The translations under genes were made by a program, and so were the position numbers. Below the pieces are notes generated by a model. That model saw nothing but the letters and a program-made list of their open reading frames with translations. It was not told the origin of the DNA and made no database searches. Below are positions 1 through 64,000 of a DNA stretch of 64,000 nucleotides, piece after piece. Source of the stretch: an uncultured Pelagibacteraceae bacterium (GTDB lineage Bacteria > Pseudomonadota > Alphaproteobacteria > Pelagibacterales > Pelagibacteraceae); the NCBI GenBank assembly GCA_902589505.1, contig CACITE010000006.1, forward strand, positions 1 through 64,000, written 5' to 3'. Position 1 is the stretch's first letter. Every line of letters starts with the position of its first letter.

Positions 1-2114
1 GTAAAAAATTTACAGTCCTTATTTAAAACTATATTTCCTCCTTTTGATATGTTGTTAATTATTTCTGCTTTAGCTTTCGCTATATCTCCTAATGTTCGAA
101 AATTCTTTAGATGAGCAGCTGAAATATTAGTAATTACCGCTATGTCTGGTCTGACCATTTTGGATAAGTTGTCTATTTCACCTTTTTTATCCATGCCTAT
201 TTCAAATACCCCGTAATCAACGTTATTTCTTAAATTAGAAAGACTTAATGGCACTCCGTATTTATTATTATAAGAGTGTGGAGAATGATAAACTTTTCCA
301 TAACTTTTAAGTGAAAAACTAACTAGATTCTTCAGAGTAGTTTTTCCAACGCTTCCTGTAATTCCTATAATTTCAGCAGAGGTTAATTCTCGTGTAGTTC
401 TAGCCAAACTATTCAAAGAATTTAGAGTGTTTTTTACTTTTATGATACGGCTGTCTGAAAGTTTTCTTATCTTTTTACTTACAACTGTTTTTATAGCTCC
501 TTTTTTTATAGCTTCTTTTACAAATTTATGACCATCATTATTTTTACCTTTAACTGCAAAAAATAAATTATTTTTCTTTATTGTTTTTGTGTTAATCGAC
601 ACCCCATTATAATTTATATTTTCTAAATTATTTTTATGAAATGCCTGATTTAATGAAAAATTACGATAGTATTTTTTTTTGTTAATTGCTCTTTTTATTA
701 TTTTTTTATCAGAAAAATTAATAGTTTTATTACCAAAATTTTGAGTTGTTTCATGTCCTTTACCAGCAATCAAAAGTATTTCGTTTACTTTTAATTCATT
801 AATCGCAGTTTCAATCGCTTTTTTTCTATCTCCAATATCAACAGCTAATTTTTTACATCCTTTTATAATTGTTTTTCTTATTTTTTTGGGATCTTCATTT
901 CTGGGATTGTCATCGGTAACAAAAACTTTTCTACAGTACTTGTTGGCAATTTTTCCCATTTTAAATCTTTTTTTCTTATCTCTATCTCCGCCGCATCCAA
1001 AAACTATAATTATTTTCTTTTTAAATTGTTTTCTTAAAGCAATTAAACATTCCTGTAGGGCTTCTGGTGTGTGTGCAAAATCTACTATAATATTTGAATT
1101 ATTGTTTAAAGTAGCAACGCATTCGAGTCTACCATTGACTGGTTTAATTTTATGTATCTTATTAAAGATATTATTTAGATCAAGACCACATTCCTTAGCT
1201 GCTAGAATTGCCATTAACAAATTTTTAATTTGGAAATATCCTACTAAAGGAACATCAAGCTTGAAGATTTTTGATTTTATCGAAATTTTAATAATCTGTT
1301 TGTTATGTTTATATTTATTTTCTAGAATTATTATATCTCCAAACTTTCTGCCGATAGTTAATGTTTTTAATCTTTTTTTAATAGCTATTTTTTTTATAAT
1401 TTTAAATTCTAAATTATCTTGATCTGTAATTATTTTAGATTTTTTACTAAGCAAATATCTGAATAAATACATTTTTGCATTAAAATAAGATTTCATATTT
1501 TTGTGGTAATCAAGATGATCGTGACTTAGGTTTGTAAAAATTCCAGTATTAATATTTAAATTATCTAGTCGCTTTTGCTCCAAGCCATGGCTTGATGCTT
1601 CCAAAATTACATTATTAATTTTTCTTTTTGCTAAAATTTGCAAGCTTTTGTGTAATGACAGAGGGTCTATTGAAGTTAAATTTGTTTTTTTTTTATATTT
1701 TTTTGAAAAAATACCTAAAGTACCTACCGTCGCTGCTGACAAATTATTTAATTTTAATATTTGGTAGAAAAAATTAGCTACTGATGTTTTTCCATTTGTT
1801 CCGGTGACAGCAATTATATTTAATGGTTTTTTCTTATAAAAATTTGCACAAGCTTCAGATAGACTTTTTCTAACATTTTTAACAAAGATAATAGGTTGCT
1901 TGTGAATTTTATTTTTTATTTTTTTTTCAGCTACAATTACAGAAGCGCCTTTTGAAATTGCATGATTGATAAAATTTGTTCCTGATTTTTTTTTTCCTTT
2001 AATTGCAAAAAAAATATAGTTTTTTTTAATTTTTCTACTATCAAAACCAATCCCACGAATATATATCTTTTGGAATTCTTTGCTAACGGATTTCAACAAT
2101 TGACCTAATAACAT
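1..2114 (-). CDS. murE-murF: MurE-MurF fusion (UDP-MurNAc-tripeptide synthetase / tripeptide-D-Ala-D-Ala ligase), partial at window edge
   Basis: Read by hand on the minus strand from ATG at 2114: no stop in frame down to position 1. MurE motifs GTNGKTS, VTDDNPRNEDP and GKGHE, followed in the same frame by MurF-like FFAVKGKNNDGHKFVKEAIKKGA and P-loop TGSVGKTT. Absent from the ORF track, probably because it runs off the window. Confidence 0.9.
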   Translation of the reverse strand, partial: MLLGQLLKSVSKEFQKIYIRGIGFDSRKIKKNYIFFAIKGKKKSGTNFINHAISKGASVIVAEKKIKNKIHKQPIIFVKNVRKSLSEACANFYKKKPLNIIAVTGTNGKTSVANFFYQILKLNNLSAATVGTLGIFSKKYKKKTNLTSIDPLSLHKSLQILAKRKINNVILEASSHGLEQKRLDNLNINTGIFTNLSHDHLDYHKNMKSYFNAKMYLFRYLLSKKSKIITDQDNLEFKIIKKIAIKKRLKTLTIGRKFGDIIILENKYKHNKQIIKISIKSKIFKLDVPLVGYFQIKNLLMAILAAKECGLDLNNIFNKIHKIKPVNGRLECVATLNNNSNIIVDFAHTPEALQECLIALRKQFKKKIIIVFGCGGDRDKKKRFKMGKIANKYCRKVFVTDDNPRNEDPKKIRKTIIKGCKKLAVDIGDRKKAIETAINELKVNEILLIAGKGHETTQNFGNKTINFSDKKIIKRAINKKKYYRNFSLNQAFHKNNLENINYNGVSINTKTIKKNNLFFAVKGKNNDGHKFVKEAIKKGAIKTVVSKKIRKLSDSRIIKVKNTLNSLNSLARTTRELTSAEIIGITGSVGKTTLKNLVSFSLKSYGKVYHSPHSYNNKYGVPLSLSNLRNNVDYGVFEIGMDKKGEIDNLSKMVRPDIAVITNISAAHLKNFRTLGDIAKAKAEIINNISKGGNIVLNKDCKFF

Positions 2115-3830
2115 TTAAAATTTGGTAGAAGCTTCTAGGTTATTTATGGCTAAAATTGGACCAATTTTTTCTATAATTTTGCCTGCTACAACAACTGTAT
2201 TCCATCCTGAGGTATTTCTAGTTTCACCTTTGTATTTGTAACCACTAGGAAATTTTTCAGAAGGTGGAAATTCATAAACATAATTTGGTGAAGGCTGTGG
2301 CTCGTCCAACATTACCAGTAATACATATTTTGGCTTACTAGCTGGAAAGAGTGCAATAAATGTATTTAATTTTTCTTTAGAATTATATTTTAAAGCTGTT
2401 CCTGTTTTACCACCAACATCATAACCTTTAATATCAGCAAAGTTTGCAGTTCCCTCATCTAAACTAACAACTTTTCGTAAAATTGAATTAATTGTGCTGC
2501 TTGTCTTCTTAGAAATAATTTTTTCTTTTTTTTTAGCAAATTTAGTATTTGTTTTTAAAATTGATGGTTTTATTTTATAACCACCATTTCCTAAAATTGC
2601 ATATGCCTTAGCAAGTTGCAGAGGGGTAGTTGTTATACCATGTCCATAAGATGATGTGGCAAGTTTACACTTTCCCCATTTAAAATTAAGTGGAGTTCCT
2701 GTTTCTTCTAGATCAAAATTGATTTTGTTAAGAAGTTCTAAAGAGTTTAAAAAATTCTTATATTTTTCAATTCCCACTTTTTGAGCAATACGAACGGCAC
2801 CTATATTGGATGATCGAATTAAAATTTGTTCTGCGTTTAAATTTTTTGGCAACTTATCGTGTTCACTAATTGTATACTTGTCACAAGTCAAACTATTTTC
2901 TAAATTTTTAAATATTGTATTTGAGTTTATTATTTTATTTTCTAAAGCTACTGCAATGGTAAAAGTTTTAAATACTGATCCTAATTCATATACTCCCAAA
3001 GTAATTTTATTAGTATAAACTTCGTCACTAATTGTAACGCGTCTATTAAGATCATAGTCTGGTAGAGAAACTAAAGACAATATTTCTCCGTTTTCTACAT
3101 CCATCAAAACTGCACCGCTTCCTTTATTTTTAAAATCTGACTCGGCCTGTTTTAATTCTTTTCTAATCAAATGTTGTAAGTTTGAATCTAAAGTTAAAGA
3201 TAGAGGCAAATCAATTTTTTCTTTGTTGTTTAAACTTTCATTAAGAAATCGCTCTATTCCTGATATGCCCGTATTAACATCATCTGTTTGACCTAAAACA
3301 TGACTGAAAAGGCTTTTTTGAGGATAAATCCTTGAAGGTTTTGGTTCAAAATAAAAAGCTTTATTACCCATTAACCAAAATTTTTCCTTCATTTTCGGTG
3401 TTAGTCTTTTTCCAATATAAAAAAAATCTTCTTTATTTAATTTTTTTTTAATTTGATTAAGATCCAATTCAGGAAACTGAAGTCCTAATTTGATTATTAA
3501 ATTTTTTTTTTCTTTTTTTTTTAATAATTCTGGTCTTATTCCAACATCGTAAAGAATAACATTAGTAGCTAGCACTGCACCATTTCTATCAACTATATCT
3601 CTTCTGGTCTTCAAGTATTCGCTTTGTTTGCTTTGGCTATAAAAACTTTTTTCCGCTGATAAAGACAAATAAAATATTTTAATGCTAAAAATGACAATTA
3701 AACTAAAAAAAATAAAGGATAAAAAAGTAACTCTATTTAGTGAAATTTTAACTTTATTATGCTTATTTTTGTCAGTAAGCTCAGACTCTGTATAATCTTC
3801 AAAGTAGAAACTTTTTTTTTTGTATTTCAT
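2115..3830 (-). CDS. ftsI: Peptidoglycan D,D-transpeptidase FtsI (PBP3/PBP2-like)
   Basis: ORF 2115..3866; SVFK and KTGTA transpeptidase motifs; start at internal MKYKKKSF (3830) is more likely than 3866, which overlaps the upstream gene. Stop abuts the murE ATG. Confidence 0.93.
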   Translation of the reverse strand: MKYKKKSFYFEDYTESELTDKNKHNKVKISLNRVTFLSFIFFSLIVIFSIKIFYLSLSAEKSFYSQSKQSEYLKTRRDIVDRNGAVLATNVILYDVGIRPELLKKKEKKNLIIKLGLQFPELDLNQIKKKLNKEDFFYIGKRLTPKMKEKFWLMGNKAFYFEPKPSRIYPQKSLFSHVLGQTDDVNTGISGIERFLNESLNNKEKIDLPLSLTLDSNLQHLIRKELKQAESDFKNKGSGAVLMDVENGEILSLVSLPDYDLNRRVTISDEVYTNKITLGVYELGSVFKTFTIAVALENKIINSNTIFKNLENSLTCDKYTISEHDKLPKNLNAEQILIRSSNIGAVRIAQKVGIEKYKNFLNSLELLNKINFDLEETGTPLNFKWGKCKLATSSYGHGITTTPLQLAKAYAILGNGGYKIKPSILKTNTKFAKKKEKIISKKTSSTINSILRKVVSLDEGTANFADIKGYDVGGKTGTALKYNSKEKLNTFIALFPASKPKYVLLVMLDEPQPSPNYVYEFPPSEKFPSGYKYKGETRNTSGWNTVVVAGKIIEKIGPILAINNLEASTKF

Positions 3831-3837
3831 TAAAAAA

Positions 3838-4554
3838 TTATTTTCCAGGTATAACAGGCATGCCAAAAAAAACTTTTGCTACTTGCACAGCGGTCCATCT
3901 ACCTATTCTTTCCAATGTGAGTGTGTCTTTAGGAGAATTGTAGATATTTTTTAATTCTTCTTTTTTTTGTTCTATTTTGTTTATAACTTCTTTTTTTATT
4001 TCACCCGGAATAGCTTTTGGCTCAGAATATAGAGCTTGAAGACGTTCTATCTCATCCCGTTTTTTTTGAATACGTGAAATAGTCTCTAGTTTTACAGATT
4101 TTAATAATTTTTTCTTGTTGGTTTTTATATTTTCTAATTTATTACTTCTATTTAAACTTTGATTTTCTTTATTTAAGTGCTCAATTTGTGATTTCTGATA
4201 TGTAGCAAAGTTATTATCTAAATATTCTTTTGCCAATAGCGATATGTTTTCTGGAGATGTAAGCACTTCATGATCTAAAATTTCTTGATCTAAATTAAAT
4301 TTAACTACATTAATTGATGCTTTTAAATTATTAATTTCTTTTTCTAAATTTCTTGTTTCATTTTTTATTACTGATACTAAAAATAAACCGCACACAAATA
4401 GAATTGTCATTAAAGAATATTTTTTTACAGAATTTTTTGCTTTTATATTAGGTATAGCATTTTTCCATTTGTCTTGATTAATTCGATCATTTGTAATTCC
4501 CGTTTCTATTTTATTTATTGGTAAAGAATTAACCCATTTGTCTTGATTTATCAT
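3838..4554 (-). CDS. Candidate FtsL-like division protein (one TM + coiled coil), unusually long
   Basis: Lies between rsmH and ftsI, the FtsL position; single hydrophobic segment (SLMTILFVCGLFLVSVI) followed by a long coiled coil. No sequence-level FtsL match could be verified. Confidence 0.6.
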   Translation of the reverse strand: MINQDKWVNSLPINKIETGITNDRINQDKWKNAIPNIKAKNSVKKYSLMTILFVCGLFLVSVIKNETRNLEKEINNLKASINVVKFNLDQEILDHEVLTSPENISLLAKEYLDNNFATYQKSQIEHLNKENQSLNRSNKLENIKTNKKKLLKSVKLETISRIQKKRDEIERLQALYSEPKAIPGEIKKEVINKIEQKKEELKNIYNSPKDTLTLERIGRWTAVQVAKVFFGMPVIPGK

Positions 4555-5562
4555 ATTTGAGTTCCTTCAAGACGAAAATAGTTTATAAATTTATTTTTGA
4601 ATTCATCAGGATTTAAAAAATCATTATTATTTCTCACCGCATATCTGAGTTTCGCAGAGCGTGAACGAATATTTTTTTCTATTTCATTTAAATCAGCAAC
4701 TAGTGGTTTTTTAGATACTGATTTGAACAAACTAAAATTTTTCTCAGGAGGCAGATATCTTGACGGATTTTTTTTTAATTTTGAATATAAATTAAAAAAA
4801 TTTTTAACTATTTTATCTTCCAAAGAATGAAAACTTAAAACAACTAATATTCCCCCATTTGAAAGAAGTTTGGTAGCTTTGATTAACCCCGTTATTAATT
4901 CTGTTAATTCTTGATTAACCAGTATTCGTATTGCTTGAAATGTTTTTGTTGCTGGATTTTTTTTATGATTTTTGTTTTTCTTTTTTGCACTATTAATTAT
5001 AGAAGCAAGTTCTTTTGAAGTTTTTATTGGATTAATTATTCGATGTTTATCAATTTTATTCGCAATAATTTTTCCATCTTTTTCTTCTCCAAAAACTTTT
5101 ATTATTGTAGACAAATGTTCTTTTTCAAAATTATTAATAACATCGTATGCCGAGAACTTATTTATTCCCATCTCCATATTCAAAAGACCTTTTGAATTAA
5201 AAGAAAAGCCTCTTTCTTCGTCAGATAATTGAAAAGATGAAAGACCTAGATCAAATATTATAGCTTTGGGTTTAAAACTTTTTTTTAACCACTTGATTTA
5301 AATTGCTAAATTTCTCTTGATAAAAATTGAATCTCTTTGGAAATTTTTTTTCTAAAAGATTTGCATATTTTTTTGTTAATTTATCTCTATCGAAAGCTAA
5401 AACCCTAGTGTCAGGAAATTTTAATATTGCTTCGGAGTAGCCGCCGCCTCCAAAAGTGCAGTCAATAAAAGTGCCACCATGTTGAGGGGATATAATGCTT
5501 AATACTTGATTGAGCATCACTGGATAATGTTTTGTATTTTCCAATGACATGGTGGCATTCAT
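4551..5562 (-). CDS. rsmH: 16S rRNA (cytosine1402-N4)-methyltransferase RsmH, interrupted by one apparent frameshift near 5274-5288
   Basis: Track ORFs 5272..5700 (HYPVMLNQVL...FIDCTFGGGGYSEAIL) and 4551..5183 (FHSLEDKIVK) are the two halves; removing one A from the A8 tract restores ...KKSFKPKAIIFDLGLSSFQLSDEERGFSF.... Confidence 0.88.
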
Positions 5563-5584
5563 AAATTTCTCTTCTATCTTGCAT

Positions 5585-7090
5585 TTAATTTTTTTGTCTT
5601 CGTAAAAAAGCTGGTATTTCAAAATCTTCCTCCAAGTTAGACTCATCAAACATTTCGGGTTCTTTTGTTTCATCTTCTTTTTCGGAATTTGAATTTTCAA
5701 ATATCTTCAAATCTTTCTCACTATTATCTTCATTATTGAATAAATTATTTTCTAAATCATTTGAAAACAATTCTGGAGATGCCAATTCAATGCTATCCAC
5801 TTCAAAACTTGGAGTATTAGAATCCTGTCTTAAATCTTCAGATTCATTCTCTAAATTTTGAAGATAGGCTGCATTTTCTATTGAAATATTTCCTATAGGA
5901 GCCTCATCTAAAACTTCTTCTTTATTACTTTGAGCAGTTTGTTGATGTTGAACATTGACTTTTTCTTCTTCAATAGCTTTGCTTAAATCTAAAGCAGTGG
6001 CTCCTTCTGTTGCATTTAAAGTTGGTTGATTCATTGCTACTGTATTAATCGAATGATCTGAATAACCAACATTCCTATTTTGTAGTCTGTGAACCATGCT
6101 TATAACTGGTTTTGATTGTGGAGATTGATTGTCTAATGAAGTTGCAACAATAGATACGCGAATTTTTCCAGTTAAAGTCTCATCTTCTATAGAACCAAAT
6201 ATTAATTCTGCCTCAGGATCTACTTCTGCTCTAATTTTATTTGTAACTTCGTCTACCTCAAACATAGTAAGATCATTACCACCAGTAATATTCACTAAAA
6301 GTCCTTTTGCACCTTTTAAAGAATATTCATCTATTAAAGGATTATTAAGTGCAGCATTTGTAGCTTCTTGAGCTCTCTTTTCTCCTTCAGCTTCACCTGT
6401 TCCCATCATTGCTTTGCCCATACCTTTCATGATTGTTTCGACATCAGCAAAATCCAAATTTACCAAACCAGGTCTTACCATCAAATCTGTAACGCTTTGA
6501 ACGCCAGATTTTAAAACATCATTCGATAAACCAAAAGAATCTTTGAAGGTTGTTTTCTCGTTAATAATTTTAAATAAGTTTTGATTTGGAACAACAATAT
6601 TTGTATCTAAATGTTTTTTTAATTCTTCTAATCCTTGAAGAGCAATTCTCATTTTTTTTGGCCCTTCATAAGAAAAGGGAAGTGTCACAACACCAACTGT
6701 AAGTATATTTAATTCTTTTGCTGCTCTAGCAATCACGTGTGCAGCGCCAGTCCCTGTGCCTCCCCCCATGCCAGCAGTTATAAAAACCATATTGCTTCCT
6801 TTAATATAATCGACAATATCGTTTAGAGATTCTTCTGCTGCCGCCTGGCCAATTTCATGTTTCGCACCAGCACCTAAACCTTTTGTTAAATTTGTTCCCA
6901 GTTGAATCTTGGCTTCGGCTTTGTTGTTTTTTAAATCTTGAGCATCGGTATTTATTGCTACAAATTCTACTCCTTGCATCCCTGCTTCAATCATACCGTT
7001 AAGAGCGTTTCCTCCAGCTCCTCCAACTCCTAGGACTAAAATTCTTGGTTTTAATTCTCTTAATTCTGGACCTTTAATATTAATTGTCAT
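5585..7090 (-). CDS. ftsZ: Cell division protein FtsZ
   Basis: GGGTGTG tubulin signature (ITAGMGGGTGTGAA); C-terminal conserved peptide DFEIPAFLRRQ. Confidence 0.98.
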   Translation of the reverse strand: MTINIKGPELRELKPRILVLGVGGAGGNALNGMIEAGMQGVEFVAINTDAQDLKNNKAEAKIQLGTNLTKGLGAGAKHEIGQAAAEESLNDIVDYIKGSNMVFITAGMGGGTGTGAAHVIARAAKELNILTVGVVTLPFSYEGPKKMRIALQGLEELKKHLDTNIVVPNQNLFKIINEKTTFKDSFGLSNDVLKSGVQSVTDLMVRPGLVNLDFADVETIMKGMGKAMMGTGEAEGEKRAQEATNAALNNPLIDEYSLKGAKGLLVNITGGNDLTMFEVDEVTNKIRAEVDPEAELIFGSIEDETLTGKIRVSIVATSLDNQSPQSKPVISMVHRLQNRNVGYSDHSINTVAMNQPTLNATEGATALDLSKAIEEEKVNVQHQQTAQSNKEEVLDEAPIGNISIENAAYLQNLENESEDLRQDSNTPSFEVDSIELASPELFSNDLENNLFNNEDNSEKDLKIFENSNSEKEDETKEPEMFDESNLEEDFEIPAFLRRQKN

Positions 7091-7551
7091 TTCCCCTCCT
7101 TTTTAAATTGATTTTCCCATTTAAGACTTGCTCTATTCAAATTGGCTTTTTTTCTAGCCTGTATTTTGAATTTTTCAAAAAGTTTAGGTTCCCAAATTTG
7201 AAAAGTTGATCCTTGACCTACAAAAAGCATTACTTGTTTAATTTTTGCATGGTTTAATAATTTGTCTGGTATAGAAATTCTACCTTCGCTATCAAACTGA
7301 AGATTAACACTTTCAGCTAAGACTGAAGTTGCAAAAATATCTCTCTTTTCTTCAAATGGATTTAACGAATCTATAGATTCAGAAAGTTTTTCTATTCTAT
7401 TTTGTGGACATCCCTCAATAGCAAAATTGTTAAAAGATGGATAACAAACAACACCATTATAACCCATGCTACTCAAGTGAGATCTAAAACTGGCTGGCAC
7501 TGACACCCTCCACTTTTTGTCTAATTTGTTTTCGTACGTAGATAAAAACAT
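7087..7551 (-). CDS. mraZ: Transcriptional regulator MraZ
   Basis: MFLSTYENKLDKKWRVSVPASFR typical MraZ N-terminus; second SpoVT/AbrB-like repeat; 4-nt overlap with ftsZ. Confidence 0.96.
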   Translation of the reverse strand: MFLSTYENKLDKKWRVSVPASFRSHLSSMGYNGVVCYPSFNNFAIEGCPQNRIEKLSESIDSLNPFEEKRDIFATSVLAESVNLQFDSEGRISIPDKLLNHAKIKQVMLFVGQGSTFQIWEPKLFEKFKIQARKKANLNRASLKWENQFKKEGK

Positions 7552-7633
7552 ATTTTTTTAAGTCAAAGACACCCCAGGAAAAACCATTGCTAAATCTATG
7601 ATTTATTTTCCTTGGCACCATATCCCCCTCCTT

Positions 7634-7676
7634 TGGGAATACATGGGATAATATGGGTTTTCAACCTACGCGTCAA
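7634..7676 (-). promoter_or_regulatory. mraZ promoter (TTGACG-17 nt-TATTAT) with three MraZ-box-like repeats
   Basis: Plus strand cgtcaa (7671-7676) = -35 TTGACG, ataata (7648-7653) = -10 TATTAT, 17-nt spacer; TGGG at 7634, 7644 and 7654 at exactly 10-bp period. Confidence 0.8.
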
Positions 7677-7829
7677 TACCTTAATTTTTGGGTTTTTTCT
7701 TCAAAAAAGCCATATTTTCTTAGAAATACTAAAAGTTGATTTTTAAGTACATTTTTGAATCATTAAGGAATCAAAACATGAACACTTGTTATTTTTCTAA
7801 TTTATGTTGTGTAGATATATTTAAGAATG

Positions 7830-8188
7830 GCCAGACAATCTGTAAGCCGGGTTCTGTCATTCAAATTAGTCATTTGTCTGGGGTTAAATTCGCATTTAAC
7901 CTCTAGCAACCAACCCAGATAGCTAACTAAGAACTGTTTTCGGCTATAAAAGCCATGCTATCTCTATTTGGTCTTGCTCCCGGTGGGGTTTTCCATGCGT
8001 TTTTTGTTACCAAAAAACCGGTGTGCTCTTACCACACCTTTTCACCCTTGCCTTGATCAGGCGGTTTATTTTCTGTGGCACTATCCCTAAGGTCACCCTC
8101 GCCAGATGTTATCTGGCACCGCGTTCCTAAAGAGCCCGGACTTTCCTCTCTTGTTTGTTCAACAAAAGCGACCAATCAATTGTCTGGC
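7830..8188 (-). ncRNA. rnpB: RNase P RNA, bacterial type A
   Basis: Minus strand 5' GCCAGACAATTGATTGGTCGC..., GAGGAAAGTCCGGGCTC, ...AGAACCCGGCTTACAGATTGTCTGGC 3'; complementary termini (P1). Confidence 0.95.
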
Positions 8189-8220
8189 AAAACACTAATT
8201 AATGAAGAAAAGTGAACAAA

Positions 8221-8955
8221 TCAAGGGTTATTTATAGATTTTTGTAGATTTTGTGCAATAACGAGACACTCTTTATCTAAAACTCCGTTAATTAGTCCTT
8301 TTCTATAGTGTCTTTGAAAAGCCTTCAAAGTTTTAACATAAAACGTCTTGTTTGTTGGAGAAAAACAATACCCAATTTTTTTTAAATATTTTACAAATTT
8401 TTTTTTATCTTTCGTTTTATCTATCTTAACTTTTCTTAATCTTTTTAATGAATTAAGTTTTTGACAATGCCAAATTCCAATATTTTTTTTAGCTAATTTT
8501 GACCAAGGGAATTTTTCACCTGGATCAATTTTTCTTTGTGGAGCCACATCAGAGTGACCAACAACATTTTTACTTTTTATTTTATATTTTTTAATTAATT
8601 TTTTACAAATATTTATTAAACTCAATAATTGTCGCTTTTTAAAGCTTGTATAACCAAATTTATGTCCTTTATTAACCAGTTCAATACCAATAGAATTTTT
8701 ATTTATGTTCTTATATCCTCCCCAGCATGATTTTCCCGCATGCCAGGCAGTCATGTGATCAGGTACCATTCTGTAAATTTTTCCACTTTGATTTATTAAA
8801 TAGTGGCTGCTAACTTTTGATTGTGGATTGCTTAGTCTAAGTAGAGATTCACGTTCAGATTGCATTCCTGTATAGTGTATTACAATTATCTTTATTGAAT
8901 TAGCTGTTCTTTTGTTTTGATCAAAATTTGGAGAGTAATAACTGTTTATTTTCAT
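8221..8955 (-). CDS. N-acetylmuramoyl-L-alanine amidase (AmpD/Amidase_2 family)
   Basis: IVIHYTGMQ...SSHYLI...AWHAGKS...SIGIELVN...GHSDVAPQRKIDPGEKFPW. Confidence 0.93.
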   Translation of the reverse strand: MKINSYYSPNFDQNKRTANSIKIIVIHYTGMQSERESLLRLSNPQSKVSSHYLINQSGKIYRMVPDHMTAWHAGKSCWGGYKNINKNSIGIELVNKGHKFGYTSFKKRQLLSLINICKKLIKKYKIKSKNVVGHSDVAPQRKIDPGEKFPWSKLAKKNIGIWHCQKLNSLKRLRKVKIDKTKDKKKFVKYLKKIGYCFSPTNKTFYVKTLKAFQRHYRKGLINGVLDKECLVIAQNLQKSINNP

Positions 8956-9057
8956 CTTGATAACATTTCACCAAAAACTTATAAATACAACCTAATGTTG
9001 TCTTAATTTATCTGTTTACTGTTAGTAGATAATATATATAGCATTAGAATTGAACAA

Positions 9058-9861
9058 ATGATTAAAAAGATTTTGTATGTACTGGCTATTTCGCTATTAC
9101 TTATGCATCCAGCTAACGCTGGATCTGAAGGAAGCGAAGATTTAAGCAAATCTGCTTCTTCAACAAAAGAATGTTTTGAAGGAGTAAGTAGAGCTATGTT
9201 TAAATTAAATCATGGACTGGACAAAGCAATATTTAAACCAATAGCAAAAGGCTATAGAGCGCTACCAGCTCCAGTAAGACAAGGTACTGGAAATGCGGTT
9301 GATAACTTACGTTCACTTCTAACTATTTCAAATAATGTCTTACAAGGGGAGTTTGGTAGAGCAGGAAATACTGCTGTGCGTTTTGGTATAAATACGACTG
9401 CAGGTATTTTAGGAATTTTTGATCCAGCTACAAAATTAGGTTTTGAAGATCAAGGTAAAGAAGATTTTGGACAAACTTTGGGAGCATGGGGAGCTGAAAG
9501 CGGTTGTTACTTTGTTTTGCCAATTTTAGGTCCTACAACAGTAAGAGATGCTGTTGGTTTGGTTGGAAATACAATTTTAGATCCAGTTTATCAAATTACT
9601 CATAACACAGAAATAAATAATGGTGTCGTAGGTAACAGCAACTACTCTGAACACAACTATTATTATTATAGAGGAACTGGCGCCGTAGATTTTAGAGCAA
9701 AAAATATTGAATCTTGGGACAGCCTTGAAGAAAACTCTATTGATCTTTATGCTTCACTGAAAAGTTTGTATTTACAAAATAGAAAACAAAAAATAGCAAA
9801 CTCAAAATCAACAATTGAGACCCAAGACGATAGTGATTGGGAAGAAATAGATACTAATTAA
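9058..9861 (+). CDS. mlaA: MlaA/VacJ-family phospholipid transport protein
   Basis: FKLNHGLDKAIFKPIAKGYRALPAPVRQG...NLRS; ...GFEDQGKEDFGQTLGAWG...PILGPTTVRDAVG; Sec-type signal peptide. Confidence 0.93.
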   Translation: MIKKILYVLAISLLLMHPANAGSEGSEDLSKSASSTKECFEGVSRAMFKLNHGLDKAIFKPIAKGYRALPAPVRQGTGNAVDNLRSLLTISNNVLQGEFGRAGNTAVRFGINTTAGILGIFDPATKLGFEDQGKEDFGQTLGAWGAESGCYFVLPILGPTTVRDAVGLVGNTILDPVYQITHNTEINNGVVGNSNYSEHNYYYYRGTGAVDFRAKNIESWDSLEENSIDLYASLKSLYLQNRKQKIANSKSTIETQDDSDWEEIDTN

Positions 9862-9879
9862 TTTAAAAAAATAAATTTT

Positions 9880-10473
9880 ATGAAAAAAAATTTTTTCATT
9901 ATTATTTTTTTTATTTTTAGCTCAACTCAAGAAAGCTTTGCTTATAGCAGCGATCCAAAACAATTTATTCAGGAAATAGTAAACGAAGCAAAAGAAGTTC
10001 TCACAGATTCAAATACAAAAGAATTCAAAACAAAAAAACTTTCGGAAATGGCTTTAAAAACTGTAGATATCAAAGGTATAGCTTATTACACTTTGGGTAG
10101 TTACAGAAAAGATCTTAATGATGAGCAGCTGAAAGAATATTTAAATTTATTTGAAAAATATTTTTTAAAGAGTTTTACTTCAAGACTAACCGATTATTCT
10201 GACCCAAAAATAGATGTTCTTTCAGCAGAAATTTTAAATCCAAAATACACAATAGTTAAAAGTCTACTACTTGCTACTGACAAAAAACCTGAGGTTAATA
10301 TTGAATGGAGAGTTTATACAAAAAATCCAGATAACCCTTTAATTAGAGATTTAATTATAGAAGGCTTAAGCTTAGCCAGAACGCAGAAAGAAGAGTTTGC
10401 TTCTGTAATTCAAGCAAACAATGGCGATGTAACCAAACTATTTGTAACGTTAAAAGAATTTATAAACAAATAA
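9880..10473 (+). CDS. mlaC: MlaC/Ttg2D-family phospholipid-binding protein
   Basis: Signal peptide, MlaC-like length and ...LNLFEKYFLKSFTSRLTDYSD...; directly follows mlaA. Confidence 0.85.
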   Translation: MKKNFFIIIFFIFSSTQESFAYSSDPKQFIQEIVNEAKEVLTDSNTKEFKTKKLSEMALKTVDIKGIAYYTLGSYRKDLNDEQLKEYLNLFEKYFLKSFTSRLTDYSDPKIDVLSAEILNPKYTIVKSLLLATDKKPEVNIEWRVYTKNPDNPLIRDLIIEGLSLARTQKEEFASVIQANNGDVTKLFVTLKEFINK

Positions 10474-10490
10474 TTTATTAATACTTTTTT

Positions 10491-11474
10491 GTGGAAGAAA
10501 AATCTAGAATTCTAAAAAAAGCAGATAGTGATAAATCGAGACCAGTCTCTTTTAAAGATTCATTTGGGGGTAGTGAAAGTCAACTAAGATTATTATTAAA
10601 ATATTTACCTGACGAAAGCTTTAAAGATATAAATCTTATTTTAAATAACACAAATCACGATCTTATAGAAAAAGACAAAATTAATGTACTATGGATGCAT
10701 CATTTTGTAAATCAACAAGAAGCTAAAAACTTAGGCTCTAAAGATTTTACAGATAAGTTAGATTGGATTGTATACAATTCTAATTGGAATCTTAAACATC
10801 ATATAAATTATTTTCATGTGCCGCAAAATAAATCTGTGGTAATTAGAAATGCTATAGAAAAAATTAATTTTGTTACAAAACCCACTGACAAGATCAGTCT
10901 AATTTATCACACTACCCCTTGGAGAGGATTAAAAATTTTATTAAAAGTTTTCAAAAATTTAAATTTAAAAAATGTAGAACTAGATGTTTGTTCGTCTACA
11001 ATAATTTATGGAAAAAAATTTGATTCTGTGCTTGGAAAAAATTATGAAGATCTTTTTAATGAATGTAAAAATACTAAAAATGTCAATTATTTTGGCTTTT
11101 TAGAAAATCAAAAAATAATAGAGAAATTAAAAAAAGTTCATATTTTCGCTCATCCAAGCATTTGGCCAGAGACAAGCTGTATAGCAGCTATTGAGTCAAT
11201 GGCAGCAGGCTGTGAGGTTGTGACTACAAATCTCGGTGCTCTTATTGAAACATGTTCCCCATATGGAACAATAATTAATTTTGAAAAAAAACCTGAAGAT
11301 TTAGAAAAAAAATACAGCGAAGCGCTTTTAGATAGTATTCAAAATTTTTGGTCTGAAAAAACGCAAAAAAAATTAAAATTACAAAGAGAAACTATTAACG
11401 CCACATATTCGTGGGATGTTAGATCTGTAGAGTGGAAAAACTTTTTTAACAAAATAAGAAAGCTCAGAAAATAA
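10491..11474 (+). CDS. Glycosyltransferase (GT4/GT1-like)
   Basis: GGSESQLRLLL; VLWMHHFVNQ; HPSIWPETSCIAAIESMAAGCEVVTTNLGALIET donor-binding motif; GTG start. Confidence 0.85.
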   Translation: MEEKSRILKKADSDKSRPVSFKDSFGGSESQLRLLLKYLPDESFKDINLILNNTNHDLIEKDKINVLWMHHFVNQQEAKNLGSKDFTDKLDWIVYNSNWNLKHHINYFHVPQNKSVVIRNAIEKINFVTKPTDKISLIYHTTPWRGLKILLKVFKNLNLKNVELDVCSSTIIYGKKFDSVLGKNYEDLFNECKNTKNVNYFGFLENQKIIEKLKKVHIFAHPSIWPETSCIAAIESMAAGCEVVTTNLGALIETCSPYGTIINFEKKPEDLEKKYSEALLDSIQNFWSEKTQKKLKLQRETINATYSWDVRSVEWKNFFNKIRKLRK

Positions 11475-11477
11475 ATT

Positions 11478-12197
11478 TTAATTTATTTTGCTTAACATAT
11501 AATCTAAATTTTTAAGGGCTATTTTATCTCTGTTTTTTATTGCTTCATTTATATTTTTTCCATAACTCGAGATTAATCCATCGTCTTTAAGATGTTTTTT
11601 ATAAATAAGTTGTAATTTATTATTTTCATTTTTTTTTAAATGAGATTGAAGTGAAAAAATTTTTACTTTTTTAACAAAAAAAAGAAAAAATGATATCCAT
11701 AAATCATCATGTATAAATAAATCATCTTTGTTTTTAACAACCTTTTCATAAAATTGATCTATTCCTTTTAAAAAATTAGAATTTATTGCAAATCCATCAG
11801 CTCCTTGACCAACTCCAAAATTTCTTAAGGGGTGAACGTAAAAACTATATGCATTCTCCGGTGCCTTTAAATAAAAATAATTGAATTTTTCAATCATATA
11901 ATCTTCATAAATATGATCATCGTCAGCTAGGACAATGAGAGAATCATTTTTAAATTTATTTAACGATCCTAACAATTTAGTACCGGGTCCAAAATCCTCG
12001 CATCTGTTTACTTCTATCCTTGAATCCTTAAAATTGGGAATTTCACTTTTTTCAATATTTTGTTCAAAACGTTTATATTTGTTGGGTATATTTATAAAAA
12101 TTTTATCTGGTTTAAGGGTTTGCATTAACAAAGATTCTATGGATTTGTTAATATTTTTTAACCTTTTAGGTATTGTGGTGAGTGATACATATATCAT
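11478..12197 (-). CDS. Glycosyltransferase-like protein
   Basis: VSLTTIPKRLKNINKSIESLLMQTLKPDKIFINIP...LIVLADDDHIYED (DDD-type motif). Confidence 0.65.
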   Translation of the reverse strand: MIYVSLTTIPKRLKNINKSIESLLMQTLKPDKIFINIPNKYKRFEQNIEKSEIPNFKDSRIEVNRCEDFGPGTKLLGSLNKFKNDSLIVLADDDHIYEDYMIEKFNYFYLKAPENAYSFYVHPLRNFGVGQGADGFAINSNFLKGIDQFYEKVVKNKDDLFIHDDLWISFFLFFVKKVKIFSLQSHLKKNENNKLQLIYKKHLKDDGLISSYGKNINEAIKNRDKIALKNLDYMLSKIN

Positions 12198-12201
12198 TTT
12201 A

Positions 12202-13026
12202 TTAATTATTTGATCCGAAATAAAAATTTGGATTCTTTTCCATTATGCTCAACAAATCTTTTGGGAAAAAATTTCTTTCTACTTTTCTTGATTTTGTATT
12301 TCTGTGAAATAAATCAGCTCCAGTACGTTGACAAAGCTCGATATGTTCGCGATTTTTAAATTTATCATTATTATGCTCTGAATGGGCGTATGATTCAATT
12401 TTTTCTTTAACTCTTTCGTAACCACCGAATGAAGAGAAGCTCCATCCAGCATCCGTAAAATAAGATATTCTATTTCTTAATGTTCTAAATTTTTGAGGAG
12501 ATTGCTCGTTGCAAGTTTTAATAGTTGTAACAATACTACCTCTCCAGCTCTCTAAACGTAAGTAATTACAATCCAAATGAAATAAATATTGTTCTAGAGC
12601 TACTGGAGCTATTTTTTGGAAATCAGAAGATATTATACATTTAAGCTTTTTTAAAGATGGTATTTCATCTAAATCACTAATTACTAAAATATCTTTTTCA
12701 GAAAATTGTTGGCAAGCTTTTTTTATATAATTTCTTTGAAAGTTTTCTATTCTCCAAAAGTCATCTCCCTTTATATCATCAATAATCCAAGATTCTTCAT
12801 TTTTAATTTCTTCAAGATTTATATTGAGCTGGTGATATTGAATTTTATGTGAAAATTCTTTTAAGTTATTTTTTAAAACTTTTGGAAAGTTCCACTCTTT
12901 TTTTTTACCAGTAAAAGTAATGTTAGATTCAATTACAACAAAATAATCAACGATTGAATTAAGATATTTTAATCTTAATTCCACTAATTCCTTTTCGTTA
13001 AAATAGGTAAAAGCATCTATAAGCAT
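12202..13026 (-). CDS. GT17-like glycosyltransferase, paralog 1
   Basis: MLIDAFTYFNEKELVELRLKYL...VVIES...DILVISDLDEIPS...; GT17 (beta-1,4-GlcNAc transferase-like) pattern. Confidence 0.8.
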   Translation of the reverse strand: MLIDAFTYFNEKELVELRLKYLNSIVDYFVVIESNITFTGKKKEWNFPKVLKNNLKEFSHKIQYHQLNINLEEIKNEESWIIDDIKGDDFWRIENFQRNYIKKACQQFSEKDILVISDLDEIPSLKKLKCIISSDFQKIAPVALEQYLFHLDCNYLRLESWRGSIVTTIKTCNEQSPQKFRTLRNRISYFTDAGWSFSSFGGYERVKEKIESYAHSEHNNDKFKNREHIELCQRTGADLFHRNTKSRKVERNFFPKDLLSIMEKNPNFYFGSNN

Positions 13027-13052
13027 AATAATAACTATATATAAGTTAATAA

Positions 13053-13886
13053 CTAAATAGTAGCACTTGTGTTAAAATAAAAATTTGGATTTTCTTCCAT
13101 CAATTTTAACAAGTCTTTTGGAAAAAAATTTCTTTCTACTTTTTTTTTTTTAACTTTTCTATTAAATAAATCCGCTCCTGTTTCCATGCACTTTTTTAAG
13201 TGTGTTTCGTTTTTATATATTTCCTTATTATATTCTTCATGACAAAAAGATTCGAGTTTTTCTCTTACTCTTTTTATACCTCCAAAAGAAGAGAAGCTCC
13301 ATCCAGCATCATTAAAACGAGATATTCTATCTTTATAATCACGAAATGTTTGGGGTTCATATTTTTCAATTAGTTGTTTCGTTATCACAACGCTTCCTAT
13401 CCATTGATTTAAATCTAAATAATTACAATTAAGATGAAATAACGATTGTCCAAAAGCAATAGGTGCAATTGATTTAAAATCGCAAGACTTTATAAAACTT
13501 ATTTTATCTTTGGAAGGTATTTCATCTAAATCACTAATAATTATCACATCATCAGAGGTTGAAAATTTTTTGTAAGCTTCTTTCAAAAAATTTCTTTGCA
13601 TAGTTTCTATCCTCCATGAACGGCCTAATGTTTTTCCAACATATCTGGGACTTTTTTCTGCCTCTGCCTTGTCAAGATCTACTTTCATTTGATGATATTG
13701 AATTTTTTTAGAAAAATCCTTTAGCTTGCTTTTTTGTATTTCGGGAAAATTCCAATTTTTATTTTTACCAGTATGTGTGCAGTCTGCTTCAACAATTAAA
13801 AAGCAATCAACTATATCGTTAAGATATTTTATTCTCAATTCCACTAACTCTTTTTCATTTAAAAATGTAAAAGCATCTATAATCAT
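13053..13886 (-). CDS. GT17-like glycosyltransferase, paralog 2
   Basis: MIIDAFTFLNEKELVELRIKYL...IISDLDEIPS...DAGWSFSSFGGIKRVREKLESF; closely parallels the adjacent gene throughout. Confidence 0.8.
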   Translation of the reverse strand: MIIDAFTFLNEKELVELRIKYLNDIVDCFLIVEADCTHTGKNKNWNFPEIQKSKLKDFSKKIQYHQMKVDLDKAEAEKSPRYVGKTLGRSWRIETMQRNFLKEAYKKFSTSDDVIIISDLDEIPSKDKISFIKSCDFKSIAPIAFGQSLFHLNCNYLDLNQWIGSVVITKQLIEKYEPQTFRDYKDRISRFNDAGWSFSSFGGIKRVREKLESFCHEEYNKEIYKNETHLKKCMETGADLFNRKVKKKKVERNFFPKDLLKLMEENPNFYFNTSATI

Positions 13887-13994
13887 AGTATCACTATAGT
13901 GTATTCATTGTTAATTTAAACTTGGAAATTTAAAAATTGCATTCTAAAAAAATAATCTTGTTTTATTTAATGTATAAACCTATAAAATTAATTT

Positions 13995-14874
13995 ATGAAG
14001 CCAATTAAAATTTCAATATTAGGAGCAGAAGGATATACTTGTCAAATACCAAGAATTAGGGAGGGTGTAAAAGACCTAGGGCATATTCTATCCGAAGAAT
14101 CTCCTGATTTAATATACGCTAATGATCCTACTGGCTATAAAAGAGCAATGATTTTAAAAAAAAAAGTTTCCTGATTCCTATTTAATATTTAACTTCTTGG
14201 ATGTTCCTTGGCATATACCAAATGTTGAAAAACAAACAAAACTTTTGGTTGAACATTTTTTATCTAAAGCTGATGCTATCTCCGTTATAAGTTTTAAAGT
14301 AAAAAAAGACTTATCAAATTTTTTAGATAAAAAAATAGACGTAATTTATAATCCAATTAAAGATGTATTTTTTGATCAAAGTATTAAGAAAAATAATCCC
14401 TTTATTTATATTGGCAGAGCAAACGATCCGATTAAAAGAATTAATTTGGTGAAAGAAAGCCTTTCAAAAATAAAAAATGGTATTGAAGAAATTAAAATTT
14501 GTGGTTCTGAAAATCCTAACTTTGGAAATTTTTTAGGAGTTGTTCCTGATTCTGAGCTCAACAAACTATATAATTCGAGCAAATTTGTTTTATTGCCTTC
14601 AAAAGCCGAAGGCATTGGTTTGCCGATGATTGAAGGAATGATATGTGGCTCGATTCCAATTACATGCTCTGACAATTTAACTGCAAAAGAATTTTCACCT
14701 GCTAAATTCATATGTGACCCAAATGCTGAATCTATTGTAAATAAAATAGAAGAGCTTGATAAAGATTATGATAGTAATAGAAAAATAGCTTTAAAAATGG
14801 GTGAAAAATACAAAGTACAATTTGACAAAAAAAATATTGTAAAAAATATTTTGAATATATTTAATTCCAAATAA
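13995..14874 (+). CDS. Glycosyltransferase (GT4-like), interrupted by one frameshift at an A10 tract (14156-14165)
   Basis: ATG 13995: MKPIKISILGAEGYTCQIPRIREGVKDLGHILSEESPDLIYANDPTGYKRAMILKKKVS*; removing one A continues as KKFPDSYLIFNFLDVPWHIPNVEKQ (track ORF 14197..14874). Confidence 0.78.
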
Positions 14875-14881
14875 AAAAATT

Positions 14882-15583
14882 ATGAAAAAAAAATTAAACT
14901 TGCCCAACGTTACACTTTTAGCAGCAACTACCTCTGAAGTAGACGAAGCTCAAATATCAATGAGAATATCTTTGCATAACATTAGATTTGGCTCTGCTAA
15001 ATTGCTTTGTTCTTCTGGTCCAAAAAAAAAATATCCAGACATTCAATACATCTCAATACCACCAATGAATAGTGTTGATGATTATAATCGAATGATTTTT
15101 CAAAATTTACATAAATATTTTGACACCTCTCATTGCTTAATTGTACAAGCCGACAGTTTTGTTGTGAACTCTCATCTTTGGCAAGATGAATTTCTTAAAT
15201 TTGACTACATTGGTGGACCTTGGCCAAATAAGATTCAAGTTAACCCTAATTTAGTTTTACATTTAGAAAAAAATCCTGTGGGCAACGGAGGTTTTTCTCT
15301 ACGAAGCAGAAAACTAGCTGAAGCTACTTCAAAATTCGACTTTGACTCTTTGAACTTTCCAATGAAAGCTGAAGATGTTGTTATTTGTTATTTCCTTTAT
15401 CAAAAAATGATAGATAGCGGGGTTCGATTTGCACCCCCAGAGCTAGCTGCTCAATTTTCTATGGAAAATGTAGATCAACTTTATGGACAAAATGTAGATT
15501 CAGTATTTGGCTTTCACGGTAAACATCTTAGAGAATATTTTATGAAAAAATATGTTCTGCGTGCTGCAATTGGAGAGTGGTAA
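14882..15583 (+). CDS. DUF5672-like glycan-associated protein
   Basis: LIVQADSFVVNSHLWQDEFLKFDYIGGPWP...GNGGFSLRSRKL. Confidence 0.75.
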   Translation: MKKKLNLPNVTLLAATTSEVDEAQISMRISLHNIRFGSAKLLCSSGPKKKYPDIQYISIPPMNSVDDYNRMIFQNLHKYFDTSHCLIVQADSFVVNSHLWQDEFLKFDYIGGPWPNKIQVNPNLVLHLEKNPVGNGGFSLRSRKLAEATSKFDFDSLNFPMKAEDVVICYFLYQKMIDSGVRFAPPELAAQFSMENVDQLYGQNVDSVFGFHGKHLREYFMKKYVLRAAIGEW

Positions 15584-15586
15584 CTT

Positions 15587-16447
15587 ATGAAAAAAATTAA
15601 ATTATCAAAAGAGCCTTCCGACTCTTCGAAAAGGAAAAATAAAAAACCAGTAATATGTTATTCTAATAAAAATTTAAATGTTTCTAATTTTCCAATTTAT
15701 CAAAAAGCCAGAAAATTTCTTAAAGTTATAGATAAAATTATTATACCGCCAAGAGATGCAAAATGTTTTAAAGTTGAAGCCGGGCAATTTTTTAGAATAG
15801 AAAATGTTGAAGGCACGCAAGTAGGAGATTTAAATCTATTTCAAGCTGAGAATTTAGAAGAAAAATTTTATTCGGGCAAAACTAGAGCCCTGCACGGTAC
15901 CCATATATCAACAGGCGATCAGATGTGGAGTTGTTTTCCTTACTTAAGACCGCTAGCAACCGTTACATGGGATACTCTTGATTGGTATGGTTTTGATGAA
16001 GATGGAAGTTCTGTTCATGATGTAATAGGAACTAGGTGCGACCCCTACACTTCAAAATTACTAAAAGGTAACGATTACCATTATTGTTGTCATTCAAATT
16101 TAATAAGAGCTTTGGTAAAAGAAAAAAGTATAAAAATTAGTGAAGCTGAAAATCTTATACATGATGTGTTAAATGTTTTTATGTGCACCGGATTTACTAA
16201 AGATACTCACGAGTATTTTATGAAATCAAGTCCAGCAAGACCAGGAGATTATATTGAGTTTTTTGCAGAAACAAATTTACTTGGAGTATTATCATCTTGC
16301 CCAGGTGGTGATTGCGGTTCTAAACATTCTTCTGATGATGTGCAATGCTATCCTCTTAAAGTTACAACCTTTTCAACTTCTATCGAACATCTCAAAGGAT
16401 GGTCTCCACCTTTAGTTTCGTCATATAATAAAAAACACGGTTTTTAA
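15587..16447 (+). CDS. DUF1989 / urea-carboxylase-associated family protein
   Basis: VEAGQFFRIENVEGTQVGDLNLF...LRPLATVTWDTLDWYGFDEDGSSVHDVIGTRCDPYT...SSCPGGDCGS. Confidence 0.85.
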   Translation: MKKIKLSKEPSDSSKRKNKKPVICYSNKNLNVSNFPIYQKARKFLKVIDKIIIPPRDAKCFKVEAGQFFRIENVEGTQVGDLNLFQAENLEEKFYSGKTRALHGTHISTGDQMWSCFPYLRPLATVTWDTLDWYGFDEDGSSVHDVIGTRCDPYTSKLLKGNDYHYCCHSNLIRALVKEKSIKISEAENLIHDVLNVFMCTGFTKDTHEYFMKSSPARPGDYIEFFAETNLLGVLSSCPGGDCGSKHSSDDVQCYPLKVTTFSTSIEHLKGWSPPLVSSYNKKHGF

Positions 16448-16457
16448 TAACAAAAGA

Positions 16458-16534
16458 TGGTGGGCCCGCCAGGATTCGAACCTGGGACCAATACATTATG
16501 AGTGTACTGCTCTAACCAGCTGAGCTACAGGCCC
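16458..16534 (-). tRNA. tRNA with CAT anticodon (Met or Ile2)
   Basis: GGGCCTGTAGCTCAGCTGGTTAGAGCAGTACACTCATAATGTATTGGTCCCAGGTTCGAATCCTGGCGGGCCCACCA; encoded CCA; 7-bp acceptor stem. Confidence 0.95.
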
Positions 16535-16609
16535 TGTATAATTAATATTGTTTTTACAAGCAAATTGAAACAAGTTCAAGATTCGAGTATCCTTATCTGA
16601 GATCAAATT

Positions 16610-16732
16610 ATGAGTGAAGAGCATAAAATGACAAAAAAAGATAAACTGGTATTAGGGATAACACTAGCAGCAATTTTTGTAGGAGTGTTTGGTTTAGGTT
16701 TTGTGGGAGTGTTATTCAATTTATCAAGTTAA
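16610..16732 (+). CDS. Possible 40-aa single-TM small protein
   Basis: MSEEHKMTKKDKLVLGITLAAIFVGVFGLGFVGVLFNLSS*; charged N-terminus then one hydrophobic helix. Below the ORF-track length cutoff. Confidence 0.5.
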   Translation: MSEEHKMTKKDKLVLGITLAAIFVGVFGLGFVGVLFNLSS

Positions 16733-16750
16733 ACAATTTCTAAGAAAATA

Positions 16751-17575
16751 TTATTTAAACAAACTTAATATTTTTGAAGCTATTTTGTCATTAAGTATGT
16801 GATACCTTTTCAAAAAAGTGTATATTTTATTAAGAAAAGTATCAGCAAAAATTAGAAATTTATAATAAAAACTATCTTTTGGTCTTCCAACGTAACGCGT
16901 CGTATATAGTTTCATTGGACCTTTTTCTTCTACTAAATAATATAGTTGAATAGATTTTCTCGACACATCAGGTGGCAATTTCATTTTGTCTGGATGTCCA
17001 TGAAAACTTTTTTTATCTGTTTTAAAAATTACGCACCTATTAAAAATAGGAGATATTGATGTGACTTTTTTTTTTACTTTTTCATCCCAAAATTCAAGAT
17101 GGCCATTGTACTCATCAAGCCAATTATGATTTAAATATATAAGAAGGTTCAAAACTCTTTTCCATTTTTTTTCAGTTATGTGTGATATAAAATCTGTATG
17201 AATGTTTAGTGAACCACCATTAAAAACTTGATTTAATCCGCCACCTCCTAAAGCCTTATCTAGGAAAAGATTATTTATACCAGTTATTTTAGTTAGTATA
17301 CTAAGAAACTCTTTAGAACTTAGTTCATCAAGTATTTCGTTTAAATTTTTATCCATATATTTTCGATCAATAAGTCCATATTTTTTATAATTATTGACAA
17401 AACTATAATTTACCCAATTTTCATTTATTTTAAAATTTTCAAGAATTTTTTCAGCACTTTCTTCTAAAAGGAAATTATCAATAACAATATGTTTAAAAGG
17501 AATATTTGACCTAAATTCATTAGAGCATTTTTCAAGCTTATTTGTATCAAAATCTTTTATGGTTAAATGTTTCAT
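16751..17575 (-). CDS. 2OG-Fe(II) oxygenase (prolyl-4-hydroxylase-like)
   Basis: NQVFNGGSLNIHTDF...LLIYLNHNWLDEYNGHLEFWD...FHGHPDKMKLPPDVSRKSIQLYYL: HxD...H and RxS pattern. Confidence 0.85.
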   Translation of the reverse strand: MKHLTIKDFDTNKLEKCSNEFRSNIPFKHIVIDNFLLEESAEKILENFKINENWVNYSFVNNYKKYGLIDRKYMDKNLNEILDELSSKEFLSILTKITGINNLFLDKALGGGGLNQVFNGGSLNIHTDFISHITEKKWKRVLNLLIYLNHNWLDEYNGHLEFWDEKVKKKVTSISPIFNRCVIFKTDKKSFHGHPDKMKLPPDVSRKSIQLYYLVEEKGPMKLYTTRYVGRPKDSFYYKFLIFADTFLNKIYTFLKRYHILNDKIASKILSLFK

Positions 17576-17583
17576 AATATTAT

Positions 17584-17934
17584 TTAATTTTCTTTTTGGG
17601 AAATTCCTGTCAACTCACTTTTTAGAGAAACTATAGCATTTAATCTCAATTCTGGGTTCGCAACTTTTTTACTTAACTCTTTGTTCCCTAAGATGCCATA
17701 AATTTTTGAAATTAAATTATAAACTTTTTCATTTTCCTCAAATTCTAAAGCGATTAATAATGTATCCAAAGCAATATAATAAAGCTTATTAATGAAAAAT
17801 ATTTTACTTCTTAAATAAAGGTACTCCGAATCCTTAAAAAATTCTGGACCTAGTTTGGAAATCTCGATTTGAGCTAGATCTATCTTTTTATTACCAATTA
17901 ATTTTTCAATATTTTTTAATTTATCTCTATTCAT
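17584..17934 (-). CDS. Small TPR-like hypothetical protein
   Basis: Helical repeats (YIALDTLLIALEFEENEKVYNLISKIYGILGN); co-directional between two glycan-type genes. Confidence 0.5.
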   Translation of the reverse strand: MNRDKLKNIEKLIGNKKIDLAQIEISKLGPEFFKDSEYLYLRSKIFFINKLYYIALDTLLIALEFEENEKVYNLISKIYGILGNKELSKKVANPELRLNAIVSLKSELTGISQKEN

Positions 17935-18818
17935 TGAATTACTTTCTTATTTATCGATTCTTGAAGTTCAATCTTATATTTATTCCACCAATTTTTACAT
18001 TCGTTTTGTTTTTTTTTAATTTCATCTTCGTCCCATCCCTGTATTATAGGTCTTGCATCAGCCCATTTATTAACCTTTATAAATGGATTGTCAGGAAACA
18101 ATCGATCATAGTAATTATAAGCATTTTCTACAATTGGAATACACTCGCATTCCAAAGCCTCATAAACCCTATAAGTTTCTGGGTGAAAAAAACCATTAGG
18201 ACATGGTACAAATTTAGTTGACGATAAAACTTCACTCATTTCTTCAACTGAAATAATTTTTTCATTAAATTTCTGAGTTTTATGACAAAAAAATGGTTCG
18301 ATATCTGAAAATTGATACAGTAGATCATGTCTACTTGACTTGTGAGGCGTGCCTGTAAATGCCCATTTATATTTTCTCTCACTTTTTTTTTTATTTTTAA
18401 GCCCAGATTTGTAACCAATAGGTATACATTTGACTTGTTGATTTTCAAAATATTTATTTGAGCAAAAAGTTCTCCAAACATAATTGCAACTTTTATAAAT
18501 TTTTGATTGATCAAGTCCCGCTTCATCTCCTAAGTGAAATAACATAATTTTTGAACAAACTAATTTGAGTCTATCGTAAAATTCAATTTTGTTTTCGAGA
18601 GAAGAATCTACAATGATCAAAGTATCTCCATTTTCTAGTTTTTCATCTGAATCAATAAGATCATACTTAACTTTTTTTAGAATTTCATAAATCCAAACGT
18701 CTGAGTGTTTTTTATGATATGTTCCCCATTTATAATCAACGGCTTCCTTGCTTTGGATATCTTTATTTTTTGTATTTGTTTTTTTTTGATTATGAGTGTT
18801 CCAAAGTAATTTAATCAT
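17931..18818 (-). CDS. Exostosin-like glycosyltransferase
   Basis: YKWAFTGTPHKSSRHDLL...STKFVPCPNGFFHPETYRVYEALECECIPIVEN. Confidence 0.7.
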   Translation of the reverse strand: MIKLLWNTHNQKKTNTKNKDIQSKEAVDYKWGTYHKKHSDVWIYEILKKVKYDLIDSDEKLENGDTLIIVDSSLENKIEFYDRLKLVCSKIMLFHLGDEAGLDQSKIYKSCNYVWRTFCSNKYFENQQVKCIPIGYKSGLKNKKKSERKYKWAFTGTPHKSSRHDLLYQFSDIEPFFCHKTQKFNEKIISVEEMSEVLSSTKFVPCPNGFFHPETYRVYEALECECIPIVENAYNYYDRLFPDNPFIKVNKWADARPIIQGWDEDEIKKKQNECKNWWNKYKIELQESINKKVIQ

Positions 18819-18832
18819 TTCAGATTAAAATT

Positions 18833-20729
18833 TTATTTTTCTAAGAAGCTTTTTAAATGTTTTGATCTGCTGGGATGTTTAAGTTTTCTCAAAGCTTTAG
18901 CTTCAATTTGTCTGATTCTCTCTCTGGTCACAGAAAATTGTAGACCAACTTCTTCCAAGGTGTGGTCGGTATTCATTCCTATACCAAAACGCATTCTTAA
19001 AACTCTTTCTTCTCTTGGTGTAAGAGTTGCGAGAATTTTTGTAGTAGATTCTCCTAAGTTGGATCTGATTGATGCATCAAGAGGCTGAAGTGCATTTTGA
19101 TCTTCAATAAAATCTCCGAGACTACTATCTTCCTCATCGCCAACTGGTGTTTCCAAGGACACAGGTTCCTTTGAAATTTTTAGAACTTTTCTTACTCTAT
19201 CTAAAGGCATCGCCAATTTTTTTGCTAGCTCTTCAGGTGTAGGTTCTCTTCCATGTTCACTTAAAATCTGTCTAGATGTTCTTACTATTTTGTTAATTGT
19301 TTCAATCATGTGTACTGGTATTCTTATTGTTCTAGCTTGATCAGCTATAGATCTTGTAATTGCTTGTCTAATCCACCAAGTTGCATAAGTTGAGAATTTA
19401 TAGCCTCTTTGATATTCAAATTTATCAACTGCTTTCATTAAACCAATATTACCCTCTTGAATTAGATCCAAAAATTGTAAACCTCTATTTGTGTATTTTT
19501 TTGCAATAGATATTACAAGTCGCAAATTAGCTTCTACCATTTCTTTTTTTGCCATTCTTGACTCTTTTTCACCTTTTTGGATTTTGTGTACAAGTCTTTT
19601 AAACTCACTAATTGGCAAACCTATTTTTTTACTAAACTCGATTAATCTTTCTCTTATTTCATTAAATTCTTTTTTGTTTTTTTTAAAAAAAACTTTTCCA
19701 AATATCGTTTTCGTTTAAAAAACTTTCAAAATTTTGATTAATTTCGTTTCCTATGTAATATTTTAAAAACTCTTCTCTAGAAATTTTATTATCAATAGCT
19801 GATCTCATTAGAATTCCCTCTAGAGAGTTAATTTTTTTAATTTCTTGATAATGCATCTGGACTAAATTTTCTAATACTGATGGATTAAGTTGGAGTATTT
19901 CAATTTTTTTAATTATAAAATCCTGTAATTTTTTATAATTTCTTTCTTTTGAAGATGTAAATGATTTACCTTGTAAAGAACAAGTTAACTTATCATTTTG
20001 AACTTTGAGAAGTTTGGCATAATACTTACAAAGTAAATTTATTGTTGAAATTATTTTAGGTTTAATTTCCTCTTCCATTGCAGCAAGAGATAAATTGAAT
20101 TCATCTTCTGGGTCAAAATCTTCGTTCTTGGAATCTTCCGATTCTTTTTTATCTAATAATTCTTTTTTATTATTTGATTCTTTGTTCTGATTTAAATTTT
20201 CTTTAGATTCCTTATTTTTATTTTTTTTGGTAATTGACCCTTCTTCTTCAGAATCAATATATGCAGAGTCTATATCAATAATTTCCCTAACCAATAGTTC
20301 GTTTTTTTCTAGTTTTTCTTTCCATTCAAAAACTTTCTTGGCTGTTATTGGACTTTGGAAAAGTCCATTCGTCATAACATTTTTTCCAGCCTCTATTCTT
20401 TTTGCAATTGCAATTTCCCCTTCGCGAGAAAGCAGCTCTACTCCCCCCATTTCTCTCAGATACATTCTTATAGGGTCGTCACTTTTGTCGATGCTTTTAT
20501 CTTTTTCGTTTGAAGATACGGTTTCCTTTTTTTTAGTTAAACGATAATCGGATTTTTTTTCGACAAGACAGACTTTGTTGTCAAAAATATGTAAAAAAGC
20601 TTGTTCTACATTTTCTTGACTAAAATGTCTTTTGCCAAGTGATTTTCCCAATTCTTCATAGGTAATAAAACCTCGATGAAGTCCTTTGTCTAATAATCTC
20701 TTAAATGATTTGGTAATTAATCTTTCCAC
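18833..20729 (-). CDS. rpoD: Primary sigma factor RpoD, interrupted by one frameshift at a T8A8 tract (about 19677-19692)
   Basis: 19683..20729 carries regions 1.1-1.2 ([32 protein letters not shown]); 18833..19618 carries regions 2-4 ([37 protein letters not shown]). Removing one base gives [37 protein letters not shown]. Confidence 0.93.
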
Positions 20730-20801
20730 TATATTTATACCTTTAATAACTAAATAGAGGACTCATATATAATATTTAAATTAATAAAATCCAGCGGTTA
20801 T

Positions 20802-22589
20802 TTATCCCCTTTTTAATTGGTTTCTCAAGGACAAAAGTTCAGAATAAAGGCTTTCGTCAAGATTTACTGAAACTTTATCCTCTAAAAAATCTATTTTTTT
20901 ACGTAATTCTATTTTTTTAATTTCTTCCACTATTTCACTAAACATAGAAATTATGTCAGAATCATTTTTATTTTTACAAATTGTTTTTACAGGAGCATTA
21001 ATATTAATATTATCAATTATCTCTTTGAACTTTTGATCAAAATCTCCAAATTCTATTTTTTTTCTATCAAAGAATTTTTCTGAAATTAAATAATCAATTA
21101 ATTTTTTTTTAAAATCATTAGTTGTAGTATTGGAAAATGTTACCTCCGATATCAATTCAATTTTTTTTCTAAAAATATCTAGATTATTCATAACTAAAAA
21201 CAAAATTGAAAATTCTTTTAATTCTCTTTCTCCAAATTTGCTTCTCTGTTTATGTACTTCTTTAGTTTTTTGAAGAGGATTCATTATCTTTTTAAATTTA
21301 AAAAAATTACTTCTAGAATAATTCATATTTGGTGTAAGTTTATTAATTTTCTTATTAAAATTATCCAAAAAATATTTTGCTAAAGTTTTGTCTTTCATGT
21401 CATGACATAAAGATTTAATTTTTCGTTCAAACAATGTCAACGAATGAGGGTCATTTTCATTTACATCCTGAAAATAAGAATTCCAAATAAATTCCTGAAT
21501 TTCTATTTTGCTATCTATAAGTTTTAAAAACGATTCTTTTCCCTTTTCATTTATATAAGAATCTGGATCTAAATTTTCAGGCAATTTTAAAAAGTAAATA
21601 TGAAAATCAGCTTTCAATAACGGAAATAATCTTTCTGCAGCTCTAAGTGCAGCTTGTTGACCGCTAACGTCACCATCTAAACAAATAATAGGGTTTTTAA
21701 AAAATTTCCAAATTAAATCTAGCTGTCTTTCTGTTAGTGCCGTTCCTAAACTAGCCACAGCATTCTTAACACCGACTCTGTGTAAATTTATAACATCCAT
21801 ATAGCCTTCAACTATAAGAACTTCTTCCATTTTGCTTCTGCATTCTTTAGCAGAGTTGATGTTATATAAATTGCTACCTTTTTTATAAAATTCAGTTTCC
21901 GGAGAGTTTATATATTTTGCATAAGCTGTTTTTGAAAAAGCTCTTCCTCCTATAGCAAAAACTGAACCATTTAAATTTTTAACTGGAAAAATAATTCTAT
22001 TTCTAAATCTATCTACGTATTTTTTTTTATTTTCATCAAAATAATATATGCCTGAAGCAACAATATGCTTTTCTTCAAATTCTTTATTTAATAATTCAAA
22101 AAAATTCTTTTTATCTGAGGCAAAACCAATTTTAAAAAAAATAATTTCTTTTTCAGAAACCATTCTTTTGCTCAGATATCTGTTGACCTCTGGACACTTT
22201 CCTGAAATCAATTCTTCATGACACAAATTTATATATTTCTCTAAAATTACATTGTAAATTTTCCATCTATTTTCTTTTTCTTCATCATGTTTGGTAAATC
22301 TATATGGTGGCATACCGGCATCTGATGCTAGCTCTCTTACAGCCTCACCAAATTTATAGTTTTTTGTTTTCATTAAAAAATCAAAAATATTTCCATGTTC
22401 TGATGAACTAAAGCAGTGATAAAAACCTTTTTCATCATTTACTGTAAACGAAGGTGTTTTTTCATTTTTAAAAGGAGACAAACCAATAAATTCTTTACCA
22501 CGTTTTTTCAATTTTACATGTTTGCCAACAACCTGAGAAACTTTTATTCTTAATTTAATTTCTTCAAGATATTCTTTAGGATATTTCAT
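20802..22589 (-). CDS. dnaG: DNA primase DnaG with substituted N-terminal zinc-motif residues
   Basis: GLSPFKNEKTPSFTVNDEKGFYHCFSSSEHGN; Toprim VEGYMDVINLHRVGVKNAVASLGTALTERQ. Confidence 0.95.
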   Translation of the reverse strand: MKYPKEYLEEIKLRIKVSQVVGKHVKLKKRGKEFIGLSPFKNEKTPSFTVNDEKGFYHCFSSSEHGNIFDFLMKTKNYKFGEAVRELASDAGMPPYRFTKHDEEKENRWKIYNVILEKYINLCHEELISGKCPEVNRYLSKRMVSEKEIIFFKIGFASDKKNFFELLNKEFEEKHIVASGIYYFDENKKKYVDRFRNRIIFPVKNLNGSVFAIGGRAFSKTAYAKYINSPETEFYKKGSNLYNINSAKECRSKMEEVLIVEGYMDVINLHRVGVKNAVASLGTALTERQLDLIWKFFKNPIICLDGDVSGQQAALRAAERLFPLLKADFHIYFLKLPENLDPDSYINEKGKESFLKLIDSKIEIQEFIWNSYFQDVNENDPHSLTLFERKIKSLCHDMKDKTLAKYFLDNFNKKINKLTPNMNYSRSNFFKFKKIMNPLQKTKEVHKQRSKFGERELKEFSILFLVMNNLDIFRKKIELISEVTFSNTTTNDFKKKLIDYLISEKFFDRKKIEFGDFDQKFKEIIDNININAPVKTICKNKNDSDIISMFSEIVEEIKKIELRKKIDFLEDKVSVNLDESLYSELLSLRNQLKRG

Positions 22590-23065
22590 TTATTCAATAA
22601 TTCTTTCACAATTAAATTTACTTTTGAAAAATCAATTAAGTCAGAATATTTTTTTTTCAACATTCCCATAATTTTTCCCATGTCCTTAGGGCTCGAGGCT
22701 CCAACTGATTTTATAACTTCCTTACATATTTTTTTTGTTTCCTCTTCGCTAAGTTGTTTTGGTAAAAAAGCGTCGATTATTTTAATTTCCTCTTCTTCTA
22801 TTCCTAATAATTCGTGCCTTCCTCCTTTTTTGTATAAATCGGCAGATTCTTGTCTTTGTTTTTTCATTTTTCTTAAAACTTTTATAATTTCTTGGTCATT
22901 TGATTCTTCCTTTTTTCCCTCTGTTCTTTTGGCAATATCGCGTTCTTTTACAGCTGCCAAAATTAACCTAAAAGTAGAAATTAAAGTTTTGTTTTTGTTT
23001 TTTAAAGCAGCATTAAACTGTTCATTTATTTTTTTTCGTAATGTCATGATGTATAAAAATGTCAA
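22586..23065 (-). CDS. GatB/YqeY domain protein
   Basis: LRKKINEQFNAALKNKNKTLISTFRLILAAVKERDIAKR; 4-nt overlap with dnaG. Confidence 0.9.
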   Translation of the reverse strand: MTFLYIMTLRKKINEQFNAALKNKNKTLISTFRLILAAVKERDIAKRTEGKKEESNDQEIIKVLRKMKKQRQESADLYKKGGRHELLGIEEEEIKIIDAFLPKQLSEEETKKICKEVIKSVGASSPKDMGKIMGMLKKKYSDLIDFSKVNLIVKELLNK

Positions 23066-23181
23066 TTTACTTTACTCATGAAATTTCTTCAAAAGAAAAA
23101 AAATTCTATCTTGACGAGATAAAATGTTTTTCATATGTTGCGCAAAATCATGTTTTATAGTAAAAGCCTTTAACTCATGAG

Positions 23182-24393
23182 TTGTATTTGGTAGTAAAAA
23201 CAAATTTAAACCATACATCAAAAGATAATCTTAAAAAGATTTATCCTACAGGCGTTCTAGTTTTAGAAGATGGCAGTTTTTTCAAAGGTAATGGATTTGG
23301 GTTTGAAAGCACAATTACTGGAGAAGTTTGTTTTAACACTTCCATAACAGGTTATCAGGAAATAATATCAGATCCTTCTTATGCTGGACAAATAATTAAT
23401 TTTACTTTCCCTCACATTGGTAACGTCGGAACAAATAATGACGATCATGAATCTGACAAAATATGGACTAGAGGAGTAATTTTTAATTCTGAAATTACAA
23501 ATCCCTCAAACTATAGAGCTTTAAAACATTTGGACCATTGGTTAAAAAAAAATAAAATCGTAGGTATTACTGGTTTAGATACTAGACGTTTGACAAACTT
23601 TATAAGAGACAAAGGTGCTCCTAAAGGCACTATTTCCTATTCCAAAAAAGGAAAATTTAATATTAATAAATTAAAAAATTTATCAAATAAATGGGGTGGC
23701 TTAAAAAATTTAGATTTGGCTGAAGAAGTTACGACCAAAAAAAATTATAAATGGTCTGGATTTAAAACCTGGAAAAAAGAAAGTCGATTTTTAAAAAATA
23801 AAACTAAATCATTTAAAATTGTAGCAATTGACTATGGAATAAAAAAAAATATTCTAAGATATTTTTCTGATTTTAAATGTGAGGTTAATATAGTTTCTTG
23901 TAAGACAAATGCAGAAAAAATATTAACGATGAAGCCTGATGGTGTATTTTTATCTAACGGACCAGGTGACCCGGCCGCCACAGGGAAATATGCGATTGGA
24001 ATTATTAAAACTTTAATTAAAAAAGGAATACCTATTTTTGGTATTTGTCTTGGACATCAAATACTTGCGTTAGCTCTAGGTGCAAAAACAAAAAAAATGA
24101 AACTTGGACATAGAGGAGCTAATCATCCAGTTAAGAATCTAATTAATAACAATGTAGAAATTACATCTCAAAATCATGGGTTTGAAATTGTTAAAGAAAG
24201 CCTACCAAAGAACGTTGAGATAACCCACAAATCATTATTTGATAATTGCATTGAAGGAATTAGATTAAAAAATAAACCTATTTTTTCAGTTCAGTACCAT
24301 CCGGAGTCAAATCCTGGCCCACAAGATAGCGTTTATTTATTTCAAGAATTTATTAACAATATTAAAAAAAATGCCAAAAAGAAAAGATCTTAA
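23182..24393 (+). CDS. carA: Carbamoyl-phosphate synthase small subunit
   Basis: [38 protein letters not shown] start as given by the track, start uncertain. Confidence 0.96.
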
Positions 24394-27300
24394 AAAAATT
24401 TTAGTGGTAGGAGCAGGTCCAATAATTATAGGACAAGCTTGCGAGTTTGATTACTCAGGTACTCAAGCATGCAAGGCATTAAAAGATGAAGGTTATAAAG
24501 TAATTTTAATAAATTCAAACCCCGCTACTATAATGACAGACCCGGGAGTAGCGGATAAAACTTATATTGAACCAATCACAAAAGAAATTTTAGAAAAAAT
24601 ATTAATAAAAGAAAAACCTGATGCTATTTTACCAACCATGGGGGGTCAAACTGCCTTAAATTTAGCAATGGAAGCTGAAAAAAGTGGTCTCTTAAAAAAA
24701 TATAAAATTGAATTAATAGGAGCAAATTCTAAAGCAATTTCAAATGCAGAAGACAGAAAAAAATTTAGAAAAAATATGTCTGACATTGGTTTAGATCTTC
24801 CAAAATCAGATATAGTTAAAAATCTAAAACAAGCAAAAAAAAGCTTAAAAAAAATAGGCTTGCCAGCGATCATTAGACCAGCTTTTACGCTTGGAGGTCT
24901 TGGAAGTGGTATTGCTAAAAGTAAAAAAGAATTTTTTAAAATTATAAAAGCAGGCTTAGAAGCATCGCCTGTGACTCAAGTTTTAGTCGAAGAATGTCTA
25001 GAAGGTTGGAAGGAATTTGAAATGGAGGTTGTAAGAGATAAACATGACAACTGCATTATTATATGTTCAATAGAAAATGTAGATCCCATGGGAATTCACA
25101 CGGGGGACTCTATTACGATAGCACCAGCTTTAACGTTAACAGATAAAGAGTATCAAATAATGAGGAATGCTTCGATAGCATGCCTTAGAAAAATTGGAGT
25201 TGAAACCGGTGGTTCCAATGTTCAGTTTGCCATAAATCCAAAAAATGGAAGGATGGTAATAATAGAAATGAATCCTAGAGTATCGAGATCATCAGCGCTA
25301 GCCTCAAAAGCTACTGGTTTTCCAATAGCCAAGGTCGCAACAAAACTTGCTATAGGTTACACACTCGATGAGTTAAAAAATGAAATTACAAAAGTAACCC
25401 CGGCATCCTTTGAACCAACAATAGATTATGTAGTTACTAAAATTCCAAGATTTACTTTTGAAAAATTTTCTACAACTCCAGCAATATTGGGAACTTCAAT
25501 GAAGTCTGTTGGTGAAGCAATGGCAATTGGCAGAAACTTTAAAGAATCTCTACAAAAAGCTTTGGTTTCTCTAGAAGTTGGTTTTTCAGGATTAGATAAA
25601 ATTTTTGATTTAAGTAGAAAAGAAATTGAAAAAAAATTGAAAATAAATATTCCAAATAGAATTTTACTTATCGCTGAAGCAATTCGTAAAAAAATTAAAA
25701 TTAGTAAAATTTACAAATTGTCAAAAGTAGATCCTTGGTTTTTAGAACAAATTAAAGAAATTATAGAAGCTGAAAATAATATCTTGAAAAAAGGCCTACC
25801 TAAAAACTTTAATGAATTTAATAGAATTAAATCAATAGGGTTTTCTGATAAAAAATTATCCCAATTATCTAACTTAAAAGAAAAAATTGTTAGAAAAAAA
25901 AGATTAGCTTTAAATATTTTTCCAGTGTTTAAAAAAGTAGATACTTGTGCGGCTGAATTTAAATCTTTTACACCTTATATGTATTCAACATATCAAAGAA
26001 ACCTTATGCTTAAAACTGAATGTGAAGCAAATCCATCATCTAAAAAGAAAATAATTATTTTAGGTGGAGGACCTAATAGAATTGGCCAAGGTATAGAGTT
26101 CGATTACTGTTGTTGCCAAGCAAGTTTTGCTTTGAAGGAAGCTGGATATGAAACGATAATGATAAATTGTAATCCTGAAACTGTTTCTACTGATTATGAT
26201 ACTAGTGATAGATTATACTTTGAGCCTTTAATTGAAGAATATGTACACAACATAATATTAAAAGAAAAATCTAAAGGTAATTTGCTAGGTATAATTGCTC
26301 AATTTGGTGGACAAACTCCTATTAAATTAGCAAAATTTCTTCATGAAAATTCACTTCCTATTTTAGGTACTCAGTATTCTTCAATTGATCTTGCGGAAGA
26401 TAGAGACAGATTTAGAAAACTTTTAATTAATTTAAAACTAAAACAGGCAGATAGTGGAATTGCAAAATCCTATAAAGAAGCAATAAAAATTGCTAATAAA
26501 ATTGGTTTACCTTTAGTTGTTAGACCTTCTTATGTTTTGGGTGGTAGAGCAATGGAAATTGTTCATGAAAGAACTCAACTAAAAGATTTTGTGGAAGAAG
26601 CTTTTAAAGCTGCAGAAAATAACCCAATATTAATTGATAAATTTATTAATAATGCAATGGAAGTTGATGTTGATGCTATTTCAGATGGAAGTGAAGTATT
26701 TGTTGCTGGAATCATGCAGCATATCGAGGAGGCAGGCATTCATTCAGGTGACTCAGCGTGCTGTTTGCCTCCAGTTGCTATTAAAAAAGAACTAATAGCT
26801 GAAATTAAAAATCAAACTAAAAAATTAGCATTAGCATTAAAAGTAAAAGGATTTATGAATGTGCAGTATGCAATAAAAAATGATGAAATTTATATTATTG
26901 AAGTAAACCCAAGAGCAAGTAGAACTGTTCCGTTTGTTTCAAAAGCCAAAGGAATTTCTTTAGCAAAAATTGCTTCAAGAGTAATGACGGGCGAAAAGTT
27001 ATCAAAGTTCAATTTAGTAAATAAAAACAAAAATATTTTTGCTGTGAAAGAAGCTGTATTTCCGTTTAATAAATTTCCAAATGTTGATGTTTTGCTAGGA
27101 CCTGAAATGAAATCTACAGGAGAGGTAATGGGAATGGATAAAGATTTTGGTCTTGCATACGCAAAAAGTCAAATTTCTTCAGGGAATTCATTGCCTACAA
27201 AAGGATTAGCATTTATCTCTTTAAAAGATAAACATAAAAATGAAGGGATAGATTTAGCTAAAAAATTAGTTGAATTAAATTTTACTCTTTGCGGCACTGA

Positions 27301-27595
27301 GGGAACTGCAAATGCAATTCAAAAAAATGGTATTAAATGCAAAAAAATAAATAAAGTTAGTGGAGGATCTCCCCATATTGTTGATGTGTTAAATGCAAAA
27401 AAAATTGCATTAGTAATCAATACTGGAGGTGGTAAACGCGCTTATCGTATTCTCGATTCGACATCCTTAAGAAGAGCTACATTAATTAATAAAGTTCCGT
27501 ATTGTACAAATATGTCTACTGCTTATGCTTGTTTGGAAGGTATAAAATCACTTAAATCGAAAAAAATTAATGTAAGAGCTATTCAAGAACTTTAG
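24371..27595 (+). CDS. carB: Carbamoyl-phosphate synthase large subunit
   Basis: [37 protein letters not shown], duplicated ATP-grasp halves. Confidence 0.98.
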
Positions 27596-28257
27596 ATTTT
27601 AACTTTCCAGTCAGTTTTGAATGAAACATAGTTGATTTGCAAACATCTTCTCTCTTTTTTTATTTCTTTTTTCTCCATGCCGTGCCATGTGTTTGGCCCA
27701 CTTGTAAAAAAGTAGCCATAATTATTTTTGTATGGAACTGTTTTTACTTTATTTAACTTTTCATCATAAAAATCTGTTCCTAAGTCTTCACTCTCATTAA
27801 ATGGGTTTGCAAACAAAAGACAGGAAATTAACTTTTCTTTAATATCACAGTGAGGTTTCAACCAAAAACCCCGCCTATCACAAATTACTTCTACTCTTAC
27901 ATAAGAGTTTGAAAGATCTTTTTTAATTAATTCACTAATATAACCATAAGTATCTTTTGATCTCAGTTCTTCTATTAAACTATTTAGATTAGGAAAATCT
28001 TTTGAATTGTCATTGCTAACGAAACATCTAAATTTTATTGCTTTTCCTCCATCTGATATGCCTGCTCTAAATTTTCCTTCGCCTCCATCAATGGCTCTGG
28101 TTCCATCATAATTTATATTCATTTTAGTCAAATCTGTAATTTCAGCTCTACAAATTTCTTTTATAGCCTCCTCGGTTAATGGTTCATTTAATTCCCAATG
28201 ACTAAATGGTTTGCTGTAATGTTTGGATCTTTTTTTTAAAGAATTTAAAAATTCCAT
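27592..28257 (-). CDS. 2OG-Fe(II) oxygenase-like protein
   Basis: [20 protein letters not shown]...[31 protein letters not shown]. Confidence 0.65.
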
Positions 28258-28261
28258 TAAA

Positions 28262-29209
28262 TTAATTTTTTATTTTGTTTTTTATCTCAAAAGCTATTCT
28301 TTGTGCTTCATTGTGTTTATTATATGTCCAAGTTTCAACTTTTTCTCCTAAATCTCTAGTAATTCCCATTTGTTTGAATAAATCAAAAAATCTTTTAAAT
28401 CGATAGTTGTTTTTTTTTGCCTTCATGTGAGCAATAAATATAGGTTTGCCAGAAGTTGCGGCTTCTGAAATCATGGATGTTGAATCGCATGTAACTATTA
28501 CATAGTCTGCAAGTGCATAGGCTGATAAATAAGCCTGCTTATCAACTTTGTTTACAACATAACCACATGAACTCATTTCTCTTATTGATAAATCAATGAT
28601 TTCTTTGGGAGTTCGCATAGATGGAATTATAATTACTTTGTAACCATCAGAAACAAAAATAGACTTTATTTGATTAAATATATTAATTATTTGATCAGAA
28701 TTAAAATTATAATATTTATTTGGCCCGCCCAAGATCAACGAAACTATTTTTTCACTTTTAATTTTATTAGTTAAGTATTGCTTAGCATTATTTATTTCTA
28801 TTTCGGTTATATAATGGATAGCACCTTTAGAACTGTAAATATTATCACCATTTAAATTATCATGCTCTGGAGAAACTATTGCGTCAAAATTTTTGAAGTT
28901 TACCTTTGGATCTTGAATGTGAATGGTAAATATTTTTGAATTTATTCTTTTAAGAAATATTGATGGTATTACACTTTTTCTGCCGCAGGAAATGATTAGA
29001 TCTGGAGCATCGTTATTAGTTATATAGATTTTATCTTTTAAAACTATTTGCGAAACAGGTGTAAATTTAGGTGGTATTAAATTCCAAGGAAAACTTAATC
29101 TTACAATTTTATGACTATATTCAGCATTTAAAGCCTTGGCCATTCCCTCGACTTGGCTAATCATTCCATGCATTCCTTCGGTTAAAAGTAAGGCTTTTAG
29201 CTTTCCCAT
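28262..29209 (-). CDS. ELM1 (DUF1022)-family GT-B-like protein
   Basis: LLLTEGMHGMISQVEGMAKAL...FTIHIQDPKVNFKNFDAIVSPEHD...LILGGPNK...YVIVTCDSTSMISEAATSGKPIF. Confidence 0.8.
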   Translation of the reverse strand: MGKLKALLLTEGMHGMISQVEGMAKALNAEYSHKIVRLSFPWNLIPPKFTPVSQIVLKDKIYITNNDAPDLIISCGRKSVIPSIFLKRINSKIFTIHIQDPKVNFKNFDAIVSPEHDNLNGDNIYSSKGAIHYITEIEINNAKQYLTNKIKSEKIVSLILGGPNKYYNFNSDQIINIFNQIKSIFVSDGYKVIIIPSMRTPKEIIDLSIREMSSCGYVVNKVDKQAYLSAYALADYVIVTCDSTSMISEAATSGKPIFIAHMKAKKNNYRFKRFFDLFKQMGITRDLGEKVETWTYNKHNEAQRIAFEIKNKIKN

Positions 29210-29304
29210 AGATACTTATATATATTCCTAAATTTTATTTATCCACAGCATAATAAATATGTTTTACTTAAAATAATAAACCTTTATACATCCTCTATGG
29301 AAAT

Positions 29305-30336
29305 ATGCGTATTGAAGAAGATATCAAGCTTGATTATGCCGATGTGCTTTTTCGGCCAAAACGCAGCACCTTATCTAGTCGTAAAGACGTAGAGCTTAAA
29401 CGTACTTATAAATTTAAATACAGTAATCATCAGTGGTCTGGCGTTCCAATAATAGCAGCAAATATGGATGGGGTTGGAGAATTGTCAGTTGCAAAACATT
29501 TATCTGAGTTTGAAATAATGACATGTTTAACAAAACAACATGATCTTAAAACAATTAAACGTAATTCATCAGTAAAGGGAATTCACAAACATTTAGTTCT
29601 CAGCACAGGAACAAGTAAAGAAGACTACAAGCGATTAAATGAAATAATGAAAGAATGTAGTTTTTTTGAATTTATTTGTATCGATATTGCTAATGGATAT
29701 TCCGATCACTTTAGTAAATTTGTAAGTTCAGTTAGAGAAAAGTATCCTACAAAAACTATAATTGCAGGAAATGTTGTTACTGCAGACATGACTCAAGAGT
29801 TAGTTATGAATGGAGCTGATATTGTGAAAGTTGGTATAGGTCCAGGAAGTGTTTGTACAACACGTATTCAAACTGGAGTTGGATATCCTCAGTTAAGCGC
29901 AGTCATAGAATGTGCTGATGCCGCGCATGGGCTTGGAGCTCATATTATTGCTGATGGAGGATGTACGTGTCCAGGTGATATAGCAAAAGCATTTGGAGGT
30001 GGAGCTGATTTTGTAATGTTAGGTGGAATGTTTGCTGGACATGAAGAAGGTGGAGGAAAAAAAATAAAAAAAAATGGATCTCAGTTTATTGAGTTTTATG
30101 GTTCAAGCTCAAATACGGCGCTTGAAAAACATTACGGAGGACTTTCAGATTATAGAAGTAGCGAAGGAAAAAAAGTTCAATTAAAATATCGTGGTAAAAT
30201 AAAAGACACAGTTCAAAACATATTGGGCGGTTTGAGAAGTAGTTGTACCTATGTTGGTGCGCCCTCTCTAAAGCAACTTAGTAAGTGCACAACTTTTGTA
30301 AGAGTAAATCAACAGTATAACGATACTTTTGAGTAA
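29305..30336 (+). CDS. guaC: GMP reductase
   Basis: [23 protein letters not shown]...[26 protein letters not shown]...[31 protein letters not shown]. Confidence 0.93.
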
Positions 30337-30384
30337 GATTAAAAGCTTTAAATTAAATTAAAAATACCTATATGTGCTTTAAGT

Positions 30385-32540
<2,156 letters not shown>

Positions 32541-32552
32541 TTATTAATTATT

Positions 32553-34703
32553 ATGCAAAATACATATCAAGAAAAATCATCTGATCCAATTGATAAAGAC
32601 TTTTTATTCGGAAAAAAGTTAGAAGGTGGAATTAAACTATCCACTGTTTCTGATTTTAAACCTGCGGGTGATCAACCTGGGGCCATAAAAAAGTTAATTT
32701 CAGGAATAAAAGACAAAAAAAATGATCAAGTTCTATTAGGTGTAACCGGTTCTGGTAAAACTTTTTCTATGGCAAAAATAATTGAAACATTGAATAGACC
32801 TGCTTTAATTCTGGCTCCAAACAAAACTTTGGCTGCTCAATTATATGGAGAGATGAAAACTTTCTTTCCTAATAATGCTGTAGAATATTTTGTTTCTTAC
32901 TATGATTATTATACTCCAGAAGCTTATGTGCCAAGATCTGATACATATATTGAAAAAGAAGCATCAATCAATGAACAGATAGATAGAATGCGACATTCAG
33001 CAACTCGATCACTGCTTGAACGGGATGACGTAATTATTGTTGCGAGTGTTTCTTGCATCTATGGTTTAGGTTCTGTTGAATCCTATAGTAAAATGACTTT
33101 AGGTGTCAAAAAAAATCACGAACATAACCGTGAACAAATTATAAAAACTTTAGTTAATCTTCAATACAAAAGAAATGATCAAAATTTTCATCGAGGAACA
33201 TTTAGAGTAAGAGGAGATAATTTAGAAATTTTTCCTTCTCATTTGGAGGATAGGGCGTGGAGAATTTCCTTATTTGGAAATAAAGTTGAAAAAATTGTTG
33301 AATTTGATCCTTTAACAGGAAGCAAAACTAAAGATTTGAATTTAATTAAATTATATGCAAATAGCCACTATATAACTCCCAGACCTACTATTGAACAAGC
33401 AATCATAGAAATAAAAAAAGAATTAGAAGTCACTTTGAAAAAACATAAATCTGAAAACAAACTTTTAGAAGCACAAAGATTAGAAGAAAGAACAAGATTT
33501 GATTTAGAAATGATTGAGGCAACAGGAACTTGTGCTGGAATAGAAAATTATTCTAGATTTTTAACAGGACGAAAACCTGGAGAGCCTCCCCCTACTCTTT
33601 TTGAATATTTTCCAGACAATACTTTAGTTTTTGTTGACGAAAGCCATGTAACAGTTCCACAATTAAATGGAATGTATAAAGGTGATCATACAAGAAAAAA
33701 AACTTTATCAGAATATGGTTTTAGACTTCCATCTTGCATGGACAACCGTCCTCTAAAATTCCAAGAATGGGATGCTATGAGAACTCAAACTATTTTCGTT
33801 TCAGCTACTCCAGGTCCTTGGGAGCTTGATCAAACATCTGGAAAATTTGTTGATCAGGTAATAAGACCAACAGGACTGTGCGATCCAGAAGTTCAGATCA
33901 AACCAGCAAAAAATCAAGTTGATGATCTTTTGGGCGAATGTAAAGAAGTAGCAAAAAAAAATTTTAGATCTTTGGTAACAACTTTAACAAAAAAAATGGC
34001 TGAAGACTTAACTGAATATCTTCATGAAAATGGTGTGAAGGTAAGATATATGCACTCTGACATAGACACTTTGGAAAGAATTGAAATTATGCGAGATTTA
34101 AGGATGGGAGTTTTTGATGTGCTTGTAGGAATTAATTTATTAAGAGAAGGATTAGATATTCCTGAGTGCGCTCTAGTAGCAATATTAGATGCAGACAAAG
34201 AAGGTTTCTTGAGATCAGAAAGATCTTTAATTCAAACGATAGGAAGAGCTGCAAGAAATATTGAGGGAAAGGCTATTCTATACGCAGACAAGAAAACTAA
34301 AAGTATTGAAAAAGCAATAGAAGAAACTGATAGAAGAAGAAAATTACAATTAGCTTATAACAAAAAAAATAATATTAGCGCAACTTCAATTAAAAAAGAA
34401 ATAACAGATATTTTAGAAAGTATATATGAAAGAGATTATACAAAAATTAATGTTGATACATCTATAGGTCACAATTTAAAAAAACATTTAAAATCACTTA
34501 AGAAAAAAATGAAAGAAGCTGCTGAAAATCTTGAGTTTGAAGAAGCTGCAAAAATTAGAGATGAAATAAGAAAATTAGAGGCAAGTGAATTAGAGATTGG
34601 AATTAACCCAAAAATAAGACAATCTAAGCTTAAAAATAAGATTTATCCTGAAGGAAGATCAACCCAAGGTAAACCAGGAACAAAACCAAAAAGAAAAAGA
34701 TGA
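32553..34703 (+). CDS. uvrB: Excinuclease ABC subunit B
   Basis: [28 protein letters not shown]-terminal UVR domain. Confidence 0.98.
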
Positions 34704-35449
34704 AAAATAAAAATTTATTAATTACTGGTGCGGCAACAAGAGTGGGTAGAGCCATAGCTTTACATTTTGCTGAAAAAGGCTGGAATATAGCACTCCATTA
34801 TTATCGGTCATCATCCAAAGCCAAGGAATTAAAAAAAATAATAGAACAACATTGGGTAAAAGTAGCTTTAATAAAAGCTGATTTAAAAAACCCTAAACAA
34901 ACAGAAAAAATTATTTCTTTAGCAAGAAAAAAACTTGGCACAATTGATTGTCTTATAAATAATGCAGCTTTGTTTGAAAAAGATGATATTTTAAATTTCA
35001 CAACAAAAAGCTGGAACGATCATTTAAATATTAATCTTCTTGCTCCGACTATCTTAATTAAACAATTTGCAAAACAAGCATCAAAAAAAACTCTATCAAA
35101 TATAATCAATATTATCGATCAAAGAATATTTAATCTTACTCCCTTCTTCATGTCATATACTATTAGCAAAAGTGGTCTGCAAACATTAACGAAAACTATG
35201 GCCATGCGATTAGGCCCAAATATTAAAGTTAATGCTATTGCGCCTGGCCCAACTATAAAAAGCAAAAGGCAAACTGATAAACATTTTAAAAATCAGGTAA
35301 GATCAACAATTCTGAAAAAACCTGTTAGATCAGAAGATATTTGTGATACCGTCGAATTTTTAATTAATAATAATTCTGTTACAGGAGAGATTATAACTGT
35401 TGATAGTGGCCAAAATTTATCGTGGAATAGGAAAAATGAAAAAGAATAA
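34700..35449 (+). CDS. SDR family reductase, FolM/pteridine-reductase-like
   Basis: [23 protein letters not shown] (TGxxxRxG), [11 protein letters not shown]. Confidence 0.75.
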
Positions 35450-35864
35450 TTTTAAAATTGTAGAGCTTAAACCTACAAAAGATAATAGTACGGTTAAAAG
35501 AACTGTATTTATTAAAGATTTTATTATTGAAGAAATAATAGGTTTTTATAAGCACGAAAAAGAAAAAAAACAAAAAATAATATTTAATATTGTTTTAGAT
35601 ATTGTTCAAAACTCCCTTCCTGATGAGAAAGATATAAAAAGCATAGTAGACTACGAAAAAATTTCAAATAAATTAGAAAACTTAACTAAGAGTAAAAAAT
35701 ATAATTTTCTAGAAAGTTTGGCTGAAGATTCTTTTAAAGAAATATTTGAAGATAAAAGAATAAAATCAATAAAAATAAAAATTGAAAAGCCTGAAGCATT
35801 AAAAAACGCCGGATCAGTCGGAGTAGAAGTTTTTAAAACAAGAAAAGATTATGAGGGATCTTGA
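35436..35864 (+). CDS. Dihydroneopterin aldolase-like (FolB family)
   Basis: [33 protein letters not shown]...[15 protein letters not shown]...KIEKPEAL; start at internal MKKNNF. Confidence 0.75.
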
Positions 35865-37692
35865 GTTCGGAAAAGAATTAATTAAAAAAAAAATACCTCT
35901 AGTTTCTAATTGCCCTGGAGTGTACAGAATGCTTGATAAAAAAGATCAAGTGCTTTACGTCGGCAAAGCTAAAAATCTCCCAAATCGATTAAAAAGTTAC
36001 GTCTTAGATAAAAACCAAACAATACGAACGGAAAGAATGTTGGCTTTAACAAACAATTTGGAAATAGTAACAACAAGTAGCGAAGCAGAAGCTTTGCTTC
36101 TAGAAGCTAATCTAATTAAAAAATTTAAGCCAAAATTTAATGTTCTTCTTAGAGATGACAAATCTTTTCCCTATATTTTTATAGAAAAAAATTGTGATTG
36201 GCCTCAGTTATCAAAACATAGAGGAAAAAAAAATAAAAATGGTTATTATTTTGGTCCTTTCGCCTCTGCTGGATCTGCTAATTGGACTATAAAAATTTTA
36301 CAAAAAGTATTTTTATTAAGAGTATGTAATGACTCGGTTTTTAAAAACAGAGAAAGACCTTGCATACTTTATCAAATAAAAAGATGTTCTGCGCCTTGTG
36401 TAAATCACTTAAGTAAAACTGAATACTCTAAACTTGTATCAGACGCCGTATTATTTCTTTCAGGAAAATCAAAAAGTATACAAAAAAAATTATCAGTAGA
36501 AATGGAAAAAAGTAGCGGAAAAATGGATTATGAAAAAGCTGCTATTTTAAGAGACAGGATAAAAGCATTAACTCAAATTCAATCATCACAAAATATAAGT
36601 TCTACAAATCTTGATAATGCTGATGTTATCTCTGTTGCGCAAGAAGCTGGAAAAAGTTGTGTTCAAGTATTTTTTTACAGATCAAAACAAAATTGGGGCA
36701 ACCAATCCTATTTTCCTTCACATGATAAATTTCACACCCCTGAAGAAGTCTTGGCTTCATTTGTCACTCAATTTTATGAAAATAAAAATGCACCTACTGA
36801 AATTCTGTTAAATAAAAAAATTAAAGATTTGAACTTAATTAAAGCTGCCCTAGAAAAAAAAGAAGAAAAATTAATATTTATAAAGATTCCTACAAAAGGA
36901 AATGCTTTTAAATTATCTAAAATGGCAGAAAAAAATGCAAAAGAGGCTTTGACCCAAAAAATCTTTGAGTCTGAAACAAATAATAAACTTCTAGATGATA
37001 TAGCCGATAAATTTAAATTAGATATCTCACCAAGAATGATAGAGGTCTACGATAATAGCCATATACAAGGATCTAATTCTGTTGGGACATTAATCACTTT
37101 CGGTCCAGAGGGTTTTGTTAAGAAACAATACAGAAAATTTAATATTAAAAATAAAGAGCTGAAACCTGGTGATGATTATGGAATGTTAAAAGAGGTTTTT
37201 GAAAGAAGATTTTCAAAAATTATTAAAGGTAGAAAGCAAGTAGAAGTAATGATTCCTGATTTGGTGATTATTGATGGCGGCAAAGGTCAATATTCAGTGG
37301 GCAGAAAGGTATTGGATGATTATGGTTTTCATGCAATTCCCATAATAGCTATAGCAAAAGGCAAAAACAGAAATAAAGGGGATGAAACTTTTTTTCATAA
37401 AAAAAATGTAATTAAATTAAGTAAAAGAGAACCTTTGTTATTTTTTCTTCAAAGATTAAGAGATGAGGCTCACAGATTTGCAGTGAGTAGTCATAGAATG
37501 AAAAGAAAGAAAAATTTAACAAAATCTTTATTGGATCAAATAAATGGTGTTGGTAGAACAAGAAAAAAGGCTTTACTAAATTATTTTGGCTCTGCAAGGG
37601 CCGTTGAATCTGCTAGTCTTGATGATTTAAAAAAGGTAGAAGGTATAGAAACTTCTGTAGCGAAAAAAATACATGATTTTTTTCATAATTAA
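35851..37692 (+). CDS. uvrC: Excinuclease ABC subunit C
   Basis: [48 protein letters not shown]; HhH C-terminus. Confidence 0.97.
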
Positions 37693-37701
37693 AGAGGATA
37701 T

Positions 37702-38271
37702 ATGAAATTAAAAATTCCGAATATTTTAACTATAGGTAGAATAATCTTAGTTCCTGTATTTGTAATTACATTTTATCTTCCTGGCCTTTTAGGTGATTTA
37801 ATACCCTTTTTTATATTTGTATTAGCAAGTTTCACCGACTTTTTAGATGGTTTGTTGGCGAGACTTTACAAAGAAGAATCAAAACTTGGAGAGCTTTTAG
37901 ATCCCATAGCCGACAAAATCATTGTGGCTACTGCCTTGGTTCTTCTAGTAATGAATGATACTATAAGAGATTACGAAGTTATTGCGGCAATAATTATTCT
38001 CACTAGAGAAATATTAATTTCTGGATTGAGAGAATTTTTAGCAAAATCTAAAATCTCCATGCCAGTAACAGGCTTAGCTAAATTTAAAACATTCATTCAA
38101 ATGTTTGCTATAGCAATTCTTCTAACTGGAGAAAGTGGAAATGCAATAGTTAGTTTTCAAGATTATAATGCACACACGATTGGAATAATTCTCTTATGGT
38201 TATCAGCTTTTCTTACGCTCTATACGGGATACGATTACGTAAAAAAAGGCATAGATCATGCTTCTAGCTAA
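37702..38271 (+). CDS. pgsA: CDP-diacylglycerol-glycerol-3-phosphate 3-phosphatidyltransferase
   Basis: NILTIGRIILVPVF...ASFTDFLDGLLARLYKEESKLGELLDPIADKI: CDP-alcohol phosphotransferase motif. Confidence 0.95.
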   Translation: MKLKIPNILTIGRIILVPVFVITFYLPGLLGDLIPFFIFVLASFTDFLDGLLARLYKEESKLGELLDPIADKIIVATALVLLVMNDTIRDYEVIAAIIILTREILISGLREFLAKSKISMPVTGLAKFKTFIQMFAIAILLTGESGNAIVSFQDYNAHTIGIILLWLSAFLTLYTGYDYVKKGIDHASS

Positions 38272-38287
38272 ATTTAAAAAATACCTG

Positions 38288-39157
38288 CTATTTTTTTCTT
38301 ACTAAGGTTTGATAGCTTTCTGATAAATCTTTTATTACATTACAAACTGTAAATTTATATTTATCAATTTGTGAAACAGGAGTTACCTCAGCAGCTGTCC
38401 CAGTTAAAAAACACCCAACAAAGTTTGTCATTTCTTCTGGTTTAATTTTTCTTTCGATAATTTTTATATTTTTAGATTTTGCAATATCAATAACACATCT
38501 TCTTGTTATGCCATTTAAAAAAGAATCGGGAGTTGGAGTATGCAGTTCTCCAGATTTATTCTTGAAAAAAACATTTGCGCCGGTTGCTTCGGCGATATTG
38601 CCTTGATAATCCAGCATTAGTGAATCGGTAAATCCTTCTCTTTCCGCTTCATGTTTTGATAATGTACAAATCATATACAAGCCTGAAGCTTTAGTATCCC
38701 ATGGAATAGTATCAGGCGCTGGTCTCCTCCATTTTGATATATTTAATCTAATACCTTTATTAATGTCGTAATATGGTCCCCATTCCCAAGCGGCAATAGC
38801 TACATTTATTTTAGTTTGTTGAGCGGATATTGCCATCATTTCGCTGCCTCTCCAAGCAATAGGTCTAACATAACCATTTTTTATTTTTTGAATCGCAACT
38901 ATATCTTTAGTAGCTTTATTTAATAATTCCTGCTTGTATGGAATTTTAAAACCCATTCTAGAGGCTGAGTGATATAGTCTTTCGGTATGCTCTTCGAGTT
39001 TAAATATTTCTCCATCGTAAACTCTTTCACCTTCAAAAACACAACTAGCATAATGTAAACCATGACTTAAAACATGTATTTTTACATCTGGCCAGTTTAC
39101 CGGTTCTCCGTTAAACCAGATTTTTCCCGATCTCTTATCATAAGGTATGGATTCCAT
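38288..39157 (-). CDS. ilvE: Branched-chain amino acid aminotransferase
   Basis: GKIWFNGEPVNWPDVKIHVLSHGLHYASCVFEGERVYDG; KASGLYM; AEATGANVFF. Confidence 0.95.
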   Translation of the reverse strand: MESIPYDKRSGKIWFNGEPVNWPDVKIHVLSHGLHYASCVFEGERVYDGEIFKLEEHTERLYHSASRMGFKIPYKQELLNKATKDIVAIQKIKNGYVRPIAWRGSEMMAISAQQTKINVAIAAWEWGPYYDINKGIRLNISKWRRPAPDTIPWDTKASGLYMICTLSKHEAEREGFTDSLMLDYQGNIAEATGANVFFKNKSGELHTPTPDSFLNGITRRCVIDIAKSKNIKIIERKIKPEEMTNFVGCFLTGTAAEVTPVSQIDKYKFTVCNVIKDLSESYQTLVRKK

Positions 39158-39200
39158 AAAAAATTTTCTAATCTTAATTGATTTATTCGATACAAAAAAG

Positions 39201-39219
39201 TATCTATCTTATATAGATA
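39201..39219. promoter_or_regulatory. Candidate operator palindrome TATCTAT-N5-ATAGATA between divergent ilvE and marR
   Basis: Perfect 7-bp half-sites in the 90-bp divergent intergenic region. Confidence 0.5.
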
Positions 39220-39247
39220 TGTCAATATAACTGACCAAATACAAATT

Positions 39248-39685
39248 ATGAAAGACTTGTTATATTTGAAAGATGATCAGATTAAAGACTTTATCGAGCA
39301 AATTTTTTATGTCTATAGAGAAACTTATTCAGATCCAAAGAAAATTTTAAAAAAATATTCATTTGGAACAGCTCATCACAAAGCAATTCATTTGATTGAG
39401 CGGCATGAAGGTTTAACTGTATCAGATTTATTAAGTAGACTTAAAATAACAAAACAAAGTTTAAATAGAGTTTTAAGAGATTTAATTAAAAGCAAAACGG
39501 TTCTATTAAAAAAAGGAGAGATTGACTCTAGGCAAAGACAAATATTTTTAAATGAGAGAGGAAAAAAACTTTTTGAAGAAATTTTTATTGAACAAAAAAA
39601 AAGAATTTATAATGCTTTAAAAAAATCTGATTCAGATTCGGTAATAAAATTTAAAAATGTTTTAAAAAAAATTATTAATGAATAA
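39248..39685 (+). CDS. MarR-family transcriptional regulator (PetP-like)
   Basis: winged-helix HEGLTVSDLLSRLKITKQSLNRVLRDLIKSKTVLLKKGEIDSRQRQIFLNERGKKL. Confidence 0.85.
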   Translation: MKDLLYLKDDQIKDFIEQIFYVYRETYSDPKKILKKYSFGTAHHKAIHLIERHEGLTVSDLLSRLKITKQSLNRVLRDLIKSKTVLLKKGEIDSRQRQIFLNERGKKLFEEIFIEQKKRIYNALKKSDSDSVIKFKNVLKKIINE

Positions 39686-40355
39686 AAGTACATTTCATAT
39701 ATTGGTAGTTGATGACGATGATAGAATTAGAGAATTAGTAAAAGAGTATCTTGTCGAAAATAATTTTATTATAACAACAGCAAAAGATGCATTCGATGCT
39801 AAAAAAAAATTGGAAATTATCAAATTTGATATACTTATTTTAGATATTATGATGCCAGGACAAAGCGGATTATCGCTTACTAAAGAAATAAAAAAAAAGG
39901 ATAACACTCCAATAATATTGTTGACTGCTAAGGGTGAAACGAAAGAAAGAATCGCTGGACTAGAAGTGGGTGCTGACGACTATCTTGGAAAACCTTTTGA
40001 ACCAAAAGAATTACTGCTAAGAATAAAAAATATATTAGAGAAGATTAAAAAACCAGCTCTGCCAGAAGAAATAGTTATTGGTGAGGCAAAAGTTAACTTG
40101 AAAAAATTAGAAATTAGACTTAATAACAAAGTAAAAAAAATCAACCCTCAAGAAAGAAAAATTTTAGAAAAAATGTTAGAATCGCCAGGAAAAATTTTTT
40201 CAAGAGATAATATAGGAAAAATAATAAATATTTCGAAAGAAAGAACTATAGATGTAATGATTACAAGACTTAGACAAAAATTAGAGTCAATTCCAAAAAA
40301 TCCTAAATATTTGCAAACAATTAGAGGTTCCGGATATGTTTTATGGATTAAATAA
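39678..40355 (+). CDS. OmpR-family response regulator (PetR-like)
   Basis: VDDDDRIRELVKEYL, DILILDIMMPG, LLTAKGE, GADDYLGKPFEP, C-terminal Trans_reg_C. Confidence 0.93.
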   Translation: MNKSTFHILVVDDDDRIRELVKEYLVENNFIITTAKDAFDAKKKLEIIKFDILILDIMMPGQSGLSLTKEIKKKDNTPIILLTAKGETKERIAGLEVGADDYLGKPFEPKELLLRIKNILEKIKKPALPEEIVIGEAKVNLKKLEIRLNNKVKKINPQERKILEKMLESPGKIFSRDNIGKIINISKERTIDVMITRLRQKLESIPKNPKYLQTIRGSGYVLWIK

Positions 40356-41658
40356 TTTTATTAAAAGAATCTTGCCAAAAAGACTTTTTTATAGATCATT
40401 AATTATTGTAGCAACGCCAATGATTTTACTACAAATGATTATTACGATAGTTTTTTTTGATAGCCTTTGGATAAAAGCCAACAAAGGGATGACAAGATCT
40501 TTAGTTGGCGAAGTTGAAACTTTATTTGATGTTTATAGAACTCAAGATGATGAAAGACATAGAGAAACACTTATAGCCATATATAATAAAAATTTCGATC
40601 TTACTGTGTCTCTAAAAGAAAATGAGATTTTACCTGAAAGAAAAACAGAAAGATGGTACAGCCCTATTGATAGAAGTTTAAGACGTGAGTTAAAAGCGGT
40701 TTTTGGAACCTCATATTGGTTTGATACCACAACATTTAAGGAAAAAGTTGACTTAAAAATTAAATATAAAAATGGTGTGCTCCAAATTTTTTTTCCTAAA
40801 GAAAAAATTGCACCATCGTCGGCTCGTATTTTTGCATTATGGATAACTTTACCAGGACTTTTATTAATTACGATAGCTATAGTTTTTTTAAAAAATCAAA
40901 CCAGACCAATTGTAAATTTAGCAAAGGCTGCAGAAAAATTTGGAAAAGGAGAATTCGTAAAAGAGTTTAGACCGTCCGGAGCTCAAGAAATAAGACAAGC
41001 GGCTTACGAATTTGATAAAATGCGAAAAAGAATTACCATCCACTTAAATCAACGATCAGAAATGTTATCAGGAATAAGTCACGATTTAAGAACTCCTCTT
41101 ACAAGATTAAAATTGCAGTTAGCATTATTGAGACAGCAAGACTTAGCAAAAAAAATGAGTGATGATATTGAAGAAATGGAAAGAATGCTGAATGAATATC
41201 TTGAATTTTCAAGACATCAAAAAAGTGAGGAAACTGAAACCATTAATGTAAACAATATAATTAATGAAGTGGTTCAAAAATATGAAGGCAAAAAAATTGA
41301 TAACATGGTAAATGAAAATTTAAAAATAGATATACGTCCAAACTCAATTAAAAGATGTTTGGCTAATTTGATAGATAATGGATTATCTTATGGCAAAAGA
41401 GTTAAAATTTCTTCAAATAAAACAAAAAATATTTTTACAATTATTGTTGATGATGATGGACCAGGTATTCAAGAAAAAGAATATCAAAATGTAATGAAGC
41501 CATTTTATAGAATTGATAAAAGCAGAGGGCAAAATAAATCGGGAGTTGGATTGGGTTTATCTATTGCAAACGATATAATTAATTCACATGGAGGAAATAT
41601 TTATCTAGACAAAAGTCCTCTTGGTGGATTGAGGGTTAATATTTCTTTGCCTTTATAG
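40336..41658 (+). CDS. Sensor histidine kinase, EnvZ-like
   Basis: SGISHDLRTPLTRLKLQLAL; HAMP; DNGLSYG; DDGPGI; GVGLGLSIANDIINSHGG. Confidence 0.93.
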   Translation: MFYGLNNFIKRILPKRLFYRSLIIVATPMILLQMIITIVFFDSLWIKANKGMTRSLVGEVETLFDVYRTQDDERHRETLIAIYNKNFDLTVSLKENEILPERKTERWYSPIDRSLRRELKAVFGTSYWFDTTTFKEKVDLKIKYKNGVLQIFFPKEKIAPSSARIFALWITLPGLLLITIAIVFLKNQTRPIVNLAKAAEKFGKGEFVKEFRPSGAQEIRQAAYEFDKMRKRITIHLNQRSEMLSGISHDLRTPLTRLKLQLALLRQQDLAKKMSDDIEEMERMLNEYLEFSRHQKSEETETINVNNIINEVVQKYEGKKIDNMVNENLKIDIRPNSIKRCLANLIDNGLSYGKRVKISSNKTKNIFTIIVDDDGPGIQEKEYQNVMKPFYRIDKSRGQNKSGVGLGLSIANDIINSHGGNIYLDKSPLGGLRVNISLPL

Positions 41659-41884
41659 ATTTTTTTTTTCTAGATTTAACACTGTTTAATTCTTTTTGAA
41701 GTTTTTCAATTATTTTCTTTTGTACTTCAAACTCTTCTCGTGAAACAAGTTCCAATTTATTTGCCATAATTTCTATTTTTGTTTTTAATATTTCTTCTAC
41801 TTTTTTCCTAAAATCTTTAGAAGCAAACAAACCTTTTTCAACTAATTCTGTGATATTGCTCAATAACTTATTATATTTTTCCAT
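41636..41884 (-). CDS. UbiK/BMFP-domain accessory factor
   Basis: 82 aa; EKGLFASKDFRKKVEEILKTKIEIMANKLELVSREEFEVQKKIIEKL. Confidence 0.8.
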   Translation of the reverse strand: MEKYNKLLSNITELVEKGLFASKDFRKKVEEILKTKIEIMANKLELVSREEFEVQKKIIEKLQKELNSVKSRKKKSIKAKKY

Positions 41885-41943
41885 ATATTTTTTAATATCT
41901 TTAAGTTATTTTAATTTAAATATTAAATAAATCTTTTTTTGAA

Positions 41944-42753
41944 ATGATTGTCCATAATTTTGACCCGGTATTAGTAGATTTGGGTATATTTCAAATCAGA
42001 TGGTATTCTATAGCCTATATTCTAGGAATTATAATAGGTTGGATATATGCAAAAAAAATAATTCGAAAAACAGAAAAAAGTGGTTACAATTTCGTACCAG
42101 TAAAAAAATCAGATTTTGATGATTTAATAATTTATTTAGTTATAGGAATTATTTTAGGTGGTCGATTAGGTTACGTAATATTTTATAATTTTGAACACTA
42201 CAGTCAAAATGCTCTTGAAATTTTCAAGATTTGGCAAGGAGGCATGTCTTTTCATGGTGGTTTGATAGGAATAATAATTTCAATTTTCATATTTTCTAAA
42301 AATAAAAATACTAGTTTTTTTAAACTGTCTGACATCGTCGCATGTGTAAGTCCAATCGGTCTTTTTTTTGGAAGAATTGCAAATTTTATTAATGGTGAAT
42401 TATATGGAAAAATCTCAGATTTACCCTGGTCGGTAATTTTTCCTAATGCTGGTAATGTTGCAAGACACCCATCTCAAATTTACGAAGCTATTTTGGAAGG
42501 TGCTATTTTGTTTTTATTGATAAATTTTTTAGCTTTAAGAAAACTTTTAATAATAAAAAGTGGATACATTTCGGCTTTCTTTTTAATTGCTTATTCAATC
42601 ATGAGAATATTTGCAGAAAATTTTAGAGAGCCAGATCAACATATTGGATATTTATTTAATTATTTTTCAATGGGAACTATACTAAGTTTTTTAACTTTAT
42701 TATCGGGTTTCCTAATTATCTTTTTTATTAAAAAAAATGAAAAAAATAATTAA
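41944..42753 (+). CDS. lgt: Prolipoprotein diacylglyceryl transferase
   Basis: IRWYSIAYILGIIIGW; GGRLGYVIFYN; GGMSFHGGLIG; GRIANFINGELYG. Confidence 0.96.
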   Translation: MIVHNFDPVLVDLGIFQIRWYSIAYILGIIIGWIYAKKIIRKTEKSGYNFVPVKKSDFDDLIIYLVIGIILGGRLGYVIFYNFEHYSQNALEIFKIWQGGMSFHGGLIGIIISIFIFSKNKNTSFFKLSDIVACVSPIGLFFGRIANFINGELYGKISDLPWSVIFPNAGNVARHPSQIYEAILEGAILFLLINFLALRKLLIIKSGYISAFFLIAYSIMRIFAENFREPDQHIGYLFNYFSMGTILSFLTLLSGFLIIFFIKKNEKNN

Positions 42754-43801
42754 GATATTAAAAGAAAAAAAATCTATTCCCTTGGATAAGTTTATTGATA
42801 TTTCTCTCTACGATAAAAAATTTGGTTATTACATGAAAAAAAATCCTTTTGGGAAAGATGGGGATTTCATTACCTCGCCCTTTGTTTCTGGTCTTTTTGG
42901 AGAAATGTTAGCAATATGGTGCGTTGCTTATTGGGAGCAAATGCAAAAACCTAAAAAAATTTTGTTAGTAGAACTTGGGCCTGGTGATGGCACTTTGTGC
43001 AACGATTTGTTGAAAACTTTTAAACAATTTAAAAACTTTTATAATTCTCTAGAAATAAATTTATTAGAAATAAGTGACAAATTAAAAAATATTCAAAAAA
43101 ATAATATTAGTAACAAAAAAGTTAGATGGATAAAAAAAATAAATCAAATTAATTATGGACCTGTCATCTTTTTAGCTAACGAATTTTTTGACTCACTGCC
43201 TGTTAAGCAAATATATAAAAGAAAAAAAATATTTCTTGAAAAATATGTTACTCTAACCAACAACAAAGAAAAATTAAAATTTTTACATAAGAAAGCAAAC
43301 AGATATTTAATAAAAAATATCAAAAATTTAAATTTAATTTCTACAGGAAATACTATTGAATATCCTATAGAAGCAATAAAATTTCTTGGATCCATATCAA
43401 AAAAGATTAATAAATTTGATGGAGGGTTATTAATTTTCGATTATGGTTATAAAATTAAAAAAAACAAAAGCACTTTACAATCAGTTAAAAGACATAAGTA
43501 CTTAGATGTTTTATTAAAACCAGGCAATTCTGATATTACATCTCATGTAAATTTTAAATTATTTCATAAAATATTAAGCAAAAATAAACTTGATGTAAAA
43601 AAAATAACAGAACAAGGTGAATTCCTAAAGAAAATTGGTATTTTAGAAAGAGCTAATATTTTATCTAAAAAAATGACATTTAAAGAAAAAGCAAACATGT
43701 ATTTTAGATTAAAAAGGTTATTGGACATTAGTCAAATGGGAAATATTTTTAAAGTAATGTTTGCTAAAAAAAAAGGTGTTAATTTTTCATTAGGATTTTG
43801 A
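42737..43801 (+). CDS. SAM-dependent methyltransferase, MidA/NDUFAF7 family
   Basis: GDFITSPFVSGLFGEMLAIW; LLVELGPGDGTLCNDLL; LANEFFDSLPVKQ. Confidence 0.9.
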   Translation: MKKIIKILKEKKSIPLDKFIDISLYDKKFGYYMKKNPFGKDGDFITSPFVSGLFGEMLAIWCVAYWEQMQKPKKILLVELGPGDGTLCNDLLKTFKQFKNFYNSLEINLLEISDKLKNIQKNNISNKKVRWIKKINQINYGPVIFLANEFFDSLPVKQIYKRKKIFLEKYVTLTNNKEKLKFLHKKANRYLIKNIKNLNLISTGNTIEYPIEAIKFLGSISKKINKFDGGLLIFDYGYKIKKNKSTLQSVKRHKYLDVLLKPGNSDITSHVNFKLFHKILSKNKLDVKKITEQGEFLKKIGILERANILSKKMTFKEKANMYFRLKRLLDISQMGNIFKVMFAKKKGVNFSLGF

Positions 43802-44565
43802 TTATGTTTTTCTCAAAAAAATTAAAAATATTTGAAAATATAAAACATTGTTTCTTTTCAAGAAAAAATGGTTTTTCCAAAGGTAATTATGAAAGCTTGA
43901 ACTGCGGCCTAGGCTCAAATGATAAAAAGGAAAATGTTATTAAAAACCTTGAAAAAGTGAGTAAAAAAATTGGATGTAAAAAAGAATCTTTAATAACTTT
44001 AAATCAAAAACACACTAGTGAAGTTATTTGTTTTAATTCCGAGACAGATGTTAGAAACAAATTAGTTGGAGACGCTATAGTTTCAAAAGTAAAAAATATT
44101 GGCATTGGAATACTAACAGCTGACTGTGCATCAATTGTTTTTTATGATCCCAAAAAAAAGATAATTGGTTGTTCACATGCTGGATGGAAAGGTGCGCTTA
44201 ACGGAATAATACAAAACACAGTAAAAAAATTTAATGAACTAAACTCAGAGAGCGGTGATTTAATTGCTGTTGTCGGACCTTGTATAAATAAAAAAAACTA
44301 CAAAGTTAAAAATGACCTTTTTGAAAAATTTATTGAAAAAGATAAAAAAAATGAAATTTTTTTTGACAAAATTAGTAAAGATAATTATTTATTTGATTTA
44401 AGAAAATATATTAACAAAGAAATATCCAGTTTAAATATTAAAAACATTGAAAATATAGAAAAAGATACATTTTCTGAAGAAGAATTTTTTTATAGTTATC
44501 GAAGATCTCGCCTTAATAAAGAGCTAGATTATGGTAGATGTATATCCGTCATATTAATGACTTAA
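43798..44565 (+). CDS. PgeF/YfiH-family purine nucleoside phosphorylase-like (laccase-domain) protein
   Basis: LNQKHTSEV; GDAIVSK; GILTADCASIVFYD; GCSHAGWKGAL; VGPCI. Confidence 0.9.
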   Translation: MIMFFSKKLKIFENIKHCFFSRKNGFSKGNYESLNCGLGSNDKKENVIKNLEKVSKKIGCKKESLITLNQKHTSEVICFNSETDVRNKLVGDAIVSKVKNIGIGILTADCASIVFYDPKKKIIGCSHAGWKGALNGIIQNTVKKFNELNSESGDLIAVVGPCINKKNYKVKNDLFEKFIEKDKKNEIFFDKISKDNYLFDLRKYINKEISSLNIKNIENIEKDTFSEEEFFYSYRRSRLNKELDYGRCISVILMT

Positions 44566-44621
44566 TTAGATGTATAATTAATTTGAAAAGATAAATTAAA
44601 ACTGTATAAACAAGTTATCGT

Positions 44622-45554
44622 ATGAAAGTTCTTGCTGGTACAAGTAATTTAAAACTGTCCAAAGAGATAGCAAAACAACTCAAACTAAAATTAGTTAATT
44701 CAAATATAAAAAGATTTGCCGACGGAGAAGTTTATATAGAAATAAATGAAAATATTAGAGGAAATAGTATATTTGTTGTTCAATCAACATCTAATCCGGC
44801 TAACGATAATTTAATGGAGTTATTAATTTGTATTGACGCATTAAGAAGATCCTCAGCAAAAAATATTACAGCAGTAATTCCTTATTTTGGGTATGCAAGA
44901 CAAGATAGAAAAGTGGTGCCGAGAACCGCAATATCAGCAAAACTGGTTTCAAATCTTATTACAAATGCTGGTGCAAACAGAATTTTAAGCGTTGATTTAC
45001 ACGCAGGCCAAATTCAGGGTTTCTTTGATATACCTGTAGACAATTTATTTGCAACTCCAATTTTTGCAAGACATATTAAAAAAAAACTTAAGTTAAATAA
45101 TCTAATCTGCGTTTCACCTGATGTTGGTGGAGTCGAAAGAACTAGAGCCTTAAGTAGAAGAATAAATTCAAGTATAGCCATAATTGACAAGAGAAGACCC
45201 GCACCAGGAAAGTCAGAGGTAATGAATATTGTTGGAAGTGTAAAAAACAAAAACTGCGTTATAGTTGATGATATAATAGATTCAGGAGGAACAATTGTAA
45301 ACGCAGCCAAAGCTTTAAAAGAAAAAGGCGCTAGAGATGTCTATGTTTATATTACACATGCTGTTTTAAGTGGAGAAGCAGTTGATAAAATTGAAAAATC
45401 ACAAATTAAGAAACTAATTACTACAGATACAATTGATAATTCAAAAAAAATTGGAAAAAGTAAAAAAGTAGAAATAATTTCCCTTGCGCCAATGATTTCT
45501 GAAGCTATGAAAAGAATTGCAAACTCTACTTCGGTATCTAGTCTTTTTAATTAA
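44622..45554 (+). CDS. prs: Ribose-phosphate pyrophosphokinase
   Basis: KRFADGEVYIEINENIRG; IPYFGYARQDRK; DLHAGQIQGFF; VIVDDIIDSGGTI. Confidence 0.97.
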   Translation: MKVLAGTSNLKLSKEIAKQLKLKLVNSNIKRFADGEVYIEINENIRGNSIFVVQSTSNPANDNLMELLICIDALRRSSAKNITAVIPYFGYARQDRKVVPRTAISAKLVSNLITNAGANRILSVDLHAGQIQGFFDIPVDNLFATPIFARHIKKKLKLNNLICVSPDVGGVERTRALSRRINSSIAIIDKRRPAPGKSEVMNIVGSVKNKNCVIVDDIIDSGGTIVNAAKALKEKGARDVYVYITHAVLSGEAVDKIEKSQIKKLITTDTIDNSKKIGKSKKVEIISLAPMISEAMKRIANSTSVSSLFN

Positions 45555-45606
45555 TTTTGCTTGTTTTTTTCACCAACATATTATAAAACCACCATTCTAT
45601 TAATTT

Positions 45607-46383
45607 ATGGATATTTTAAAAGCTACAAAAAGAACCAGCACTTCAACAGGTCAGGTTAACAAACTGAGAGCTGAAGGTTTTATTCCTGCTGTATTATATG
45701 GGGGAAAAAAAAGTAATTTAAATATAAGTTTAAAAAAATTACACCTTCAAGACTTTATTAAAAAAGAAACTTTTATGTCTAAAGTTTTTGACTTAAATAT
45801 AGATGGTAGCCAAGAAAAAGTTTTACCAAGGCAAATTGCATACGACCCAGTTTCAGATGAACCTATACATATTGATTTTATGAGAATATTAAAAGGCTCA
45901 GTGTTATCTTTGGAGATTCCTGTTAATTTTATTAACTCAAATAAATCTCCTGGGTTAAAAAAAGGAGGAGTTTTAAATATAGTAAGAAGAAAAGTTGAAT
46001 TAAAATGCCCAATAGAAAACATTCCTAACGAAATAATTGTTGATTTAGATAATACTGAAATTAACACTAGTTTAAAAATATCTTCGGTTAAATTGCCAGA
46101 AAATGTAGTACCAACAATCACTGATAGAGATTTTGTAATTGCAACGGTTGTAGCGCCAACAATTTTGGTTGAACCAGAAAAAACTGAAGAAGCTCCTGCT
46201 GAGGGAGAGGTTCCAGCTGAAGGCGTAACTGAAGGTGGTGAAGAAGCTGCAAAAACCGAAGAAGGTAAAGATAAAACAGCCAAGCCTTCTGATGATAAAA
46301 CAGCCAAAACTTCTGAAGATAAAACAAAAGCTGCTCCCGGAGACAAAAGCAAAGCTTCAAATAAAGAAACTAAAAAAAAATAA
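45607..46383 (+). CDS. rplY: 50S ribosomal protein L25/CTC with low-complexity C-terminal tail
   Basis: LRAEGFIPAVLYGGKK...RQIAYDPVSDEPIHIDFMRI...; tail DKTAKPSDDKTAKTSEDKTKA. Confidence 0.93.
   Translation: MDILKATKRTSTSTGQVNKLRAEGFIPAVLYGGKKSNLNISLKKLHLQDFIKKETFMSKVFDLNIDGSQEKVLPRQIAYDPVSDEPIHIDFMRILKGSVLSLEIPVNFINSNKSPGLKKGGVLNIVRRKVELKCPIENIPNEIIVDLDNTEINTSLKISSVKLPENVVPTITDRDFVIATVVAPTILVEPEKTEEAPAEGEVPAEGVTEGGEEAAKTEEGKDKTAKPSDDKTAKTSEDKTKAAPGDKSKASNKETKKK
46270..46332 (+). repeat. 24-nt tandem repeat inside rplY 3' end (2 full copies + partial)
   Basis: gataaaacagccaagccttctgat / gataaaacagccaaaacttctgaa / gataaaacaaaagct. Confidence 0.85.
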
Positions 46384-46403
46384 TATAGGATCAATTATAA
46401 TTT

Positions 46404-46964
46404 ATGCTACTTTTTGTTGGCCTAGGAAATCCTAATCCAGATAATTCAAACAATCGACACAACGTAGGATTTTCGGTCATTGATGCTATGAACGAAAAGT
46501 TTAAATTATCTAAACAAAAACCAAAGTTTAAAGGCTTGTTAACTACTGGAAAAATAGATGAACAAAAAGTCTTTGCTATAAAACCACTTACCTTTATGAA
46601 TAACTCAGGAATATGTATTAAAGAACTTATTGATTATTTTAAAATAGATGTAAAAAACGTTTTTGTTTTTCATGATGATATCGATATCGATATTGGAAAA
46701 GTAAAAGTAAAAAATGGAGGAGGAAGCGCGGGACATAATGGAATAGATTCCATTGATAAAAACATTGGAAAAAATTACTCTCGTGTAAGAATAGGCGTGG
46801 GAAGACCAAAAAAAAGTTCGGCCGTTGCAGATTATGTTTTAGATAATTTTTCTGGTGATGAAAAACAAAATGTAGAAAAAGTTACTCAAAATATAATTGA
46901 ATTTATTTCCATTTTAATAAGTAGAGATTTAGATCTTTTTTCAAGTAAAATTAATCAAAAATAA
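46404..46964 (+). CDS. pth: Peptidyl-tRNA hydrolase
   Basis: LLFVGLGNPNPDNSNNRHNVGFSVID; PLTFMNNSG; GGGSAGHNGIDSI. Confidence 0.96.
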   Translation: MLLFVGLGNPNPDNSNNRHNVGFSVIDAMNEKFKLSKQKPKFKGLLTTGKIDEQKVFAIKPLTFMNNSGICIKELIDYFKIDVKNVFVFHDDIDIDIGKVKVKNGGGSAGHNGIDSIDKNIGKNYSRVRIGVGRPKKSSAVADYVLDNFSGDEKQNVEKVTQNIIEFISILISRDLDLFSSKINQK

Positions 46965-46966
46965 TA

Positions 46967-48040
46967 ATGGGCTTTAAGTGTGGAATTGTTGGGTTGCCCA
47001 ATGTTGGTAAGTCAACATTATTCAATGCACTAACGACATCAAAAAAAGCACAAGCAGAAAATTTTCCTTTTTGTACTATTGATCCTAATGTTGGAATAGT
47101 TGCTGTTCCCGATGAAAGATTAAATAAAATATCAGAAATCACAAAATCAACGAAAACAATTAATGCCGCAATTACCTTTGTTGATATTGCAGGTCTTGTT
47201 AAGGGAGCTTCAAAAGGAGAAGGTTTGGGAAATAAGTTTCTCTCTCATGTGAGAGAAGTAGACGCTATTATTCATTTAACTCGATGCTTTGACTCAGAAA
47301 AAATACAAAATGTAAATAAAGACGTAGACCCTGTGCGTGATCTTGAAATTATCGAAACTGAAATTCTCTTATCTGATCTAGAATCTCTCCAAAAAAGATT
47401 GGAAAAAAGTAATAAAAAAAAACTAGAAAAAGATGAATTAGATTTTTTAGAAGAATGTAAAAAATTAATAGGTGATGGAAGAAAACCAGATGAATTAAAG
47501 GAAAAATACAGTAAAGATTTTATAAAAAAATCAGCCCTTTTGTCTCTTAAACCAAGAATAATTGTATGTAATGTAGATGAAAAAAGTTTACCAAATGGTA
47601 ACAAATACTCTGATGCTTGTAAGAAAAAATTTCCAAATGAAAATATAATTATAGTTTGTGCTGATATTGAAGATCAAATAATGAGCCTAGAAACAAAAGA
47701 TCGAAAAGATTTTATGCTTGAATCTGGAATAAAAAGCACTGGACTGGATAACTTAATTAAAACAGGCTACAACACTCTAGGACTCAGCACTTTCTTTACT
47801 TCTGGTCCAGAAGAAAGCAGAGCATGGACTATTGAAACGAACTCAAAAGCAGCGGATGCTGCTGGTGTTATTCATACCGATTTTAAGAAAAAATTCATCC
47901 GAGCTGAAACCGTAACAACTGAAGATTTTATAAAATATAAGGGTTTCAATGAATGTAAAAACATTGGAAGATTAAGACTTGAGGGAAAAGATTATTTGGT
48001 CAAAGATGGTGACGTAATGTACTTCAGAATTGGAAGTTAA
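46967..48040 (+). CDS. ychF: Redox-regulated ATPase YchF
   Basis: CGIVGLPNVGKSTLFNALT; DIAGLVKGASKGEGLGNKFLSHVREVDAI; TGS domain. Confidence 0.97.
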   Translation: MGFKCGIVGLPNVGKSTLFNALTTSKKAQAENFPFCTIDPNVGIVAVPDERLNKISEITKSTKTINAAITFVDIAGLVKGASKGEGLGNKFLSHVREVDAIIHLTRCFDSEKIQNVNKDVDPVRDLEIIETEILLSDLESLQKRLEKSNKKKLEKDELDFLEECKKLIGDGRKPDELKEKYSKDFIKKSALLSLKPRIIVCNVDEKSLPNGNKYSDACKKKFPNENIIIVCADIEDQIMSLETKDRKDFMLESGIKSTGLDNLIKTGYNTLGLSTFFTSGPEESRAWTIETNSKAADAAGVIHTDFKKKFIRAETVTTEDFIKYKGFNECKNIGRLRLEGKDYLVKDGDVMYFRIGS

Positions 48041-48045
48041 ACACT

Positions 48046-48268
48046 ATGACAGAACTGATAAAACCACCAATAAGGCAAAGATTAATAGATAGAAATAATC
48101 AAATCGATATTGACGATTTTTCTGAAAAATCATTACGATAAAATTGTAGCTATCGTAAAGAATACAGCAATCAAAGACCAAGAAGAGAAAAATAAGATTT
48201 TTGTCATATATTATTTAATAAATGGGCCGAAAACTAAAATTGTCCAATATAAAAAAATGAAAGTATAA
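48046..48268 (+). pseudogene. Possible broken small ORF
   Basis: MTELIKPPIRQRLIDRNNQIDIDDFSEKSLR* (48046..48141), then in another frame HYDKIVAIVKNTAIKDQEEKNKIFVIYYLINGPKTKIVQYKKMKV* (48131..48268). Protein-like composition only. Confidence 0.3.
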
Positions 48269-48382
48269 AATAAACTAAAACGCATTTGACAATCATTTAA
48301 TATTAGATTGTGTTTAAAATATGAAAAAATTTTTAAATAAAAATTAAAATGATAACTTTTTTGTCGCACCTAAAAACAAATG

Positions 48383-49261
48383 CTATTTAAAAGTTTTAGG
48401 ATCTTCACCTTCGTATTCAGTTACAACTCTTTCTGCTTTATCAAAAGCTTCTTCCTCTTCTTTTTCCTCCTTAGAACCAAATTGTGACCACACTTTTTGC
48501 TTGCTTAAATAAACTAAAGTTAAAAGAATAATTAAGTAAAAGAAGACTTTAAAACCCATCTTGTGCCTTGCTTCAAGATGAGGATCTGCTGCCCAAACTA
48601 AAAAAGTAGTTACATCTTTTGATATTTGCGCTTTAGTTGTCTCAGTACCATCTGCATATTCTACTATTCCGTCAGATATAGGTTCAGCCATCTTTATTTT
48701 ATTACCAGGCATATATTTGTTGTAATATACCCCATCATCTAATTCATATCCTGTTGGAGCCTCTTCGTAACCCATTAGCAAGGAATAAATATAATCCGCT
48801 CCGCCCTTTCTTGCTTTAGCTAAAACTGACATATCTGGCGGATAAGCCCCTCCATTTGCAGCTGCAGCTGCTTTTGCATTTGGAAATGGCTTAACAAACT
48901 TATCTGATAGTCTTCCTGGTCTTATAAACATCTCTCCATCTTCATTTGGTCCATCTGTTACTTCAAATTGTGCTGCAATTGCCTTAGCTTCTTCAGGCAA
49001 AAATTCTGGTCCACCCTTTTCGGATAAATTTCTATAACTTAGATGTTGCACCGAATGACATCCTGCGCAAACGTCCTGATAAACTTGATATCCCCTTTGT
49101 AAAGAAGCTCTATCAAAAGTTCCAAAAATTCCTTCAAAGCTCCAGTCAGTTTTTAGATAATTAGTATTTGCTCCGTGCGAATGTTGAGAATCAGCAAAAG
49201 ATAAAGTGGTAATTATTGAAATAAAAATTGTTAAAATTATTCTATTTAAATGAACCAACAT
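48383..49261 (-). CDS. petC: Cytochrome c1 of bc1 complex
   Basis: [19 protein letters not shown] (CxxCH); C-terminal TM. Confidence 0.97.
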
Positions 49262-50528
49262 TTTCTCCTTCGTACTTTCCTGCCATTTCTTTAAATTTAT
49301 CCATAACTCCAGGTTTATCTAAAACTGGATCAGAAATACTCATTGGCAATGGATCTGTTTTTTCATATCGCCCAAGTAACGGTAATAAAATTAAGAAGTG
49401 AATGAAGTAGTAAGCAGTAGCTATTCTAGCTAAAATTAAATAAATTCCTTCTGGAGGTTTTGCTCCTAAGTAACCAAGTAATACTACCGTAACTACTAAT
49501 ACCCAGAAAAACTTTCTATATAATGGTCTAAAAGTTGCTGACCTAACTTTTGAACTATCCAACCATGGTAAACCTGCTAAAACAAAAATTGAGGCAAACA
49601 TAAAAATTACCCCTCCTAATTTGCTAGGAATAGCTCTTAAAATTGCATAAAAAGGTAATAGATACCATTCTGGAACTATATGTGCTGGTGTAATCAATGG
49701 ATCAGCTGGAATATAATTATCTGGATGTCCTAAAAAATCTGGCAAAAAGAAAACAAATGCAAAAAATAATAATAAAAAAGCTAATAAAGCTGTAAGATCC
49801 TTCATGACCATATAAGGATGAAAAGGCATAGTTTCATTGCTTCCTTTCTTAACATCTATACCAACAGGGTTATTATTACCTGGAATGTGCAGCGACCATA
49901 TATGTAATATTACTAAACCAAAAATCAAAAACGGTAATAAATAATGCAAACTATAAAATCTATTCAAAGTTGGATTGTCTACAGAAAATCCTCCCCATAA
50001 CCAATTAGTAACACTCTCTCCTATAAGAGGAATTGCGCTAAATAAATTAGTAATTACTGTAGCCCCCCAAAAACTCATTTGACCCCATGGCAAAACATAT
50101 CCCATGAAAGCCGTAGCCATCATTAATAGATAAATCGCAAGACCTATAATCCAAATCATTTCTCTTGGAGCTTTATAGGAACCAAAATATAAACCTCTAA
50201 AAATATGAATATATACTGCAAGAAAAAACATAGATGCTCCATTTGAATGTACATATCTCATAAGCCATCCATAATTTACATCTCTCATTATATGTTCAAT
50301 ACTTGCAAAAGCATGCTCGGTATGAGCAACATAATGCATTGCTAAAATTATTCCTGTTACTATTTGAGTAATCAAACAAAAAGTTAATATTCCTCCAAAT
50401 GTCCACCAATAATTTAAATTTTTTGGAGTCGGATATGATCTTAAATGATGTGAAAGAGATAAAAGTGGTAAACGACTATCAAACCACTCCGCTAATTTCG
50501 TTTTAGGTACATATTTTTCTTCACTCAT
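49242..50528 (-). CDS. petB: Cytochrome b of bc1 complex
   Basis: [61 protein letters not shown]. Confidence 0.98.
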
Positions 50529-50535
50529 AACTCAT

Positions 50536-51048
50536 TTAGCCTATTTTAATTGTATTATTATCAACAAATTCATATTTGGGGATTTCTAAATTCGTTGGTG
50601 CTGGACCTTTTCTAATTCTTCCTGAAGTGTCGTAATGAGATCCGTGACACGGACAGAACCACGCCTTATAATCTCCCTTGTCTCCTAATGGGACACATCC
50701 CAAGTGTGTGCAAACACCAACCATAACCAACCACTCAGGATTTTTTGCTCTATCAGAATCCTTTTCTGGGTCTTTTAAATCTTTCAGATCTACAGCTGTT
50801 GCCTCATCAATTTCTTTTTTCGTTCTTCTTCTAATAAATATTGGCTTACCTCTCCATAGTACTGTGATAGTTTTTCCTGGTTCTACGCTGCTCACATCCA
50901 CTTCTGTTGTTGATAAAGCCTTTACAGATGAATCAGGATTCATTTGATCAACCAGAGGCCAAATTGTTGCTCCTAAACCAACTGCACCCACAGTGTATGT
51001 AGCTGTAAATAAAAAATCTCTTCTTTTTGGCTTAATTTCGCTGCTCAT
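50536..51048 (-). CDS. petA: Rieske iron-sulfur subunit of bc1 complex
   Basis: RRDFLF Tat-like signal; CTHLGC and CPCHGS Rieske motifs. Confidence 0.98.
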
Positions 51049-51152
51049 AATATATATTCAACACACATACGTAATATATATTACTAATTAATTACAATTA
51101 ATATAAATTTGCTAGGGTCAGAATGACACACAAAATAAAACACAACTAATAA

Positions 51153-51599
51153 ATGTTTAATATTGCTCTATATCAACCAGATATACCTCAAAACACTGGT
51201 GCAATAATTCGCTTATGCTCTTGTTTTGATGTGACTCTTGAAATAATTGAACCATGCGGTTTTCATTTTGATGACAGAAGATTAAAAAGAGTTGTTATGG
51301 ATTACCTAGATAAGAGTAAAATTATAACTTACAAATCATATAATGACTTTTTGAATAGAAAAAATGATACAAGAATTATACTCATGACCACAAAAGCAAA
51401 AAAAAATTATAATAATTTTAAATTTAAAAAAAAAGACACAATCCTTTTTGGAAGAGAAAGTAGCGGTGTTCCCAAGATCGTACATAACAATTCATATCAA
51501 AGATTAAAAATACCCTTAAAAAAAAACACAAGGTCTCTTAACATTGGTATGGCTGTGGCTATAACTTTATCCGAGGCTTTAAGACAGAATATTAATTAA
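51153..51599 (+). CDS. trmL: tRNA (cytidine(34)-2'-O)-methyltransferase
   Basis: IALYQPDIPQNTGAIIRLCSCF; LFGRESSGVP; RSLNIGMAVAITLSEALRQ. Confidence 0.92.
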   Translation: MFNIALYQPDIPQNTGAIIRLCSCFDVTLEIIEPCGFHFDDRRLKRVVMDYLDKSKIITYKSYNDFLNRKNDTRIILMTTKAKKNYNNFKFKKKDTILFGRESSGVPKIVHNNSYQRLKIPLKKNTRSLNIGMAVAITLSEALRQNIN

Positions 51600-51606
51600 T
51601 AATAAA

Positions 51607-52416
51607 ATGAAATTAGAAACTAAAAAAAAAATTGTTAAAAAATGGTTTTTACAATTACAAAATATCATTTGTAATAGTATAGAAAGTTTAGAAAAAAGTT
51701 ATGGTTCTAAAATAAAATTTAAAAAAAATAAATGGAAACACGGTGAGTTTAGAATAATAAAAGGTGAGGTAATCGAAAAAGGAGGTGTAGCTTTCTCCAA
51801 TGTAAAAGGTAAATTTTCCGCAAAATTTGCAAAAAAAATTCCTGGAGCAGGAGGTAGCAGAAACTTTTGGTCTACTGGTGTTTCTGTAGTTTTACATCCA
51901 AAAAATCCTAAAATACCAGCTATGCATTTTAATACGAGATTTATTTGTACAAAAAAGAGTTGGTTTGGAGGTGGAATGGATGTAACACCTTGTATTTTAG
52001 ACAATAAAGAAAAAAAGAATTTTCATAAGGAATTAAAAAAAATGTGCGACCTTCACAACAAAAAATATTATTCTAATTATAAAAAATGGTGCGATAAATA
52101 TTTTTTTATACCTCACAGAAATGAATCTCGTGGAATAGGAGGTATATTTTTTGATTATAAAATGGATAATTGGAAAAAAGATTTTCTGTTTGTAAAAGAT
52201 GTTGGTATTACCTTTAATCATTTAATTAAAAAAATTATGAAGAAAAAAATATTTTTGAAGTGGACAAAAAAAGAAAAAGAAATACAGTTATTGAAACGTG
52301 GTAGATATGTAGAATTTAATTTACTTTACGATCGAGGTACTAAATTTGGTTTAAATAGCGGCGGTAATCCCGAAGCAATACTAATGTCTATGCCACCACA
52401 AGCAAAATGGAAATAA
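51607..52416 (+). CDS. hemF: Oxygen-dependent coproporphyrinogen III oxidase
   Basis: GGVAFSNVKGKF; HFNTRFICT; WFGGGMDVTPCI; RGIGGIFFDY; GLNSGGNPEAILMSMPPQAKW. Confidence 0.97.
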   Translation: MKLETKKKIVKKWFLQLQNIICNSIESLEKSYGSKIKFKKNKWKHGEFRIIKGEVIEKGGVAFSNVKGKFSAKFAKKIPGAGGSRNFWSTGVSVVLHPKNPKIPAMHFNTRFICTKKSWFGGGMDVTPCILDNKEKKNFHKELKKMCDLHNKKYYSNYKKWCDKYFFIPHRNESRGIGGIFFDYKMDNWKKDFLFVKDVGITFNHLIKKIMKKKIFLKWTKKEKEIQLLKRGRYVEFNLLYDRGTKFGLNSGGNPEAILMSMPPQAKWK

Positions 52417-52419
52417 TTT

Positions 52420-52896
52420 ATGGAAAAAATACCAATAACTTCGCAGGGTCTAGAAAAAATTAAAAAGGAATTAGAAGAGTTAACAAAAATTAAAAGACCA
52501 AAAATCATTCTGGCGATCGCCGAAGCAAGATCACATGGTGATTTAAAAGAAAACGCTGAGTACCACGCTGCAAAAGATGAACAGGCAAAAATTGAGGGAA
52601 GAATAATTAAACTAAATGATCTAATTGCAAGAGCAAATGTAATAGATGTAACAAAATTAGAGAAAAAAGATAATGTAATTTTTGGTTCTACCGTTGATTT
52701 GCTTGATTTAGAAAATAACAAAAAAAAAACTTATAAAATTGTTGGTGAAGAAGAAGCTGATCTAGCAAAAAATCTTATTTATTTTAAATCACCAATTGGA
52801 AAAGCATTAATAGGAAAAAATAAAAAAGATTTAATAACTGTAACCACTCCCTCTGGGGAGAAAAATTTCGAGATTATAGAAGTGAAATATATTTAG
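52420..52896 (+). CDS. greA: Transcription elongation factor GreA
   Basis: IPITSQGLEKIKKELEELTKIKRPKIILAIAEARSHGDLKENAEYHAAKDEQAKIEGRI. Confidence 0.97.
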   Translation: MEKIPITSQGLEKIKKELEELTKIKRPKIILAIAEARSHGDLKENAEYHAAKDEQAKIEGRIIKLNDLIARANVIDVTKLEKKDNVIFGSTVDLLDLENNKKKTYKIVGEEEADLAKNLIYFKSPIGKALIGKNKKDLITVTTPSGEKNFEIIEVKYI

Positions 52897-54194
52897 CTTC
52901 TCTTATTCTTGCCCAAAGATTTTTGAATTATTTTTTTATCTAAAACAAAATTATTTTTAATCCACTGCTCTTCCAAAAATTTTAATTTTTTTCCCAAAAC
53001 TTTTCCAGTTTCATATCCTAAGATTTTTAAATCATCACCCGAAATAGGAAACTTGGGTTTTTTACAGGCATCTACATAATCAATTATTTTTTTGATATTT
53101 AAATCTTTAATTTTATTATTCAAGCATACTGAAAAAAGCAACAAATCTTTAACATAATCTTTGTTTGAAAGATAAATCATTTTTCTTATATTTTCTTTCA
53201 TATAAAATTTTTTACTCTTTAAACTGTCAAAGTTAATTGAAATATTTTTAAGTCTATTTTTGATTTTGTTAGATATTTTATATTTATGACAAAAATATTC
53301 ATGATCATTTGACTTGTCTAAAATGAGTAAGGCCAAAATTAAACAATTATCATATTTGTCTTTTAATTTTTTATCTAATCCACTAATTGTTTTTAATCTT
53401 TCATAATATTTAAATTGCGGAAATATATTTTGAATAATCTCTTTTGAGCTACTATCTAAAAATAAATTATATAGATTATCAAGTTTTAAAATTTTATTTA
53501 ACTCATCAAATATTCTTTCGTTAGAAATTTTATTTAATCCATTTATATGTTTTTTTATTGAACTAATAGTATCTTGATCGTGATCTATTTTGCTATACTT
53601 CGTAAAGAATCTAAAATATCTTAAAATACGTAAGTAATCCTCTTGAATTCTTTCTTCCGCTGAACCGATAAATTTTATTTTTCCCTCATTTAAATCGGAT
53701 ATACCATTTAAAGGATCAAAAATACGTCCTTCCAAATCCACATATATAGCATTCATGGTAAAATCTCTTCTTAACGCATCGTCTCTCCAACTTGTGGTGA
53801 ATTGAACTTCTGCGTGTCTTCCATCCGTTAATAGATCTTTTCTTAAGGTTGTAATTTCAAATTTTTTTCTATTTAAAATGGCCGTTACAGTTCCATGAGA
53901 TATTCCGGTATCAATAATTTTAATATTCAAATTTTTAAGTTTTTCTTTAATTTCAGCGGGCTCAAGAGAAGTTGCTAAATCAATATCATCTATGTGTTCA
54001 CCTAAAATTGCTTTTCTCACACACCCTCCAACAAATCTGATTACATCATTTTTTTCAGAAGTATTAAGATGTGAAAAAATTATTTCAGCCTCTTTTATAT
54101 TTTCCAACGGTTTTGTACTTTTGTCTGTTCCAAATTTTTTATAAAAAAAACGGTCAGCATTAAAAATAATATCTTTTATTTTTTTTTTAAACAT
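52893..54194 (-). CDS. cca: CCA tRNA nucleotidyltransferase / poly(A) polymerase family
   Basis: VRFVGGCVRKAILGEHIDDIDLATSLEP; RRDFTMNAIYVD; start moved to MFKKKIKD because the track start (54248) lies inside tRNA-Gln. Confidence 0.93.
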   Translation of the reverse strand: MFKKKIKDIIFNADRFFYKKFGTDKSTKPLENIKEAEIIFSHLNTSEKNDVIRFVGGCVRKAILGEHIDDIDLATSLEPAEIKEKLKNLNIKIIDTGISHGTVTAILNRKKFEITTLRKDLLTDGRHAEVQFTTSWRDDALRRDFTMNAIYVDLEGRIFDPLNGISDLNEGKIKFIGSAEERIQEDYLRILRYFRFFTKYSKIDHDQDTISSIKKHINGLNKISNERIFDELNKILKLDNLYNLFLDSSSKEIIQNIFPQFKYYERLKTISGLDKKLKDKYDNCLILALLILDKSNDHEYFCHKYKISNKIKNRLKNISINFDSLKSKKFYMKENIRKMIYLSNKDYVKDLLLFSVCLNNKIKDLNIKKIIDYVDACKKPKFPISGDDLKILGYETGKVLGKKLKFLEEQWIKNNFVLDKKIIQKSLGKNKRS

Positions 54195-54199
54195 TTTTT

Positions 54200-54273
54200 T
54201 GGCTGGGGCGCTAGGATTCGAACCTAGGATGGTGGTACCAAAAACCACTGCCTTACCGCTTGGCTACGCCCCA
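54200..54273 (-). tRNA. tRNA-Gln(TTG), encoded CCA
   Basis: TGGGGCGTAGCCAAGCGGTAAGGCAGTGGTTTTTGGTACCACCATCCTAGGTTCGAATCCTAGCGCCCCAGCCA. Confidence 0.95.
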
Positions 54274-54307
54274 ATGTAGGTTTGAGATATATCACAAATG
54301 TTTTATT

Positions 54308-55171
54308 TTATATAGTTTTTGATACAACAGACCAATATTTTGGATATTTTGATTTTACTAATTTTTGTGCATTAATTGCATTTTTCATGCTTGAAAATAT
54401 TCCAATACAAGCTGATCCTGAGCCAGTGATCCTTGAAAAATAACATCCTTTCTGTGACTTAATACAACTAATAATTTTTTTAATTCGTGGATATATTTTA
54501 AATACGATTTTTTCAAGATCGTTACTTTCATTTTTTAAAATATTTAATAATTTTCTTTTATTATTTATATCAGGAAAAGATTGTATTTTTGATAAAGTAA
54601 AATTTTTATTTTTTTTATATATTTTCTTAGTTGAACAAATAATGTTTGGATAAACAATCAATAAGTTAAATTTAAATTTTTGACTAAGTCTTAACATTTC
54701 AACTTTTTTACTGCCAAGAAAAGTGTTTTTTTTAATTAAACTAATTGGTACATCAAAACCTATTTTTCTAGCTATACTTTCTTTTTGTTTTAAATTTAAA
54801 TTCAAATTCATTTTTGAATCAAAATAATTTAACAAACTCGCTGCATTAGAAGATCCCCCTCCTAGTCCAGATCCATGCGGTATATTTTTTTTTATATTAA
54901 TTTTATATATTTGATTTCCTAATAATTTATTTTTTCTTAATAAATACAGCAATCTTGTTACAGTATTTGTTTTTATTTTAATATTTTTCCCAAATCTTCC
55001 GAAAAAACTTATCCTATCACTTAACTCATTAATTTTTGATATTGATATTACGTCGTGTAAATCGCAAAAAGTGATTAGAGAAGATATTTTGTGATAACCA
55101 CTACTTAATTTTTTTATAACTCTTAAGGATAAATTAATTTTGCAATAGGATTTTATTATAAATTTTTTCAC
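54308..55171 (-). CDS. ispE: 4-diphosphocytidyl-2-C-methyl-D-erythritol kinase
   Basis: KSYCKINLSLRVIKK; NIPHGSGLGGGSSNAASLL; RITGSGSACIGIF. Confidence 0.93.
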   Translation of the reverse strand: MKKFIIKSYCKINLSLRVIKKLSSGYHKISSLITFCDLHDVISISKINELSDRISFFGRFGKNIKIKTNTVTRLLYLLRKNKLLGNQIYKINIKKNIPHGSGLGGGSSNAASLLNYFDSKMNLNLNLKQKESIARKIGFDVPISLIKKNTFLGSKKVEMLRLSQKFKFNLLIVYPNIICSTKKIYKKNKNFTLSKIQSFPDINNKRKLLNILKNESNDLEKIVFKIYPRIKKIISCIKSQKGCYFSRITGSGSACIGIFSSMKNAINAQKLVKSKYPKYWSVVSKTI

Positions 55172-55180
55172 TTAATTAAA

Positions 55181-56899
55181 TTATAACTGTCTACTCATGC
55201 CAAAAATTAGTTTTCTTTTTATATTATCTTTTAACTTTTCTTCAACTTTATCTAATTTTAAAATACTGCTCCATATATGTCTTGCCTGAATATCTTTATT
55301 CAACATCCAAAGTGAATCCGCATAATGATCAGTTATAATTGGGTCTGAAGGTAGTAATTCTACAGCTTTTTCTAAAAAAAATTTTGCTTTAATATAATTT
55401 TTCTTCGCATAATAAGCCCATCCCAATGAATCAATAATATAACCATCGTTCTCTTCAAGTTTATTAGCTTTTATTAACATTTCTAACCCTTTATCTAAAT
55501 TCACCCCTTTATCGACCCAAGTATAAGCCAAATAATTTAATACATGCGCTTGATCAGGTAATATTTTTAGAGACTCGATTAAATCTGACTCTGCTCTTTT
55601 CCATTTTCCAAGCCTCTCATAGCTCGTTCCCCTTCTATATAATATTTTTGGAATTAAAAGATGGTTTTTCTCTATCTTCTCCAATGCTAGAGAATAGTAT
55701 TTTATAGATTTTTCATAATATTCGTTATCTTTATAAAAATTTGCCAACTCATAATAGTGTTTCAATTTAGGTTTTTTTAACAAATTAAAATCTTTCTCTA
55801 AACTTTTTAAAGAATATTTCTTACCTTTTTCATCTAATATAATTGATGCGATATTTTTTGATGCATGCCAATCGTATACGGATCCTATCGATTTTAACGA
55901 GCGGTAAATATCTTTTGAAGCTTTAGATTTATTTTGAAAATATAAATTTTCTGCTAAAAGAGCTTTGTTGGGTAAAAATTTATCATTTAAAAAAAGAGAA
56001 ATTTTTAAATAAAAATTTGAAGATCTGTAGTCTCTTTCACTTGCATACAAGTTAGCTATAACATAAAAAAACTCAGCTAGTGAATCATTTGGGTTTTTGC
56101 AATTAAAAAAATTTGTTATTTTTTTATATTTTTTATCAAGAAAAAAAAGCTCCGTTTGTTCTAATAATAAATTTGAATTATATTTTTTTCTACTAATTCG
56201 AATAATTTTTTTGGCTTCATCTACTTTATTTTTAGATAGCAAATAGTTAATTAAAAAAAAGTTATATCTTGAGAAATTGTAATTTTTACTTTCAATTAAT
56301 TGTTCAAAAGACTTTAAAGTTTCTTTAGAATCAAAATAGCATTGTAAAAAAATTTTTTGTGTACTTTTTAAATGTCGATAAGGTTCAGGAATTTTATTAA
56401 TAAATCTAAAAGTTTCTTTTTTATCATTTTGTATAGCTTTTACCCATGATATTAAAATATTTCCAATAAAATTATCAAAGATCAAATTATGACGTGAAAT
56501 TTTATTTAGTCTTTGAAAATATTTTTCAGCAACCGTATAGTCTTCTTTTAAATAAGCGTTTAGCCCCAATAGAAGATCTATTTCAAAAATAAGATCCTTT
56601 TCGTTCCATGTTTTTTTTGAAAAAATAAATGCTTGATTAAATTTTTCAAGCAAAACGAGAGTTTTTACAAATTCAATTTTATACTGGGAGTGACTATTTT
56701 TTTTTGGATTAATATTTTTTAAATATTTAAATGCCCGAATATCATGATTCTGATTTATTGACACAATACCTGAAAAATAATTAGAAATATTTTCGTCGGT
56801 AAACTTAATTTTATTATCTGTTGATGCCAGCAAAGGTTTTGTTAATAATATAATCAACAGGGTTAATACAATATTAATTTTTTTAGGTAAAAATTTCAT
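55181..56899 (-). CDS. Secreted/periplasmic TPR protein
   Basis: N-terminal signal sequence; TPR units e.g. ILYRRGTSYERLGKWKRAESDLIESLKILPDQAHVLNYLAYTWVDKGVNLDKGLEML. Confidence 0.85.
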   Translation of the reverse strand: MKFLPKKINIVLTLLIILLTKPLLASTDNKIKFTDENISNYFSGIVSINQNHDIRAFKYLKNINPKKNSHSQYKIEFVKTLVLLEKFNQAFIFSKKTWNEKDLIFEIDLLLGLNAYLKEDYTVAEKYFQRLNKISRHNLIFDNFIGNILISWVKAIQNDKKETFRFINKIPEPYRHLKSTQKIFLQCYFDSKETLKSFEQLIESKNYNFSRYNFFLINYLLSKNKVDEAKKIIRISRKKYNSNLLLEQTELFFLDKKYKKITNFFNCKNPNDSLAEFFYVIANLYASERDYRSSNFYLKISLFLNDKFLPNKALLAENLYFQNKSKASKDIYRSLKSIGSVYDWHASKNIASIILDEKGKKYSLKSLEKDFNLLKKPKLKHYYELANFYKDNEYYEKSIKYYSLALEKIEKNHLLIPKILYRRGTSYERLGKWKRAESDLIESLKILPDQAHVLNYLAYTWVDKGVNLDKGLEMLIKANKLEENDGYIIDSLGWAYYAKKNYIKAKFFLEKAVELLPSDPIITDHYADSLWMLNKDIQARHIWSSILKLDKVEEKLKDNIKRKLIFGMSRQL

Positions 56900-56916
56900 A
56901 TATTATACTTTATAAA

Positions 56917-57621
56917 ATGAAAAATGGTCTAAATCAAAAGTTAATTAATCTAGTTGAATTTTATAATTTAATTGGTGTAGATTTTTTATCAAGCAATAAT
57001 CCAATGAGCAGAAAAACTAAAAGTTTGGTTGATATATCAAGTGGCACAAGATTGGAAAAACTAAATAAATTAAAAAAAAAACTACAAAATATCAAAAATT
57101 GTGATTTAAAAAAAAATGCTAATAATTTGGTTTTTGGAGATGGTAATATTAATTCAAAAATAATGATCATAGGAGAAGGCCCAGGTGCTAACGAAGATGC
57201 TGAAGGAAAGCCTTTTGTTGGGCGCGCTGGCAAATTGTTGGATAAAATGCTCCTGTCCATACAGTTGGATAGAAAAAAAGTTTATATATCAAATGTTGTT
57301 AACTATAGGCCTCCAGAAAATAGAAAGCCTTCTGAAAAAGAAATTGAAAGATATCTACCTTATCTTATAAATCATATCGAAATCATTAACCCAAAAATTT
57401 TAGTTTTGCTTGGCAGCACCGCCCTAAATTCATTAATTGGTAATGAGATAGTTATTTCCAAAGCTAGAGGTAAATGGGTGCAAAAAACTATAGGCTCTGT
57501 AAAACCGTGGATAATTGCTTCTTTCCATCCTGCTTTTTTAATGAGACAGCCAGAACAAAAAAAGTTGGCATGGATAGATTTAAAAATGATTAGAGAAAAA
57601 TCCAAAATTTTAAAAATATAA
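56917..57621 (+). CDS. Uracil-DNA glycosylase family (type-4-like)
   Basis: IIGEGPGANEDAEGKPFVGRAGKLLDKML; NVVNYRPPENRKPSEKE; ASFHPAFLMRQPEQK. Confidence 0.88.
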   Translation: MKNGLNQKLINLVEFYNLIGVDFLSSNNPMSRKTKSLVDISSGTRLEKLNKLKKKLQNIKNCDLKKNANNLVFGDGNINSKIMIIGEGPGANEDAEGKPFVGRAGKLLDKMLLSIQLDRKKVYISNVVNYRPPENRKPSEKEIERYLPYLINHIEIINPKILVLLGSTALNSLIGNEIVISKARGKWVQKTIGSVKPWIIASFHPAFLMRQPEQKKLAWIDLKMIREKSKILKI

Positions 57622-57626
57622 TAATA

Positions 57627-58220
57627 TTGTTAAAAATTCGCAAAGTAGCAGGTGTAGATGAAGTTGGAAGGGGTTGTCTAGCTGGACCAGTGTTTGCAGC
57701 GGCAGTAATTTTAAATAAGAATATCAAAATTAAAGGTATTCGAGATTCAAAAAAAATTCCTTTTAAGGAAAGAATTTCACTCTCAAGATATATAAAAAAA
57801 AACTCTGTTTATGCTGTGGCAACCGCGAGTGTTAAGGAAATAAATAAAATAAACATTTTAAATGCATCTCTCTTATCTATGAAAAGAGCTTTAAAAAAAT
57901 TAAAAAAAAAACCTTCTGTAGCATACATCGACGGACCATTTTCACCAAAAAACATAAAATTAAAATGTAAAACTATTATTAAAGGTGATGAAAAAATTAC
58001 TTGTATCGCTGCTGCTTCAATTATAGCAAAAGTTTCTAGAGATCGTTTTATGATCAAATTATCTAAAAAATATCCAAAATATCTTTGGAATAAAAATTTT
58101 GGGTACGGAACAACTGATCATTTGCGAGGATTAAAAAAATATGGAATTACTAAACATCATAGAAAAAATTTTAGACCAATACACAACATCTTGATTGGTA
58201 AAGCACGTGAAACACAATAA
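57627..58220 (+). CDS. rnhB: Ribonuclease HII
   Basis: VAGVDEVGRGCLAGPVFAAAVIL; YIDGPFSP; AAASIIAKVSRD; TTG start. Confidence 0.95.
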   Translation: MLKIRKVAGVDEVGRGCLAGPVFAAAVILNKNIKIKGIRDSKKIPFKERISLSRYIKKNSVYAVATASVKEINKINILNASLLSMKRALKKLKKKPSVAYIDGPFSPKNIKLKCKTIIKGDEKITCIAAASIIAKVSRDRFMIKLSKKYPKYLWNKNFGYGTTDHLRGLKKYGITKHHRKNFRPIHNILIGKARETQ

Positions 58221-58244
58221 GATCAATTTTTTTTAAACCATTGT

Positions 58245-58291
58245 TTGACTGACTTGAAAATTTAGAGTCTAATTCAACGTAAAGTTGAATC
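58245..58291 (+). promoter_or_regulatory. ccrM promoter: TTGACT-17-TCTAAT with two GANTC sites and a short hairpin
   Basis: -35 TTGACT 58245-58250; -10 TCTAAT 58268-58273; GAGTC 58265-58269; GAATC 58287-58291; ATTCAAC-GTAAA-GTTGAAT 58272-58290. Confidence 0.65.
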
Positions 58292-58296
58292 TGGAT

Positions 58297-59367
58297 ATGT
58301 CTAAATTTGAAAATAAAATTGTGAACGGCAACTCGCTCGAAATATTAAAAAAAATTCCCGACAAAACTTTCAATTTAATTTTTGCAGATCCACCATATAA
58401 TTTACAAATTAGCGAAAAATTAAAAAGACCCGATGATAGTAAAGTTAACGGCGTCGATGATAAATGGGATCAATTTAAAAGTTTCAAACATTACGATGAC
58501 TTCTGTAAAAACTGGCTTAAAGAATGCAAAAGAGTTTTGAAAGACAATGGAAGCATCTGGGTAATAGGATCGTATCACAATATTTTTAGACTAGGTTTTC
58601 ACTTACAAAATTTAAACTATTGGTTACTGAACGATATAATTTGGCGAAAAAATAACCCGATGCCAAATTTTAGGGGAACAAGATTTACTAATGCTCATGA
58701 AACTTTAATCTGGGCATCGAAAAATAAAAAATCAAAATATACTTTTAATTATCAATCTTTAAAATGTTTAAACGATGATTTGCAAATGCGTTCGGATTGG
58801 ATTTTTCCTATATGTAGCGGAAAAGAAAGATTGAAAAAGAATGGCAAAAAAATTCATTCTACTCAAAAACCAGAAACTCTTTTACATAGAATTATATTAG
58901 CAACCACAAATAAAGATGATGTCATTTTAGACCCTTTTTTAGGCACTGGAACTACTGCAGTTGTAGCAAAAAAATTAGGCAGAAAATACTTTGGGATAGA
59001 AAAGAATAAAAAATATTTCAAGGCTGCAAATGAAAGAATTAATAAGGTTAAAGTTATTGAAGAAAGCCATTTAGATACCTTGAAAAATAATAAATCTAAA
59101 CCGAGAGTACCTTTTGGATCATTAGTTGAATTAGGAATAATTAAACCAGGAACTAGCATTTTTGATCAAAAGAAAAAAGTTAATGCAAAAATCATGGTGG
59201 ATGGCAGCATTAAACATAAAGAGTCGGCGGGTTCTATACATAAAGTTGCAGCCAAAATAATGGGAACTGAAAGTTACAATGGTTGGACTTATTGGTATTG
59301 TAATGTTGGTGGCACAACAATCCCAATAGACAATCTTAGACAGAGATTTCTTGGCTATAAACTTTAG
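58297..59367 (+). CDS. ccrM: Cell-cycle-type adenine DNA methyltransferase (CcrM, GANTC-specific)
   Basis: LIFADPPYNLQISEKLKRPDDSKVNGVDDKWDQF; DPFLGTGTTAVVAKKLGR; C-terminal GSIHKVAAKIMGTESYNGWTYWY; ATG 58297 preferred over the TTG at 58285. Confidence 0.94.
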   Translation: MSKFENKIVNGNSLEILKKIPDKTFNLIFADPPYNLQISEKLKRPDDSKVNGVDDKWDQFKSFKHYDDFCKNWLKECKRVLKDNGSIWVIGSYHNIFRLGFHLQNLNYWLLNDIIWRKNNPMPNFRGTRFTNAHETLIWASKNKKSKYTFNYQSLKCLNDDLQMRSDWIFPICSGKERLKKNGKKIHSTQKPETLLHRIILATTNKDDVILDPFLGTGTTAVVAKKLGRKYFGIEKNKKYFKAANERINKVKVIEESHLDTLKNNKSKPRVPFGSLVELGIIKPGTSIFDQKKKVNAKIMVDGSIKHKESAGSIHKVAAKIMGTESYNGWTYWYCNVGGTTIPIDNLRQRFLGYKL

Positions 59368-60361
59368 CTATTTTCTTAAAAATTTTCTTTGTAAATGAAG
59401 GTATGAATTCATTACTTCGTTTATTAATTGGATACCATTTGTAATTTTTTGGTTTATTTTTTATAAATTTATAAAACAAATTAATATTCATTTTAATATT
59501 AGATATATTATTCTTATAATTACAGAAATATATCCATCCATTTTTTTTTTTATTATTTGCTGTGACAATTTTAGTTTCCGGAATATTAAAATTTCTTAAA
59601 AAACTTAAATTTTTGTTTTTAGTTAAAGCAATTTCCCTTTTTTTCTTTTTCAAATAGCAGTAAATATTATACTTTTTCTCTTTTTCTTGACGTTTATTAC
59701 CAATTAAAACTGTAATTTTATTTTTAAAAAAATAACAACTTTTTTTTAAATTACAAATATTGCACTTGGGGTTGTTGGGTTTGCAAATAATAGCTCCGAA
59801 TTCCATCAGAGCTTCCGCTAAATCACCGTTCCTATTTGTGTAAAACTTTTCGTTAACGATGCTTTTTATTCTATTTTCATTTTTTTCCAATTTTGTATTA
59901 AAAAGTCTCGAAAAAACTCTTTTTACATTACCATCAAAAGGAATTCGAGGTTGATTGTAAATTAATGCCAATAGTACATTAGCTGTATATTCTCCAATAC
60001 CAGGTAATTTTTTAATTTCTTCAAATTTTTTTGGAAGTATACCATTGTGCTTTTTGATTAAAATTTTCGCTGTTATTTGTAAATTTTTTGCTCTTCTATA
60101 ATAACCTAGGCCCTCCCAAAGTTTTAAAATTTTTTTATTTTTGCTATTAGATAAAACTTTCAAATTTGGTATTTTCTTTACAAAGTTCTTAAAATACGGA
60201 ATCACAGTTTTAACTTGTGTTTGTTGAAGCATGAATTCACTTAATATTCTATAATATTGATTTTTTTGAGATTTTTGACTTATTCGCCAAGGTAGTATGC
60301 GTTTATTATTATCGTACCAAGAAAGAATTTTTTTTGATAAATTATTATTATTTATATGCAT
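59336..60361 (-). CDS. mutY: A/G-specific adenine glycosylase
   Basis: ILSWYDNNKRILPWR; LQQTQVKTVIPYF; LPGIGEYTANVLL; CKPNNPKCNICNLKKSC Fe-S motif. Confidence 0.95.
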   Translation of the reverse strand: MHINNNNLSKKILSWYDNNKRILPWRISQKSQKNQYYRILSEFMLQQTQVKTVIPYFKNFVKKIPNLKVLSNSKNKKILKLWEGLGYYRRAKNLQITAKILIKKHNGILPKKFEEIKKLPGIGEYTANVLLALIYNQPRIPFDGNVKRVFSRLFNTKLEKNENRIKSIVNEKFYTNRNGDLAEALMEFGAIICKPNNPKCNICNLKKSCYFFKNKITVLIGNKRQEKEKKYNIYCYLKKKKREIALTKNKNLSFLRNFNIPETKIVTANNKKKNGWIYFCNYKNNISNIKMNINLFYKFIKNKPKNYKWYPINKRSNEFIPSFTKKIFKKIAKVYSQEISV

Positions 60362-60835
60362 TACAAACAAAATAATAAAGAAAGTAAAACTTACGTTCAA
60401 GGACTAAGGCCTTTTGGTAACACTCTCCCACGTGGTTTAAAAGGTATATTAAAAAAAAATGGTTATAATTATTCTGAAATAATTAGCAAATGGAACATTT
60501 TGGTAGGTAAAGAAATTTCTAATTTTTGCTATCCAAAATCAATTAAAGCTAACAGGGAAAATAAAAATGGAACTTTATTTGTAGCGGTTGAACGTGGTAA
60601 CGAAATATATGTAGAATATTCAAAAAAAGATATTATAGAAAAAATCAATAGTCATTTCGGGTATAAACTAATTAATGAAATAAGATTACAAACTTTTAAT
60701 CCTACAGACAGAAAAAAAAAAGAAAAATATAAAAATGATAATTTATCAAAAAAATTTAAAATAAAGATCAATAGAATAAAAAATAGAAATATTAGAGATT
60801 CTTTGTCTCAACTTTTGGAAATGATGGACAGATGA
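60356..60835 (+). CDS. DUF721 (DciA-like) protein
   Basis: ISKWNILVGKEISNFCYPKSIKANRENKNGTLFVAVERGNEIYVEYSKKDIIEKINSHFGYKLINEIRLQ; mutY-DUF721-dsbA-smc neighbourhood. Confidence 0.8.
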   Translation: MHYKQNNKESKTYVQGLRPFGNTLPRGLKGILKKNGYNYSEIISKWNILVGKEISNFCYPKSIKANRENKNGTLFVAVERGNEIYVEYSKKDIIEKINSHFGYKLINEIRLQTFNPTDRKKKEKYKNDNLSKKFKIKINRIKNRNIRDSLSQLLEMMDR

Positions 60836-61452
60836 TTAGATTTAACACAAAATACAAAATATTTTTCATTATTAATTTTTTTTTATTTTTAATAATTTTA
60901 TCTACAAAATGCTATGCCGATAATTTAAGTGACAATGATTTAGTAGTTTTTGGACCTGACAACGCAAAAATTAAAATTAAAATATTTTCTTCTTTAACAT
61001 GCCCACACTGTGCTGATTTTCATACAAAAATAATTCCTGATATTAAAAAAGAATATGTTGAAAAAGGTAAAGTGCAATTAATTTTTATAGACTTTCCCCT
61101 GGATCAGGCTGCTTTTAATGCTTCAAAACTATTGCATTGTTTAGATAAAAAAAAACAAATGCAATACTTGGATATTATTTACGAAACACAGATTAAGTGG
61201 ACAAGCGGATCAAACATGGAAGATATAAATGATAATTTAAAAAACATTGTTAAAGATTTGGGGATAAGTTCTTCTAATTTTGATAGTTGTTTAATAGATG
61301 AGGCTATTAGTGATAGAATATTGAACGGTAGAATACATGCGAATAAAAAATATTCTGTAAATTCTACTCCAACGGTTGTAATTAATGAAAAAAAGCTGGA
61401 AGGTTCTATTAGCTTTAAAAATATAAAAAATAAAATAGAAAAACTTATTTAG
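60832..61452 (+). CDS. DsbA-family thiol:disulfide interchange protein
   Basis: Signal peptide; IFSSLTCPHCADFHT; cis-Pro STPTVVIN. Confidence 0.92.
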   Translation: MIRFNTKYKIFFIINFFLFLIILSTKCYADNLSDNDLVVFGPDNAKIKIKIFSSLTCPHCADFHTKIIPDIKKEYVEKGKVQLIFIDFPLDQAAFNASKLLHCLDKKKQMQYLDIIYETQIKWTSGSNMEDINDNLKNIVKDLGISSSNFDSCLIDEAISDRILNGRIHANKKYSVNSTPTVVINEKKLEGSISFKNIKNKIEKLI

Positions 61453-61455
61453 TAA

Positions 61456-63852
61456 ATGAAATTTAAAAGACTTGATTTAGTTGGGTTTAAATCGTTTGTT
61501 GAAAAAACTTCAATTATTATTGAAAAAGGATTGACCGGAATAGTTGGTCCAAATGGTTGTGGAAAATCAAACATTGTAGAATCAATAAGATGGTGCATGG
61601 GTGAAACTTCGGCAAAAAGTATGCGTGGCTCTGGCATGGAAGATGTTATATTTGCTGGAACGGCTAATAAACCATCAAAGAATATTGCTGAAGTATCTTT
61701 AACTTTGGACAACTCAGATAAAGATGGACCACTTCAATTTAAAGAATTAGATGCAATTAATGTCAAAAGAAGAATAGAAAAGGATAAAGGTTCTAGATAT
61801 TTCATCAACGATAAGGAGATGAGAGCAAGAGATATTCAAACACTTTTTGCTGATTTATCAACGGGAGCTCACTCGCCCTCAATGATAAGTCAAGGAAGAA
61901 TTGGTGCATTAGTTACGGCAAAACCAACTGACAGAAGAGCTATACTAGAGGAAGCTGCTGGAATTTCGGGTATTCACGTAAGAAGACACGAGTCAGAGCT
62001 TAGACTCAACTCTGCAGAAAATAATTTAAAAAAAGCAGACGATTTACGAAGACAACAAGAAAAACAATTGGATAATTTAAAAAAACAAGCGGTTGAAGCT
62101 ACAAAATATAAGTATATTTCTGAAGATATAAAGAAAATTGAAGCCGGACTCTATTACATAAAATTAATTGAAATTAAAAAAGAAATAGATTCAACAAAAA
62201 ATATTACGAGCGGTTCTGATAATGAAATTAATGATTTAAAAAAAATAATTGATGAAAAAAACAATCTTTTAGAAAAAACCAATTCAGAATTGAAACCTTT
62301 GAGAGATAAAAATATGGAAATACTATCTAAGTTACAAAGACTCAATTTAGAACTCAACAATTTAGAAGATGAAGAAAAAAGAATTAAAACAGATAAAGAT
62401 AGATTACAGAAATCTCAGGATACACTTGCAGATGATATTGAAAGAGAGAAAAATATTATTTTAGAAGCAACATCAAATGAGAAAAGACTTAAAGAAGAAA
62501 AAAATGAATTAATTGAGATAGACTCAAAGTACTACGATACAGAAAAAAAATCTAGCGAAGACTTAAATCTTACAAAAAATAGATTAACGGCTGAGATAGA
62601 CAAAGTTAAAGAGTTGGTAAATGCCCAGAAAAATGATGAAGCAATAGCTGCCCTTGATAACTTTAAAACGATCATAGAAGTATATGCAGATAGCTACAGT
62701 AAAAATCAAAATATAAAAAATGAGTCTATAAAAAGAAAAGAAAGAATTAACACAATCGATACAGAAATAGAAAGTTGGAAAAATTTGAAATTTAACTCTG
62801 AAAAAATGTCAAATGAATTAAATGAAAGAATTAAAACTGTTAAAACTGATATAGAAAATATTATAAAACTACCTGAAGAATTGGCTGAGAAAAAAGGAAG
62901 ACTCACACAAAATATATCTGATACTGAAAGTAAAAAACTTGAAATGTCAAATGATCTTAATGAAGCAGAAAAAGTTTATCAAAATATGAATAAAGAATTA
63001 AAAGAAGTTGAACAAAAAATGATGCTGGCTAGAGAAAGTAAAGCTAGATCTGGCGCTACATTAGAAGGACTCGAAAACAGAAAAAAAGACTTAATTAGTA
63101 CTTTAAAAAACGATTTAAATATAAATGAAGATAACTTATTAGAAAATTCTGATTTAAAAAATATTGCGGAACTACCCAATGTAATAGAGCAAGAAGATAA
63201 ATTAGATGCAAAAAAAAATGAAAGAGATCGTCTTGGGGCAGTTAATTTAAGAGCTGACGAAGAGACTGAAATATATAAAGTCAATATTAAAAAAATGGAA
63301 AAAGATAGAGAAGATTTAATTTCAGCTATATCTAAGCTGCGCGGAAGCATAAATGAATTAAATCAAAAAGGAAGGGAAAGACTTTTAGACGCTTTTGAAA
63401 AAGTTAATAGAAAATTTAATGATGTTTATACAAAATTATTTAATGGTGGCACAGCCAAATTAGAACTTATAGAATCTGATGATCCTTTGGATGCTGGTCT
63501 CGATATGCTAGTAAGCCCGCCAGGAAAAAGATTACAATCGATCACATTGCTATCAGGTGGAGAGCAAGCTTTGACAGCTTTGTCATTAGTTTTTGCAGTT
63601 TTTTTAACTAGCCCAGCTCCAATTTGTGTATTAGATGAGGTAGATGCTCCATTAGACGATGCAAATGTAACAAGATTTTGCTCTTTGCTAGATGAATTAA
63701 CAAAAATTACTGAAACAAAATTTATTATAATTACACACCATGCATTGACTATGTCTAAAATGGATAGATTGTATGGCGTTACCATGCCTGAAAAAGGAGT
63801 AAGCCAATTAGTTTCGGTAGATTTACAAAAAGCTGAAGAGTTAGTCGCTTAA
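61456..63852 (+). CDS. smc: Chromosome segregation protein SMC, short (798 aa), hinge not recognisable
   Basis: Walker A GPNGCGKSNIVESIRWCMGE; signature LLSGGEQALTALSLVFAV; Walker B ICVLDEVDAPLDDANV; long coiled coil. Confidence 0.93.
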   Translation: MKFKRLDLVGFKSFVEKTSIIIEKGLTGIVGPNGCGKSNIVESIRWCMGETSAKSMRGSGMEDVIFAGTANKPSKNIAEVSLTLDNSDKDGPLQFKELDAINVKRRIEKDKGSRYFINDKEMRARDIQTLFADLSTGAHSPSMISQGRIGALVTAKPTDRRAILEEAAGISGIHVRRHESELRLNSAENNLKKADDLRRQQEKQLDNLKKQAVEATKYKYISEDIKKIEAGLYYIKLIEIKKEIDSTKNITSGSDNEINDLKKIIDEKNNLLEKTNSELKPLRDKNMEILSKLQRLNLELNNLEDEEKRIKTDKDRLQKSQDTLADDIEREKNIILEATSNEKRLKEEKNELIEIDSKYYDTEKKSSEDLNLTKNRLTAEIDKVKELVNAQKNDEAIAALDNFKTIIEVYADSYSKNQNIKNESIKRKERINTIDTEIESWKNLKFNSEKMSNELNERIKTVKTDIENIIKLPEELAEKKGRLTQNISDTESKKLEMSNDLNEAEKVYQNMNKELKEVEQKMMLARESKARSGATLEGLENRKKDLISTLKNDLNINEDNLLENSDLKNIAELPNVIEQEDKLDAKKNERDRLGAVNLRADEETEIYKVNIKKMEKDREDLISAISKLRGSINELNQKGRERLLDAFEKVNRKFNDVYTKLFNGGTAKLELIESDDPLDAGLDMLVSPPGKRLQSITLLSGGEQALTALSLVFAVFLTSPAPICVLDEVDAPLDDANVTRFCSLLDELTKITETKFIIITHHALTMSKMDRLYGVTMPEKGVSQLVSVDLQKAEELVA

Positions 63853-63870
63853 TTAGTTAAGCAAAAAAAA

Positions 63871-64000
63871 ATGAAAAATCTTAAGGAAATATCAACTCGC
63901 TTAAAAATTGCAAAAAAAAAAGTTGATACAAATATAGGAAAAAATGTAGGAACAAATGCCGCATCTTTTGGAAAAGCTTTGAAAATAAGTACCGAATTAG
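63871..64000 (+). CDS. Possible AtpI/AtpZ-like ATP synthase accessory protein (5' end only)
   Basis: MKNLKEISTRLKIAKKKVDTNIGKNVGTNAASFGKALKISTEL..., runs off window. Confidence 0.45.
   Translation, partial: MKNLKEISTRLKIAKKKVDTNIGKNVGTNAASFGKALKISTEL

Follow-up and report, generated by a model that had tools for sequence, protein, structure and literature searches.

A murE–murF fusion gene in the division-and-cell-wall cluster of SAR11 bacteria

The window (the 64,000-nucleotide stretch of DNA analyzed here) begins with a single open minus-strand frame (3–2114) which, in agreement with the initial annotation, runs without a stop from the ATG at 2114 to base 3, i.e. over 704 codons, and which contains, in this order, a full MurE (about residues 1–480), a short join and the N-terminal half of MurF. 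The MurE part (684–2114, minus strand, residues 1–477), a UDP-MurNAc-L-Ala-D-Glu:meso-DAP ligase, is identified by profile scores and by three motifs read in the translation, the P-loop GTNGKT, DNPR and GKGHE, all invariant or nearly so in an alignment of 15 relatives; in the MurE family, DNPR goes with the meso-diaminopimelate substrate. It is followed by the junction (641–683, minus strand, about residues 478–491), which includes a run of nine A and coincides, in the structural model of a relative, with a low-confidence segment flanked by two helices, and by the MurF part (3–640, minus strand, residues 492–704), which comprises the N-terminal domain and the start of the central domain and is recognized by its TIGR01143 score and the P-loop TGSVGKTT. 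The upstream neighbor in the dcw (division-and-cell-wall) cluster, at 2115–3866 on the minus strand, is ftsI (penicillin-binding protein), as judged from the gene neighborhood.

Against the NCBIfam models, the window protein scores 528 with TIGR01085 (MurE; curated cut-off 257.3), 602 bits with NF001124 (cut-off 476) and, despite being incomplete, 336 bits with TIGR01143 (MurF; cut-off 288.6), a complete relative reaching 469 with the latter. Over its full length it is best matched by NF008896, a model for bifunctional MurE/MurF that aligns in one stretch with residues 19–701. The Pfam-type domains are Mur_ligase (N), Mur_ligase_M and Mur_ligase_C for MurE, followed by a second Mur_ligase and Mur_ligase_M; thus, of the two complete domain sets initially expected, the MurE set is complete, while only the first two MurF domains lie in the window. 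The MurE–MurF fusion in the window is real, and the initial annotation was right to liken it to the fusion known from Bordetella (PMC6420597).

Base 1 of contig C6 is also the first base of the window, and the assembly holds no sequence to its left, which is why the frame has no stop within the window; as the gene is cut by the contig end, only about 45% of MurF lies there. The stop, which the initial annotation had proposed to seek further left, could therefore not be reached on C6, but it was found on another contig, C12. When the complete 949-aa relative P0002 (locus L006) was used to search this genome, the rest of MurF was retrieved at G000:C12:25779–26327 on the minus strand, which is the orientation expected: 182 aa with their own stop, running off the right contig end, corresponding to residues 768–948 of P0002 and carrying the MurF motifs YNANP, LGDMLELG and KGSNATG. 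MurF in this genome is thus distributed between an N-terminal part in the window and a C-terminal part on C12, with about 57 residues (roughly 170 bp), by comparison with P0002, in the unassembled gap. Beyond the end of murF, C12 continues with mraY-murD-ftsW-murG-murC-murB-ddl-ftsQ-ftsA-lpxC (gene names from reading the translations), and in the single-contig genome G003 a fused gene of 947 aa without any break sits in the same gene order, from murB to mraZ. Because the gene order of relatives matches, we infer that C6 and C12 adjoin, and the murEF gene most likely spans the gap between them.

The join itself, at about 683–641, retains the N-terminal helix of MurF, so that almost no linker has been added. 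Hence, the passage of MurE into MurF noted initially stands, but hardly any of the short linker assigned to it is an addition. From GKGHE to the MurF P-loop, the window protein has 135 residues and fused relatives have 126–142, and the summed tails of the split genes found in the SAR11 order amount to about 125–140 residues over the same span (by two counts whose definitions differ by one residue). The similarity of the two ranges indicates that the end-to-end fusion adds no linker. An in-frame ATG occurs within the junction in only 10 out of 93 joined proteins, so that a separate MurF has no conserved internal start.

The A9 run lies inside the junction, at 680–672, where an indel introduced by sequencing or assembly might make two separate genes look like one. 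That single-base errors may be present in this assembly is suggested by a conserved gene nearby, rsmH (mraW; window 5183–5700, minus strand), which is split into two frames by a break at or near a run of eight A and is whole (336 aa) in G003, the break being either a base error in the assembly or a real frameshift. However, the frame reads through at the same place in dozens of independently sequenced single-cell genomes and in several single-contig genomes, with the same spacing in relatives and no conserved internal start codon. Since all close relatives read through in frame, an indel is extremely unlikely to be the origin of the fusion. The gene order at the head of the dcw cluster was also noted: ftsZ lies between mraZ and rsmH (window 4551–7551, minus strand) and not at the end after ftsA, which on C12 is followed by lpxC. 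This succession, mraZ-ftsZ-rsmH-ftsI, recurs in six further stretches from Pelagibacterales, the sister family included.

We surveyed 147 genomes of the family, 197 of the order, 386 of the class and 259 of the phylum. The genome is a member of the Pelagibacteraceae (SAR11), the closest named relatives being uncultured bacteria of this family, and a single stop-free frame of 920–958 aa (a few are longer) is found in genera g1–g4, g6, g8, g10, g11 and g13. At the level of DNA, 109 loci were read; they encode 93 distinct proteins in which MurE and MurF share a frame, and 85 of these proteins have at least 900 aa. The only three loci without such a shared frame are cut by contig ends. A clean MurE/MurF split was sought within the fused clade and none was found. 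Candidate fissions in eight genomes (G056, G102, G110, G006, G107, G287, G034 and G142) were ruled out, as they all proved to be contig ends or frameshifts; the frame breaks seen within the fused gene in a few genomes of this clade, e.g. G056 and G034, are most simply explained by assembly errors. Five genomes of genus g3 rated 91–94% complete (G216, G220, G227, G231 and G266) gave zero MurE–MurF matches, with assembly gaps as the likely cause.

Two separate genes are present in genera g5, g7, g9 and g12, and in the sampled genera of the sister family. The split SAR11 sister clade includes, in g5, the LD12 isolate LSUCC0530 (PMC6018831); the other split genera may belong to SAR11 subclade IIIa. 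In the survey of relatives suggested in the initial annotation, the close relatives are all fused, and split genes are confined to the sister clade and the sister family, so that the relatives do not all have separate genes with the same junction sequence. The separate genes touch or overlap in several ways: by an ATGA overlap in g7, g9, G023 and f2 g15, by a TAA followed directly or 1–3 bases on by the MurF start in g12, g5 and f2 g16, and by a longer murE/murF overlap in two f2 g17 genomes. In some split relatives (g12, G019 and f2 g16), MurF even lies in the frame of MurE past a single TAA.

Several kinds of frames required direct inspection. Frames with one internal stop (e.g. G012, G160, G574 and G538), which looked fused in the survey, turned out by direct ORF reading to be separate same-frame neighbors. 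Open frames of 1,750–2,100 aa in other genomes were rejected as fusions: most of those inspected directly contain a MurE frame of about 500 aa, and in the cases in which about 1,000 aa run into MurE (loci L165, L191, L197 and L198), the upstream half looks, by eye, like an arginine-rich out-of-phase frame and not like FtsI. In one g12 single-contig genome (L131, G040:C1:667400–671600), murF itself is in two frames (265 and 195 aa), downstream of a separate murE.

A tree was built from 62 MurE+MurF rows, from which the junction columns were left out and which contain no Bordetella row, and the history of the fused and split states was derived by parsimony on the outgroup-rooted tree. The fused SAR11 rows form one clade (SH-aLRT 99; bootstrap/SH-aLRT 100/99 in a second tree), whose sister is the split clade of g5, g7, g9 and g12 (97 in the first tree, 95/95 in the second), and the split sister family falls outside both. 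The state changes once within the order and four times when other Alphaproteobacteria are included, the SAR11 change being one of the four. Because the outgroups are mostly split and the fused rows are a single clade nested among split ones, the simplest reading of the sequences is one ancestral fusion in SAR11, with separate fusions elsewhere. The same-frame MurF found after one TAA in g12, G019 and f2 g16 is also what a broken fusion would look like, and one could thus imagine that the fused state was ancestral to the whole order and that the gene was later split both in the sister family and in the clade containing LD12. Such a history would replace one fusion by two or more fissions, and separate genes are found in the sister family and in most outgroups, in many cases with an out-of-frame ATGA overlap; we therefore regard it as very unlikely and retain a single fusion within the family.

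Outside the order, fusions were confirmed directly in families f70, f86, f68, f101, f38 and f49 of the 386-genome class sample. These are likewise single frames, of about 800–1037 aa, containing both enzymes but, unlike the single SAR11 clade, they are scattered on the tree among split genes. A MurE–MurF fusion has also been reported in Pseudovibrio (PMC6420597). In the 259-genome phylum sample, G466 and the window are, among the matches listed, the sole stop-free matches covering both enzymes. Three 0.9-Mb genomes of family f67 in the class sample (G354, G465 and G627), rated 99–100% complete, have zero MurE/MurF matches; f67 is possibly a wall-less or wall-reduced alphaproteobacterial lineage.

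The characterized counterpart of this protein is the Bordetella pertussis MurE–MurF fusion, which binds MurG (PMC6420597). The best PDB match, by both sequence and fold, is 8F5D (‘Architecture of the MurE-MurF ligase bacterial cell wall biosynthesis complex’), ahead of single MurE and MurF structures in the fold search. As in SAR11, the same two enzymes are joined in the same order in one polypeptide of about 945 aa, although the identity between a SAR11 relative and 8F5D is about 26% in the fold alignment. The two also differ in the join: about 20 linker residues are described for B. pertussis, while in SAR11 nothing is added to what the tails of the separate enzymes already provide. Since the fused SAR11 genes group with split SAR11 genes, the SAR11 and Bordetella fusions are probably of separate origin. 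The NF008896 (PRK11929.1) model matches the 949-aa relative end to end (residues 5–942 on model positions 17–957), but the scores, 859 bits for this complete relative and 907 for G003, are below the curated cut-off of 1023 bits; by the curators’ rule, the SAR11 fusion therefore falls outside this equivalog.

The structure predicted for a 949-aa relative (L035) from a 15-sequence alignment (mean pLDDT 87.5, pTM 0.70) displays two Mur ligase folds with a short low-confidence stretch between them, the pLDDT dipping to 59 at residues 481–490, where the final helix of MurE gives way to the first of MurF. Superposition of the whole chain on 8F5D is poor (rmsd 24.9), and the model is therefore unreliable as to how its two halves are positioned relative to each other. 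A search of the accessible literature for a SAR11 MurE–MurF fusion found none, although a mention is possible in a 2023 PNAS paper on MurE–MurF, which reportedly deals with its architecture and genomic arrangement.

We propose that the SAR11 dcw cluster contains a single murEF gene, of which the window frame is the 5′ three quarters. Its product would be a cytoplasmic ligase of about 943 aa with two activities: the MurE half would add meso-diaminopimelate to UDP-MurNAc-L-Ala-D-Glu, and the MurF half would carry out the next step, the addition of D-Ala-D-Ala. The end-to-end joining of the neighboring genes, already touching or overlapping, would have occurred once, in the common ancestor of the fused Pelagibacteraceae, and the fusion would have been passed on vertically since. 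At the level of sequence, the frame, both motif-bearing domain sets, the C12 fragment, the conservation, the single clade and the lack of added linker are all in place, and we consider it very likely that murEF is a single bifunctional gene with this origin and vertical inheritance. Both halves are presumably active and the protein uncleaved.

What the fusion is for is a separate matter. The modest reading is a bifunctional enzyme with 1:1 stoichiometry; the fixed stoichiometry suggested initially indeed follows trivially from there being one polypeptide. Channeling, also put forward at that stage, would pass the UDP-MurNAc-tripeptide on from the active site of MurE to that of MurF; in its favor, the two enzymes catalyze consecutive steps and have been fused repeatedly (PMC6420597 and this survey). 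Yet it gains no support here: in the B. pertussis fusion, an elongated and flexible molecule, the active sites are about 35 Å apart (PMC6420597), related SAR11 bacteria manage without a fusion, their split genes already touch, which would in itself couple translation, and the short low-confidence join in the model gives no sign of a rigid tunnel. Channeling as the purpose of the fusion thus appears very improbable, and the benefit, if any, would be equal dosage or compactness. The retention of the fusion across the fused clade, without any loss seen, might instead reflect selection for a function beyond that of two coupled genes, e.g. an intramolecular handover of the tripeptide at very low enzyme copy numbers, but we consider this very improbable.

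MurE–MurF fusions were already known from Bordetella, Pseudovibrio and others (PMC6420597), together with a solved structure, and our results leave existing knowledge of MurE, MurF or their fusions unchanged. What they add is that most of the SAR11 family, whose members are very abundant marine bacteria, appears to have carried the fusion for a long time and to have inherited it vertically. Moreover, since fused genes (in the clade of the window) and separate genes (in the LD12-containing clade) both occur within SAR11, the group would offer a natural comparison for finding out what such fusions are used for.
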